Shown here piece after piece: positions 1-64,000 of a DNA stretch of 64,000 bases (the stretch's first letter is position 1; every line of letters begins with the position of its first letter). The notes under the pieces are model-generated. The model searched no databases. It was not told where the DNA came from and was given only the letters and a program-made list of their open reading frames with translations. Made by a program: the position numbers and the translations under genes. The DNA comes from Primula veris (lineage: Eukaryota; Streptophyta; Magnoliopsida; Ericales; Primulaceae). The stretch is taken from the NCBI GenBank assembly GCA_963682055.1, contig OY821745.1, positions 10,113,501 through 10,177,500 of the forward strand. Direction: 5' to 3'.

Positions 1-1640
1 TTTACCTTTACGAATAGCAATTGGAAAAGTATCGCCTGTGGCAGGATCTGGAGACGTCGAGGACGAGGGCGAAGGGCTTGCATCATTAGAAAGAGGTTCA
101 CTTATCGAACAATTTGGACTGCGGCCATACACTTTTACGTCTGTGGGCCATACACGACTCGAAGGGCATGGAGGATGGGAAAGTGATGATTCGGGAATAT
201 TTTCGGAGATAGAGCGAGATAATGGCATCGGCGGTATTACTGGAAGCGGAAGAAAATCATTAAGAGTGGTGGAAGTGTAACTCACTGAAATATGGGGTTG
301 ACTCGAAAAAAGTGACATCAGATGAAGTAAAAAACTTACATAAAGTGGGACTGTAACACCGATAGCCTTTTTGAGCTCGTGAATAACCAAGAAATACACA
401 TTTAATAGCACGAGGGTCTAATTTGTCAATTTCAGGTGAAAGTTGATGAACAAAACATGTACAGCCAAAAATGCGAGGAGGTAGAGGAAACCGTGAAATG
501 TGAGGAAATAATATAGATTGCGGGGTTTGACCTTTAAGGACGGAAGATGGCATACGGTTAATTAAATGGCACGAGGTGAGGACATCGTCACTCCAAAAAT
601 GTTTAGGGACATTCATTTGAAACATTAGACATCGAGCTGTTTCAATTAAGTGTTTGATTTTTTCTTTCGGCAACTCCATTTTGTTGAGGAGTATTAAGAG
701 GATGAAGATTGGTGAATAATACCAGAATTGGTCATAAACTCTACAAAGGGTTGGGTAAAATACTCTTTTGCATTGTCACTATGAAGTATGCGAACAGATA
801 AATTAAATTGAGTTTTTATTTCAGCACAAAACGAACAAAAAATAGAAAACAACTCAGAACGATTTTTCATTAAATAAAGCCAAGTGGTTCTAGAGAAATC
901 ATCAACAAATGTAACGAAGTAACGAAATCCCAAATTCGAAATGACACGACTCGGACCCCAAACATCAGAGTGTCATGAATGGAGCATCTACCCTTTTATT
1001 GATCCGGGGTGGAAAAGAAACGCGATGATGCTTTCCTAACTGACATGACTCACAATTTAAAGATTTGACATGACTCAAACTAGGAACTGACTGTTTCAAC
1101 TTATCGAGTGATGGATGTCCCAAACAAAAATGAATCTCTAATGGAGAGGCTGCAATGTGACAAGCAACTGAAGGAAGTGAATGCTCGCTAAATCGATAAA
1201 TTCCTCCCTCTTCACGCCCTATGCCAATCGTCCTCTGTCTTCAAATCCGGAATAGTGACAGAATGAGGAGAAAATGTCACTGAACAGTTTAAGTCTTTAG
1301 TTAATTTGCTAACGGACATTAAATTGAAAGGATAAGACTGAGGATAATTTGACACAAGAACTAGGATGAGCAATACCAATACCATCAACACTGGTGGTAG
1401 CTCCATTTGCCAATGTAACATTAGAAAGATTTTTTGAATGACGAATATTACTAAAAAGATCAATCTTACCAGACATATGATCCGTAGCACCGGAATCAAT
1501 GACCCAAGGAGATGGTAGAGAGGAATTGGAAGAAAAGCATGCCACTGGATTACCTTTATGAGCGTACGAAGCAATAGGAAGAGAAACCTGCTGATCAGCT
1601 TGGTACTTTTGTTACTTTAAATAATCCTCGGGTGAGATAT
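1..1640 (-). pseudogene. copia pol fragment: protease, GAG-pre-integrase, integrase core
   Basis: The aspartic protease motif WVIDSGATDHMSG has its catalytic Asp near 1497. The GAG-pre-integrase/HHCC zinc region is readable at about 1000-1140 (HFCLGHPSLDKLKQ and CESCQLGKH). The integrase core keeps the first Asp near 903 (FVDDFSR) and the second near 777 (HSDNAKEY). The third acidic residue lies in NGVAERK near 665, where the frame shifts in an A-run. The integrase C-terminal part follows at 260-679 (FGCTCFVHQL, CVFLGYS). The parts lie in at least three frames with stops between them. Without joining them no full-length protein is encoded. Confidence 0.88.
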
Positions 1641-1679
1641 TGACTAATTTTGATGTCCCAGAAGCATGTTCATATATAC

Positions 1680-2563
1680 CGAATTGTTCATTGACAGCAT
1701 TGTTAGCTACATAGGCTGGTTTACCATGTAAATCCCAACACTTATCTGCTGTATGGTATAGTTTCCCGCAGTGCGTACATTTTTTCGGAGCGCGTCCCCC
1801 TGGTCACTAGTGCGAGTACCGCGATTATCATTCCGGTGATTTGTACGACTGATACCCCGATTATCGAAACGATTTCCATACAAGTTACTGACTGTCGATG
1901 CGATTTTCATTCAAATTTCGATTATGATTAGGAGCAAAGGAGGATTGTGGTAATTGAGTCGCCAAAGCGGATCGATCGGAAGTTATATTAATTGCCGGCT
2001 TTTGAAATACAGCCCGTGACACCCGTGCATAAGTTTCATCTAGGGATGGTAATTCAGCTCCACTTAGAATCTGCGCTTTTATTGGCTCAAATTCTGGTTT
2101 TAACCTTGCAAGAAATTTCAGAACAGACATCTGCTCTCTTTACTTATTCATTTTTTTTACATCACCAGAGACGGGAAGAACAACATTAAGTTTTTCATGT
2201 AATCGTTTAACCCCTGTATAATAATCTCTAACAGATTTTTCACCTTGCTGTAACTCGAAATACTCGCTAGATAGATCATTACATATGCGACAAATTACTC
2301 GAAAATAACTCAGTGATATAAGTCCACAGTTCACTACAAGTTTCAACATGGCTGCACATATCTAAGATATTAGGGTCCATATAATTCCACATTAAACTAA
2401 CAATCCAAGCATCATCCTTACTCCAGTTGTTATCCTCTTTTGAATTGTTTTCGGTTAGATGATTTTCTTTTTCTTGACATTTTAATAGCTCTAGCCCATT
2501 GTTGATAGCTATCACCATTTAATTTAATAGTAGTGAGTTGCATAGGCATATGAGACTTTTCCA
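1680..2563 (-). pseudogene. copia gag (UBN2-type) with zinc knuckle, frameshifted
   Basis: The likely start is the ATG at 2563-2561 (MEKSHMP...), followed by a copia N-terminal pattern (KLNGDSYQQWARAIK). The frame then shifts near 2480, 2310 and 2130. Segments in different frames keep gag features: WSKDDAWIVSLMWN, then FLARLKPEFEPIKAQILSG, typical of UBN2 gag. Near 1735-1776 a CX2CX4HX4C zinc knuckle is intact (CTHCGKLYHTADKC). Gag would form the cytoplasmic particle and bind element RNA. At least three frame breaks make this a pseudogene. Confidence 0.85.
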
Positions 2564-2956
2564 TATTATTATAACCAATGAGCAAAACTCAGCGAAAACA
2601 CTTAACAAACCCAGAAAAAAAAACGAATCGCAAACCAAACAGCCAATGAACAGATTTTACCGAAGATAATAAATAAAACCAAATACCAAATACCAATTGA
2701 ACACAGATCTGAAACAATATAACCTGGTTTAAGCTAAAAAGGGAGCAGCGACAACAAATACGTGTCGAATACAGTCGAGGTGACGATAAACAGACGAAAA
2801 TACGCAGGTAACAGTTTGCGTAAACACTGAAAAGAGATGGGCAATTGTACTCGGAAGGAGATAATTTTTATTTTTATTTTTTATTTTTTGTAATTTAGGG
2901 TTTGTGTATAGCGGTGGCTAGGGTTTTATTATAGTGACGGTTAGGTTAATTAACCT

Positions 2957-2968
2957 GCTCTGATACCA
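2957..2968 (-). promoter_or_regulatory. primer-binding site (initiator tRNA-Met)
   Basis: On the minus strand the 12 bases are TGGTATCAGAGC, the standard plant copia primer-binding site complementary to the 3' end of initiator tRNA-Met. It directly abuts the LTR, which starts with TG at 2969 on the plus strand. Confidence 0.93.
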
Positions 2969-3184
2969 TGTAAATATAAATGAAAGCAGAAAAAGACACA
3001 GAGATTTAACGTGTTTCGGCTGAGCCTACGTGCACGGGTATAAACTGAGTACATACCCATTAGGGTTGTCTCCATCTCTTTATATAGTAGTGTGTAATAA
3101 GCATGTGACATATCTTGGAGATTGCCACTGCCATAATTAGAATATTACAATATCAATCATCATTATATACAATATCAATTAACA
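2969..3184 (-). repeat. 5' LTR of the copia element
   Basis: The segment starts TG next to the primer site and probably ends CA near 3184 (AATTAACA), giving an LTR of about 216 bp. On the minus strand it has a TATA box (TATATAAAG, about 3080-3090) about 110 bp before the primer site, a plausible U3/R layout. The outer border is inferred, because the other LTR and the target duplication cannot be seen. Confidence 0.72.
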
Positions 3185-3499
3185 GTTTCAAACCCGGATT
3201 GTCTGTTCTTACTCACGAGTTGAAGTTCATGTGCTTGGCCAACTTAAAATTAACATCTATTTCGAGTGAACCACACTTTTTCCTCCATTGTTTAAGAGAT
3301 ACCTCTCAAAAAATAAAAATAGTGAAGTACTAAAGCTTGGTTATGTGTTATTTGGGAGTATATAGCCTTCAGCCTTGTGGTTCAAGCTAATACTAAATGC
3401 GTAGCTTTGAACACAAGTGTTATGCTAATGAGATTTCACTTGCGCATATAATTCATTTAAATTAAGCACAAGTTATTTATTTATTTATTTATGTATTAG

Positions 3500-5869
3500 A
3501 AAAGTTTGTCAAAAGTTAAAGCTGGTTCACTGCAGTATTCTCCGGCTTTGGAGAAAGCCAAAAAGCTTGAAGCGGGTTTGTCTCAGGAGCATCCAAGCTT
3601 CATTAAGGAAATGACACCTTTAGATGTTACAGACCATTTTTTTATGGTAAGACATTTGCCTGTTTAAAGTATAGGAGCTTATATAGTTGCAATTCTTTAA
3701 GCTTAGGTTATTTGTCGTCAAGAGTTGCAGTTCATATGTTGCCCAACCCAAAAATTAGCTTAAATCCTAAGTTTTTTAAGTTTTCGGTCCTGAAGATGCC
3801 TAAGGTATTAGAAACTTGAACCAAACAATTTTCTCAACCTTAAATGAGTATTTCTTGCTAGTGAAAACCCAAGGAGATATGCAATACTTGCTACCGATAT
3901 ATATATTATACATGGGTAGGAAATTGTAAAGTTGTGCTTTTAATCATGTTTCAGAACCAGCAACTAGAAATGAATGAGAATTAGTCAATAAACAAGTGAC
4001 GATACTCTTTTATTTTCCTTGAAATTATTTTCCTGTTTGTTGGTCAGAGATTTCCTCGCCAGTTTAGTAATTTGCATCTACCGGCTGGCGAAGTAACACT
4101 TGTAATTTTGGAGGACGAAAAGGGGAAACAATACAAAAGCAAGTATCTTCCTCACTGGGCCGCGCTTAGTGCTGGATGGAGACATTTTACAATTGTTAAA
4201 AGTTTGCGTGAACACGATGTTGTGGTTTTCCATTTGATACAGCCATTCACATTCAAGGTAAACATATCTGTTGTTTCAGCGTATCAAATATGCATTTGTA
4301 CAATTTGATAATATTTGCCACTGTCTTTTTTAAGGTACTTTAATCAGAACCAGCAAGAACAAATTTTGTATATATCTTCTCCTTAATGGACCTAGGAGTT
4401 GTTTAAACTGAAAAAATTGTAGGAAATATTTTAGAAATGACAGGTATTTTGACTTATAGAACCTTGATTAAAAGTTAAAACTAACAATTATTGCCGAAAC
4501 ATGTCTTATTTACAAAGTAGAGATATCTCTAAGAGGATGTTGTCAACTTTTTTTGCATATTAGGAATTTTTTTATATAAAAAAACTGGGAACTAAACAGC
4601 CAAATTCGGGCGTACCCCAACATGTTATAAACGCAAGTACAGTTTAGGGTATATAGACAGGAAAATCGCAAATATGCCTATTTATCTAAATTTTTGGTTA
4701 CAGCTGCTTATTACCTCTTTATCATTTTTCCCAATGTCATTGATGCTTATTCACTTGTCATTACTTTCAATTTAAGGTCTATATATTGCGGCCAGATGAT
4801 TTTGATCCGGTCGACAAAGAATCTATTATTCGGAAACCTATAGAATATTATCTCGGTAAGTATCTGTGATCGATTGTTTTGTTGTAGTAAGATCAGTTTC
4901 ATTTGTTTTTTTACTTTTGAGTAGTTGGTCATGAGCCTCAAATATGTCAGCTTTTCTACTTAATAGCCGCAGCAATACAACATATCCCTGCACATGTACA
5001 TACACAGATGGCTTAGGCAGTCTCACATAATGAATTTATACGAGGCTCACTGCCACTTTATTAATTTACATATAAATCTGTGTATATGCAATCATTACTC
5101 TTATTTTCGACGTTCAACTTTTTACTGCCATTCAGCTTTAACATTTTATTATTGCTATATAGAAAAGAAAAGAGGATGTAAGAAACCGAAAGAACATACA
5201 ACGGTTGTCAGACCAAAAGTCTCTCAAAAAGACGTTAAAGCAAACAACTTAACCCCGGAAAATCGTGACATCGCAGATAGCAGCTCACTGATCACAGATG
5301 AGGACAGATTTTCTAAAACTCTTTCCAGTATCAGAAAATTCAAAATCATCATTGAAAACAAAACAATCGACCCCGAAATTCCTAAACAAATCCGCTCTGG
5401 CTACTTCAACCTCTGCCATACCAGGAAAACGTTGCTACACCGCGACCTTATCAAGGGCATCAACAAAAAACTGGCAGCATCGATTATCTCGGAGACGACT
5501 AACATTGCAGATGCTATTACAAATAGTGAAATATCTACTCCTCGAGAAGATATAGCTTATTGGAACGCAGCTCTACAAAGTTTCGAGTTCCTTGGTATGG
5601 ATATAGGCTTTATTCGGGCTCGTTTGGACCGTCTTTTGGAAATCACTCGGGAACTTAGCAAGTCTATTTCTTCTTTGAAGAAAAATAAAAATGATGATGA
5701 TGATTCGGACCTGGTTCGCATCGAGGAGGAGATAAAAGAATACGAGAAAAAAGTTGAGGAGCTGAAACTTTTGAAGAAAAAATTAGAAATGAGACAGAAT
5801 GAATCTGTGGAAGAAGTTGTTGAAAGATTTAAAGTAATGTACAAGGAAGAAGCTAAGGCCCCATGGTAA
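3500..5869 (+). CDS. B3 domain-containing protein (At3g19184/At5g42700 type), 5' exons not found
   Basis: A putative nuclear DNA-binding protein. Four exons fit: 3500-3646, 4048-4257, 4777-4855 and 5163-5869, all with GT-AG introns and continuous phase. Exons 1-3 encode one B3 domain: HPSFIKEM, then RFPRQFSNLHLP, ALSAGWRHF and HDVVVFHLIQP, ending VYILRPDD. The last exon (about 234 codons) carries the family's C-terminal region (ISETTNIADAI, FEFLGMDIGFIRARLD) and a charged coiled coil, ending EAKAPW. Exon sizes match the minus-strand paralogue at 8955-12966: the 210 bp B3 exon is identical in length. The paralogue's first three exons (about 60 codons) have no counterpart here. The copia LTR lies only 315 bp upstream, so the 5' exons are either lost or beyond the window on the far side of the element. 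The gene may be a pseudogene, though its remaining frame is clean. Confidence 0.85.
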
Positions 5870-8800
5870 CTGCTATAAGTCTTTTAAGTAGCTTTTGGTG
5901 GTGATGCTAAATATAATTTTGTTGGTTGTTCAAGTGTATGGAACAACAATCTGAACCGAGTATATTTTGAATTTAACTACTGTGCGACTGTGTGTGTATA
6001 TGATGTACATTATATTGCACAATATGTCTTGCTACTTCTTCTGTGTACATAAGTCAGTTGTATGTATCCGAGAAATGATTTGCCTTTTATATATAATCAA
6101 AAGCGCTTGCACTCATATCAGGAAATATATGTTAATATTTTTAGAGAAAACGAATAAAATGTAGTATTTGTCCATAAAGACTTTCAAACAAGATAAGCCT
6201 GGAGGTAACCGTGAATATTCATTAGGCTTGGGTGACAAAGTCCATGCGTGCTAAATTGTCAAGCTGTGTCTGCCCTCTGCCTAAAAAAGTTGTAGTAGCT
6301 TTTTTTATGTCCGGTCTGCTAGGAGTCATTAGTGAATATTGCAATTTAAACTTATACACTGGAAAAATCTCTTGTCCATTTGCATAATTAGTGGAGAATG
6401 ATATAAGGAATGTAATTACTACCCGGAGCTAGATATGTATGTTTTGGAAATTGACCAGCGACCATGTTACAACCGAAAAAACTATCAGCACTTGATTAGT
6501 CTTTTCTGAATCAGTATACTTCAAATCTCAAAGAAATCATAATGTACAGTATACCTAATGCAGAAAACCAAAGAGTCGTCAAAATATAACCATGTAAAAT
6601 GTATGTCAGTATGCAGCATATGCATGAGAATAAGGAATTCCTTAATTATCCTCCCCGTTGGACGCAAACTGCCACTAAAACACAACTTTAGAGCATCCGC
6701 TAAAGACTTGATCTCTATGAGGATGAACATTCAGTTAATCTATATCAACTGAACATCCTCCCAACAAGATGCAGTGATGCATCGTGCACGGTTTTATAGA
6801 TGTGAGAAAAGTCGTGGACGATAATAGAGCAAAGTATAAACAAAAAGTTATAATTATGAATGAAGAATATAGAGACTGGCTGTTTTGGTGCGCGCAAACT
6901 ACAGAGAGACTATATAGAATGTAGTTTTAATGGTATAAACGTGGTGGATCCGCTTGTTGTTTTAGAGTGGCGATTAAATACCAAAAATTAATGGTTACTT
7001 TTGTCATAATTGATTCGATAGTTCAAACTAATGCATGAATAAAAGTTGATGTTTTGTTAAAGGATGCATGCATGATGGATGAGGTAAAAAAATGCTTTGA
7101 AATTTTATATGATCGAGATATGCATAATGACGGCTACTGTTGGGCAACTACAAAATCTGGCAGACAAGATTGAAATGAGCGTGATGGAGATGTGTATGTC
7201 GCTATAGTTGTGTAGAAAAACCATAAATGTGATATATAGGACCAAAAATGAGAAGATCCATTTTTTCAGATTATGAGTAGTTCCGATCGGAGGTATGCTG
7301 AGAGAGAGGTGACTTAAATGAAAAGACACGTAACAATGAGACCTGATCAGAAAAAGTGAGGGTATAAACCTACGTTTCCGGAAATTGACATATTCTTTCC
7401 ATGAATGGATCGGTTTATTCATGAACGGATTTATTCATGAACGGATCCAACACGATTTATTCATGAAAGAATCCTTTTCTTTTCATCCCTAGTTAGGGCG
7501 TCACTTTGAAAACAAGACCAAATCTCATGTTTATTTTAGTATTCTATAATAAAGTCGCGAAAGAATGCCGAGAAGAACGACGAAAGGTGGAGTTGGGTTT
7601 TTGAGACAATTTTAAAACTAGCTATTTGAGTTATAGGAAGCTATGTTGCGGCCAGTATTAGGTTTCCGGGATAAATCCAGAAAATAATTCGGGTTTATAA
7701 ATAGGAGGACAAAATCTATTATTACTTTCTTTCTGAGAAAACTTTATCACTAGAATTATATCCTCCCCCACTCCATCGCCGATCACCGATTCATCATTCT
7801 CGTCACAGAGGGACCGCAAAACGAATCCTGTCCTGTCCGCCGATCCCCAATGGTGTCTCCGGCATGAAAGTGGCAACACATGAAGTACTTCAGCTGTGTT
7901 AACCGACGGCGGTGGCAGCCCAGGTAGAAACCATAACAATTGTAGCAGTGTACCACACGATGAAGATGACAATTGTCTAATTAATTATTTTAGAAATCGT
8001 TATTTACTTGGTTTAATAAAAAAAATATGTTGGAAATGAACTGATTGCTAAGCCAACGGTCACAAAGTGGGTTACCTCATTGTCATACTAATTATCAAAG
8101 AAGAAAAAAAAACAACTCTGAAGTTAACGAACACAATTTTAGCTTTTTAAAAATTCGACCATATGATTTGAATTCGTGACATCATTACATTGTAATTCAA
8201 TACAATATCATATGCTTATTTTTCACTTTATAAGGTCATCCACCGGTGGTTCTTCAAAAACTTTGAAGTACCCGATAACAGTACTTCGTGACATACCAAA
8301 TACTTTTGCTTGTAAGAAAAACAAAAATGACAAAAAAAAAATAATGTTTTCAATACAATGCTAATGCTAATTATTATGGCATGTTAGTTTAAAAAATGTT
8401 AAACATAGGTAAAGAAAATTGAACCTACTTCAACACTAACTACTCCTTTTAATAAAGTTTTACATAAATGAAATTTGCATAAAAAAATTACTATTTTGCT
8501 TTTTAAGTTACAGAAACTTGTCAGAAATCATTCTCTGTATGAGTAAACAGTCTGTATTTGGTTGAAAAAAATTGAAAAAGGCTCGACAAAAAAAATGAAG
8601 GCTGCAAAAGAACTGGGATTATTCGTCTCAACATTTTTCCCGAACAGGAAACAAAGCGAATAATTTAACCAAATAGTAAAAGCGTAAAAGCAAAAGGCTA
8701 AACTTGAGCCAAAAAATTACAGTGAAATTAAAGGTATAATATGAGTGAATCATGTCATTAACTCCACAAAAGGTTGAATTCAATCAACACCGTGTTAGTT

Positions 8801-8954
8801 TTTCCACTAGCTCGACTAACATATCGACAAAAGCTAACAAAAAGGGAAATGCTACACCACAAACTAACAAAATATGTGGCTAAATACGATTAAGATAGAC
8901 AATATACCCGCAAGTCTTTACATCCCCAGTGTCACAATTTTTTTATTTTTTTTT
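5870..8954. other. intergenic spacer between convergent B3 genes
   Basis: About 3.1 kb between two genes that converge tail to tail. It presumably holds both 3' UTRs. I see no convincing gene. It is AT-rich, with short A and T runs. A 104-codon minus-strand reading frame at 7658-7972 shows no recognisable domain. Confidence 0.6.
7394..7475. repeat. short tandem repeat, TTTATTCATGAACGGAT-like, about three copies
   Basis: The 17 bp word TTTATTCATGAACGGAT occurs twice in close succession (about 7413-7446). Degenerate copies lie on each side (ATGAATGGATCGG before, TTTATTCATGAAAGAAT after). It lies in the spacer between the B3 genes. No function is inferred. Confidence 0.75.
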
Positions 8955-11900
8955 TCACCATGAAGTACTAGCTTCTTTCTTGAACATACTCTCGATTGTC
9001 TCATTCTCCACCATTAGCCCCTCGATCTCAGAATCTAACACTTTAACCCCTTCTTTCAACTCCAAAAGCCTAGCCTCAAGTGTTCTCATTTCCTCTTGTG
9101 CCTTGGCCCTTTCCAGTTTCTTATTTTCCAGAACAATTTGCGATTCAAAAACAAGGTTCATAAGCTGTTTGATTCTAGCACGAAGAAACGCAACATCCAT
9201 ACCCAACTTCTCAAACCCTTCGAAGGTTTGATCCCACGTCATAAGATTTTCTTTCGCATTTGAAAACCTGATAGCTCTTATAGCATCCGCGATATTAACA
9301 GTTTCAGAAATTACCCCAGAAATTAGACTCAAGTTTAGACCCTTGAGAAAGTTAACGTGAAGAAACTTGTTTTGGCTACAACAAAGATGATAGTATTTTA
9401 CTCGAAGATGTGGGGGTATTTTGGAATCAATTACTACCCCATCCACATGAATCTCAAAACTATCGATACTCTTTATGTTTTCAAAATCAGGTGCAGAATC
9501 TGAGAATCTAATCCCCTCGGACATTTCTGAGATAACATCATCACTATCATTTTCGTTTTGCCCTTTGCTCGTGCCAAGTTCAAAGTTCGAACACACGGTG
9601 TCTTTTCCATCGAGGTCGTCTTTGCAAATGTTTAGCGGGATAGGGTTGTCCAAATATCTATCTTCATAAATCTCCATAACATTTTGAGTTTGACCTTTGT
9701 AAGTAATTACAAGGAGAAGATGATTACTATAAGCATTTTAAACAGTAAATCATTCTATAAATTTGAGATATTTCGTAAAAAGAATTATATTGGCAGTTAT
9801 GGCTGAGCTAATAAATTGTGGTTTATAACAAAGAGGCTTGTTTAGTTCCAGGGTTCAACCTAATTATGTTTATTGCTTAGAAGATGTACAAAATCTGGTT
9901 GACCATCTGTATAGCTGATAAGTCATTCTGGTTTTATGTTCTGGAGAATGTAGAAGTTTTAAGCTTAATAAGCTCAGGTTTTTCTAAGCATGTCAATTGT
10001 CAACCGACTTGATGAAAAGAGGCAGCCAAACGAACAACTTTAAATTTAAAAACCAAGCTAAATTATTAATGAAGCTCAACTTACCATATTCGACACATGA
10101 TCGAGTCTGAGTATCTAAAGTTAGAAGCCCCATAGCCCCATCCACTTCGGACAAATTATTTGCTCTCACAATGTAAACCTACACAGGAATAGGAAAACCA
10201 GATACAAGCAATGTTTTCAATTCAATCGGCTTGTTAGGTTGCAGTTTTAAGAAAACAAGCTGGGATCTTTTAGCTTAAGAAAAAAGTTGGGTTCGTCCTG
10301 CTTAAAGCTACTAGCCTTTTCAGGCCAGAAAATAGAAATGCCCAACTTTTAACCAGATAAACAGTCCAATTTTAAAGCAAAAAATATACAAAAACTGGGA
10401 TTAAAGGCTACAACCAAACGAAAATAAATTCTTGAATTTGGAAAAACAAATGAGCCATAAAAAATAGTACCTTGAGCTTGCAAGGTTGAATCAACTGAAA
10501 AATCAATACATCTCCCTCAACCAACTTGTGCGCAATCGAAAATCCTCTCCATCCCGCACTTAGCCCATTTTTACGCGATAAATACTTTGTTTCGTATTGT
10601 CCTCCGCTTTCGTTGACCAAAACAACTTTGTGTTCACCTTCTTTCGGAAAATGCAGGTTGCAAAATGACTTTGGTAAACCCTGGTGCCCATAAACTAGTT
10701 AGTAATAAACAATCAAATCGTAAAATAACGAGATAATGTAAATGAGTAATGCTAGGTGTCAACCCAATTGCCAGATTACTTGAGACCATGTTCAGAAGAA
10801 TGTTAAAAATATGACAGCAAGATAAAGCTTTTTTGTAGAGCTTCAATAAGGCAGGTTACGCTTCGCGTAATATTTATTGCTCATAAATACAATAATATAG
10901 CTAAAGTTAAGTTAAACTACTAGTTAAGTTAAACACTAATAAGCAATAAAAAAATTGACATTAGCCCAATAGAATCACACACATACAAAATAGATGATTA
11001 TACCAAAAAACTAAACCTCACACATTTCGCGCTTTGATTTGTACATCTTTTTGCATCATCTGCGCTTTTTGCTGAAACTCTAATTTTTTTACCATTATAG
11101 GTAAAAAGCGCACTTCAGAGGGCAAAAATGCATGTTATTTACTACTAATATGTTTCAGAGTATGACACTTAGGACTTGTTTGGTTCCAGATTTTATGCTC
11201 AACTCTTTACCAGCTTACTAGCTTTAAGCTTTCATGAACCTAGATAATCTAAATAGTCATTCAGTCTTGAAGAAATCTCAGCTAGTATGCTAAAAAAGCT
11301 GCAACCAAGATATTGTTTCTTTAAGAGAAATTCTGGTCTTACAAGCCAAAATCCGCCTGTAACGTGTGATAAGAGCATCGGTTTAATACAGCTAGGGTAC
11401 TTTGATTGCAGATTTGCTTGAACCTCTTCAGCTCGCTTCATAGCTAAATTGTTGGTTTCGACTAAAGCCGAACACTTCTTTACCGGGACAATCTGTTTAT
11501 CCTTGATGCTTAGAGAAGCAAAAATTCATTGTTAAAAGATGACAAAATGTTGCATAAGTTTGGAAGAAGAAAAAATGGATGTTAATTTACCTTGTTGCTT
11601 TTTCGGTAACGTTGAAACTTACCTGTTAATGAATGGAAAAGATTTTACGTTAGTTAAAGATGAAGAAATTAGGAAAAAAACTTGCTACTAAAGCTCCCTA
11701 AAAACACTTTTGGTGATGACAAAAAACTAAAAGGGATCAACCACAGATAGTACATGCTACTGTTATTATTTTTTTATGATCTTAACTCCAAAATTGAAAC
11801 ATTTACATAATAAGATGGCTCAGGCCGACACAAGAATGCTTCCAGCTAGCCCCACGCTAACTACTTGACTCACTCTTTATAGAAAAAAAGGTCACAGCTA

Positions 11901-12966
11901 TGGTCTATTTAACACTTGACATTATATCATCATATTGGAGTGAAATTTGGCAGTATTCTAATTTTCACAAAAAGAGGAATATTTAAGTTTTCCGGGGTTG
12001 ATTGGCCCAACTTGTGATGCATTTTTTTGAGCAGTTTGATTTTTTTCTCCCTCGAAGTCGGATTACTCAAGCTGGCTGCACAGTTTTATTCACTCACTCA
12101 AATACTTCAGCTTGTATACTCAATATTACAACCCTCAAGCATTTTCTAATTTTTCTTAAAAGATAACATGTAATCGGCTACTCGACTAATTAGCTCAGCT
12201 ATATTTATTTTTACACTTAAACAAAAACAACTATAAAGCATTTTTCCATAGTTTGTAGAAAGATACTATCTTTTTAGCTACTAAACACACAGAAACAAAA
12301 ACAAAAAACACAGGCCACATCATACCTCCAACATCTAACAGTCTCACAAAATGTCAAGAAAAGCTCAAACTAAACTTCCACTCATGACGTGTTTGGCACC
12401 ACCTTCGTCTTTTCACTTATAAGTGACTTATAACTTCTTTCTGTTGATAAGTCCTTTTTTACTTATTTTAATTTAATATAAAAAATGATTTAATTAATCA
12501 ATGTACTTTGAGTAAATTTTATGTGAAAAGGCTAAAAAACACTAAAATTCCTATCTTCTCTGCTTTTGAGCTTTTTTTGACCAAAAATATATCTTTCAAA
12601 AAGCTAAAAAAAACTGAGAAAAAAAGCTGTTTCCAAACAGGCACTTATATATTACTTTTCTAATTAAAAAGAGAGTGAAATAAAAGGGAAATAAATAGGA
12701 GTAAAGAAAGCCCTTACTTTTTTAGTTTTCTTTTTAAGAGGCGAATGTTTTTCGGAAAGTATCTTCCTCTTGATCTCCAATGCCTTGCTCACATTACTCT
12801 GTCAATAAAAATAAAAATAAAAAAACTTCAAGAACATGCCTAAAATATTAATATAAAATATCATACACAGATTTTAAAAAAAATAGGCAAGGGTTGTAAC
12901 CTTTGGGGAAGAGCAAGACCCATGAGGGCTTTTTCTAGGAGATAGCTGTTGTGATATTATTGCCAT
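8955..12966 (-). CDS. B3 domain-containing protein (At3g19184/At5g42700 type), complete, 7 exons
   Basis: Exons in transcript order: 12966-12901, 12798-12718, 11622-11591, 11508-11343, 10680-10471, 10178-10085, 9694-8955. All introns are GT-AG and the sum is 1389 bp (462 aa plus TGA). The start MAIISQQLSPRK is the first ATG of a clean frame. Residues 1-60 are basic, with an NLS-like PLKKKTKK. Residues about 97-192 form the B3 DNA-binding domain (SHVTGGFWL, FCNLHFPK, GLSAGWRGF, GDVLIFQLIQP, VYIVRA). The C-terminal ~245 residues hold the family block VISETVNIADAI and a long coiled coil (about 380-458), probably for dimerisation. It is probably a nuclear transcription factor; targets are unknown. 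It is the intact paralogue of the plus-strand gene at 3500-5869. A TA/GA microsatellite lies 65-130 bp upstream of its ATG. Confidence 0.93.
12388..12655. mobile_element. candidate MITE in B3 gene intron 2
   Basis: Ends resemble each other in inverted orientation: GTGTTTGGCACC at the left, and GTGCCTGTTTGGAAAC when the right end is reverse-complemented. Inside are A-rich, hAT-MITE-like sequences (CTTATAAGTGACTTATAA). A target duplication is not clear, so the class is uncertain. Confidence 0.4.
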
Positions 12967-13029
12967 TATTTTCCACTTCTTTCTTTTATTATCTTTTATA
13001 TTCCATTTAAGTTTTTAACACACAAATAG

Positions 13030-13031
<2 letters not shown>

Positions 13032-13093
<62 letters not shown>
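13032..13093. repeat. compound (TA)n(GA)n microsatellite
   Basis: About 29 bp of TA followed by 33 bp of GA. It starts 66 bp upstream of the start codon of the minus-strand B3 gene, so in transcript sense it is a CT tract followed by TA, in the leader or core promoter. Confidence 0.95.
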
Positions 13094-13097
<4 letters not shown>

Positions 13098-13555
13098 AAA
13101 AAGAAGGGGGAAAGTGAAATGACAGGTTATTTAAATTTGATCCCTACCTACCATACATCAGCCGTGTAAATGAGATTGTTTGTGAAATTCGACTGATGCT
13201 CTGTCTATCTTTGTTCATTTATAAACGAACATAATATAGCGTTGGTGTATTAAATGAACTGAACATGAACAACTTTGTGTTTGGTTCGTCTAAACTCGTG
13301 TTCGTGTAAGTATGTATAAAGTTTGATAAATAAAAAAATATATATATATTAACGATGTAACAAAAATTAATATGACTACACAATTAATAAACTTATTTAT
13401 TTTATACTATAATAATATAAATGATATGTTTGTATTATTTTGAACTTATTATGTTAATTTATATCATCATAATATAAATGATATGTTTGTATTATTTTAA
13501 ACAGGGTTCTTCGGTTCGTTTCATTTACAGTCCTACCTAACATCATTAACATCAA

Positions 13556-14385
13556 TATATGCTGGGAAAAAATCCCAAAATCCTGACCCGTGTCCCGAAC
13601 CGCACCCGACAAACTTCGGGATCGGGATCGTGTGACAATTTTGATTTCGTCGGGTATCTCGACCCGATTTTTTAATTAATTTATATTTTATATAAAATAT
13701 AAATTAATTTATATTAAATGAAAGTGATGAGAATCAAATTTTATACCTCTAGCATACAATGTAAGCGCTCTACCATATGAGCTATAATCTTTTTTGTTTT
13801 ATATATTTGTTATAATTATATAAGTATAATATAGATGATTAGTTTTGAATATACGAAAATATTAAAATAAAAATATATATTTAAATTAAAAAATATATTG
13901 TTATTTTCAAGAAAGATAAATGATTATTATTTTCCGATTATAAAAATTATAATGATAATGTATCTCATTTAGTATGATAAATGTTGTTTGTGTGAATAAA
14001 ATTAAATACTAAAAGAATCTGATAAAAAACGTATCAATTTTTTTATCTACTCCATTATTTGTATTTTCACACTATTTTTTCTACTATATGTTATTTCTTT
14101 TTTCATTTATTAGGAATATTATTTTAAACTAGGATTATGTTTCGTGTTAATAACATGTTTAGACTTCTAAAAGAAAATTGTTAATAAAAAATGACGTCAT
14201 CGTAAAATAAAAAAACATGTCGAGAGATTCGGGATAAACATATCCCGACCCTACGGAATCCCAAAAATTCGGGTCCCGACTTTTGTCGGGATCGAGATTT
14301 TTTTTTTCAATTCCAAAAGTAATCGGGTCGGGATACAGGTTGAGCGTTTACTGGTCAGGTCACGACCCTAACTCACCCCAACAAT
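13556..14385. mobile_element. candidate non-autonomous hAT-like element with GC-rich subterminal motifs
   Basis: An AT-rich core is framed by two GC-rich stretches (about 13575-13670 and 14220-14345). Both are full of the word CCCGA/TCGGG in several orientations (GGGATCGGGATCG at the left, AATCGGGTCGGGATAC at the right). Clustered subterminal repeats with an AT-rich core are usual for hAT non-autonomous elements. Exact termini and an 8 bp target duplication were not established. Confidence 0.45.
13728..13796 (-). pseudogene. degenerate tRNA-Ala-like sequence
   Basis: The minus strand reads GATTATAGCTCATATGGTAG, then AGCGCTTACATTGTATGCTA, GAGGTATAAAATTTGATTC. This follows plant tRNA-Ala position by position through the D arm (A box TAGCTCATATGG) and the anticodon arm. 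The anticodon stem has mismatches, the anticodon position reads TGT instead of an Ala triplet, and the B box and acceptor stem are ruined. It is best read as a dead tRNA or a tRNA-derived piece inside the surrounding candidate transposon. Confidence 0.55.
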
Positions 14386-15125
14386 AATCTTTCATCTAGT
14401 GATATGGGGAGCAAATATGACAATTTTATAGAACTGGAGACCAAAGTGTAACTAAATACTAATGGAGTCCGGATATGCATCATTTTGGAGAAAGAAAGGC
14501 CGAAATGAAACTAACATTTGAAATTATTCTTTCTTTTTGTATCAGAAATGCTATCACATCACATCTAGTATTTTCCAAATTTATTTGTAGTGTGTATCAT
14601 ATGCTTTTGTAAAATTATAGTAGAGCTATTTTTCCAGGATAATTTTTATATCAGTGCTTTTAAGTTTCATATACATGTTGGATCTGTAGACTAGATAAAT
14701 TCTCGTAAAATCTCCCATTTTAATTTACCTATTTTTTTAAATCCCAGCAAAGATACGACGGGCATGAGACAACCAGCCCAAATTTTGAATGAGATCAAGA
14801 AAAACAAAAATGTAGGACTACATTACTAATTATACAAAATATATAATGAAAAAAATTATAATTTAGAAAATCTCTTTTTATATCTTGTTTCCATCCAAGC
14901 TGGCTGCACTATAAGCTACGAGTGGGGAATCATAGCAACACGTCTTCAACATTGGATTTCAAGCTTCAAAATGATTCTACCTGCTAGAAAATGTGAAGTT
15001 ATTTAGTAAATATAGTTTACGCGTCAAGTGCGGGGGGAAATTAATAAGAGAAATAGAAGATTTTCTTACCATATAAAAGCAAGTACACGAAAGCCGAATA
15101 TGTTTCGACAATCTCCTGAAGGTGC

Positions 15126-18100
15126 TTAAAGTACATTTTTAACTTCAAGGAAGTCGGAGCGCTCTTTGTTTGCAGCAGCAACATCATCGGGAGATGCAAC
15201 AGTCACCACTACACCTTTATCCTTCACAGCATCGATGGCATTTGCAAACTCCTTAAAGTCCTTGACACTAGTAAAGATGAAACACGAGAGATTTCATCAG
15301 GAAAATTATAAAAGAAAATGTGAAATATAGCTCAACCACCAGTAACCGGTTATAATTTTTTAGAACAGGTTGTAATTGTTCAATAAAACTCGAAAGATGA
15401 GAGATATCATATCAGGGAAAGCAAAATATGTGGGTATAGTTTAACAACTGCTGGACAGGTTATCTTCGTTCGATACAAGCTTGATAAAGGTAAAATATCC
15501 GTACAAAAATTATAACCTTTTTAATCCTGCCCAACGCAACATAAGGTACAAGCAGACATTAGTCTCCAACAAGCAGTATTCATAACCAATCACAAACACT
15601 TTGAAGTGTCATAAAAATGTCTCACGTTTTCGGCTTGTTTCGCGTCTGCCGGAATATTCATCCATAAGATAAATAGTCATCTATGAGAAAGAAGGGTTTT
15701 ACCTGGTTGATAATATCTCTTCACGCCTCTTTTGTCTTTCCTCGTCTGTCACTCCAAGCAAGTGTCGTAACAAACTGAAATATCCAAATGTCATGAATTA
15801 TGAAACGTATCCAACAACAAAATTGAATGAAAGCACAAGATATATATTACATTTTCCTCCCTGAACGTAGATGTATAAAGTACTGTGTGCATACACATAT
15901 ACAGCAACATACACGCAGCAGCAAGAGGGAGAGCTAAGGTTTTTTACTTACCTACTGTAACCTTTGGCATCTGGTAGCTGGTACGAATCCACATCACCAA
16001 TGGTCCCAATAATTGCTTTTGTAAGGGTATCATCGTCCATTTCTAGTTCGCGCAGGAACCCACCAGTTGCATCATATACATCAAGTGTCTTCAACAGATT
16101 TGGGTCCCGATAAGATAAGAAAGAAAATACCCCTGAAAAAGAATGACCAACACGTAAGAACCTCGAAATTCACAGCTAAAGTTGTCTGCTTAATAAAAGT
16201 TATGAATATCCAGGAGCTTTCAGAACTTTCCGCAAGCTATAACCCCTGTTAACATTTTTAAAATTACTTCCTACAGTTTTTGCAAGTCTATATATTATAT
16301 ACACGAAACCCTCTCACTAAACTCACCTGAATGAGTATCAAAATCACAGAAACCTCCATAAGCACCGCCACTAACACGTACACGATCCCACAACCATGTG
16401 TTACTAATATATTTCGAAATAACATATGCACTACCGTTAAGCTCATAGCCAGTCTCGTACAAATTAGCTGCTTTTCCAACATAGTTAACCTGCAAAAGAT
16501 AAGAAGGTTAAACTATGTAATGTCTTGAACTAATAGAATATTTTACTCATTATCTGAAACAAGTACAGAATTTTCTCTAAAGAAAATTAAGAAATAAATA
16601 AAGAACAAATTTTAGACAGTGAATCTCACCTGAGTAGGCACCACAATGGCTTCATTTCCTAATGGAAGTCGGGCATTCCAACTAACTGGTTTAACAGGGG
16701 AAGAGCTTGGAAGCAAGTCAAGAAATTTGCCGATATATTTCTCTGAGTTTGCAAGGTTTTTCCCATCAGCGGTTAAATTAACTAAGCAATCACTCCTTGA
16801 AAGGAAAGACCTGCGGATCTCTTCAAGAGATGATGAGATCCCTTCCCAGTCCTCATCAACTTTCTTTTCAAGAGATTGCAGAAATTCTAGGTAGCTGTGG
16901 AAAACCCCATGTGAAGAGTGAATTAGTTAATTTTTTTTAAGCACGACACAATTTAAGGCTGTAGTCAGTTAGAACCATTTCAATGACTTACAGGTCGTAG
17001 AAACAACTATGGTGTAGTTGTACTTAGTTCTAGACTATGAACCACGATAGAAAAAAAATAACAAAGATTGCACACTTGAATGGATTATCCTGATTATCAC
17101 ACAAAGCAAATTTTGATTCTGAGCTGCAGATTAAAAATAAGATGGAATGCCACAATATTTCCAACTCATTAGCTAATGGGACCTTAAAAGTATCGGTAAT
17201 TCGAATTTGTCCCAATATCGTCCTTTTAACCCGTTCGGGAGAATTTAAGTATCAGCTTACAGGTGTTGGAAGCAACTATGGTTTACTTGTGCTTAGATCC
17301 GAACAATGAACCATATTAAACTAAACCACGGCATATAAAAATTTGAGCACCGAAATTGAGTTGCCTGAATTAAACATAAATTGCTTGCATTCTGAAAAAG
17401 ATAGATAGACCAACCTGACACCACCCATTTGTTCGGAAACCCATCCAGCAACATTTAGCTTTGCATCCATTCTTGCAGCTGCAATGCCATGTCCGCTTCC
17501 TCTTATACGATTCTGTAATGAGATAGGTTATGGAAAATTAATTCTAGTTAGTCTTGCCTTGTTGTATTTGATGTGGTGATGATTAAGTTTTTAATATAGG
17601 AATAGAAAACGTTTAAATTCCTGATCCTGGGACCGCATTACATACCTCCATTCTTGCTTTGCTTTGGGAAACAAACTGCTTGAATCGCTTTTGATCAGTA
17701 AATTGAACTTCTTGGAGAACACGATTCACCTATAATTACACAATCAATGAGAATTTTTTCTTGTAGTCCATTATTTAGATAACAAGACAGTGTGCATGGC
17801 AGCAGGGCTAAGAAATCACTGAAGAAGTAAGAATTAAACAGTATGTAGCTACTAGCTAGTGTATTACTTTCAGCAGGGCTGTGAAAAAAAAGGTTTTGCC
17901 CACATTTATTTATGTTATTTATAGTTTTGGACGGTGCTCAAGTAGTGCAATATGCAGAGTACTACAAGATTGAAAGAACACTGAAGACCGCGATGAAAAA
18001 TAACATTCAACTGACAAAATATTTTAAGAAAATAAGTAGACTGGGTGATAGCAAGCCCATATTACTTAAATGTCAGAAGCAAGAAACTATGACACGATAT

Positions 18101-21100
18101 CCATATTGTGACATAAATATTGGTTGTAAAAAAAAAGTATGTACAGAATAAAAAAATGATATACCAGGCTAAACAAATCTTCAGTCCGTTCTGACATAGC
18201 TTTGCCTCGAACAATAATATGACTAACAGGATCTTCTTTTCCCCTAACTGATGATGTAAACGGGTAAACTGATATCCCACCGGTTTTCCTTCCAATTAAC
18301 TGATTCAGTTGAACAAAATCCATGTCTTTTGTACCCATCTCCAGCAATGATTGACTGCCAAGTAACATGATAAGGAGCAATTTGGACTCAAACGCAAACA
18401 TATATAACACACTTTATTGAACAGATATGCAGAAAATTGCAAAATATAACATTCATACTTGAATGTAGTGCCATAAGGCACTAGAGTCTAGACTCTAGGG
18501 TTAACAAAAGGTAGCTAGAGACTCGGTATGGTTTATCACTACCCAATAGGCCAGTACCTATATTAAAATGTATTTATTTTCCTCAAGTAGAACAAGAAAA
18601 TGCTCTGTGGACCTAAAATCTGAAACAGCTTTATCCAGCAATCCACACCATACAACTATCAAACTTACGAGCAAATCTGGCTACCGGATGAACCGCCCAA
18701 CTAGGTAATGGAAGGATCCACGAAAAGCTCAGCTCAAATTTCCCAGAAAAAGAACAATTTTTTAGGGCAACTACCAAGATTTCTCATGTACAAAAGAACT
18801 ACCAGGATTTCTGGAATAAAGGGGAAACTCGTGCATATATAAAAGGCACTTCACCACTAAAATGTAGGTAATAGGCTGCATACGAGAACAATTATTAGAA
18901 GCTACATTGTTTGTTGGTATCAAATATGACCACATGAGTATTCTGGTGTACCCAAAACAAAATTAGGTTGGGTACTAGAAAGAGGCACCAATAGACCACT
19001 TTGTTTGTATTTTCTTTTTAGTGTAACAAAAAGATTGGTGGTTACATCCAGTAAGGGAAGAGCAACTCTTGTTGAACAACTTATAAAATAATCTATACGC
19101 AAGATAAAAAGACCTATAACAGCAGAAAAAAACACAGAAACTAATCAAATATTTGTGAATTATATTAAAGGTCCAAGTGATCTTACCAAAAAAGTGGTAC
19201 AAGAGGAAGAAGCTCTTGCTTCACTGAACTCATATTAAAAGCCACCTCGGCATACAAGACATCGTTGGTAAAAAGGTCATGTCGCAAAGTCTTCACCCCG
19301 TTTATATCCCCAACCTAAATTCACCAAAAAAGGATGTCAGCATAAATATTTGAGAGCAAATTATGGAGATTTTTAGGAACCAGTAAGACAATGATGATTA
19401 CCTCTGTGGGGACGAGTATAGGGCTTTTAGGAATGTCTACTAATGAGAGACTTGGTACAGCCTTAAGGGCTTCTGGTGGGTCCGGAGTTTCCTGCTTTAG
19501 TCGCAATTCAACCGTGTCACGTGCTAGCTCGGCAAGATCCTCCTCAGTCATGCTTGCTTTAACTTTATTTAAAATCTCTTTCTCAGCAGCTTCATCTCGA
19601 GAAGCCTTCTCTGGATCAGGCTGAGCAAAGAAAATTTTCAAATTTGCGTATTACAGTTACAATATAAAAACAGTGTTGAACATAAATGCCGGTACTTTTG
19701 GAAACACTCACCTGCATCTCAACTGTTACACGGTGAGGGTTACTCAAAATATACTGTTCAATCAAAGGAGCGAAAACAGCTTTTGAGCCTTTCTCAGCAA
19801 TTCTGGCTTTCAAGTCCATTAGGGGTTTTTGATATTTTAGTGGCTCAAATGGATCCATATCATAAATCCATTTTCCCTGCAAATTCCAAAAGGAAAGGAG
19901 GGTATGTCAAATTTAGAGACGAAACAAGGTTGCCAGAATTTGGTGGAAATTACAAAGTATAAGGTGAAGTACAGCAATGATCCCCATACTTCGGATCAAA
20001 TTTCTATCTGACCCCCGTAGTTTAAATCGTAATAAAAATCATCCCCTTTATGTGAAATCTTTTGGTCCCCATAATTTAAGTAAAAACTATCAATTCCCAT
20101 AATTTCAACTTTTAATAACTAATTATCCCACATCGTATAGAACATATAACATCAGGAGTCCACACTATGATCACCAGAGTAAGGGACAGCCAGTGTAAGT
20201 TATTGAAATTACGGTTGACCAACACGGTTGTAACTGAAACTACAAGGGCCAAATGTGGAATTTATTCAAACTAAAAGGATCATTGGTGTGCCAGCTGAAT
20301 CTGTAGGACCAAATATAATTTTTTTTAAATATCAGGACTATTACTTACAATGGAGCGAAGCATCAAAGCAAGGCCACGAGGGAACGATCCAGTATTATTT
20401 TCTCGAAGAGAGAACTCAATGGTGTTCATAGATGCCTCAACCGCATCTGAATTAAAACCTTCCTCGGCTAAATTTTTAAGTGTGTCCATAATAAGCTCTT
20501 CTACTTTTCGAATATCTTCTTCAGCTACACCTTTAAGACCAATACTAAACTGTGGTTGAAGAAGCTCGTCTTCAATACCTCCCCCAACAATGGCTTCTCC
20601 TAAACCACTCTCTAGAAGAATTTTCCTTAGAGGAGAAGCCGGGGTACCTAACATTAAGTGGTCTAGAAAACCAAAAGCTAGCTCAGTTTCTAAGTCTAGA
20701 GGCTTATCGTGTAGCAACCAGTTGAGACACACCATATTCTTCTTTTTCAAGTCGGTGCTTTCGGAAGCGGGATATTTCTCAATAATTCTAAATGGTTCCG
20801 AAAATAGTTTTTGAGTCTTTATTGTCGACTCGTCGCGAGATGAACTTGCTTCAAACATGTCTAGGTATTCTGTTCAATGAAATAAAGCATATTAGGGACA
20901 ACAAAGAGGAATGCATCTACGGATTTCAGGATGTGCTAATTAAGATACTTATTATAAACAACATTCATTTTTTTAAGAATTTTGTGCACTATCAATTACT
21001 CTCTTAAATAAAATGGAATTTGAAATGTTATACATGTAAATCTAATCACAGCTAGTGATGCTTATTATTTTGATTCTTGCTCTTCTAAACATCATGTGAA

Positions 21101-24100
21101 GAATGCAAAGGGTTGAGGATCAAAAAATTTAAACACTAAATTATATTATGCAGATTTAACACGTACTTGAGATGTTTGTGAACTATACATCGACTTATGT
21201 TAGTGATATAAGCCCATAGATGTTCACATATTCATTCAATATGATCAAGTCTCAAAACTATTTGACTGATTTGGTGCCTGCATCAATTACTTTCATAAAA
21301 AATGTCATATAAGAAAAGAGAGACTTGTCATACTTTTACAATTCCAACACAATGAGTCATGAAGAAATGATAATGCTAAATATTATCACCAAAGAAAACA
21401 CACCACTCAAAATGCGAAGCCGTTCGCTGGGATCATCATCGCCATAGAACCATATCCTTGAATTGCTAGGATGGTAATGCTTCTGGTGAAAATCCTGCAA
21501 AAACAGAAGAGAATTAAAGATTATGCAGTTAACTACAAAACCCATAAGAGCGAGAATTACAACTTAAATGTTGATTTGGGTATTTTAAGGTACAGTTAAG
21601 CTCTACAAAAAATAATAATCCATAATTCAATTCCTGGATACAGAATAATTGTGAACAATCTCATGTTGGAACTTAAGTTTTCCATGAAACCACAATCTCT
21701 GCTGTATACTTATAGAAAGCAATATATAATCTTTAATGGGCACAAATTTCCACAAGCTTGCTCCTTGGTATTAGTAATTTTGTTTCATAAAATTGAAATT
21801 GTATTGTAAAATTCTAATTTACACAATCACGTACAAATAACAAAACCTACAACTTATGGATTTAAACCCTTTAATAAGATATCTGCAACAAACCTTGAAT
21901 TTTTCAAATGTGAGTTTAGGAATAACTTCTGGATCACCACCACTGTCAACACCATATGTATTGTCTGGGAAAAGGGCCTGTCAAGTGTAACACCAACACA
22001 TAGTTATGAAAGAGAATTCAACTAAATACTACCAAAAGTGCAAAACATCTACTAACGCCTTCACAAATGCATGGATCATACGTCGGGATTTCACTTTATT
22101 TTATGAAGTGTCTCGACTCCTAAATACTTGACACAACACTAGCAACATGACCTTGATTCGCTAAAACTCATCCGTAACTAAAAAAATTATGCATTTACCC
22201 TGAGATCTGAATATTAGAATTTTTTTACAGCAGACCAAAGTGCATATCCAATGAATTTATTACTCAGAAAAGTAAAACGTTCAACCACACTGTATGAAAG
22301 AACCAATTTTGATTTTTAAAATAATGCATAAGAAAATTCTTTGAACCTTCGAAATGAACAAGTGGTAAACTTTATTGCTAAGACAGAAAAAAATCAGCCA
22401 CATGAGTTCTTCACATATTTTGTAAATCACTTGAAACAATGACAGCGTTTGAGTACTTGCCTGTTGAGAAGTCCGACCTAGTATGTTATCAGGCTGAGAA
22501 TAAACACCTTTCATCTCGTTAAATACAACACCTATCAGGAAACGATTAGTTAGAAATACGGAAAATCACATTACATTTGATTCAGCTTTGTTTTAATTTA
22601 TAAAAAAAAAAAAAACCTTTGTAAGTTATGTCCTCGGTGGGGTTATTTAGCTCATAATGCCATCCCTCTTGCTGAAAAGTCTGAAAGTCATCCACACATT
22701 TCGGGAAGAAAACAGCATCCAAGTATACATCGACCAAGTTATAGAAGTCCTATTCAATAGACAAAGACGTCAAATTAGAGTGTAAAATAATTTAGGTGAA
22801 AAATCACATCCTTTATTTTGTTACATAAAACCTTACCTTAGAATTTGTGGAAGCAACTGGATAGCAAGTTCTATCAGGGTATGTGAATGCATTTAGAAAA
22901 GTGTGTAGGCTCCCTTTTAGCAATTCAACAAATGGTTCTTTCAAAGGATATTTTCTTGAACCACACAATACACTGTGCTCCAATATATGAGGAATTCCGG
23001 TTGAATCTTTTCTGCATTAATGAAACAAATAAACAAAATTCAAAATGCTAAATTTATACAAGAGCATTTACAAAGTACCGACTCATGATTAAGGAAGTTA
23101 AGAAATGCTACTTTATAAGGGCAATATCTACTACGCAACAACAAAATGAAATTCTTTTTTCAAACATGATCACTAGATAACTAATTTAAAAAAGTATCAG
23201 CATGAGATTGTACCATGATAGGAACAAACAAATAAAAAAGTGAGCCCTCCTTAAAAGACATAAGTTGAATTCTAGACTTACGGTGGGGTCCGGAAAACTA
23301 TGCCAAAGACCTTATTTTCATCGTCGTTTGATACTGACATGATCTCAGCACCAGTCTTTTTATGCTTGTAAAGAACAGCTTTTGACTTACACTCTTCAAT
23401 AAACTGTTCTGTTACTTTCTCGAACCCTAGCTTCTCAGCAACATCATCTTCAGCTCCATAAATTTCTGAAACAAACACATACCCCTCCTTCAGCAAAAAA
23501 AATGTCCACCACCATTTCAGTACCCAACTTAAAAATCAAAAAAATTAAATACATGCATATACAAGAATGTCAAGTGTAACACCATTACGAAAGCAAGTTT
23601 CCAACTGTGAGCTGCAGATTAAAAATAAGATGGAGTGACAAAAAAAATTGTAAATCATTCGCTAATGGGACCTCAAAGTAATTCCAATTTGATTGGTGAC
23701 CCATTTCGGAAAATATTATATGGCGACAATATTATATACTAAGTCTACATGTGATGAACGTGGAACTAAAGGGAATTACTTGATTACTTCCCAACCAAAA
23801 GATTATGGCAATTTCTTTTGTCACGTATTAATTTTGTATCATAGTTTTAGTAACCACTACCACCACTTAGTAATCAATATATATATATAGACAGAACATA
23901 GAAGCATACACACACACATATGCACACAAAGAACACACACACACACATATATATGTACACACAAAGAACACACACACATAATATAGTAGTAAGTGAAAAC
24001 TGTTCCCGATTATAAACACTGATACCAAAGCAAGAGCTCAATAAAGCCTTTTAGCAGATTCAATTAAACCTACTTCCCATACTAAATAATCAATATATAC

Positions 24101-26618
24101 AGACAGAACTAGATAAATACACACACACAAAGACACACACACACAAATATATACACACACACAGAACACACACACAAACAGTAGTACTAAGTGAAAATAA
24201 ATTCCCAATTATAAACACTAACAGCAACGCAAGTGCTCAATTAAGCCTTTTAGCAGATTAAATTAAACTACTTACACTACTTAATAATCAATACACACAC
24301 ATACACACACATATATATATATAGAGAGAGAAATTGTAGTACTGTACCTGGAGAAGAGTGTGAGGGTGACGTATCAACAGCTCTAAAAGGAGAAACGGCA
24401 GAGAAGTGCCTTCTAAGGTGTAACGAGGGCCTGGAGGTGGATACAAGGGTGACGTGGCGGCAGAGGAGAGATCGATGGCGGCGGAGCGGTGGCAGGAAAG
24501 TCGAGAGACCGAGCTAGAGAATAGCCTTGTGCACACCAGAGGCGAGGAGAGAGACCGGAGTGCCGATTCCCTCTCCATTATTCTAGTGAGAGAAAGTCAC
24601 GGATTGATTGAGAGGGGTTTTGAGCAGATTCAACTAAACTACTTCCACTACTTAGTAATCAATAGTTCATTATACATACATAGATACATACACATACACA
24701 CAAATTGTAGTACTAAAATGAAATTTCTTTGTAATTATAAACATTAATAGCAAAGCTAGGGGCTTAAAACCAAGCATTTGAGCAGATTAAATAAAAGATA
24801 CTTCCCCTAATAAATAATCAATATATACGTGTGCACACACACATACGCATACACGCGCACACACACACACACGTACGCACACACATGTATAATATACATA
24901 TATAAATACATTACACATAAAAACTGTAGTATTAATTACTACGTGAAAATTGCCTAATTATAAACACCAATAGCAAAACAGGGGATCAATAAAGCCTTTT
25001 AGCAGATTAAATTAAACTACTTAGTAACCAATATATATATGTATCTATATCTAAGTAGAAATTGTAGTGTTATACCCGGAGAGGATTGAGAGGGTGACGT
25101 GGCAAAAGCTATAGTAGGAGAAACCGCAAAGTGTCTTTTAAGGTATATCGAGGGCCTGGAGGTGGATACGAGGGTGATGTGGCGGCGAAGGAGAGAGCGG
25201 TGGCAGGAGATGCGAGAGAAGAGCCTCGTGCCTACGAGCGGCGATGAGAGAGAACGGAACGCGACTTCCCTCTCCATTTGTAGTGAGAGAAAGTCGCAGA
25301 TTGGTTGAGAGGGATTTGAGAGAAGATGATGATATAGATATATATGTATATATATATAAGCCTTTTAGTAGATTAAACTAAACTACTTCAACTACGTAGT
25401 AACCGATAGATCATTATACATAAATAGATACATACACACAAATTGTAGTACTAAAATGAAATTTCTTCCTAATTATAAACATTAATAACAAAGCTAGGGT
25501 TCAAAACCAAGCCTTTGAGCAGATTAAATTAAATTTACTTCCCCGACTTAATAATCAATATATATAGACATAAAATAGATACATATACACACATACAAAC
25601 AAACTGTAGTACTAAATGAAAATTGTTCTTAATTATTAAAACTAATAGCAATTAGCAAAGGAGGAGCTCAATTAAGCCTTTTAGCAGATTTTTTTTAAAC
25701 TACTTAGTAACCAATATACATATATAAATACATATATAGACAGATAAATAGATACATGTACAAATTGTAGTGTTTTTTTTACCTGGAGAGGATTGAGAGG
25801 GTGACGTGGCAACGGCTCTAATAGGAGAAACAGAAAAGTGTCTTTTAAGGTGTAACGAGGGCCTGGAAGTGGATATTAAGGTGACGTGGCGGCGGAGGAG
25901 AGATTGGCAGCGGAGCGGTGGCAGGAGAGGCGGGAGACCGAGCGGGAGAATAGCCTCGTGCATACGAGCGGAGAGGAGAGAGAACATAGCGCGACTGCCC
26001 TCTCCATTTCTAGTGAGAGAAAGTCACGGATTGGTTGGAAGGGGGTTTCGAGCAGAGCTCAAGCAGAAGATGATGATATAGATATATATAAGCCTTTTAG
26101 CAGATTAAACTAAACTACTTCCACAACTTAGTAATCAATTGTTCATTATACATATATAGATACGTACACACACATACAACCAAATTGTAGTACTAAATGA
26201 AAATTTCTTCCTAATTATAAACGTTAATAACAAAGCTAAGGCTCAAAACCAAGCCTTTTAGCAGATTAAATTAAACCACTTCAACTACTAAATAATCAAT
26301 ATATAGACATAACATAGATACATACACACAAACTGTAGTACTAAATGAAAATTCTTCTTAATTATGAACACTGATACCAAAGCTAGGGCTCAAATAAGCC
26401 TTTTAGCAGATTACGTTAAACTACCTATCTACTTAGTAATCAATATATAAAGACAGAATATAGATACATACACACACATATATAGACAGAACAAACAAAC
26501 TGTAGTACTAAGTGAAAATTGTTCCAAATTATAAACACTAATAGCAAAGCAGGAGCTCAATTAAGCCCTTCAGTAGATTAAATTAAACTACTTCATCTAC
26601 TTAGTAATCAATAATTCA

Positions 26619-26655
<37 letters not shown>

Positions 26656-27993
26656 TAGATACATGTATCTATATATATAGATGTAGAAATTGTAGTGCTT
26701 TTTACCTGGAGAGGATGACGTGGCAACGGCTCTAATAGGAGAAACGGCAGAGAAGTGTCTTTTAAGGTGTAACGATGGATTGGAGGTGAAACCAAGGGTG
26801 ATGTGGCGGCGGAGGAAGGCGGCAGAGTGGTAGGAGGAGAGGCGAGAGACCGAGCAGGAGAGCAGCCTCGTGCATACCAGAGGTGACGAGAGAGACCGGA
26901 GCGCGGCTGCCCTCTTTATTCTAGTGAGAGAAAGTCGTGGATTGGTTGAGAGAGGTTTCGATAGAAAATGATGATATAGATATATATATAAGCCTTTTAG
27001 CAGATTAAACTAAACTACTTCCACTACTTAGTAATCGACAGTTCATAATACATATACAGATACATACACACAAATTGTAGTACTAAAATGAAGTTTCTTC
27101 CTAATTATAAACATTAATAACAAAGCTAGGGCTCAAAACCAAGCCTTTTAGCAGATTAAATTAAATTTACTTCCCCCACTAAACAAATAAAGAATCGATA
27201 TATATAGACAGAACATAGATACATACACACACACAAACTGTAGTACTAAGTGAAAAATGTTCCGATTTATAAACATAAATAACAAAGCTAGAGCTCAATT
27301 AAGCCTATTAGCAGAATAAACTAAATTACTTCCACTACTTAGTAATCAATAAATTGATATATACACACACAGACACACACATATATATAAACAAAAAAAC
27401 AAAAAAAACACTGCAGTACTAAGTGAAATTGTTCTCAAATCAATTATAAACACTAATAGCAAAGCTAGGGCTCAATAAAATCTTTTAGCAGATTAAATTA
27501 AACGTACCTCCCCTATTAAATAATCATTACATATAGACAGAACAAACACACAAATTGTAGTACTAAGTGAAAATTGTTCCCAATTACAAACACTAACAGC
27601 AAAGCAGGAGCTCAATTAAGCCTTTTTAGCAGATTAAATTAAACCACTTCCACAACTTAGTAATCAATAGTTCATTATACATATATAGATACATACACAT
27701 ACACACTACTCAAATGAAATTTCTTTCTAATTATTATCACGAATAACAAAGCTAGTGCTCAAAACCAAACCTTTGAGCAGATTAAATACTTCCCCGACTA
27801 AATAATCAATGCATATAGACAGAACATAGACACACACACACACAAACTGTAGTACTAAGTGAAAATTGTTCCAATTTATAAACATAAATAACAAAGCTAG
27901 GGCTCAATTAAGCCTATTAGCAGAATAAAAATAACTACGCCCACTATTTAGTAATCAATTTATAGACAGATATATGTATATATACATACATAT

Positions 27994-28030
<37 letters not shown>

Positions 28031-28584
28031 GTAGAAATTGTAGCACTAAAAGTCAAAAAATGAAAATTGTTCCTCATTATAAACTCTAATAGCAAAGCAA
28101 GGGCTCAATTAGTAAGCAATATACATAGATATATACATATAGATAGATATAGATTTAGAAATTAGGAGTAATGTACCCGGAAAGGATTGAGAGGGTGACG
28201 TGGCAACAGCTCTAATAGGAGAAACTGAAAAGTGTCTCTTACGGTGTAACAAAGGCGGAGGAGAGACCGGCGGCGGAGCAGTGGCAGGAGAGTCGAAAGA
28301 GAGAGAGAGAGAGAGCGGGGCACGGCTGCCCTCTCCATTTTTAGTGAGAGAAAGTAGGCGGATTGATTGAGAGGAGTTTTGAGCAGATTAAACTAAACTA
28401 CTTCCACTACTTAGTAATCAATAGTTCATTATACATAGATAGATACATACACACAAACCGTTGTACTGAAATGAAATTTCTACCTAATTATAAACATTAA
28501 TAACAAAGCTAGGGCTCAAAACCAAGCCTTCGAGAAAACTAAATTAAACCTATTTCCCCTACTAATAATCAATATATATAGATG

Positions 28585-28623
<39 letters not shown>

Positions 28624-28932
28624 CAGAACACGAACACAAATTGTAGTACTAAGTGAAAATTGTTCCTAATTATTAACACTAATAACAAATCCTTTTGGAA
28701 GATTATATTAAATTATTTCCACTACTTAGTAATCAATAGTTCATTCAATATATTTCCACTACTTAGTAATCAATAGTTCATTCAATATATATAAAAATAA
28801 AGATATATTATGTAGAAAGTTTAGTCCTAGGTGAAAATTGTCCCTAATTATACACAATAACAGCAAAGCAAGAGCTCAATAAAGCCTTTTAACAGATTAA
28901 ATTAAACTACTTCCACTACTAACTAGTAATCA

Positions 28933-28965
<33 letters not shown>

Positions 28966-29220
28966 TTGTGGTGCTATACCATGAGAGGATTGGGAGGGTG
29001 ACGTGGCAACAGCTCTAATAGGAGAAACTGAAAAGTGTCTCTTAAGGTGTAACGAGGGCCTGGATGTGGATATTAAGGTGACGTGGCGGCGGAGGAGAGA
29101 TCGACGGCGGCGGAGGAAGGCGGCGGAGCGGTGGCAAGAGAGGCGAGATATTGAACGAGAAAATAGCCTCGTGCATACCAGCGGCGAGGAGAGAGAACGT
29201 AGCGCGACTGCCCTCTCCAT
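15126..29220 (-). CDS. PREP1: presequence protease (M16C metallopeptidase), mitochondrial/chloroplast, 19 exons
   Basis: Degrades cleaved targeting peptides in mitochondria and plastids. Exons: 29220-28980, 23465-23282, 23011-22837, 22749-22617, 22531-22461, 21977-21894, 21494-21404, 20869-20349, 19876-19712, 19620-19402, 19314-19187, 18354-18165, 17729-17646, 17512-17415, 16894-16630, 16489-16327, 16132-15952, 15774-15703, 15267-15126. The sum is 3207 bp (1068 aa), near the ~1080 aa of Arabidopsis PREP1. Residues 1-80 are an Arg/Ser-rich transit peptide with no acidic residue after the MER start. The inverted zinc motif HILEH is at about 150-154. The EGWHYELN helix supplies the distal glutamate. 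The C-terminal half keeps GGISVYPFTSSVRGK and VRVSGGAYGGF. The protein ends DFLEVKNVL. All introns are GT-AG except intron 5 (GC-AG). Intron 1 is 5.5 kb and contains five further exon-1 copies. Copy B could be an alternative first exon. Confidence 0.96.
17108..17232 (+). repeat. dispersed intronic repeat, copy 1 (pair with 23592-23707)
   Basis: Lies in PREP intron 14. It shares GAGCTGCAGATTAAAAATAA and following GATGGA with the segment at 23592-23707, then CATTAGCTAATGGGACCT versus CATTCGCTAATGGGACCT, in the same orientation. It is probably a small mobile-element relic. Confidence 0.65.
19973..20289. mobile_element. candidate MITE in PREP intron 8
   Basis: The left end CAATGATCCCCATACTT and the right end (reverse complement CAATGATCCTTTTAGTTTG) form imperfect terminal inverted repeats. 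Internal lines such as GACCCCCGTAGTTTAAAT resemble the pyrimidine-rich ends of plant Mutator-like MITEs. No target duplication was identified. Confidence 0.38.
22459..22460 (-). other. GC splice donor of PREP intron 5
   Basis: Exon 5 ends ...TCT CAA CAG and the intron starts GCAAGT. The next exon (GCC CTT TTC CCA...) continues in frame after a normal CAG acceptor. The nearest GT is 4 bp downstream and would break the frame. The remaining donor bases (CAG before, AAGT after) match the consensus strongly, as is usual for GC-AG introns. Confidence 0.85.
23592..23707 (+). repeat. dispersed intronic repeat, copy 2 (pair with 17108-17232)
   Basis: Lies in PREP intron 1 between exon 2 and the exon-1 array. 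It has the same orientation and order of words as the copy in intron 14. Confidence 0.65.
23881..24190. repeat. AC/TA-rich microsatellites at the edge of the PREP array
   Basis: Runs of ACACAC and ATATAT recur at about 23881-23960 and 24118-24170. Further runs inside the array lie at about 24835-24900, 26615-26660, 27985-28026, 28583-28622 and 28935-28966. Each belongs to the microsatellite section of an array monomer. Confidence 0.9.
24348..24578 (-). pseudogene. PREP exon-1 copy A (nearest exon 2), frameshifted
   Basis: Starts MERESALRSLSSPLVCTRLF like the outermost copy and ends at the same type of donor (CTCCAG|GTAC). It is 231 bp, a multiple of three, whereas splicing to exon 2 needs 3n+1. 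Compared with copy F it lacks 13 bp in the CCGCC-rich stretch after SCHRSAA. Spliced to exon 2 it would read out of frame. Confidence 0.9.
25076..25277 (-). CDS. PREP exon-1 copy B, intact frame, possible alternative first exon
   Basis: The ATG at 25277 opens MEREVAFRSLSSPLVGTRLF, followed by Arg/Ser-rich transit-peptide sequence (LLRRHITLVSTSRPS, HFAVSP, ATSPSQSSP). It runs to a donor (CCGG|GTATAA) in the phase required by exon 2. It is 202 bp (67 codons plus one base), 13 codons shorter than copy F through in-frame losses. It is the only inner copy with both start and frame preserved. It has only about 60 bp of leader homology upstream and no known promoter, so use as a first exon is an inference. 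Confidence 0.7.
25783..26007 (-). pseudogene. PREP exon-1 copy C, frameshifted
   Basis: The canonical ATG at 26007 opens MERAVALCSLSSPLVCTRLF but reaches a stop within the exon (after SSAATSP). The 225 bp length is in the wrong phase. An internal ATG at 25987 (MFSLLSARM) reads the downstream RRHVTLISTSRP frame in phase through the donor. It gives a scrambled N-terminus, so a functional transit peptide is unlikely but not excluded. Confidence 0.85.
26706..26919 (-). pseudogene. PREP exon-1 copy D, start codon lost (ATG to ATA)
   Basis: The whole exon is readable in the right frame and phase (214 bp, 3n+1; RSLSSPLVCTRLL through SPIRAVATSSSP to CTCCAG|GTAAAA). The initiator is ATA, and no in-frame ATG occurs in the exon. 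Confidence 0.88.
28177..28338 (-). pseudogene. PREP exon-1 copy E, internally deleted and frameshifted
   Basis: Has ATG (MERAAVPRSLSLSLS), an expanded CT/GA run and a donor (CCGG|GTACAT). It is shortened to 162 bp by deletions, and the frame at the donor is wrong (needs 3n+1). The readable frame lacks the HFSVSPIRAVA block. Confidence 0.88.
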
Positions 29221-29300
29221 TATTCTAGTAAGAGAAAGTGAGGGGTTATTGAACAGAGCTTGAAGAAGACGATGATAATAGTTATGCTATCTTATATGGA

Positions 29301-29897
29301 GGGTGAAATGCAAATAACCCCCTGAAAGTATGGATTATTTGTGCAATTAACCCCCCACACACCATCAAACTTTTGCAATTAATCGACAATGCCATATTTT
29401 AAAAGAAGATGTGCCTCTGTAGGTATAAAACACAATCAGAAAAAATATGTTTAGCTCTGAACCGTTTGATCCAGTGACCAAACACAGTTTTTCTGACTAT
29501 CAGATGCTCATTTTCCTTTTTTAAATGATGTGATTTTACACTTGATGGTCCGTTTTGATTGGTTTTTCATCATTTATATTAGATATTCATGCATATCAAG
29601 TAACTTTTTACTAAATAACACAAAAAAATAGTTTTTCTCACTCAAAATGATTTTTTTAAAATAAAGCTTATTCTCGTTGCTTTTTTACGATAATTGTTAT
29701 CATACTATTTATATTTTATATCATACAAGTAATTTTGTAAAATGAACAAATGAGTAAAAATTTAGGCCATTTTAAAGATGAACTTGGGGGGTCTTTGCAA
29801 AAGTTTCATAGCTTATTTGGGTTGATTGTAATAATTATTAGTTTATTGGGTTATTTGGAAATGACTCATAGTTCCAGGGGTTATTTGCATTTTACCC
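29301..29897. mobile_element. Mutator-like MITE 80 bp upstream of PREP start
   Basis: The left end is GGGTGAAATGCAAATAACCC. The right end, reverse-complemented, is GGGTAAAATGCAAATAACCC, and similarity continues for about 50 bp. The flanks are TTATATGGA (29292-29300) and TTATATGTA (29898-29906), a 9 bp target duplication with one mismatch, as expected for Mutator-like elements. There is no transposase in the 597 bp. It sits in the PREP promoter or distal 5' leader. Confidence 0.82.
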
Positions 29898-30099
29898 TTA
29901 TATGTATGCATTATGCATTTATGCATTTTACCCTTATAATTATTTATTTTTGTGAAGGGAAATAAGGATAGACGTGGCTTGAGCAAGAAGGCTCGTTTCT
30001 ATTTCATGTTAATTGCACTGATGGTGTACTGGTCTGAAGTAAGGTACACTAGTTACTCCTATCGAGTCTTGTTTAGTAACATCGTTTGAAGGTCGAGAT

Positions 30100-31460
30100 T
30101 GTTGGAAAAACATGTGAAAACATGGGTGTTTTCGAATTGTCACTGGACCAACTTCGGGTCATTATTTCGTGTAACAGCGCTGAGTTGTTTATACCGTACT
30201 CAACGTGTTTGTGTAGCCCGTGTGATGAGCTTCGTAACGGTATATCACATGACCTATTCGGAGAATGGGTGTGAATACAAAATGGCTTCAAAGTTGGTGT
30301 CTCGAAAGCTCAAATCTGGAAAAAACCGAAATGGTAAAGTAAAACCATTTAGTATAATCCCATATTGAAATATTAAGAGTTAATTTTACAATATATATAC
30401 CAAACCAACCCATGTTATTAAATTAACATGCCACATACACCTAAGAATATTAGTGTGTACCACACGTGCTCGCTCGTGTCTCGGGTCTCGGGCACGGGCG
30501 TGGGATTTGGGATTTGGGATTTGGGTCCAAACCCGAATAGGGAGTTTTGTATAAAATACAAAGCAGTCCCTAGAGTTTTCAGCAACAGAAACGCCAGCAA
30601 TGAATGAGATTAAATGTTATGGTTTCAGAATTGATTGAGCGGATTCTGGGGGTGTAACTCACAGAATTAAAGACCAACATTTATGGCTGCGGTTTTATTA
30701 GAGCCTATAAAAGGCAGCCATCCCCCTCTCATTTCAACACACCAGAACACACAACTCACAGCATAGCATACACATTAGAGAGAGAGAACCGCACCACCAA
30801 CAGCTCGACCTGTGGTTCGGTGCCGATTTTCATACGAGCCACTCAGTGACAAGAGTTGTACCTTGGGAACAAAGTCCCGAAACCAGAAACCTCTAAAAGT
30901 GATTCGAGAAATATTGTTTAAGGGAAACTGCCCAGCAGTTGTCTCTCTTTTTTAATCTTCTGTTCTTTCATTTCAGTACATTTAATTTTTTGTTCTTTCA
31001 TTTCAGTACTGTTTTACATTCTGTATTTTATTTTTTGTGCTGTTTACTTTCTGTCTTTATTTTCCAGTACCGTTAGTTTTTCTGTAATTTCATTTCAGTC
31101 CTTTCTTATTCTGTAATTTCTAAATTCTGTAATTTACTTTTCTGTATTTACAGAAACAGTCCAGCAGTTTAGTAAATATACTATTCTGTCTGGCAGTTTC
31201 TTTAATTGTCAAAACAGCACAGCAGTTAGTTATTATACTATTCTGTCTGGCAGTTTCAAACAATTACAAATCAGTCCAGCAGTTTAATAATTTATATTAA
31301 TCTGTCTGGAATTTTAATTAGTGTAATTTAAATTCTGTACGAGTCAGGAATTGTAATTTATATTCCATTTGTGAGAAATAAATTGTTATTTCCATTGCGT
31401 TCCTGTCTTTTATTTATTGTCCTTTCAATTATTGTATTCGAAATAGTACCAAAACCAACA
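30100..31460 (+). mobile_element. solo LTR, copia-type family (copy 1)
   Basis: Starts TGTTGGAAAAACATG and ends AAAACCAACA, with a perfect 5 bp target duplication GAGAT (30095-30099 and 31461-31465). No primer site, coding region or second LTR is attached, so it is a solo LTR left by recombination. A TATA box (CCTATAAAAGG, about 30704-30714) and a leader follow. It shares long stretches with the LTR at 34413-35759, including the TGTACCACACACGTG-like word, GGGATTTGG, GCAGTCCCTAGAGTT and GTTGTACCTTGGGA. Confidence 0.93.
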
Positions 31461-32406
31461 GAGATTGGATCAGTAGTTAAGTGTACCACATAAATAATGT
31501 ATTCGGCAACATATTTGAGTACGGACTACAAATAATGCAAATTAGGTGCATTTCTAATACCATGTGAGGGTATTAGATATAGTCCACTCCGTATGTGATT
31601 ATATATTCGGCCTTCTTCTTAATCATGCTCGTAATATGGATTGGATAATTAGTCACATGACTAATAGTTTCGAAACCAAATAAGGCCTTGAATCTTTTTG
31701 TCACTGTTTATCTCGTGTAACACCCCATCAAGTCAAATTAACCAGCCAGCTTAGACACCAGTTTTCGAATAAGACGCAATTTTATTATAAAATTTGTTAC
31801 AGATTAAACACGTTTTTCCTGCTTGAATAATACAAGACTAACTTGCTTTGATAATAAGAAAAAGTGAAGAAACTAGCCAATTTCATTAGCCATTATTTGA
31901 GTGAGCCAAAGAGCTCAATAAACATGCTTTTCTCCTTATACCCGCTCTACTTATCACTCCCGTTTTAGCGCCTTGACCAAAAAATATTCCGTGTGGGTTC
32001 TTACTTCTTAAATCTTATCGAAAACGCTTAAAAAAAGTAGCAAAAAAAGGCTATTTATCTATCGAAAGTCAGAACTCAGTAGCATACTAGCATAGTAGCG
32101 TGAATGTAATTATCTTGAGAACTTATTGACTTGTTGCCTTGTCCTTAATTGTTACCCGCGGAATTAGAATGTTGGTGTGGTTGAGACTGAATTAAATATG
32201 TAAATAATTTTTTAATTATGAGAGTTCTGAAAGACTATGAATTTCAAATTTCCACCAAAATATATGGAATATTTTTAAGTGTTTTCTCAATATGTGAGGT
32301 GTTTGAGTCACTTTTAGCCTATACGTAATTCCTCTCCTGCCGTAAAGGATACTTATATACACACCTTAACATAACATGTCTCATTCATATCTCTCTATAG
32401 ACTACA
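31461..32406. promoter_or_regulatory. upstream region of the carboxylesterase gene
   Basis: No gene seen. A TATA-like ACTTATATACACACC at about 32349-32363 lies about 50 bp before the ATG and could be the core promoter. A stretch beginning TGTAACACCCCATCAAGTC (about 31716) resembles the start of a gypsy-type LTR, but no end or target duplication was found. Confidence 0.4.
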
Positions 32407-35400
32407 ATGGAGTTATCAAGCAACAAGGACGAAATTGCTTTCGAAGCCCCACCACACTTCCGTGCCTACAAAGACGGTCGCATGGAACGTTTCTTCGGAA
32501 CCGATCATGTGTCACCATCTCAAGACCCCGTCACATGCACTCTCTCGAAAGACGTCGCGGTTTCTCCTTCTCTGTCCTTACGCTTGTTCAAGCCCAAAAA
32601 TGTTACTAAAAAGGTTCCGGTCCTTGTTTACTATCATGGGGGAGGTTGGTGCTTCGGGTCGGCTTTTTGCCCAACTTATCATGATCATCTCAATGACTTG
32701 GTCGCTAAAGGCGAAGTGATAGGGGTGTCGGTTGAGTATAGGCTTGCGCCGGAGTATCCGTTGCCGATAGCGTATGAGGATTCTTGGGAGGCTCTCAAGT
32801 GGGTCGCTTCTCATTCCGATGGACAAGGTATTAAGTGTTTGTTTGGTTATACCCTAGGTAACACGGATACTTCGGAAATGACGATCTATCTGGTACGGTA
32901 CGTATGTGATACCGATACCCTTTTAAAGTTAGGACGTATCAGATAATTATATTGGTAGTAAAAGCAAATAATTTTATTGGTAATAAAAATAAATATGATA
33001 ATAAGAAAGCAATAGATACTAAAACGGAATACTATAATAGTCACTGATAGAACACAATTAAAAACATTTTGATCTTCTTATATCTTTGAGTTTGTTTATT
33101 TTTCACTGAAATATGCTAAACCTATGCATATCGATGTCATGTTCACCGTACTAATGTTTAGAACTAATAATTCATCTTTGAGCATGACTTTAATTTATTT
33201 TTTCTTTATGTACAAATACTATTATACATTTTATAAATCTTAATATGCATTTTATAAAATTGTGTCAAAATAATGGCCTATCTTAAACTTACCGTATCCA
33301 AGTATTTTAAAAAATAAATCATACATCGTACTCGTATCGTAACAGGTACGATACTCGTAACCATAGCCATACAACTTAGATGATTATAAATACTCCATTA
33401 AGAAAATTAGGGTGGATTTGAGTTTGGAGGAGAAAGTTGGTATCATCGACTTTGAAACTTCTAGCATTTTCAGGTCAAACTAAGAAATTTTAGGACTATT
33501 ATGCCAGTTTATTTATATCTCAGGACTCTGAGTTTGTTTTTGAAAATAAAATAAAAAATAAACCAATGTTGAGTCTTGTCTGGATTGCTTTACAGATGTA
33601 TGTAGATATTGATATATAATTTTTATTTTTTTTGGTAACATGTTGAGATATTTGACTTGTCTGTAAATAACTTGTCTGTAAATAACTTTAATTAATAATC
33701 TTTGCCCTTTGTTGTGAATTAGTATAAACCGTGTAGAAGTAGTTGCAGACAGTACAAGTACTCCACAATTATGAAAAGTAATCAAACCAATGAAAATTTA
33801 TGAATTTGGCTCGGTTTGGTTTGGTTTGGAGCAAATTAATACATGCAACCAAACCAAACCACTAAAAGTCGGCTTGATCGGGTTCAGCTTAATCAGTTTA
33901 AACTATAATTAATAATAAAATCAAAATACATTTTAGTAAGCATTAACGTTTAATTGATGTTACAAAAAAACATGTTAATGGAATATAACAAATGCTTACG
34001 TTAAACATTAGAAATAGAACCTCTTTTACGAATAACGAACAAATGAAACAAACAAAATGACACAAAAAATTAAGTTATTTATAAATTATAATTATATATA
34101 TAATATTAATGCATATTACAATCAATTCGGATCGGTTTCAAAAACAGTCAAACCGTAATCTAATTAATTAAATCGGTTTGTAAATTTTTAAACCAAACCG
34201 AATAGCAACCAGTTTGGTTTGATTTTTGATTGGTTCGGCTTCATTCAATAGACTTATACTCACCCGGTCACGCCTAACCGCAACCCTTATCACCCTATTA
34301 CAAATTAATGTTTAGTGCTGATATAATTTATGTATACAGATTACAGACCCATAAAGTAGGTTTGGTACAACACTACTACAATTTGATCAGTAGTTAGTAG
34401 CTACCATAAGTATGTTGGAAAAAATGTGTAGGAAAACATGTTTTAAACATGGTTGTTCCAAACTGGTCAGGAACCATCTTTGAGTCAATTTTTAATGCGA
34501 CTCCTCAGTTTTTCTGAGGCCATACTCTATGCGTTTGAGTAGCTCGTGCGACGAGCTTCGCAACGGTATATCGCATGACCAATTCGGAGGAATGGTGTGA
34601 ATGATAATTGGACTCGAATGTTGGTACTCGAAAGAGGGAAAAACCGAAATCTGGAAAATGGAGTAGAGAGTGGGAATAAACCATGAGGGTTATCCCACAT
34701 TGGAAAATCAAGGTTGATTTTTACTCTATATATACAAGTCCATCCCATATAGTTGGTAAACTAATAAAGTCCACATACCCATGAGTGGGTCAGTGTGTAC
34801 CACACACGTGCGCGCTCGCTCGGGTCACAGGCCGCGGGATTTGGAATTTGGGGAATGTCTTGGGTCTCGGGTCTTGTACTAATCTGAAAAGGGACTTTTG
34901 CATATTTGCAATAGCAGTCCCTAGAGTTCCAGAAGGTTTGAGGCGGATTCTGGGGATGTAACTCCCAGAAGTAAATGACCACATTTAATTCTGCGGTTTC
35001 AGAATCCTCTATAAAGAGACAGCCATCCTCTCACATTCTAACACACATGAAATCGGTATCTTCTCTCTAACATTCAAAAGCAGCATATATTTTTTTTATT
35101 CATAGCACTTAGAAACCAGAGAGAACCACCCACTAAAAGCTCGACTTAGACTCGTCGCCAGTTTCCGACGAGTCTTCCGAGAGACGTTGTACCTTGGGAT
35201 CGAAGCGCCAACGCAACCAGAAACCTTAAGGTGGTTGGGCGAATATCGGCTAAGGGCATACTGTTAACAGTAGCCTCGTCTGATTGTTTTTCTATTCTGT
35301 CCATTTATTTTTCCGCTCTTAAATTCTGTTTTTACATTCTGTTTTTCCAATTCAGTATTTTAATATTCTGTCCTTAGCTGTAGCTTTTATATTCTGTTTG

Positions 35401-37844
35401 TACTATTCTGTAATTACTTTAAAGTTCTGTTTTTGTTGCTGTAATTACATTTATGTAATTTAATTCTGTAAGTAGAATAGTTTCAATTCAGTCCTGTTAT
35501 TTCAATTCATATCAGAACAGTCCGGCTGTTAAGTTTATACTTTCCAGTCCGGCAGTTTTTTTTAATTGCAAAACAGTACATCAGATTATTAATTGATAAT
35601 AATCTGATAACGTTTGCTTAATTACTTTTCAGTACTTACATGTTGTAATCAGTTTATTGTATTCCATTTGAAAATTAATAAAGATTACACTGGTTTTGTT
35701 TAATTCTTGTTTAGTCCTTTATTTATTATTAATTGTTATTTCGTATACGGAAACCAACAAAGTAGGTTTGGTACTAGCTACCATTTGGTAGTCATGATGA
35801 TATCAATTATTGATGGTTGATCTGACTTTTGTTGATCTGACTTTCGTTGATCCCGACGATTAAAATATTGATGGTTGATCTGACTTTCGTTGACAGTAAA
35901 AACCGTTAGGCCTTGTTTGGTTGGGATGAGATTAGACGGAATATAATTTCAAATGCAGTGGGTCCCATGAATACTATATTTGGGTGGGAAATCATGGACA
36001 AGACTATTAGTCCTGCAACGAGATATCATATGACCTCAAATTGGGTCATTTGTAATATTATGAGAATTATGGTATTTGTAGTTTCGGGATTACGTGTACT
36101 CCTACTTTTATTATCTAATCCCATTGTCGGGAGGTGTATTGGTAGTACCAGGACTACTAATTCCGCAACCAAACGAGTACTTATTCATTTCCGTCTCCAA
36201 ATTAATTTGGAGGTAACTATAAAACATATTTTATAAACCTTTAGATTAATTTAAAGGAACATGGATCTTTAACTTCATAATTTTCACAACAATACGAATA
36301 AACATGATTGGATACTTAACTTGAGCCATTGTAGTTTACTGGTTCAGTTTTTATGAGATACGGTCTTCTCTCTCTTAGCCCTTACTTAATAATGAATAAT
36401 ATTATATATATTTATCTGTATATTATTTGATGGATGAGAATATAGTACTATTACTATTATTTTGAGTAAATTAGTTTTTAGTGACCTGGGTTTTGGCCTA
36501 TTTTAGGATAAGTGACCTAAGTTTTTTTTATTTCGGTTTTGTGACCTAAGTTTAACTTTGTTAGCATTTAGTGACCTGCCATCCTATTTTTCAAAAAAAA
36601 AAAACATATTTCTTGCTAAAATGACTAAAATACTCTCATTGAACTGAAATTTTCCTCCAAAATCTGAGGGTATTTTAGTCCTTTTAGCAAGAAATATGTT
36701 TTTTTTTTTGAAAAATTGGATGGCAGGTCACTAAATGCTAACAAAGTTAAACTTAGGTCACAAAACCGAAATTAAAAAAACTTAGGTCACTTATCCTAAA
36801 ATAGGCCAAAACCCAGGTCACTAAAGACTAATTTACCCCTATTATTTTATAGGTAGAGAGAGGGAACGTATAACAGTCTTCTCAATTCTCACGTTCCATC
36901 AACGTGATAAGTGGTAGTATTAGTTTTAATATTAACTTTAATCCTTATCTAATACTAACTACTTTTAATTTATCTTTAATTAATTATTTAACCAATAAGA
37001 TTAATAAACTTGATAATTATCCAAACCATTATTTATTTAACACATATGACACTAGGCCATATATATTCTAACAGTAACCAAAGTCATAATTTCATTCACT
37101 AGTGCAAATTGAAAAAATGACCGAATTTGCCCAAGAACTGTTTCCGGCGGGGTACATACAGACCTATAAAGGCATAGCTTGATCATAATAAATTGTTTCC
37201 AGTAGAGCGCATTGTGTACTCAACCACTTTATAGTCCCATTAATGAAATTAACCATGATGTGGCAAAAGATTGTAACAATGGCCGAAATTATGTTTGCTA
37301 GACTGTAAATAATTTAGCCAACATTTTTTACGATGACTTTGTTTCTTCTGATCAAGGTCCAGAAACTTGGCTCAACGACTACGCAGATCTTCAACGCGTA
37401 TTTGTTGCTGGCGACAGTGCTGGAGGCAACATTGCCCATAATGTAGCATTGCAACACGGTTTAGAAAAATTACCTGCTATAAAACTGGTCGGTGCGTGTT
37501 TAGTCCATCCCGGTTTTGTTAGCAAAGAAGGAACTTTTGATCCGATATGGAACTATGCTTTTCCTACAACAACCGGGTTCGACGACCCAAGGGTGAACCC
37601 GTCAATGGACCCCATGTTGTCGAGGCTAGGATGCTCTAGGGTTTTGGTTTTGGTGGCGGAAAATGATTTTATTAAAGGCGGGGGTTTGTTTTATTACGAG
37701 ACGCTACAGAAGAGCGGTTGGGGTGGGACAGTGGAGCTAATGGTTTCACCTGGTGAAGAGCACGTGTTTCATTTGTTCAATTCGGGTTGTGAAAGCGCGA
37801 AAGCTTTGGTGAAAAAGGTGGTTTCTTTTCTCAACCAGGATTAA
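32407..37844 (+). CDS. carboxylesterase (CXE family, alpha/beta hydrolase), 302 aa
   Basis: Probable soluble ester hydrolase of the plant CXE/GID1-like family; the substrate cannot be told from sequence. Exon 1 is 32407-32827 and exon 2 is 37357-37844. The junction is phase 1 (G|GT, Gly141) and the total is 909 bp. The oxyanion-hole motif HGGG is at 77-80 (YYHGGGWCFGSAF). EYRLAPEYPLP follows. The nucleophile Ser161 lies in GDSAGG, Asp244 in VAENDF and His276 in GEEHVFHLF, so the catalytic triad is complete. GID1 receptors replace this His, so this is an enzyme rather than a receptor. The length (about 300-330 aa for the family) is normal. The single 4.5 kb intron is filled with transposons (solo LTR, Tourist and Mutator-like MITEs). 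A fragment of a second CXE lies at 40641-40890. Confidence 0.94.
33808..34255. mobile_element. candidate hAT-like non-autonomous element with GGTTTGGTTTGG ends
   Basis: The left part has GGCTCGGTTTGGTTTGG and the right part has AAACCAAACCG and GGTTTGATTTTTGATTGG, separated by about 350 bp of AT-rich DNA. Clusters of GGTTTGGTTT near both ends are typical of hAT MITEs. Termini and target duplication are not resolved. It lies in the CXE intron. Confidence 0.42.
34413..35759 (+). mobile_element. solo LTR, copia-type family (copy 2), in CXE intron
   Basis: Starts TGTTGGAAAAAATGTG and ends GGAAACCAACA, with a perfect 5 bp target duplication AAGTA (34408-34412 and 35760-35764). It is 1347 bp, against 1361 bp for copy 1, and has the same orientation and matching blocks throughout. 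It has a TATA box (CTCTATAAAGAG, about 35008-35019) that could act as an ectopic promoter in the sense direction of the CXE gene. Confidence 0.93.
35909..36180. mobile_element. Tourist-like (PIF/Harbinger) MITE, in CXE intron
   Basis: Begins GGCCTTGTTTGGTTGGG and ends CGCAACCAAACGAGTAC, an imperfect inverted repeat. It is flanked by TTA on both sides (35906-35908, 36181-36183), the PIF/Harbinger target duplication. It is 272 bp without coding capacity. Confidence 0.78.
36464..36839. mobile_element. hairpin (foldback) Mutator-like MITE, in CXE intron
   Basis: Two arms of about 155-165 bp are near-perfect reverse complements (AGTGACCTGGGTTTTGGCCT at the left, AGGCCAAAACCCAGGTCACT at the right) around a short loop near 36625-36670. 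The flanks are TATTATTTT on both sides (36455-36463, 36840-36848), a perfect 9 bp target duplication. Transcribed with the CXE pre-mRNA it would fold into a long stem. Confidence 0.9.
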
Positions 37845-38453
37845 TTTAAGATGGTTTCGTTTTACAAATAAGAACAATCTTGCTCAATCCCCATCCTTGA
37901 TCTTGCCTTTTCTTGGTGCAATTAGAAGCATTTTCATGAATAAGCTACTTATTGGTCACAAGATGTTCTACTCATTGAACGATATGAATGTGTTAAGGAA
38001 TGCTACTTAATAAACAATAGTTTTTTTTTCCATTTTAATATAATAAAATGGTTCGATATGTTAACTTTTTAAGTGTCATAAATCGAGTAACTGCCGAGTT
38101 CTAATGAGATGCCAGTGTTGGTATATATATGATCAATTGACCAAACCTGGTAAAGAAAAGGGATCACTTGACAATAGTGCCATAACTTAAAAACCATAAA
38201 CGCTCCCGAGCCAAATTCCGAACAAAATATATACATTATTACTGTTTCCACAGTGTGGTGAGGCATACACCACGAAGTCCTTCAAACATTTTGAAACCGA
38301 GAAGGCTCCAAGTCCAATAACTTTATACATTAGTACTATATTTTTTTTAAACAACCTTAGTAATATTCAAATATAACCTATAGATTATAAATACAATATT
38401 ATTCATATCAATTTAATTTTACCATATCTCAAAAAAAAATTAAACTTAATCGT

Positions 38454-38648
38454 ATTGGAAGAAGCACATTCACCGGTCGTCTTTTCTAGCAAATTATTCA
38501 TATCATTATTAAAAAAACGTAACACAAAATCGGATACTCATTTTTTTAATTTTGAACTTAATGAGAAACTAGCTACAATTGAATTTGCTTGATAAAAGAG
38601 ACAATCTGACTCATTAAGATCCTACAGTTATCACAGTGTGGTTTGAAC
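38454..38648 (+). repeat. direct repeat downstream of CXE, copy 1
   Basis: Shares TTGGAAGAA..CATTCAC, GAGAAACTAGCTACAATT, TTTGCTTGATA.AAGAGACA and a final TGGTTTGAAC with 39119-39306, in the same order and orientation. The two lie 660 bp apart. They may mark a local duplication or two ends of one element. Confidence 0.75.
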
Positions 38649-39118
38649 GACGTGAATACAATTTAGTGTTACGACTCATCAAGAGTGCGTACTGGAATTA
38701 TAATAAAATTTCAAGTTTTATTAATGATTGAAAGTGAGTACAAATTAGTGTTACGATTTTTTCATTAACCGCTATTGCTATTCTTGATTGAATTATAAGC
38801 TCTGAAAGTAAATGTTAGCAGCATCGAACACACGGCCCATGACCAATAACCCTTTTTTTTTTAGTACTTATTGTCAAGTTTCTCAATATCTCACTTTTTA
38901 AAAAATATATAAACCTAAAAATCATTTAATATATAAAACACTCGCGTTCTCTTTAAAATCAAAAACCCTCAAAAATATATTATTTCGAAGCCTCCAAATT
39001 CCGCTCTGTTACCAAATTATTACTTAAATGTATCATGCACATTGTAAATATATACTATATACAATATAATTCATATCTGGTTTACATTGACAATATCGAA
39101 GGAAAAAAGGACTGTCAA

Positions 39119-39306
39119 ATTGGAAGAAACTCATTCACATGTCATCTTTTGAAGCATGTTATTCATTATAAAATGTAGCACACAAATCCAATACACTTTT
39201 TTTCAATTTTGAACCAATGAGAAACTAGCTACAATTTAAATTTGCTTGATATAAGAGACAATCTGGCTCATCAAGATACTAGAATTATCACGGTTTGGTT
39301 TGAACA
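39119..39306 (+). repeat. direct repeat downstream of CXE, copy 2
   Basis: Partner of 38454-38648 with the same blocks and small indels. No coding sequence lies in or between the copies. Confidence 0.75.
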
Positions 39307-39646
39307 AATGAAATGCTCCTCTATTTCAATCTCTTTAATCTCCACAATTCCACTCCATTTACTCTTATCAAGGGCATTATAGTAATCCCATCCCCTCTCC
39401 CTTAAAAAAATCTTTTTCCGTCACACAAACGGGTACTCACACACAACCGATCCGAACGAACAGATCTGGGTCAGATACTGGGTTAAGCCTTGGGTCGACA
39501 ACTGATCGACCCGGTTATTTTGATAAATAATCTCATAATTCATTTGGTTTGTTCGCTCCAAAGTAGGGTTGTATCAATATGGCTCCCAAGAGAGTGCAAC
39601 CAGGTTCTAAACTGTTTGGACCAGAGCGGATTGCTAGGTCATTAAC

Positions 39647-40163
39647 TGTTAAAGGCCCATATACATTAGCATTAAAAGAACTCGTAATGGTAACGATGGT
39701 TAACTCGTTATAAACCACATGCTAGATCATATGCAAGTCGATGTGGGATAATTATTGTAACACTCACACTCGCTTGCGTCCCGACATTTCAAGAGTCTTA
39801 CGAGCGTACATATTAAATGGGTGGAGGTGAGCCAAATATTGCTAGACCCGCTCTAATATCATGTTAAAGTGTATATTTTTCGTTAATGCTAAGCATGGTT
39901 ACTCTTTATAAACCACAAGCTAAATCATATTATAGTCGATGTGTGATAATTACTCTAACACTCTCACTCGCTCATGACCTGACATTTCAAGAGTCATATG
40001 AACGGACATATTAAATGAGTGGAGGTGAGTACAACATCGATATGCCCGCTCTGATACCATATTAGAATCCATGTTCATTTACCATTAAAAGGTATCGTAA
40101 GGGTAAAGATGGGTAAATCATTATAAACCACATGCTAGTCGATTGGGAATAATTATTCTAACA
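39647..40163 (-). mobile_element. tandem TRIM retrotransposon (LTR-internal-LTR-internal-LTR)
   Basis: Three short LTRs of about 100-116 bp (39647-39762, 39862-39960, 40060-40163) share TTATAAACCACA, the GTCGATGTG-like word and the end ATTATTCTAACA. They alternate with two internal segments of ~100 bp that share ACATTTCAAGAGTC and GGTGGAGGTGAG. Each internal segment ends in a minus-strand primer site for tRNA-Met: intact at 40048-40059 (GCTCTGATACCA), degenerate at 39850-39861 (GCTCTAATATCA). The flanks TTAAC and TTGAC are a 5 bp target duplication with one mismatch. It has no coding capacity, as expected for TRIMs. Confidence 0.85.
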
Positions 40164-40640
40164 TTGACGACGTTTATTCCAGAACTGTCACCGGTGAGAA
40201 AAATGTGACGTAAATCTACAAATTCATTTAGCCATGGATCAGGTCCTTGCCCTGGTCCATGTTGAGCTACATGTTAGTCAAAATTGTTATATATAATTCT
40301 TGAAAGACTGTCCAGGAATCATCATAATCGGGAGAGGAATAATAACAAACTGGAAATCAGCGCGGTACACTAAAAAAATGTCTTATTATACTAACAATGA
40401 ATTGTGACGCTTTTTTTACGAGTTGTTTAGCAACGCTTTTTTTTGATAACTTTGTAATAATTTAGTCTATTTGTGACAATTTTGTAACAATTTTGTAACA
40501 ACTTTTAACTCTCATTAAATCAACATTATTTTGTATAGTAGTCAAATAACATGATAAAACGTAATTCTATACTTGTAAAGCCAATAATAAAAAATCAAAA
40601 TTTAACATTATAACGAAAACCATACCCATTGAAGGACCGT

Positions 40641-40890
40641 TCAGAAGTCATAGCCCGCAGGGATGGGGTGTTCTGGTGCAAGCCTATATTCAACTGACAC
40701 TGCCACCACCTCAGCCGCCTCCACAAGAGACTTAACATACCCATCATAAACCGCTGAAAAGGCCGACTCTGCAGAGAAAAGGCCACCGTGTACATAAACC
40801 AGCACCGGCAGCTTCATGTTTTCGGTTCTGACACTGGGTGGGAGGTAGAGACGCGCGTATACCCTGGTGATACAAGGACGTCCTTTGTTC
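40641..40890 (-). pseudogene. carboxylesterase (CXE) fragment
   Basis: The minus strand encodes YARLYLPPS, KLPVLVYVHGGLFSAESAFS, VVAVSVEYRLAPEHPIPAGY and then a stop (DF*). This is the N-terminal third of a CXE around the oxyanion hole, with the third Gly of HGGG replaced by Leu (HGGL). Before YARLY the sequence no longer resembles the family, and the nucleophile half is absent. It is diverged from the intact CXE upstream and lies on the opposite strand, so it is an old duplicate or insertion. Confidence 0.85.
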
Positions 40891-41547
40891 TAACGGTTAG
40901 TAGAGGACCGTTAGAAGAAGGGACATGATGACTCTTTAAAAGCCTCTCCTATAATTTCTCTCCCACTAACATCTATCCCCATCTTCTTTTATCAAATTAT
41001 TCAAATCCCGTGTTTTTTTAGTGTCAATTGATAGACACCAATTTCTTGACAGTATTACAACCAATAAATGAACATTTTTTTTTTACTAAAACTAAATTAT
41101 TTTCACAACATAGATGAGCTAATAATTTTGAGAGAGTAGTACAAGTTCGATTTTCATAGTATAACAACTAGAAATTTTTCGTATTCTGTCAAATCTTTCG
41201 TATACTACCAAATCTTTCTTACACTGCCACATCTTTCATATATTGTCAATCTTTCGTATAATGTGAAAACTCTCTCCGCCACAAAACTTCAAAAAAAATT
41301 TATACTGTGAAGTTTATCGATCTCCTCGGATTGTTTTCAACGTTTTTTTTTACAGTATATACCTGCATTGTATTTTGATTTGGTATGCTGTTGTTTGTTC
41401 AAGTTTGTATCAGCCTTTTGAACTCTTAAATTTTATAATGTATTTGAAGATTAATAATTGATTTATTTACACCTGTTATGATTATGTGTACTGTTTATTA
41501 ATCTTTATATTGTATTTTGATTTCTATATCTCTATTTTTTGTTTCGT

Positions 41548-41921
41548 GATTACTGGTATACCAAAATGATCAATGATAGTATACCAAATTAATAGAAATT
41601 AATTTGTGGCATGAGATGGGGGATACGGGTGAACATTGGCTATTTATTAGGTTGGGATAATTTTGTATTTTTCTTTTTAAAATGAGACTAATCACAAATA
41701 CAGTTTAAACACTACTACTTTTTGCTAATTAAAGTTAACAAAGTTGTACTAAACGTTATTTTGTTGAAAATTCTACTATGCTGTGCTAGTGTTATAGACT
41801 TTTCCTATTTATAGAAATTACTGGTATACCAAAATTCTACTATGCTGTGCTAGTTTTATTTTGTTGATTACTGGTATACCAAAATGATCAATGATAGTAT
41901 ACCAAATTAATAGAAATTAAT
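41548..41921 (+). repeat. ~55 bp direct repeat with CTGGTATACCAAAA palindromes
   Basis: The block from GATTACTGGTATACCAAAAT to AATAGAAATTAAT is present at 41548-41603 and 41866-41921 almost unchanged. A shorter piece (ATTACTGGTATACCAAAA) is near 41817, and TTCTACTATGCTGTGCTAGT is repeated at about 41770 and 41834. It is an unclassified local duplication. Confidence 0.8.
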
Positions 41922-41959
41922 AGCGTTATTTCGTGATTTCTATAATGTACGTCTTCGTT

Positions 41960-42302
41960 AATCTCCAATTAAATATATTTCTATAAATAGACTTTCTTCA
42001 AACGATATATTTATATATAAAAATAATGTGTTTTGCTAGCCCAAAAATTTGCGATCACTCTATTTTAGAGAGGGCCGGTCCATTGTCATTCTAATATCGT
42101 TTGGTCGAACCCTAATCGGATTTAAAGATTTGTTGCCAATGCAGCGCCGCCACCATCAACAGGGTGTTTTTGTAAAAAGTATACTATTTTACAAGTTAAC
42201 AACCCTAAATTTGGTAATTCATCTATATAAAGAGGTCAGACTGAACATTTCTAATTACTCAAACTACCTAAAAATAAATATTTTTACTCCACAACAGACA
42301 TG
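41960..42302 (+). promoter_or_regulatory. duplicated promoter-like module, copy 1
   Basis: Shares about 340 bp with 44192-44522. Both contain GAACCCTAATCGGATTTA, CGCCGCCACCATCAACAGGG, a TATA box (TATATAA, 42224-42230), CTAATTACTCAAACTACC and a final CCACAACAGACATG. The spacing from TATA to ATG (about 75 bp) suits a plant promoter and leader. Here the ATG opens only 19 codons (MVPEEEDNETKVIMSGKAY) before a stop. Confidence 0.7.
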
Positions 42303-43278
42303 GTGCCAGAGGAGGAAGATAATGAAACGAAGGTTATAATGTCGGGAAAAGCTTACTAGGAACGAATAAGTGATTTACCAGATTTAAGGTAAGATTTATA
42401 GCTTTTTCTTTTCCTAGCTATGGATTAATTAGTACGTAGTAATATAGAAATGTCACAGAAATATACAAGAGAACGTATCCAAGGAACTTCTTCCAATAAG
42501 TACATGGAACAAAACTTTAGAAAAAACTTATTTTATGGAAGAGTTAAACTTGGGTAACAACCATGGAAGCTTTGCTGCTGTTACAAGCAGGGGCGGCCTG
42601 AGTTATTTTTTTTCGGGTTTGAAAAAAATTGGGGCCTTTTTTTCAATTGTCGTTTTAAGTATGAAATTTCATAATTAATTATCTTAATAGTAAAATAATC
42701 GAAAATGAACTCTAAAAAAAAATTAGTATAAAAAGAATTGTGTAAATGTTATCTTTTTTACTAGCCTATATTTACACGGCAATCGTGAAGGTTGGTACAG
42801 ACGCACGCACCTCCTGCATCCATAAGAACCACCCCATCTACACGTTTTTCAAGTTTAAATTAATATTGTTACTCCCTTACAACTTATATGTTTATATCTT
42901 AAACGGCATACACACAGAATTTATACTCCTATATAATAATTTAACACATGTTTAAGTTTATGAAAGAGTGAAGCTTGGATAGGTGACAATTTTAATTTCC
43001 TAATACTTGCACTAAATAATGCTCGCCGATTCTCTGAGTCTCTGACTAGACATATAAACCAGGCTACAAAATTCCACCAACTCATCAACCAGACCGAGCC
43101 GGTGGTTGGTGGTTGGTGGTTGGTCTGATCTGGTCCATGACTGTGTGTAACATTGTTTTAATTGGTTTTATTGCCGCATGTGAATTAGGGTGGTCCATTG
43201 TTTTCTCTCTCTTTTTTTCTCTATATATGTATCTATTAATAACTCAAGGCACGTATAGTTTATAATTTCAGGACAGAG

Positions 43279-43510
43279 ATGACAACTTCTAAAGGGTCAA
43301 CCTCGAATGATGTGGAGTTGGTGAAAACAACGCCGCCTCCCAAGTCGCCGCCCCCCAAGTCTCCACCGCACCGCAGGTGGAGATCGACCAGTTCTTCACA
43401 AATGCAGAAAAAGAACAACAGAAAAACTATATAAAAATAAAATAAAAAAGTACAATTTCGATTTCATGAAGGCCGCCCTGTTGGAAGATGTTACCAATGG
43501 AACGTCATAA
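43279..43510 (+). pseudogene. degraded KRP/ICK (cyclin-dependent kinase inhibitor) C-terminal remnant
   Basis: From 43377 the sequence reads VEIDQFFTNAEKEQQKNYIK, and after a stop at 43443 it continues at about 43447 in the same frame with KYNFDFMKAALLED. KRP proteins end in a conserved CDK/cyclin-binding block with an EIxxFFxxAEKxxQKxFxEKYNFD pattern, so the match is specific. An ATG at 43279 opens a Pro/Lys-rich stretch (VKTTPPPKSPPPKSPP), but in another frame. The last conserved residues (GRYEW) are missing. A frame break and internal stop argue for a dead copy. An unrecognised intron could explain part of this. Confidence 0.62.
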
Positions 43511-44191
43511 ATCTCTGAAGAAATTGGGAAGAAGGGTAATAACTTTTAGTTTAGTTTAAAAATTGGAGCTAGTTTTTATTGTTAGCTAGGCTTTTCTCTA
43601 TAAGTGAATAAGTGATGTCAGTTATCATGAATATAATCAAAATTTACAGTAAAGAAACTCAAGGCACGGAATGTGTGTCATGCAATATGTAGGATGGTTT
43701 TTTTCTTTTGGGTTTTTGAAAATAAATGAGATAGTTTCTTACGGCATTTTCTTTTTAATTTTAAATAGTATTTTGGGAAATTTAGAAAAGTAGTGAAAAT
43801 TTTGGAAAAAATGGATCAAACATTGGGAGCCTCAAATTCTTGGATTTGTTAATTATAATAGTGTGATGTTTGCGGAAAAAGTGAAAACTCTTCTATTTTT
43901 CCTCTAGATTTTAATCTTTACCAATGTAATTAGCATGTATGCAAAAAAAGAATTTGACGCAAACGAGATTAAATAAGGTGAATTTCAAATTTGTATAAAT
44001 AAATCTATATAAATTAAATGACCCGTATTTTAAAACTTTTTAAGTTTTAGGCCAATTCCACCAAAATTTAAAACAAACTGCAAAAGATAGAGAGAAAAAT
44101 CAGAGAAGTTAATAAAATTTGAAAATATCTGGAAAAAATTTTAAAACTAAAAAAAAAAAAATTAAAAATAAAGTCGAGAACCCGAAATCTG

Positions 44192-44522
44192 AATCTCCGA
44201 TTAAATATATTTCTGTTAATAGAACTTCTTCAAACGATAAAACAATATTGTGTCTTGCTAGCCATAAAGTTTGTAATAACTCTAGTTTAGAGGTCGGGCC
44301 CATTGCCATTCTAATATTGTTTGCTCGAACCCTAATCGGATTTACAAATTTGTTATCAATGCAACGCCGCCACCATCAACAGGGTATTTTTGTAAACAAG
44401 TATATTATTTAACAAGTTAACAACCCTAAATTTGGTAAGCCAACTATATAAAGAGGCCAAGCTGAACATTTCTAATTACTCAAACTACCTAAAAATAATT
44501 ATTTTTACGCCACAACAGACAT
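44192..44522 (+). promoter_or_regulatory. duplicated promoter-like module, copy 2
   Basis: Partner of 41960-42302 with the same orientation, TATA box (TATATAA, 44445-44451) and CACAACAGACATG end. The ATG here is followed by only two codons before a stop (MCR*). The two modules lie 2.2 kb apart, one on each side of the KRP-like remnant. Confidence 0.7.
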
Positions 44523-47500
44523 GTGTAGATAAACTCTACGACCCGGGTTTATGGAAAAATATTGTCCAAAACGAAATGTGATAACATTAATTTATCTTAA
44601 CCCAATTCTACATATTCATTGCATACTAGTCAATCTTTGAGCAATTAGTTCTACTAATTGTCTGTTCTTGTTTACCAAAAAGATCTGTATATTTCTAAGA
44701 TTGATCCTTTCGCCTTGATCACAAACTAATTAGAGTTCTCTAATTCAAATTAATATATAGTCATGTAGCTTGCGAGTTGTAACGATATAGTATCTAAAAG
44801 TGAACCGACCTGGGTGCTTAATTCCTTATCAAAACCACTCAAGAGTCGACTTTATAACTTATGTTTCAATGCATTTTCAGTACAAAAATCACATAAGTTA
44901 GAATTTAAATATTATAGATAAAATATCTAAGAATATTTTTTGGTGAGATAAGGCTCCTACACATATGTTCTTATACAAATTTTAATTAAAAAAAATGCGC
45001 TTCTCTTTAAACATATAAAAAAAGTTAGATGATTGTTGCATAAAAAACATCATAGCTAGATTCATAGAGCTTATAGGTTAATGGAGCAAAAATCATGTCC
45101 TAGTAACTGAAATTTAGAAGTTGAAAATGTAATTTCTTCACATTGAATGGGAATTCAAGTCGTATGTGCATTATCTACATCAGTCATCAACTTATTCCGA
45201 AGTCGATCATACCTTTAAAATAATCCTTTGACAGAAATTGAAATATATATGTTTTTTTTCATAGTATCGTGCCCTAGTACTGGTGCATATGTATACATTA
45301 CTTTAACTTTCGGGCACGCATTCATCAACTAATAAGACTAATTGTTGACTACAAGTGGGTTAAAGAAGAATTTTGTTGGAAATTTGTATTACGATATATT
45401 TGAGTATAATATTTCTTTTTATTTCTCTATTTCTTTATTAGTATTAATTGTGTCCACGCGTTGCTTATGCGATGTGTAGTGTCATGAGAATGGAGGTAAT
45501 GTTAAGAAAGTTTGGGACGTTGAATAGCGAGAAAGAGGGTTCTAATTAAATTACGGTCATAGGGTAATTAAGAATAAAAATAAATGGTACGTATTTTTTA
45601 AAAAAATGATCTAAATTTTGACTTATTCAAATCTCTTAACTTGAGTCAAGTTAATATAATAGTATGATACATATAAATTATTGTATTTTTTTACAACGTA
45701 CGTAACAAAATTTTCAATAATTATGAAATGTTGTGGTTTTGATATGCCGAAAATGGTGGAAGTTACTATATGTCTCTAAGTAATATTAATTCTCAATACA
45801 TTATTAATATTCTGCGTCCTACATCTATATTTGCCACGGGAATATCGGACACAAGTGTTACGTTTAGTACCAACCCTGAAGATCGATGGCAGGCACGGTC
45901 GGGTCGATCCTATATTAGCTCAAGTATGCTATTTTCTCTGTTATATTAGCTCAAGTATGCTATTTTCTCTGTAGTGGTCCAATTAAAGAGACGTCTCATT
46001 TACTTTTAGTTTGGTCTTCATTTCTTTTGAAGTCAATTATATATTAGCTAAGAATTCCAAATTTTCTAAATTTTGGCTACCTACTCGTTGTTTTCCTTGA
46101 TTCTCAAATTGTCAGCATTGTTGTATTAGTCCCACCTGCAATGTACAAATTATATCACTGTCATGTAGCTTCCATCCGCCCTCATATTCGGTATCCCTGT
46201 ACATTATTCTTGTTCCACCGATATAATCGCGTATCTAATGTAGAATATTGGACGATAAGGGTAACGCATGTTGTTGTTTATCTATTACAAGTTTCGAAAC
46301 CATATAAGAGTGGGATAAGTACAACAACGGGAAAAAGAACAACAATGTAGAGGCGAACTGATTTTATTGCCATCGTGAAGTGACCCCGTCACCTACAGAA
46401 TAATATTCATATATAAAAAGTATCAAGCCTTAAAAATAAGAGGATTTACACTATTGGTTTATCTTTAACTTTGCACGAAAATGATTATAGAAAACGTTCT
46501 TTTGTTCTTGAAAGCCCAAAATGCTTCGTTTGTTATATACACAAAAGAGTTTATGGTTAGGGTGTATTACGAATTAAGGTGTAGTGGTGTACCATCGATG
46601 TCTATATATATTGCATAAAACAAAAGAACGAGACACATTAATCTTTGCGTTACTCAAACAAAAGACTACCATTTATATTCAGATTGAATATATATAACTG
46701 TCAATATTGAAAAAATCGGATTACATTAATGATTTTGAGTGTCAAATCAACGTACAATGACCGGGATGAAATAACAAACAAAAAAAACATCATAATTTTA
46801 ATGTCAACCCGAAATCATTGACTTCATCATTGCATCAAAACAATTATATTAATACCCTAATTCACTTGATGGGGGAAAAGGTCATGGATTGGTTACATGT
46901 TTCTATATAATATAACATCGACGTCAAGTCGTTATTTGAATTAAAATTCAACATCTGAGATCGTTGAGTATATATATTACTAGTGTTTTATGTCTGGATC
47001 AGATGCATCCCAACCGTTGAATTTTGATCTAGCCATAGTCGTATTGACTTTAACCGTTGATATTAAACATAAAGATCAACAACTCTCTTTCCATGGCCTT
47101 TTAAACCAATAATATTGATAGTCATGTTCCTATTTCTCGCTGTAGATAATGACTTAAAATAGAAATAATAAAGGTTTACAAATTAATAAAACACCTACTC
47201 TCTCTGTCCTAAAAAAAAAATGATTTTATTTGATTTTATCAAAATTATTGTACCGTTTCCGATGTAGTATTTATGATTGTATTTCCACATATACACATAT
47301 TAACTAGCATCGGTAAATAATAAAATACTATCTCCGTCCCAATTTGTTGGGTCATTTTTCTAAATTAGAAACTAATTTTTTGTTATTTTCCAGTTTCCAT
47401 CTTTTATCTTTTTACAAACATAACATCAAAAGAATGAAACAATAGAAAATGACAAATAAGTCAATTTAAGTCGTAAAGCAATGTGATCATGATGTTAATT

Positions 47501-48128
47501 TGTACACTTAATATTTGATACTCACCGTAGTGTGTCAATAAAATGAGATGGAACGAGTGTAAAATATTAGTATAATCATATTAACTATTATAACTAATTT
47601 TTCTTAATATTGATGAAAATATAAATGTTACCATTTTTTTTTGTTAGGAGACATATATAGTATAATTTTTGAAATAATAATAAAATAGTTATAAAAACGA
47701 GCATAGTCAAATGAGTAAAAACCCAAAAATTAAATAAAGTAACATACCATAATTAGTACTCCCATTATAAATAGCTATTGTCCAAATTCCATTATTTGGG
47801 TGATTCCCATATTTTAACTTAGATTCGGATCTTAAATATAAAGAAATAGACAGAGAGAGAGAGAGAGAGAGAAAAAAAGAGCTCCTTTTTAATAATCATT
47901 TTCTCCCATTAATATATATACCATTTCTTTATTTATTCCTTTTTTATTTTGGGAAAAAAAGGTTGTGATTGGGAACCAAAGATTCTCTGTCTATATAGGC
48001 AGATATATAGATACATATATATATATGAAAAAAACTAGGAAGAAAAGGGGTAAAGGTTTGATTTATTCCAGCTGCTAAATGCATTTTTTATATCTCTAAC
48101 TTTCTGATAAAAAAAGGAATAAAAAATT
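44523..48128. other. intergenic region
   Basis: No supportable gene in about 3.6 kb. AT-rich, with a 26 bp direct repeat TATATTAGCTCAAGTATGCT.. at about 45911 and 45942. Close to 48129 the sequence has a GA microsatellite (about 47853-47872) and a CT/T-rich leader, probably the promoter and 5' UTR of the sulfotransferase-like gene. Confidence 0.5.
47330..47562. mobile_element. degenerate Stowaway-like (Tc1/mariner) MITE
   Basis: The left end CTATCTCCGTCCCAATTTG and the right end (reverse complement CACTCGTTCCATCTCATTTT) match the plant Stowaway terminus CTCCGTCCCA imperfectly. TA dinucleotides flank both ends. A second partial Stowaway-like start (CTCTCTCTGTCCTAAAA) lies just left at about 47196. 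Confidence 0.48.
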
Positions 48129-51100
48129 ATGGCAGATGATCTCGTCCAATTTATTAAGGTAATTTTCCCCTTAACAATTTTATATTCATGTTTATTTGGG
48201 TAAATTTCTATCATATTTATGATAAAGATAGAAATATGCATGTTAGTAATTAGTATGTGTGCATGTACATGTATATGCATATATTATGTATTTGAAAATT
48301 TGAAATCTTTTTGATTACCCATTTTCTATTAAAATTTTATCAATAATTATGTATTTACAGGTACATTGAAAATTTGAAATCTTTTTGATTACCCAATTTG
48401 TCAACTAGTATTAAAATTTTATGGAACAGGTTAGCATTTTGGGCATGTTTATGGAACGGTCACCTTATTTGACTGTTTATGATACAGTAAGCTTAACCAC
48501 CGTTAGATTAGAAAATGGATGGTATTTGACTGTTTATGATACAGTAAGCTTAACCACCGTTAGATTAGAAAATGGATGGTTAGATGATATTTCAATAACT
48601 AATTTATTTTTTCTATTTTCAACAAATTAGAATTTTATAAATTAAAAACAAATTGTACAACACACTCAAAACTCAAATAAAAATATAGAACCGGCCTACC
48701 CTAAACTTAAATATTAATCAAAATTTAATTTTTTTTATCCATTTAATACCTTTTTATGCAAACGGGTTGTGAACCAGTCATATAGGCTGACTGTTCCTAG
48801 TAATTCCATATGTTGTAGGTGTAGCATTAATCATAATGTTTATATATTGTTTGGTTGCATGTGTATAATTTTCATTTGGGTTGTATAAGGTTAATACGAT
48901 TTATTGATTTTGAGGGATTTATCTTATTAAGTATGTTGATTTGCACCTATCCCAGTTTCCAAAATTTGATCTTTGTTGCCTTTTTCCCCCTTTATAGAAT
49001 AAATGTTGAATCTCAATCATGTGGGATTTGCTCTTTGGTTCCCCAAGAAAATAAATAAATTGTATGCATGTTCTCATGGTATGCAACTATTGATCTAGGA
49101 CTGGTCTGGTTGCAGCTTTAAACTGAGCTTTTTTGGTGTTGTCTTTTAAAAACCGATGCACTTTTTGTTGGTACTTTCGCTTGAGAAAGCTAGAAGTTTT
49201 AAGCTTGATGAACCCAGCTTTTTTCTCAGCCTTATATAGACCACCATTCTTAAAACTTAAAAGCTACAGACAAAAGAGCCTCTAGTTTGTGCATTAGCTC
49301 CATAAAGGCATAGACCATACTTTTGTTGATTCCTTAAGTAACGGTTTGATTAAGGCTATAGTATTTTCCGTTCTATTTTCTACTGTGAAGTTCCAGTTAG
49401 TAAGTCTGGTTGTTTATGTCTTTGTATTTCAAATTTCAGGACGGTACAAGTATAAAGGCATCAAAGAAATCCCCAATGGTGTTAAGAATGGTTGTTTTGA
49501 CATTTGCAATGATATGCGGTGTTTATATCTGCTCAATCTGCATTAAGCAAATTAGTGTTCGAACAAATGTGGAGACTCTTAGAATCAAAGTGATTCATAA
49601 GCCTTGTGAATTACCGAATGTAGAACCAGAGGAGAAAGTTTATCTGCACTACCCAGAACCCAAAACTTTTAACAGGTTTGAAAATGATTCCCATATTTGA
49701 TTGTATTGTCAGTTGTTGGTTATATATTGTTGTATTTTCTGTGATCTTGTAGATTTTGGAAAATTGGTTTTCTTTGATAAGTTTGTTGTTAATTGATTTC
49801 ATGACTAAATTTAGCAAATTATAGAAGAGTATCACTAGTTTCAGAACTGAAGTTACTTAAAGGAACCACAAATACCATCATTTGGTGTTGCCATATTCAT
49901 TTATTTTTTTGCTTTTAATTTCAACTGTACTTGGTTGATTAGCAGCTTAAAGTCAGAGCCTTTGTATACCTTTTTGCTTCATTATTGTAACTAAATAAGT
50001 CTTAGAAAATTGCAACTTCCAAATCCAGCAAACACCAATCATTTATTTGTAATAAAAAAACAGGCATTTTTGCATCAAATCATTGTTAGGAATCTGTTTG
50101 TAAGACCATTTCAGTGTTTTTTATTTGCAGACACCAGTTGCAAGAAGGACCATATCTAGATGCATTCATATATTAATACTTCAAATTTATGTGCTGAATC
50201 GTATTAAATTACTTTTAATAGGGCCGAGTGTAGATGCAATCCTGTGAGATATTTCGCAATTTTGTCTACGCAGAGATCCGGGAGTGGATGGTTTGAGACG
50301 TTATTGAATAGTCATTTAAACATAAGTTCAAATGGCGAAATATTCTCCGTTAAACCCCGGAGAAGTAATATTTCAACAATTGTTGAAACTTTGGATAATA
50401 TTTATAATCTCGATTGGATTACTAGCGCTTCTAAGAACGAGTGCACAGCTGCAGTTGGCTTAAAGTGGATGCTCAACCAGGTTAGCTATTCCTTTCGCCT
50501 CTTTGCATCTTGCAAATCAGTTCATATTTATTTTTCACGTATACAAAGTTAAGCTGCGCTGCGATGTATGTACTTACTGCCTTCCTGTTAATAGTTAATG
50601 CAACTTATCTTGCATTGTGGATAATTTGCATACATTCCGCATGCTATACTTTTAAGAGGGCTTGCAGATTAGTTAAATCAGACATATTCCTAGTTTTCAC
50701 TTCTAATAACTATGCTTAAGGTCATTACGACTTTGCACGTTTTGCTATATTTGCTGAGCCTTCATTAGAAGGTTTCGCCAAAATAGAGACATAGAGAGAG
50801 TTGAATTTGTAAAGTAAAGTTTGTGTTTTGGAGGATTTTTATTAAATATGGTAGTTAGTAGAATGAGAAATTAACAACACGGACGAGTGTTTTTTATGAA
50901 AGAGGAGTTGGACAAAAAAATTTGTACTAAATTAAATGATTAGAATCGACAGGTGTTTATTATTTTATCAAATTTATCACGTGTTTCGCATCAGTTTGCA
51001 TGTAAGACTTGTTAGAGATGAGAATGTAAATATGATTTACAATCATGTGATGTTCGTATGAAGAAACTTTATTATCCTTTTGGTGACATTACATTTGTTG

Positions 51101-52628
51101 CTGATCCTCTGGTAGAATTAGATAACCTAGTTATTGTAATTTGGTCGACAGGATGATCCTTCATCATTTTGCAAATCAGCCTTTAGACTTGCTTTTTTCT
51201 TATTGATCTCTACTGGATGATTTCATTTTGGTGATAATGACATTATTGGCAGACTATTCTTTAGTAAAGGGTGACATGAATTATATATAAAGTTTTTCTT
51301 CCTCTTTGTATGTAGGGTTTGATGCAGCATCATGAAGAGATAGTAAACTATTTCAACACAAAGGGTGTTTCGGCTATCTTTCTCTTTAGAAGAAACCTCC
51401 TGAGAAGAATGGTCTCTATACTTGGCAACTCATATGACCAAAATGCAAAACTACTCAATGGAACTCATAAATCGCATGTACACTCACCCCATGAGGTAGC
51501 TCTCCCCCTGTGCCTAGTTATGAATTAAGCGACATATTCAAGTGCTACTGTGATAACGAATGATTTAGATTTGCATATAGATAGTATCGTTTACTATTCA
51601 GTATTCAGTGTGCATGTTCAGACAATGCCTCGGTCGGAAATCAGATCAAATGTACCATTTAATTAGGAACTAGTTTTGCCTTGTATCTAAATGGGATTTA
51701 GTCTAAAGTTGTTACAAAATGATTATTTTCTAATGAGTGAGTGACGTACCTTGCAGGCGGCAATACTTGCAAGATACAAACCGGCTATCAATACGACAAC
51801 GTTGATTCCGACTTTGAAGCAAGTAGACGAGATGATGAATAATGCTTTGCTGTACTTTAACAACACACGCCATATTGTTCTTTACTACGAGGATATAATC
51901 AAGAATCCCACAGTAAGACATTTTAGTGTGTTTTCTATTGCTGTTTTTGTCTTTTCCATTTTTAGTTTGACGGTTTTCATCTTGTTTGAAATTTTTGCTT
52001 ATATTGTTCTTATTTACAAAATATTCTCTTATTATTGGAAAGTATCAACGCAGTGGCGGCACATAGGTCCCCGGTAGCTTAGTCCGGGCCGAAGATTTCA
52101 CTCTTACACCTTTGTTGGACAAAAAAAATTCACCCTTTTGTATTGTTTTTCTTCAAAAACGGAAGGAAAAAAAAGGGTCCCTCACCCGAGTCGGGTGGCT
52201 GTTTCAACTTGCCACAGGCTTCTGTATCAACACATCTTTTTTTAAACACAATGATAACAAGCTTTAATGGGTTTTTAGAGTTTCAAGAAAATATATTCAG
52301 AACTAAACCATTAGTCCATCTGGGCATTCTTTTCCAATGTTTATTTTGACAATCAGAATAGGCTCAGTATATTTTCAGTATACATACCTTTAATTTCACC
52401 AAATTTTTATCATTTTTTATGTTTACATATGTTAATATACAGTTTCCTTTGTAGAAATTGCTCGATGTCCAAGATTTTCTAAAAGTTCCTCAGCGGGATC
52501 TGAAGAGTCGTCAGGTGAAGATACACAAAGGATCTTTGTCCCAACAGGTCGAGAATTGGGACGATGTACGAAAAGCACTCAACGGGACCAAATACGAAAG
52601 CTTCCTCCATGGGGATTATAGTCTGTAA
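48129..52628 (+). CDS. membrane-anchored sulfotransferase-like protein (plant NodH-like), 344 aa, 6 exons
   Basis: Exons 48129-48158, 49440-49675, 50222-50480, 51316-51495, 51757-51912 and 52455-52628 have GT-AG introns and total 1035 bp. Exon 1 codes only ten residues (MADDLVQFIK). Residues about 23-45 (MVLRMVVLTFAMICGVYIC) form one transmembrane helix after a short basic N-terminus, suggesting a type II, probably Golgi, protein. The sulfotransferase fold shows the PAPS 5'-phosphosulfate-binding-like loop QRSGSGW at 106-112 and a 3'-phosphate-binding-like block FLFRRNLLRRMVS at 197-209. SRQVKIHKG near the C-terminus is a family signature. The natural acceptor in plants is not evident. Several introns are long; intron 1 (1.3 kb) holds a 57 bp tandem duplication. 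Confidence 0.94.
48466..48579 (+). repeat. exact 57 bp tandem duplication in intron 1
   Basis: Two abutting identical copies, 48466-48522 and 48523-48579, begin TATTTGACTGTTTATGATAC and end AGAAAATGGATGG. Their identity suggests a recent event. Near it, GAAAATTTGAAATCTTTTTG is also repeated (about 48293 and 48366). Confidence 0.95.
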
Positions 52629-53460
52629 ATGGCGAAAAAACTGTAAAATACAGTTTTTTAACCCGATTCTTTATTTGTTTAGGGTAGGATCAGCAAGGGT
52701 CCGTCAGGTTTCTGTTTCTATTTCTCTATTTTAAGAAATGAAAACAGATACATCGTCGAAGAAATCAATGCTGAACGGTGATCTTGCGAAGTTTTGGCCT
52801 CACAACTTGTTCCTTTGTAATCTAATTTAGTCAGTTGTATTTATTTTTGTTAAATTTCTGTTTTATTGATGTTTCTTGTGGTGTAGAATAGGATGTTGAT
52901 TGGTGTAGTTGAGCTGACCTGACTGGATAAAACTTACTCGTCCCAAATCCATTTTAAAACATTTTTGTTTTTAGCAGAGTTCTCAACTTATTCTTGATTT
53001 CCCGTTAAAATTATTAGTCATCTGATTGTTGATCAACTGGTTGTTGATCAACTAGTATAGTCTATTGTTGATCAACTGGTTTTGTTTTTTTCATTTGTTA
53101 TACCACTGTGAGTCTGTAACCCCAATCCGCCTTTCATATTTCAGAGCCGAAGTGTGTGTGTTTAAACGAGAAGAATTAATTAACTATGTGTAATGTTTAG
53201 TTAATGTGATCTTAGATTTGAACCATTCAACCTCAACTTCTGTTGGCCAAAACTAATCTCAGATTTAACTGTACGGTAGGTATTTTCTTGTGCAACTCAG
53301 AATTTTTTTAGACTGCAATTTTTTTCTTGTTCCACCGCAATCCATGAACATTATGTTAGTTTATTTTAGTTTAGTTTGAGCAAAAAAAAAAAAACTAAGG
53401 GGCAACAAAGAAAAGCCTCGTAAAAGTGCTAGCTAAACCTTGCTTTTGTATTTAGAGGGA
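52629..53460. other. 3' UTR and downstream spacer of the sulfotransferase-like gene
   Basis: No gene seen. A triple GTTGATCAACTGGTT word occurs at about 53028-53082. A near copy of the following element's start (GTGCTAGCTAAACCTTGCTT) is at about 53427. Confidence 0.5.
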
Positions 53461-53468
53461 AAAAATAC

Positions 53469-54056
53469 CGTTAAAAGGAGCTAGCTAAAGTTTGCTTTCG
53501 GTCAAAACTATATTTTTTTTTTTAAATTTAGGTATCATACTACAAAAATTAACAATTAACGTACTGAACTATCACAATGTTCACAATTCAGGTACCATCG
53601 TTAAATTAGTTTGATATAAATTAGTTTCAATTTTCATTTTGGTTATATTCTTTGTAAGTCGTATAAATCTAACCCTTAATTTTTTGAAATGTCTCGTTTT
53701 AGTATAAATTCAAAAATATATAATTATATCATATATAATTAGTGTACCACCGTTAAAGGAGCTAGCTAAAGCTTGCTTTTGGTCAAAACTACACGTTTTT
53801 AACGATTTAGGTATAATACTATCAAAATTAACAATTAACGTACTGAACTATCATAATGCTCACAATTCAGGTACCACCGTTAAATTAGTTGGATGTAAAT
53901 TAGTTTCAATTTTCATGTTGGTCATATTCTTTGCAAGAGTTATAAATATAACCCTTAATTTTTTGAAATGTCTCATTTTAGTATAAATTCAAAAATATAT
54001 AATTATATCATATATATATATATATATATATGTGTGTATATAATACACAAACACAT

Positions 54057-54094
<38 letters not shown>

Positions 54095-54676
54095 TATATT
54101 AATGTATGTCTAAAAATATATATAATATAATGTATTTATACATATTATTGCAAATAATGTAAATTTTAGATCATGTTTATGTATAAAAAGAAATTATAAA
54201 TACTTAACAAAAATATTCTATTTACAAAAAATTAATATTTTTTTGAAAAAAATAACAAATTTCTTCCCTTTTTTTATGAAAGTATTCAAATAATGATGTT
54301 ACCTCAAATATTTTTTGCTCGAATCTCATAAATCTAAAAATTAATTTATTTTCGTTTTAGAGAAAATGTAAAAAAAATTATAATTATTTTATTTTAGAAA
54401 AAAAATCGAAGAAAATCTAGTCAAATAATATATTTTTTAAACTGACATACTTATTATGTATGTGTTTTAGTAAAAACATTGTAAATTGTAATGTTTTGAA
54501 AAGACATGATTAAATTTATACAAATTACAAAAAATATGAACAAAATAAAAAGTGAAACTAAATTTCATCTAACTAAATTAACGACAATACCTGAACTGTG
54601 AATATTATGATAGTTTAGTACATCAATTGTTAGTTTTGGTAGTCTGCTACCTAAATCGTTAAAAAGCATATAGTAC
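53469..54676. mobile_element. long-TIR transposon relic with duplicated left end
   Basis: The right end, reverse-complemented (ACTATATGCTTTTTAACGAT and on), matches the left for about 110 bp: TTTAGGTA, AACAATT.A.GTACT.AACTATC and TTCAGGTA in the same order. The left-end segment is present twice as direct copies (about 53469-53740 and 53750-54020, each with GGAGCTAGCTAAAG and AATTTTTTGAAATGTCTC). An AT microsatellite lies between the ends. No coding sequence and no clear target duplication. Confidence 0.65.
54012..54096. repeat. TA/TG/AC compound microsatellite
   Basis: TATATA, TGTGTG, ACACAC and TATATA runs follow one another inside the long-TIR relic. Confidence 0.93.
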
Positions 54677-55436
54677 AATACACTAAATATATTTTTTCCC
54701 GTATTTAAACTTCAAACTAAAAATGGAAATTCCATGCTAATATTACTATAAAAAAATATATATATATATGCTAAAGACACCAGTCGTGCACTCACGTCGG
54801 AGTAATTCGAAATGATGTATCCACGTGAGAGTAATTCGAAATGATATATTAATATTATTATATATATAAAAAATTATAAATTTATATCGCATGTAGTGCA
54901 CAAATTATGCACGTGATGTTTTTATATCATTACTTACAACTAAAAAAGCATTGTATTTGGGAATTCCATCTAACGAAATAAACATTATTAGCACTTTTAA
55001 ACCCATGTAGTAAGGCTGTTTGACAAACAGGTTTTTTCAAATTAAGAAAAGCTAAAATATAAAAAGTAAAGAAACTACGTAAGAAAGATAAAGAAAACTA
55101 TTTACCAAAGATTTTTATCATCGTCATCAATTTCACCAATTTTCTTTAGGATTTACTTTGGACATGATTTGAGGAAAATTATTATTTATAAGTATAACTA
55201 AAGTAAAAAACTTTGAAAAAAATATTATAAAATAATATATGGAAAAAAAAAAAACTTACTTTATCCTTGGAAGGCTCCAGTGACAATGGCTAGCAATCCA
55301 CCCCACAACGGAAAACAAGGTGTCGAGAAACAACTATGCGGTCGTCATCGCCTTCAATGTCAGCCATCTGTTCCATTATAAAAAATAGAATGTTTAGTAA
55401 TGACATTAACAATTGACGTGCCAAACTAAATATTTT

Positions 55437-55795
55437 TTACTAAATTGTGAACCTACGTTAATTTAATTGAACGGAAGTTAAGTTTAAATTTTATTTCAAT
55501 CTCAAATTTTATAAAGCATATGAATTTAACCCGAAAAATTTATAAATTTACATTTTTAACATACTCATAAACAAATAGTTACATATACATATAACGTTTT
55601 ATAAAAAAATTGAATTTTTAATTTTTTTTAATAAAATAAAAATAAAAATTATTTTTTTTAATTTAAAAAGCGCTTTAAAAAGTGCATACCTTTTATAAAA
55701 AAAATATTTTAATTTTAATTTCTTTTTAAAAGATATGCACTTTTTGAAGTGCTTTTTTAAAAAAAATTAATTTAATTTTTATATAAAACTTCATA

Positions 55796-55843
<48 letters not shown>

Positions 55844-56330
55844 GGAGGATATATACACACATAAAAATATACATTATGTTTACACATCAATCACAACCCT
55901 CCATTTACTTACTTTTAATGGTCAAGATTAGTTCATCTAATAACATAAAAAAAACACATTATGTTTACACATCAATCACAACCCTCCATTTACTTACTTT
56001 TAATGGTCAAGATTATGTGTTTATTCTTATTATTAGATGAACTAATCTTGACCATTAAAAGTAAGTAAATGGAGGGTTGTGATTGATGTGTAAACATAAT
56101 GTATATTTTTATGTGTGTATGGATCCCTCCCCATATTTGTATTTTTTTGTTGCATTTTATGTATATGTATGTATATGTAACTATTTGTTTAAGTATATGT
56201 TAAAAATGTAAATTTATAAACTTTTTGACTTAAATTCATATGTTTTATAAAATTTGGGACTGAAATGGAATTTAAATTTAACTTCCGTCCAATTAAATTG
56301 ACGGAAGTCTCTAGTTTGGTTTCCATTTTG
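55437..56330. mobile_element. palindromic element (arms ~150-200 bp) with nested MITE
   Basis: The left arm (about 55460-55596) and right arm (about 56160-56308) are imperfect reverse complements. Left words TTAATTTAATTGAACGGAAG, AAATTTATAAATTTACATTT and CAAATAGTTACATATACAT are each mirrored on the right. Between the arms lie an A/T-rich inverted region, a TA tract and the inserted MITE at 55841-56133. No coding sequence. Confidence 0.75.
55841..56133. mobile_element. near-perfect foldback MITE nested in the palindromic element
   Basis: Begins TGGGGAGGATATATACACAC and ends GTGTGTATGGATCCCTCCCC then A. The arms are reverse complementary for about 100 bp (ACATTATGTTTACACATCAA mirrored at the right). 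The left arm carries a second, tandem copy of the CACATTATG...GGTCAAGATTA block (about 55875 and 55959). It sits beside a (TA)n tract at 55800-55840, so target duplication cannot be judged. Confidence 0.8.
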
Positions 56331-57696
56331 TAAATGACTGCTAGTTGGGGATACTAAACATATTTTTTCCTGATGATAGAGGGACAAGCTAAATTGATGG
56401 AGTTTCACAGTTTACAAAGATCAGTTGTAAGAAATTAAATGAGTAGACATCGATATGAATATAAATCATATTAAACAAGAGTCTATATACTTGTCATATG
56501 ATTTATTTAAACATCGATACGGTTTATTTAATATGTTTTATTTAAAAATGACATGTTTTTTTAATTGAGAGTTCACAAACTATAACTATACAGATTTAAG
56601 CAAATGTGCATATGAGAATAGTTCAAATGCCATAACTTTGACCCAATGTTTAGCATAATTCACTTATACTTTGTCAGAAATTAACGTTTGTTTTCGTAGT
56701 CTATATAGCGTCTCTTTTTCTATTTGAATATTACTACTAGTTTTGATATTTATCCAGAAGCAAACAATATATTAGAAAATTTGTCAACACATACATGCAA
56801 TATTTATAGTTGTTGCAACTTAATTGATATCTAGTATATAGTATCACGAGAAAAACAAGTCATTGCTTCTGGTATAAATAATTATATAGTGTATACGGTT
56901 TTTTAACATCACTCTCGTTGCTTATGATACATTAGTGTTGTCGGTTTGAGCATATTGACGGAACTTGAATTCAATTCTTTGAACAGTCGTTAATTATTTT
57001 TTTAGTACAATAATATAAACAGTATAAAAAACCAAACAAACCTGAAGTTTAAAACTTAGCTGACTTGTCCATTGATTTAAAATTTTAAAACGTTGATTTT
57101 TTTTGTTAGTACAATAACAATAAACGGTATAGAAAATCAAAAAAAAAACATGCAGGTTAAAACTTAGCTGACTTGTCCATTGATCTAAAAATTTCAAACG
57201 ATACAGAAAAATTGACTACAAATACGAATTTATTAGTTTAAATTTTGTTGTAATATGATTATGAAACTAAACAAAAACATTTATTTATAAAAGCTTATAA
57301 TAGTACTTTAAAATTTCAATTAATGAATAGATAAGTTAAATAGTAAGCTAATGTTAATTAAATGAAAGTAAAAAATAGCCGTAAGATTCGAAATAGTGAA
57401 CTTGTGACACAAAAAGTTTATTTTTACCATTTAAGCTAAGTTATTATTTGTTCATTAGAGTGACATTAATGTATAAAATCTTAAATTTTTGAATTTTTCT
57501 ATATAAAAAAAATGTTTTTAAAATTTTTGGGTGCCGGTGGCACCCCTTGCCACCCATGTTTCATCTATGTTTGAGCAGACATATAGTTTGCGACAATTTA
57601 TAGGGGTGGTTGTGCCAATGAAGCTAAGTGAATCGAACCCGAAGGGAGAAAACTCTATACAACCTTACAAGTGTCACCCTCAAACTTAAAATGACC

Positions 57697-57829
57697 ATAT
57701 ATTCACGTATTGAAATAAAAATATTATGATAAAAAGCGGCATATAGCGCTTTGTTATTGTGATAATAAAGTGAGTGTCATTAAATTTAACAATAAACATG
57801 TTACCGAATTTATATTTAGCAACTTTACC
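57697..57829 (+). repeat. dispersed 133 bp repeat, copy 1
   Basis: Nearly identical to 62424-62556: ATATTCACGTA, GATAAAAAGCGGCATATAGC, GCTTTGTTATTGTGATAATA and GTTACCGAATTTATATTTAG are shared in order. Contains the near-palindrome AGCGGCATATAGCGCT. Confidence 0.9.
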
Positions 57830-57895
57830 GAATTTATATTTTGCTTTCAAGGTATTTATATATTCTAAAATTGTTTTCTTTTATTTTTGTTCCTT

Positions 57896-58620
57896 GTTGA
57901 TTAGTTTGATACTTTTCAAGTTTTGTTTGGTGCAGTATTTAAGAAAATAATTTTGCTTACTAAGAAAACAAATGCAAGAAAAAAGTAACATAATTATTGT
58001 AAAATTGCATATTTTTTCGGAAAAATTAGCTGATATTGAAATAAGCAAACCAAACAAGCCCGCTGAATTTCATGGGTGTCATTTCCATTATATGAAAGAA
58101 CTTTTTATTGGTGTAAAAGAAAAGACTACGTTTCTTGAGTTTTATTGACATGATCATCATTTATCTTTTTATTATTGTTCCTTGTTGATTTTTTTGATAC
58201 TTTTCAAGTCTTGTTTGGTGCAGCATTTAAGATAATAATCTGTCTTACTTGTGGCTAAAGAAGCAAGTTAATTTAGTGCATATTACAACTTCTAGCCTTT
58301 TCAGGCTGGAAAATAACCTGGATTTTGGCTGGTAAACTGAATGCCCAAAAAAAAAAACGAAAGTAATAAAATTATTGCAAGATTGCATCTTTCTGAGGAC
58401 AATTTAGCTGATATTGGACAAGCCCTCTGAATCTAATGGTTGTCACGAAAGGGGACAGGGAATAGGGGACAGAGGATCCGGACTCTTAAAATTTGTCCGT
58501 TAATCATTTCCATTATATGAACTAATAAAAGAACTTTTGATTGGTGTAAAAGAAAAGACTATGTCTCTTGGGTTTGATAGACATGATAATCATTTATCTT
58601 TTTAAGAAGCTTATTTGCCA
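57896..58620 (+). repeat. tandem segmental duplication (two diverged units)
   Basis: Unit 1 (about 57896-58185) and unit 2 (about 58186-58620) share GATACTTTTCAAGT.TTGTTT, GGTGCAG.ATTTAAGA.AATA, ATTGGTGTAAAAGAAAAGAC and ATCATTTATCTTTTTA. Unit 2 carries extra inserted sequence. No gene. Confidence 0.8.
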
Positions 58621-59675
58621 AAAGAGGAGTTAGTCTTTTTGGTTCTAAAAGCGTTTTGATTAGAGTTCAGTCAGAAGGATTGGCCTAAAGCAAGTTAAGT
58701 AGGATACAGAAACCATAATTAGCTGCAATCAAGTCAATTAAGTAGGCTTATTGGAGGATAAGGAAGAATATGGGTTTATTGAGCCTAAAGTTTCTACCTT
58801 TTCTAGTCCGAAAACCAAAAAAGTTGAGTTTTTTTAACCTGGAGCGACAGACTGCAAAATATAAGCAGTAAAAACAAATGAATGAGTTGAGCTTAATGCC
58901 TTAATTAATGTTGCAATTGCAGTCCGAATTGTCGCAAGGTGCATCTCTATTGTTGTGGAGAACAATATTTAACTTTTCATTAACTAATGTTTTGGGATTC
59001 TATCGTCTGGAAACACCTGGTTCGTCTGATAAATAAGCTAATAATATTAGGCAAATCGATTCCCCCAACCCCAAAAATAAAAGAAGTGGAGAACAATATT
59101 GAAGAATAGTTATAATAATATATGAGGAGCAAGTTATCTTGTTCTGTTACTGTCAAGTGTTAAGCTCACCCAATATTCCGACATGCCACTGTCACTTTTG
59201 AATTCTCCCCATTTTGGAAGCTATGAAGATTGAAATAGGTTAAAGCTAAAGGAACGTTTGATTGCGTGAAGGGCCAGTAAAGGGCCATTCCTTCGACTGG
59301 TATATAGCTAAAATTCCTTTTTATGTGGTAAATGGTTATTGCCTTATTGGTTATATTAATTTTCATTTGAGCCATTCATACATCTGAGCATTTCATCAAG
59401 CGTGTGGATGGTGCACGTACTCGAGATGGGCGGCTCAGATGAGATACTCGCAATTGATGCTAGGATTATTTTAGTATTAGTTATATTATTAGTAATATTT
59501 TTTCCGTGCATTTGAATGAGTTACTACTCTGAGCCGGGTCTTCTAAGTTTTGAATAATACGAAAAACTCTCCCATGAGTTTTTGTTACAAGTGGAGGGGT
59601 CGAATTCGAACCCTGATGCTACAATAATCTTCTTAATTGTTCTCTAATGTACATATGGTATATGATAATTTTCAG

Positions 59676-59855
59676 GAGCCTGTGGCCTTTATGGGAGGGT
59701 TGTTTGCGGGGGTTTTGAGGCTTGATTTGAATGAAGACCCTCTCAAGGAATGGGTTACGAAGACTGTTGAATCTATTGGCATTTCTGCTGAAGAAATCGA
59801 TGGCCAAGGTGCCAAACCAGATGAAGAAATTCCACAGCAGATAGAGATCGAATAA
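59676..59855 (+). CDS. UPF0426 chloroplast protein, last exon only (orphan)
   Basis: After a TTTTCAG acceptor the exon reads EPVAFMGGLFAGVLRLDLNE, then PLKEWVTKTVESIGISAEEI, and ends PQQIEIE and TAA. This is the conserved C-terminal part of UPF0426 (Arabidopsis At1g28150), a small plastid protein of unknown function. The family has a preceding transit-peptide exon ending with an ILKEALK-like motif. I did not find it in the 7 kb between here and the sulfotransferase-like gene. The frame is clean (180 bp). It is either a 3' fragment left by transposition or duplication, or a gene whose first exon I failed to recognise. Confidence 0.8.
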   Translation, partial: EPVAFMGGLFAGVLRLDLNEDPLKEWVTKTVESIGISAEEIDGQGAKPDEEIPQQIEIE

Positions 59856-60499
59856 CAGCTTCTTAACATTACTGGTTTCTGTCACTAAGTAAACTTGTAT
59901 TCTCCAACTTCGACGCTTATACAATGATAACGATTGTGTTTCACGATACTGTCACTTCTTCAGTTTTATAAATGGTTCTCTCTTCTATTACTTGAGTTCT
60001 TAATTAAATTATTGTATCTGGAATCAGTATGACTAAGATTTTATTTGGTACCAGTGTTTAAGATTCAAGGAACGTACCAAACAAATTTACAAATTACGAC
60101 TCTTTGTTTATACTAATGAGGGAAATGTAGGTTGTTCTAGGCTTCTAGCACAAGTAAAGATGTTTCCGATTTATTTTGTCTTGCATCGAAGTCGGGTTAC
60201 TCTATCCCCTTTTTTTTATCATTCCGTGCCCCTTTAGTTATTTTCACTCAAATTTGATTTTATATAACTTTTTTTTCAAGATTAAGCAGACTAATATCAT
60301 TAAACGGGGAGACCCCTGCCAAGAGGACAAGCGAACTTCATATGTAAAGAAAACGAAAGGGAAAACGACAACGATAGGCCAGTTGTCAACAATCTTAGGG
60401 CTTAGCCTCAACACACTAACTAAGAATTTATCTCGATTAGTGTTGTGAAAATTTTCAAACTTATTCATACAATTTACTACAAAGAACTCAAGTAACCGA

Positions 60500-60585
60500 A
60501 ATATTTGGCACATATTCGATTTTTTGTTTTCATACAATCGGTTATTACTTTCTCTCCAAATCAAATACACCGTCTAAGCAAATAA
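60500..60585 (-). pseudogene. LINE reverse-transcriptase C-terminal (zf-RVT region) fragment
   Basis: The minus strand reads TVYLIWRESNNRLYENKKSN, very close to the common plant L1-type pattern (A..VY.IW.ERN.RLF) that follows the zf-RVT zinc domain. Nothing else of the element is readable around it. Confidence 0.5.
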
Positions 60586-61209
60586 CACTTTTCCGAGTCT
60601 AAAAGATGCCGACTCACCTTAAAACATTTCCGTAGCCCACTCAACTCATTGCAAGACATAATAATATTACCCCGTATAGCAACCAAACATTGTGTATTAA
60701 TTATTACAAACCTAAAACTAGTTATAAGTAAGTAATATACTCCATCTAAGTAACTCTCACAAAATAGTAGTAACAATATATCTCAAGTTATTAATAATAT
60801 CATACCGTCTATACTTTAGTTGTATCAAGTGTTCTAAAAGGCGCGTCTAGACACAAAATAGACGATGGGCGAAGCCTAAAAGACTAATATATTAGACGGG
60901 ATTAAACGGTGATTAAGCGAATTATGTCGTGATTATGTCTTAAACGATTAATTTTTGACTGAAGTAAGTCTTCACAGTACTGATTGTACGGGAACAATAA
61001 TATAATTTAAATTTTACACCCTCTTGTGGTAATTTTATTTTAGTATTTATTTACAACTACTAATTGCTAAATTTTACAATTTTATGTTATTTTTCTGGAC
61101 AAAATTACCCTCTCTCTCTATCTATTTGTCTCACACAGGTAATCTTCATCACCTTCGTTTTCTATCTTTACTTCTCTATTTAGGTTTTTACTTCTTTATA
61201 ACTCCATCT

Positions 61210-62110
61210 TTTACTATTTAATCTGTTAAAATATTAGTGGGTTATAATCTAATTGGATTAATATTGAAAACACAACTTGGGTTTTTTAAATTTTAATCTT
61301 AGTGTGAGTTATCTTTCAATTTATTGTCCATTTATCTCATCTCATAATATTTCTGTTTTATTGTAACAAATAATGATTGTATTATATATATTGAGTTAGC
61401 TTATTCTGTTTTATGCAGCTTAAAAGCATTTAATGTGTTAAAATTATCAGTGGCTTACAAACTAATTGAATGAATATTGAAAACCCAACTTTGGTTTTAA
61501 ATTTTAATCAAAATGTGAGTTAGCTTTCAATTTATTGTTCATTGATCTCATCTCTAATATAGTATCTGTTTTGTTGTAACAAATAGTAATAAAAATGTAT
61601 TGAGTCAGCTTATTCTGTTTTATGCAGCTTAAAAGCATTTAATGTGTTGAAATATTAGTGGCTTATAAACTAATTGGATTAATTTTGAAAACCCAACTTG
61701 GGTTTTAAATTTTAAGCTAAGTGTGAGTTAGCTTTCAATTTATTGTTCATTGATCTCATCTCTAATATAGTATCTGTTTTATTGTAACAAATAATAACTA
61801 TATTCTATATATTGAGACAGTTTATTATGTTCACTTTATGCAGCTTAAGAGTATTTATAACAGCTAGCTTTCAATAATGTTTTAAAAGTTTTATGCGGAT
61901 TTTAATAATGTTTTAAATTACTAGTGGGTTACAAACTAATTGGATTAATATTGAAAACCCAAGTTGAGTTTTAATCCAAGTGTGAGTTAGCTTTCAATTT
62001 ATTGTCCATTGATCTCATTTTCTAATATACTATCTGTTTTCTTGTAACAAATAATAATTATGTATTGGGTCAGCTTATTCTGTTTTATGCAGCTTAAAAC
62101 CATTTATTAC
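61210..62110 (+). repeat. ~210 bp tandem repeat, four to five units
   Basis: Units share TTTTATGCAGCTTAAAAGCA, the TAGTGGCTTATAAACTAATT-like word, TTGAAAACCCAACTTGGGTT, GTGAGTTAGCTTTCAATTTA and CTGTTTTGTTGTAACAAATA. The GCAGCTTAA word recurs at about 61416, 61626, 61840 and 62088 (spacing 210, 214, 248). A leading unit begins near 61210. No coding capacity. Confidence 0.88.
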
Positions 62111-62139
62111 AGCTAGCTTTCTTACCATGTTGAAAAGAT

Positions 62140-62420
62140 CAAGCCTTTTTAGCTTAAAAGCTACAACCAAACAAACCCTTAGCGGGCTTGTAGCTTTTAG
62201 GTTAGGTTTTGTACCAATGGTGTTTCTTTACAGATTTAAGCATTCATAATAGCTATCTTTCATAGCATGTTCAAAAGCTTTTTAGCTTAAAATCTATAAC
62301 CAAACAACCCCTTAGGGGGGTTCTAGCTTTTAGGTTAGGTTTTGTAACAATTGTGTATTTTTACAGATTTAAGCATTCATTGTTAAATATAAATATTAAG
62401 CATTCATTTTTACAGATTTT
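62140..62420 (+). repeat. repeated AGCTTAAAAGCTACAACCAA-type block
   Basis: The stretch AGCTTAAAAGCTACAACCAA..CTAGCTTTTAGGTTAGGTTT occurs at about 62150-62220 and again at about 62280-62345. Similar words appear near 63850 and, diverged, near 9840, 10260, 11170, 49100 and 58250, so it belongs to a dispersed family. Confidence 0.6.
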
Positions 62421-62423
62421 TAC

Positions 62424-62556
62424 ATATATTCACGTACTGAAATAAAAATATTATGATAAAAAGCGGCATATAGCGCTTTGTTATTGTGATAATAAAGTGA
62501 GTGTCATTAAATTTAACAATAGACATGTTACCGAATTTATATTTAGCGACTTTACC
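62424..62556 (+). repeat. dispersed 133 bp repeat, copy 2
   Basis: Same orientation as 57697-57829, 4.7 kb away, with only a few substitutions. Probably two copies of one recently active unclassified element or parts of its termini. Confidence 0.9.
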
Positions 62557-64000
62557 ATAGAAGTCATGTCTTTTTCTTTTACGACATTTCTTTAGTGGGC
62601 CTCCTTGATTATTACAATTAACGTCGCGAGCTTTTAATACAAGATAATGTCAAGATTGCAACATACAATAATTTAAAAATTATTGGTAAAATGAGAGTTG
62701 TTAATTCATAAAAACAGTTTGGTAACATAAATATTTAATATTCTGTTACAGAAATTTAGTGACACTTATTTTATCAATAGTTTTCAAAAACGTGTTTATC
62801 GATATCCAAAGTCCAAGCATCTTGTTTTTTTTGTAGCGATAATTAAAGGTTCCCTTTAATGTCGTGTATAGTGGGTTAAGCTTATACTATTTGGCTACGT
62901 ATTTTAAGCTTTGTGAAAGAATGGGAAAGAGATTGTGTCTCGTGGAGAAAACGGATGAAGCTTATAAGCTCATAATCAAAATCCGAAAAAATCTTTAATT
63001 CAATCTAATGACCAAACATCGTAAAATTTGTCTAGAATAGGTTGAAAATTTATAAACATACGAAACAAATTGTAAATTTTTACACTTTAAGCAAAAAAAT
63101 AGGACACGAAATGGGTACAAAATAATGGGTAAGAGTTAAGACTATGAGACTCGAACTCTACCTTGAAAGATAAAAATAATAATTAAAGACCCAAATAATC
63201 AAGAAACTAAACCCGGTCCAGTAAACCGGATAAACTAACCGGGTTAATTAAATAAACCAGTCCAATCCTCATATTTTTAAACACAAATAATAATAAATAA
63301 ATAAACCAACATTTAACATTTTTGCACCATTTTTCCAATATTTTAAATACAAAATGATAAATCAAACCCAAATTTTAACATTTTTGAAGCAACTCTCTCT
63401 CCCTCTCTCTTTCAGGTATTCCATCATTTACCCTTTTCAATTCCTTTAATTTTTGTTTATTTGTAACTGATATGCTAAATTCTATTTATGTTTGCAAATG
63501 CTTAGTTACTTTAAGGTGTGTGTGTGTGTGTGTTTTTTTTCTTTTCATTTTTGGAATATTAAAACAGGTGTATTACTTTCCATGTAAACATTCCTGTTCT
63601 GGGTTTTTAATGTTTTAAGGTTATGTTTGTTTATTTTTTGTTGAAAATCAGAAGTATTGAGATATAAATTAAATTAGAATTACTGCTTATGTTCTTGTTT
63701 GGATACAGTTGATAGAATTAATTAACCTATTTTAGGCTGAGAAAGATTTTTTCTTTATTCATCTTCCGTTTTTTTTTTTGGCTTTTTCGGTTAAGAAAAT
63801 AGAAAAAGCTTAGCTTTTGAGGTGAACAGATAAGGGCTGGTTAGCTTATAAGCAAAGATGTGAAGCTTAAAAGTTGTAGCCAAACAAGCTAGGTGTTTTT
63901 CTTAGAAGGGTTAAATTTTAATTGATGTTTACTATACCAAACTATCAGCCGTTTACAAATTTCATTCTTAGCTACCACTTTTAACATTTTTCATACTAAA
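62557..64000. other. right-end intergenic region
   Basis: No supportable gene. A CT-rich stretch (CTCTCTCTCCCTCTCTCTTT, about 63393-63412) ending in CAGGTATT and a (GT)n tract at 63515-63534 could be 5' leader and first-intron sequence of a plus-strand gene beyond the window, but nothing coding is visible. Confidence 0.4.

Follow-up and report, generated by a model that had tools for sequence, protein, structure and literature searches.

In the 64,000-nucleotide stretch of Primula veris DNA analysed here (the window), the first exon of a presequence protease (PREP) gene, which encodes the organelle-targeting peptide, occurs six times in tandem ahead of a single enzyme body. With a confidence somewhat above even, we hold that this array arose by tandem duplication and that at least three of the copies (E1, E4 and E6) served as parallel alternative first exons that are now decaying. 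Only E1 is both intact and constrained in this haplotype. The array as a whole is best read as a decaying birth-and-death set of interchangeable first exons.

The window contains a complete PREP gene on its minus strand. The parts of it that lie downstream of the array are the following.

15126..23465, minus strand: PREP enzyme body, exons 2-19, with an intact, stop-free frame of 988 amino acids
23282..23465, minus strand: exon 2, starting at 23465, the acceptor exon common to all exon-1 copies

The body matches four Pfam families above their curated cut-offs (M16, M16_C, M16C_assoc and PreP_C). The spliced translation carries, in an intact frame, the motif HILEH, which fits HxxEH, the inverted zinc motif of the plant presequence protease PREP (M16C). 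Among the best 120 matches, the eight top whole-length relatives, at 84-85% identity, come from Camellia, Actinidia, Diospyros, Bertholletia and Sarracenia, all of them Ericales, and the source names of the relatives among the matches listed by the protein search read chloroplastic/mitochondrial. A near-identical PREP was not found among these 120 matches, the best whole-length identity being 85%; for PREP N-terminal fragments there was likewise no near-identical sequence among the best 120 matches (best 71% over the whole query). When the 436.5-Mb assembly (34 contigs) was searched with a 170-aa query from the body, one match was obtained from one candidate. The enzyme body is accordingly found here as a single copy, as the initial annotation had stated, and the interpretation of the exon-1 copies as remnants of whole-gene duplicates was discarded on the strength of this single match.

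The exon-1 copies and the shared leader are located as follows.

28980..29220, minus strand: exon-1 copy E1; ATG, 241 nt, fits the exon-2 frame; omega 0.09
29221..29283, minus strand: leader of E1, the part common to the other copies, from the alignment; start approximate
28177..28338, minus strand: exon-1 copy E2; ATG, 162 nt, frameshifted; translation first stops at codon 67
26706..26919, minus strand: exon-1 copy E3; ATA replaces ATG, 214 nt, fits the exon-2 frame
25783..26007, minus strand: exon-1 copy E4; ATG, 225 nt, frameshifted, stop at codon 44; omega 0.10
25076..25277, minus strand: exon-1 copy E5; ATG, 202 nt, fits the exon-2 frame; omega 0.79
24348..24578, minus strand: exon-1 copy E6; ATG, 231 nt, frameshifted, stop at codon 90; omega 0.27

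The start-to-start distance of the copies is 699-1419 bp, and the stops in E2, E4 and E6 are those encountered upon normal splicing to exon 2. Because exon 2 requires an exon-1 length of 1 mod 3, counted from the ATG position, the frame continues into exon 2 from E1, E3 and E5 but not from E2, E4 and E6. The initial annotation had described six homologous copies in the same orientation upstream of an exon 2 starting at 23465, each with a splice donor and with an ATG or its remnant. The copies, the exon-2 start and the donors were all recovered, GT being present in six of six. The statement on the ATG holds in that five copies possess it and E3 has ATA, but an ATG combined with the exon-2 frame is restricted to E1 and E5 (2/6, as compared to 3/6 for the frame alone). 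Four of the six copies cannot encode PREP with the normal exon-2 acceptor, and some caution in annotation is advisable, as a gene model could choose any of six look-alike first exons of which four misfit exon 2. Both usable exons have the weakest donors (E1 0.39, E5 1.22; highest, 4.17 for E3 and E4) on a rough donor matrix. As compared to E1, E4 is 16 nt and E6 13 nt shorter, in each case within a CCG-rich stretch the length of which varies among all exon-1 copies except E2/E4.

A search of the whole assembly with an E4-centred 288-bp query returned seven matching pieces (6 candidates, all scored). These are exactly E1-E6, with E2 split in two, and no exon-1 copy was found with this query elsewhere in the genome. 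Pairwise identity, determined over exon and flanks, ranges from 68.9 to 83.0% in the 15 pairs of E1-E6, and on this comparison chance resemblance is excluded as its explanation. Since identity is this low, the array is old and is no duplicated assembly piece; the danger of an assembly artefact, raised in the initial annotation, is thus removed for the array itself. It is hardly credible that assembly or sequence error produced the array or put E2, E4 and E6 out of frame. The frameshifts in the assembly sequence do fall into the CCG-rich stretch where copy lengths differ; however, copies that are 17-31% different do not represent a duplicated contig piece, and differences of 13 and 16 nt are atypical of read errors.

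The spacers of the array consist of an intron repeat, which is listed here together with a junction within it and with a second repeat adjoining the array.

23961..28925, minus strand: spacers between and after the exon copies; tandem intron unit of ~134-160 bp, 24 whole or partial units
27664..27680, minus strand: E2.3/E2.4 unit junction, the likely site from which a seventh exon copy was lost
29300..29898, no strand assigned: dispersed repeat adjoining the E1 leader on its upstream side; inverted ends of 27 bp (89%)

Within the window, the spacer unit was not found outside 23961..28925. A unit tree was calculated from 19 of the 24 units, five short partial ones being left out. The units directly upstream of E2-E6 form one clade in this tree (support 89), which also includes unit E2.3; because of this common clade, exon and spacers can be said to have multiplied together as composite blocks, in agreement with the growth alongside an intron-1 repeat that had been considered earlier. 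Unit E2.3 is situated in the middle of the double-length gap between E2 and E3; the next unit downstream, E2.4, most resembles the post-exon units E6.1 (88%) and E3.1 (87%). In the simplest reading of these relationships, a seventh exon copy is likely to have stood at the E2.3/E2.4 junction. In the alignment, homology of E2-E6 to E1 starts ~60-65 bp upstream of the ATG, and the leader ascribed to every copy in the initial annotation is homologous to that of E1 only over this distance. Upstream of it, E2-E6 show the intron unit and E1 has its own flank. The array is likely to have grown as leader and exon 1 were duplicated in tandem along with the ~150-bp intron-1 repeat.

For the dispersed repeat next to the E1 leader, the genome search gave at least 112 matching pieces, with 40 of 436 candidates scored. 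The idea that a dispersed element had captured exon 1 was considered and rejected: the leader, exon and donor were multiplied along with the start and the repeat of the intron, and the E4-centred query found no exon-1 copy elsewhere in the genome.

Evidence for past use of the copies was sought in their codons. Private changes, counted per codon position (1, 2, 3) in the reading frame of E1, amount to 1, 1, 8 in E1, to 1, 1, 4 in E4 and to 3, 2, 10 in E6; the corresponding counts are 3, 7, 5 in E2, 5, 5, 8 in E3 and 6, 2, 3 in E5. Taken together, 22 of 31 private changes in E1, E4 and E6 occupy third positions vs 16 of 44 in E2, E3 and E5 (Fisher p 0.0047), the grouping of E1, E4 and E6 having been chosen after the data were seen. 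The third-position excess of E4 alone (4/6, p = 0.10) is not significant. A third-position mutation bias common to all copies is unlikely, as E2, E3 and E5, which serve as the control for such a bias, are without the excess; CpG sites do not account for it.

A purpose-written codon model, in which an omega of 1 represents neutrality, gave a single omega of 0.34 across the six copies, and omega = 1 was rejected (2dlnL 29.0, p 7e-8). On a star tree, omega = 1 was rejected for E1 (0.09; 2dlnL 13.75), E4 (0.10; 11.77) and E6 (0.27; 8.75), and not for E2 (0.53; 1.32), E3 (0.55; 1.81) and E5 (0.79; 0.20). With the ML tree and three others, rejection was obtained on all four for E4 and E6, on three of four for E1 and on none for E2, E3 and E5. 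The one miss for E1 (test statistic only 0.55) occurred on the tree rooted at E1, where the E1 branch would be indistinguishable from that of its sister. None of 40 neutral simulations reached the statistic, for E1, E4 and E6 each. Heterogeneity of omega among the six copies has a p value of 0.065. E1 and E4 are separated by 15.5 silent and 4.5 replacement changes and are in agreement at 70 of 74 aligned codons. Residues conserved among 18 related PREP peptides, chosen from the best 120 matches, are kept at 37/44 in E1, 36/44 in E4, 32/44 in E6, 30/40 in E5, 24/33 in E2 and 24/39 in E3.

These data suggest that E1, E4 and E6 were under protein-level constraint after their separation; for E2, E3 and E5 the data are compatible with neutrality. 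Although they show constraint, E4 and E6 are frameshifted now, and therefore long use followed by a recent break is likely; if the frameshifts are real, the frame must have been lost recently compared with the length of the branches. E1 is likely to be the working exon in this haplotype. The proposal of alternative first exons in the initial annotation thus receives support as history, from codon constraint, for E1, E4 and E6, but does not extend to present use of the four copies unable to encode PREP by normal splicing. Frame retention was dismissed as a sign of use, since two of the five copies other than E1 are in frame, which is about chance (1/3). The exons of E2-E6 are overall no more conserved than the neighbouring spacer units, the mean JC distance over 10 pairs being 0.197 for exons vs 0.155 for adjacent spacer units; spacers may have been homogenised more often than exons, and gene conversion between copies may have mixed their histories.

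It is possible, though in our view unlikely, that expansion of the intron-1 repeat simply carried exon 1 along, E1 having been the sole worker at all times and the other five copies dead or idle from the start. The joint multiplication of spacer repeat and exon would be expected from this, and it agrees with the present coding failure of four of six copies, with an in-frame share near chance, with the absence of E1's upstream flank from E2-E6, with exons overall no better conserved than spacers and with the p value of 0.065 for omega heterogeneity. Idle copies are, however, difficult to reconcile with the rejection of omega = 1 on the terminal branches of E4 and E6, both on the star tree and on all four other trees, with the lack of neutral simulations (0/40 each) attaining their statistics, and with the paucity of replacement relative to silent changes between E1 and E4 (4.5 vs 15.5).

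Other alternatives assign a present role to further copies. E1 and E5, the only copies with ATG and frame, might both be live and differ in the organelles to which, and the proportions in which, they direct PREP; E5 is without 13 E1 codons and has many residues of its own, agreement being seen at 53 of 66 aligned codons. We consider this improbable, as E5 shows no third-position excess (6, 2, 3), has an omega of 0.79 and lacks consensus residues, including the Arg near the peptide end. Different targeting by the copies had been envisaged in the initial annotation; sequence comparison, with near-identical peptides in E1 and E4, lends it no support. Use of E6 (and E2) could also persist through a candidate exon-2 acceptor 22 nt upstream, with which copies of length 0 mod 3 are in frame. 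With this site, which has a T-run before its AG, translation from E2 and E6 would run through into the enzyme without a stop, but E4 still stops at codon 44. The peptide past the frameshift would be read in a frame that bears no relation to the conserved one, and the private changes of E6 in that half (2, 2, 5 in the E1 frame) show no preference for the shifted frame. Such continued use is very improbable.

For the preferred reading, a decaying set of parallel first exons, we infer start sites, splicing, timing and present use from the observed copies, frames, repeat structure and codon statistics. Unequal crossing-over between the ~150-bp intron repeats would have generated blocks in which leader and exon 1 are followed by the beginning of the intron. 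With every additional block the gene would gain another targeting peptide, complete with its translation start and a donor of suitable phase; once provided with its own start site, the block would constitute a ready alternative first exon for the single enzyme body. E1, E4 and E6 would each have been spliced, in parallel, to the one exon 2. The copies may have differed in the place and time of transcription start and not in the destination of the protein, as proposed for PEP1 of Arabis alpina; a benefit in expression rather than in targeting is suggested because constraint holds nearly one and the same peptide in E1 and E4. The same exchange would also remove copies, and a seventh has probably been deleted. 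Slippage in the CCG-rich stretch is the likely cause of the recent frame loss of E4 and E6, the decay of E2 and E3 presumably being earlier. E5 is still in frame, yet fits drift. A stronger version, a UGT1-style bank of first exons by which a plant housekeeping gene would operate promoter choice alone, in which E1, E4 and E6 (perhaps E5), with nearly the same peptide, are alive in at least some haplotypes and the intron repeat is the engine making and removing copies, appears doubtful.

A first-exon array for PREP, or a plant array of this size, was not found in the open-licence literature, in which one close plant case was encountered, PEP1, the FLC orthologue of Arabis alpina (PMC3527215). 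There, two tandem exon-1 copies (1a and 1b) precede one exon 2; each is transcribed from a start site of its own, and both encode one and the same protein (PMC3527215; PMC7927791). As described, the tandem duplication in PEP1 is partial and takes in exon 1 together with portions of the 5' region and of intron 1; the copies have a common exon 2, yield the same proteins and show little homology upstream (PMC3527215). In PREP, too, the duplicated block extends from the leader through exon 1 into intron 1. In contrast to the two copies of PEP1, PREP has six and likely once had seven, most are broken and the exon encodes an organelle-targeting peptide; transcripts are proven for PEP1, whereas the PREP array is known from DNA sequence. 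In barley and wheat, AGPS1 is likewise a plant gene with alternative first exons, one of which encodes a transit peptide (PMC6155376). Its other first exon is without a predicted transit peptide, so that the location of the product changes, and the passage on AGPS1, unlike the situation in PREP, mentions no duplicate array (PMC6155376).

The best-known arrays of first exons belong to vertebrate clusters in which they serve to diversify proteins (PMC1885805). UGT1, GCNT2 and PCDH are described with many tandem first exons subject to birth and death, homologous exons standing before one constant set and pseudo-exons amid working ones (PMC1885805). The PREP array shares with the UGT1/PCDH type the tandem, same-strand, homologous first exons ahead of one set of constant exons, but most first exons being open and fitting the constant exons is not seen, only two of six having ATG and frame. 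Composite duplication, decayed copies and a likely deletion scar correspond to birth and death. The first exons of UGT1 diversify the substrate domain, whereas constraint in PREP keeps the targeting peptide (PMC1885805 for UGT1); in PREP, moreover, only this peptide is multiplied and the spacers are a short intron repeat. The array is best regarded, by analogy, as a plant parallel to PEP1 and to UGT1-type clusters. An array of six copies ahead of a gene found once in the genome, with codon signs that several copies were constrained to the same peptide, would allow one to ask directly whether birth and death at the level of exons lets plants keep spare promoters or start exons, and in what way short intron repeats drive this process.

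The leaders of four of the six copies of PREP (presequence protease) exon 1, namely E1, E3, E4 and E6, have a pyrimidine-rich 3' end and carry TAG directly before the start codon position (window 24348-29283). Because of this pyrimidine-rich stretch and the terminal TAG, these leader ends look, as judged from their sequence, like splice acceptors. The corresponding triplet is TAA in the E2 leader and TAC in that of E5. Downstream of the array, a possible second acceptor lies 22 nt upstream of exon 2 (window 23466-23487); if it were used, both E2 and E6 would be in frame. The PREP intron following the fourth exon (window 22461/22460) is apparently of the GC-AG type (CAG/GCAAGT).

Immediately upstream of the leader of E1, the likely working exon, and approximately 80 bp from its ATG, lies a repeat flanked on either side by CATATA:

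29300-29898, dispersed repeat, inverted ends of 27 bp (89%)

An older promoter of E1 could have been separated from the exon by this repeat. Three ORFs were recorded in the window:

4994-5866, plus strand, 291 aa, weak DUF724 similarity (E 4e-06, under Pfam's cut-off)
8958-9677, minus strand, 240 aa, weak DUF724 similarity (E 3.6e-05, under Pfam's cut-off)
32407-32943, plus strand, neighbouring ORF, alpha/beta hydrolase (carboxylesterase-like) domain

The last is oriented away from PREP, and the first two are similar sequences on opposite strands.
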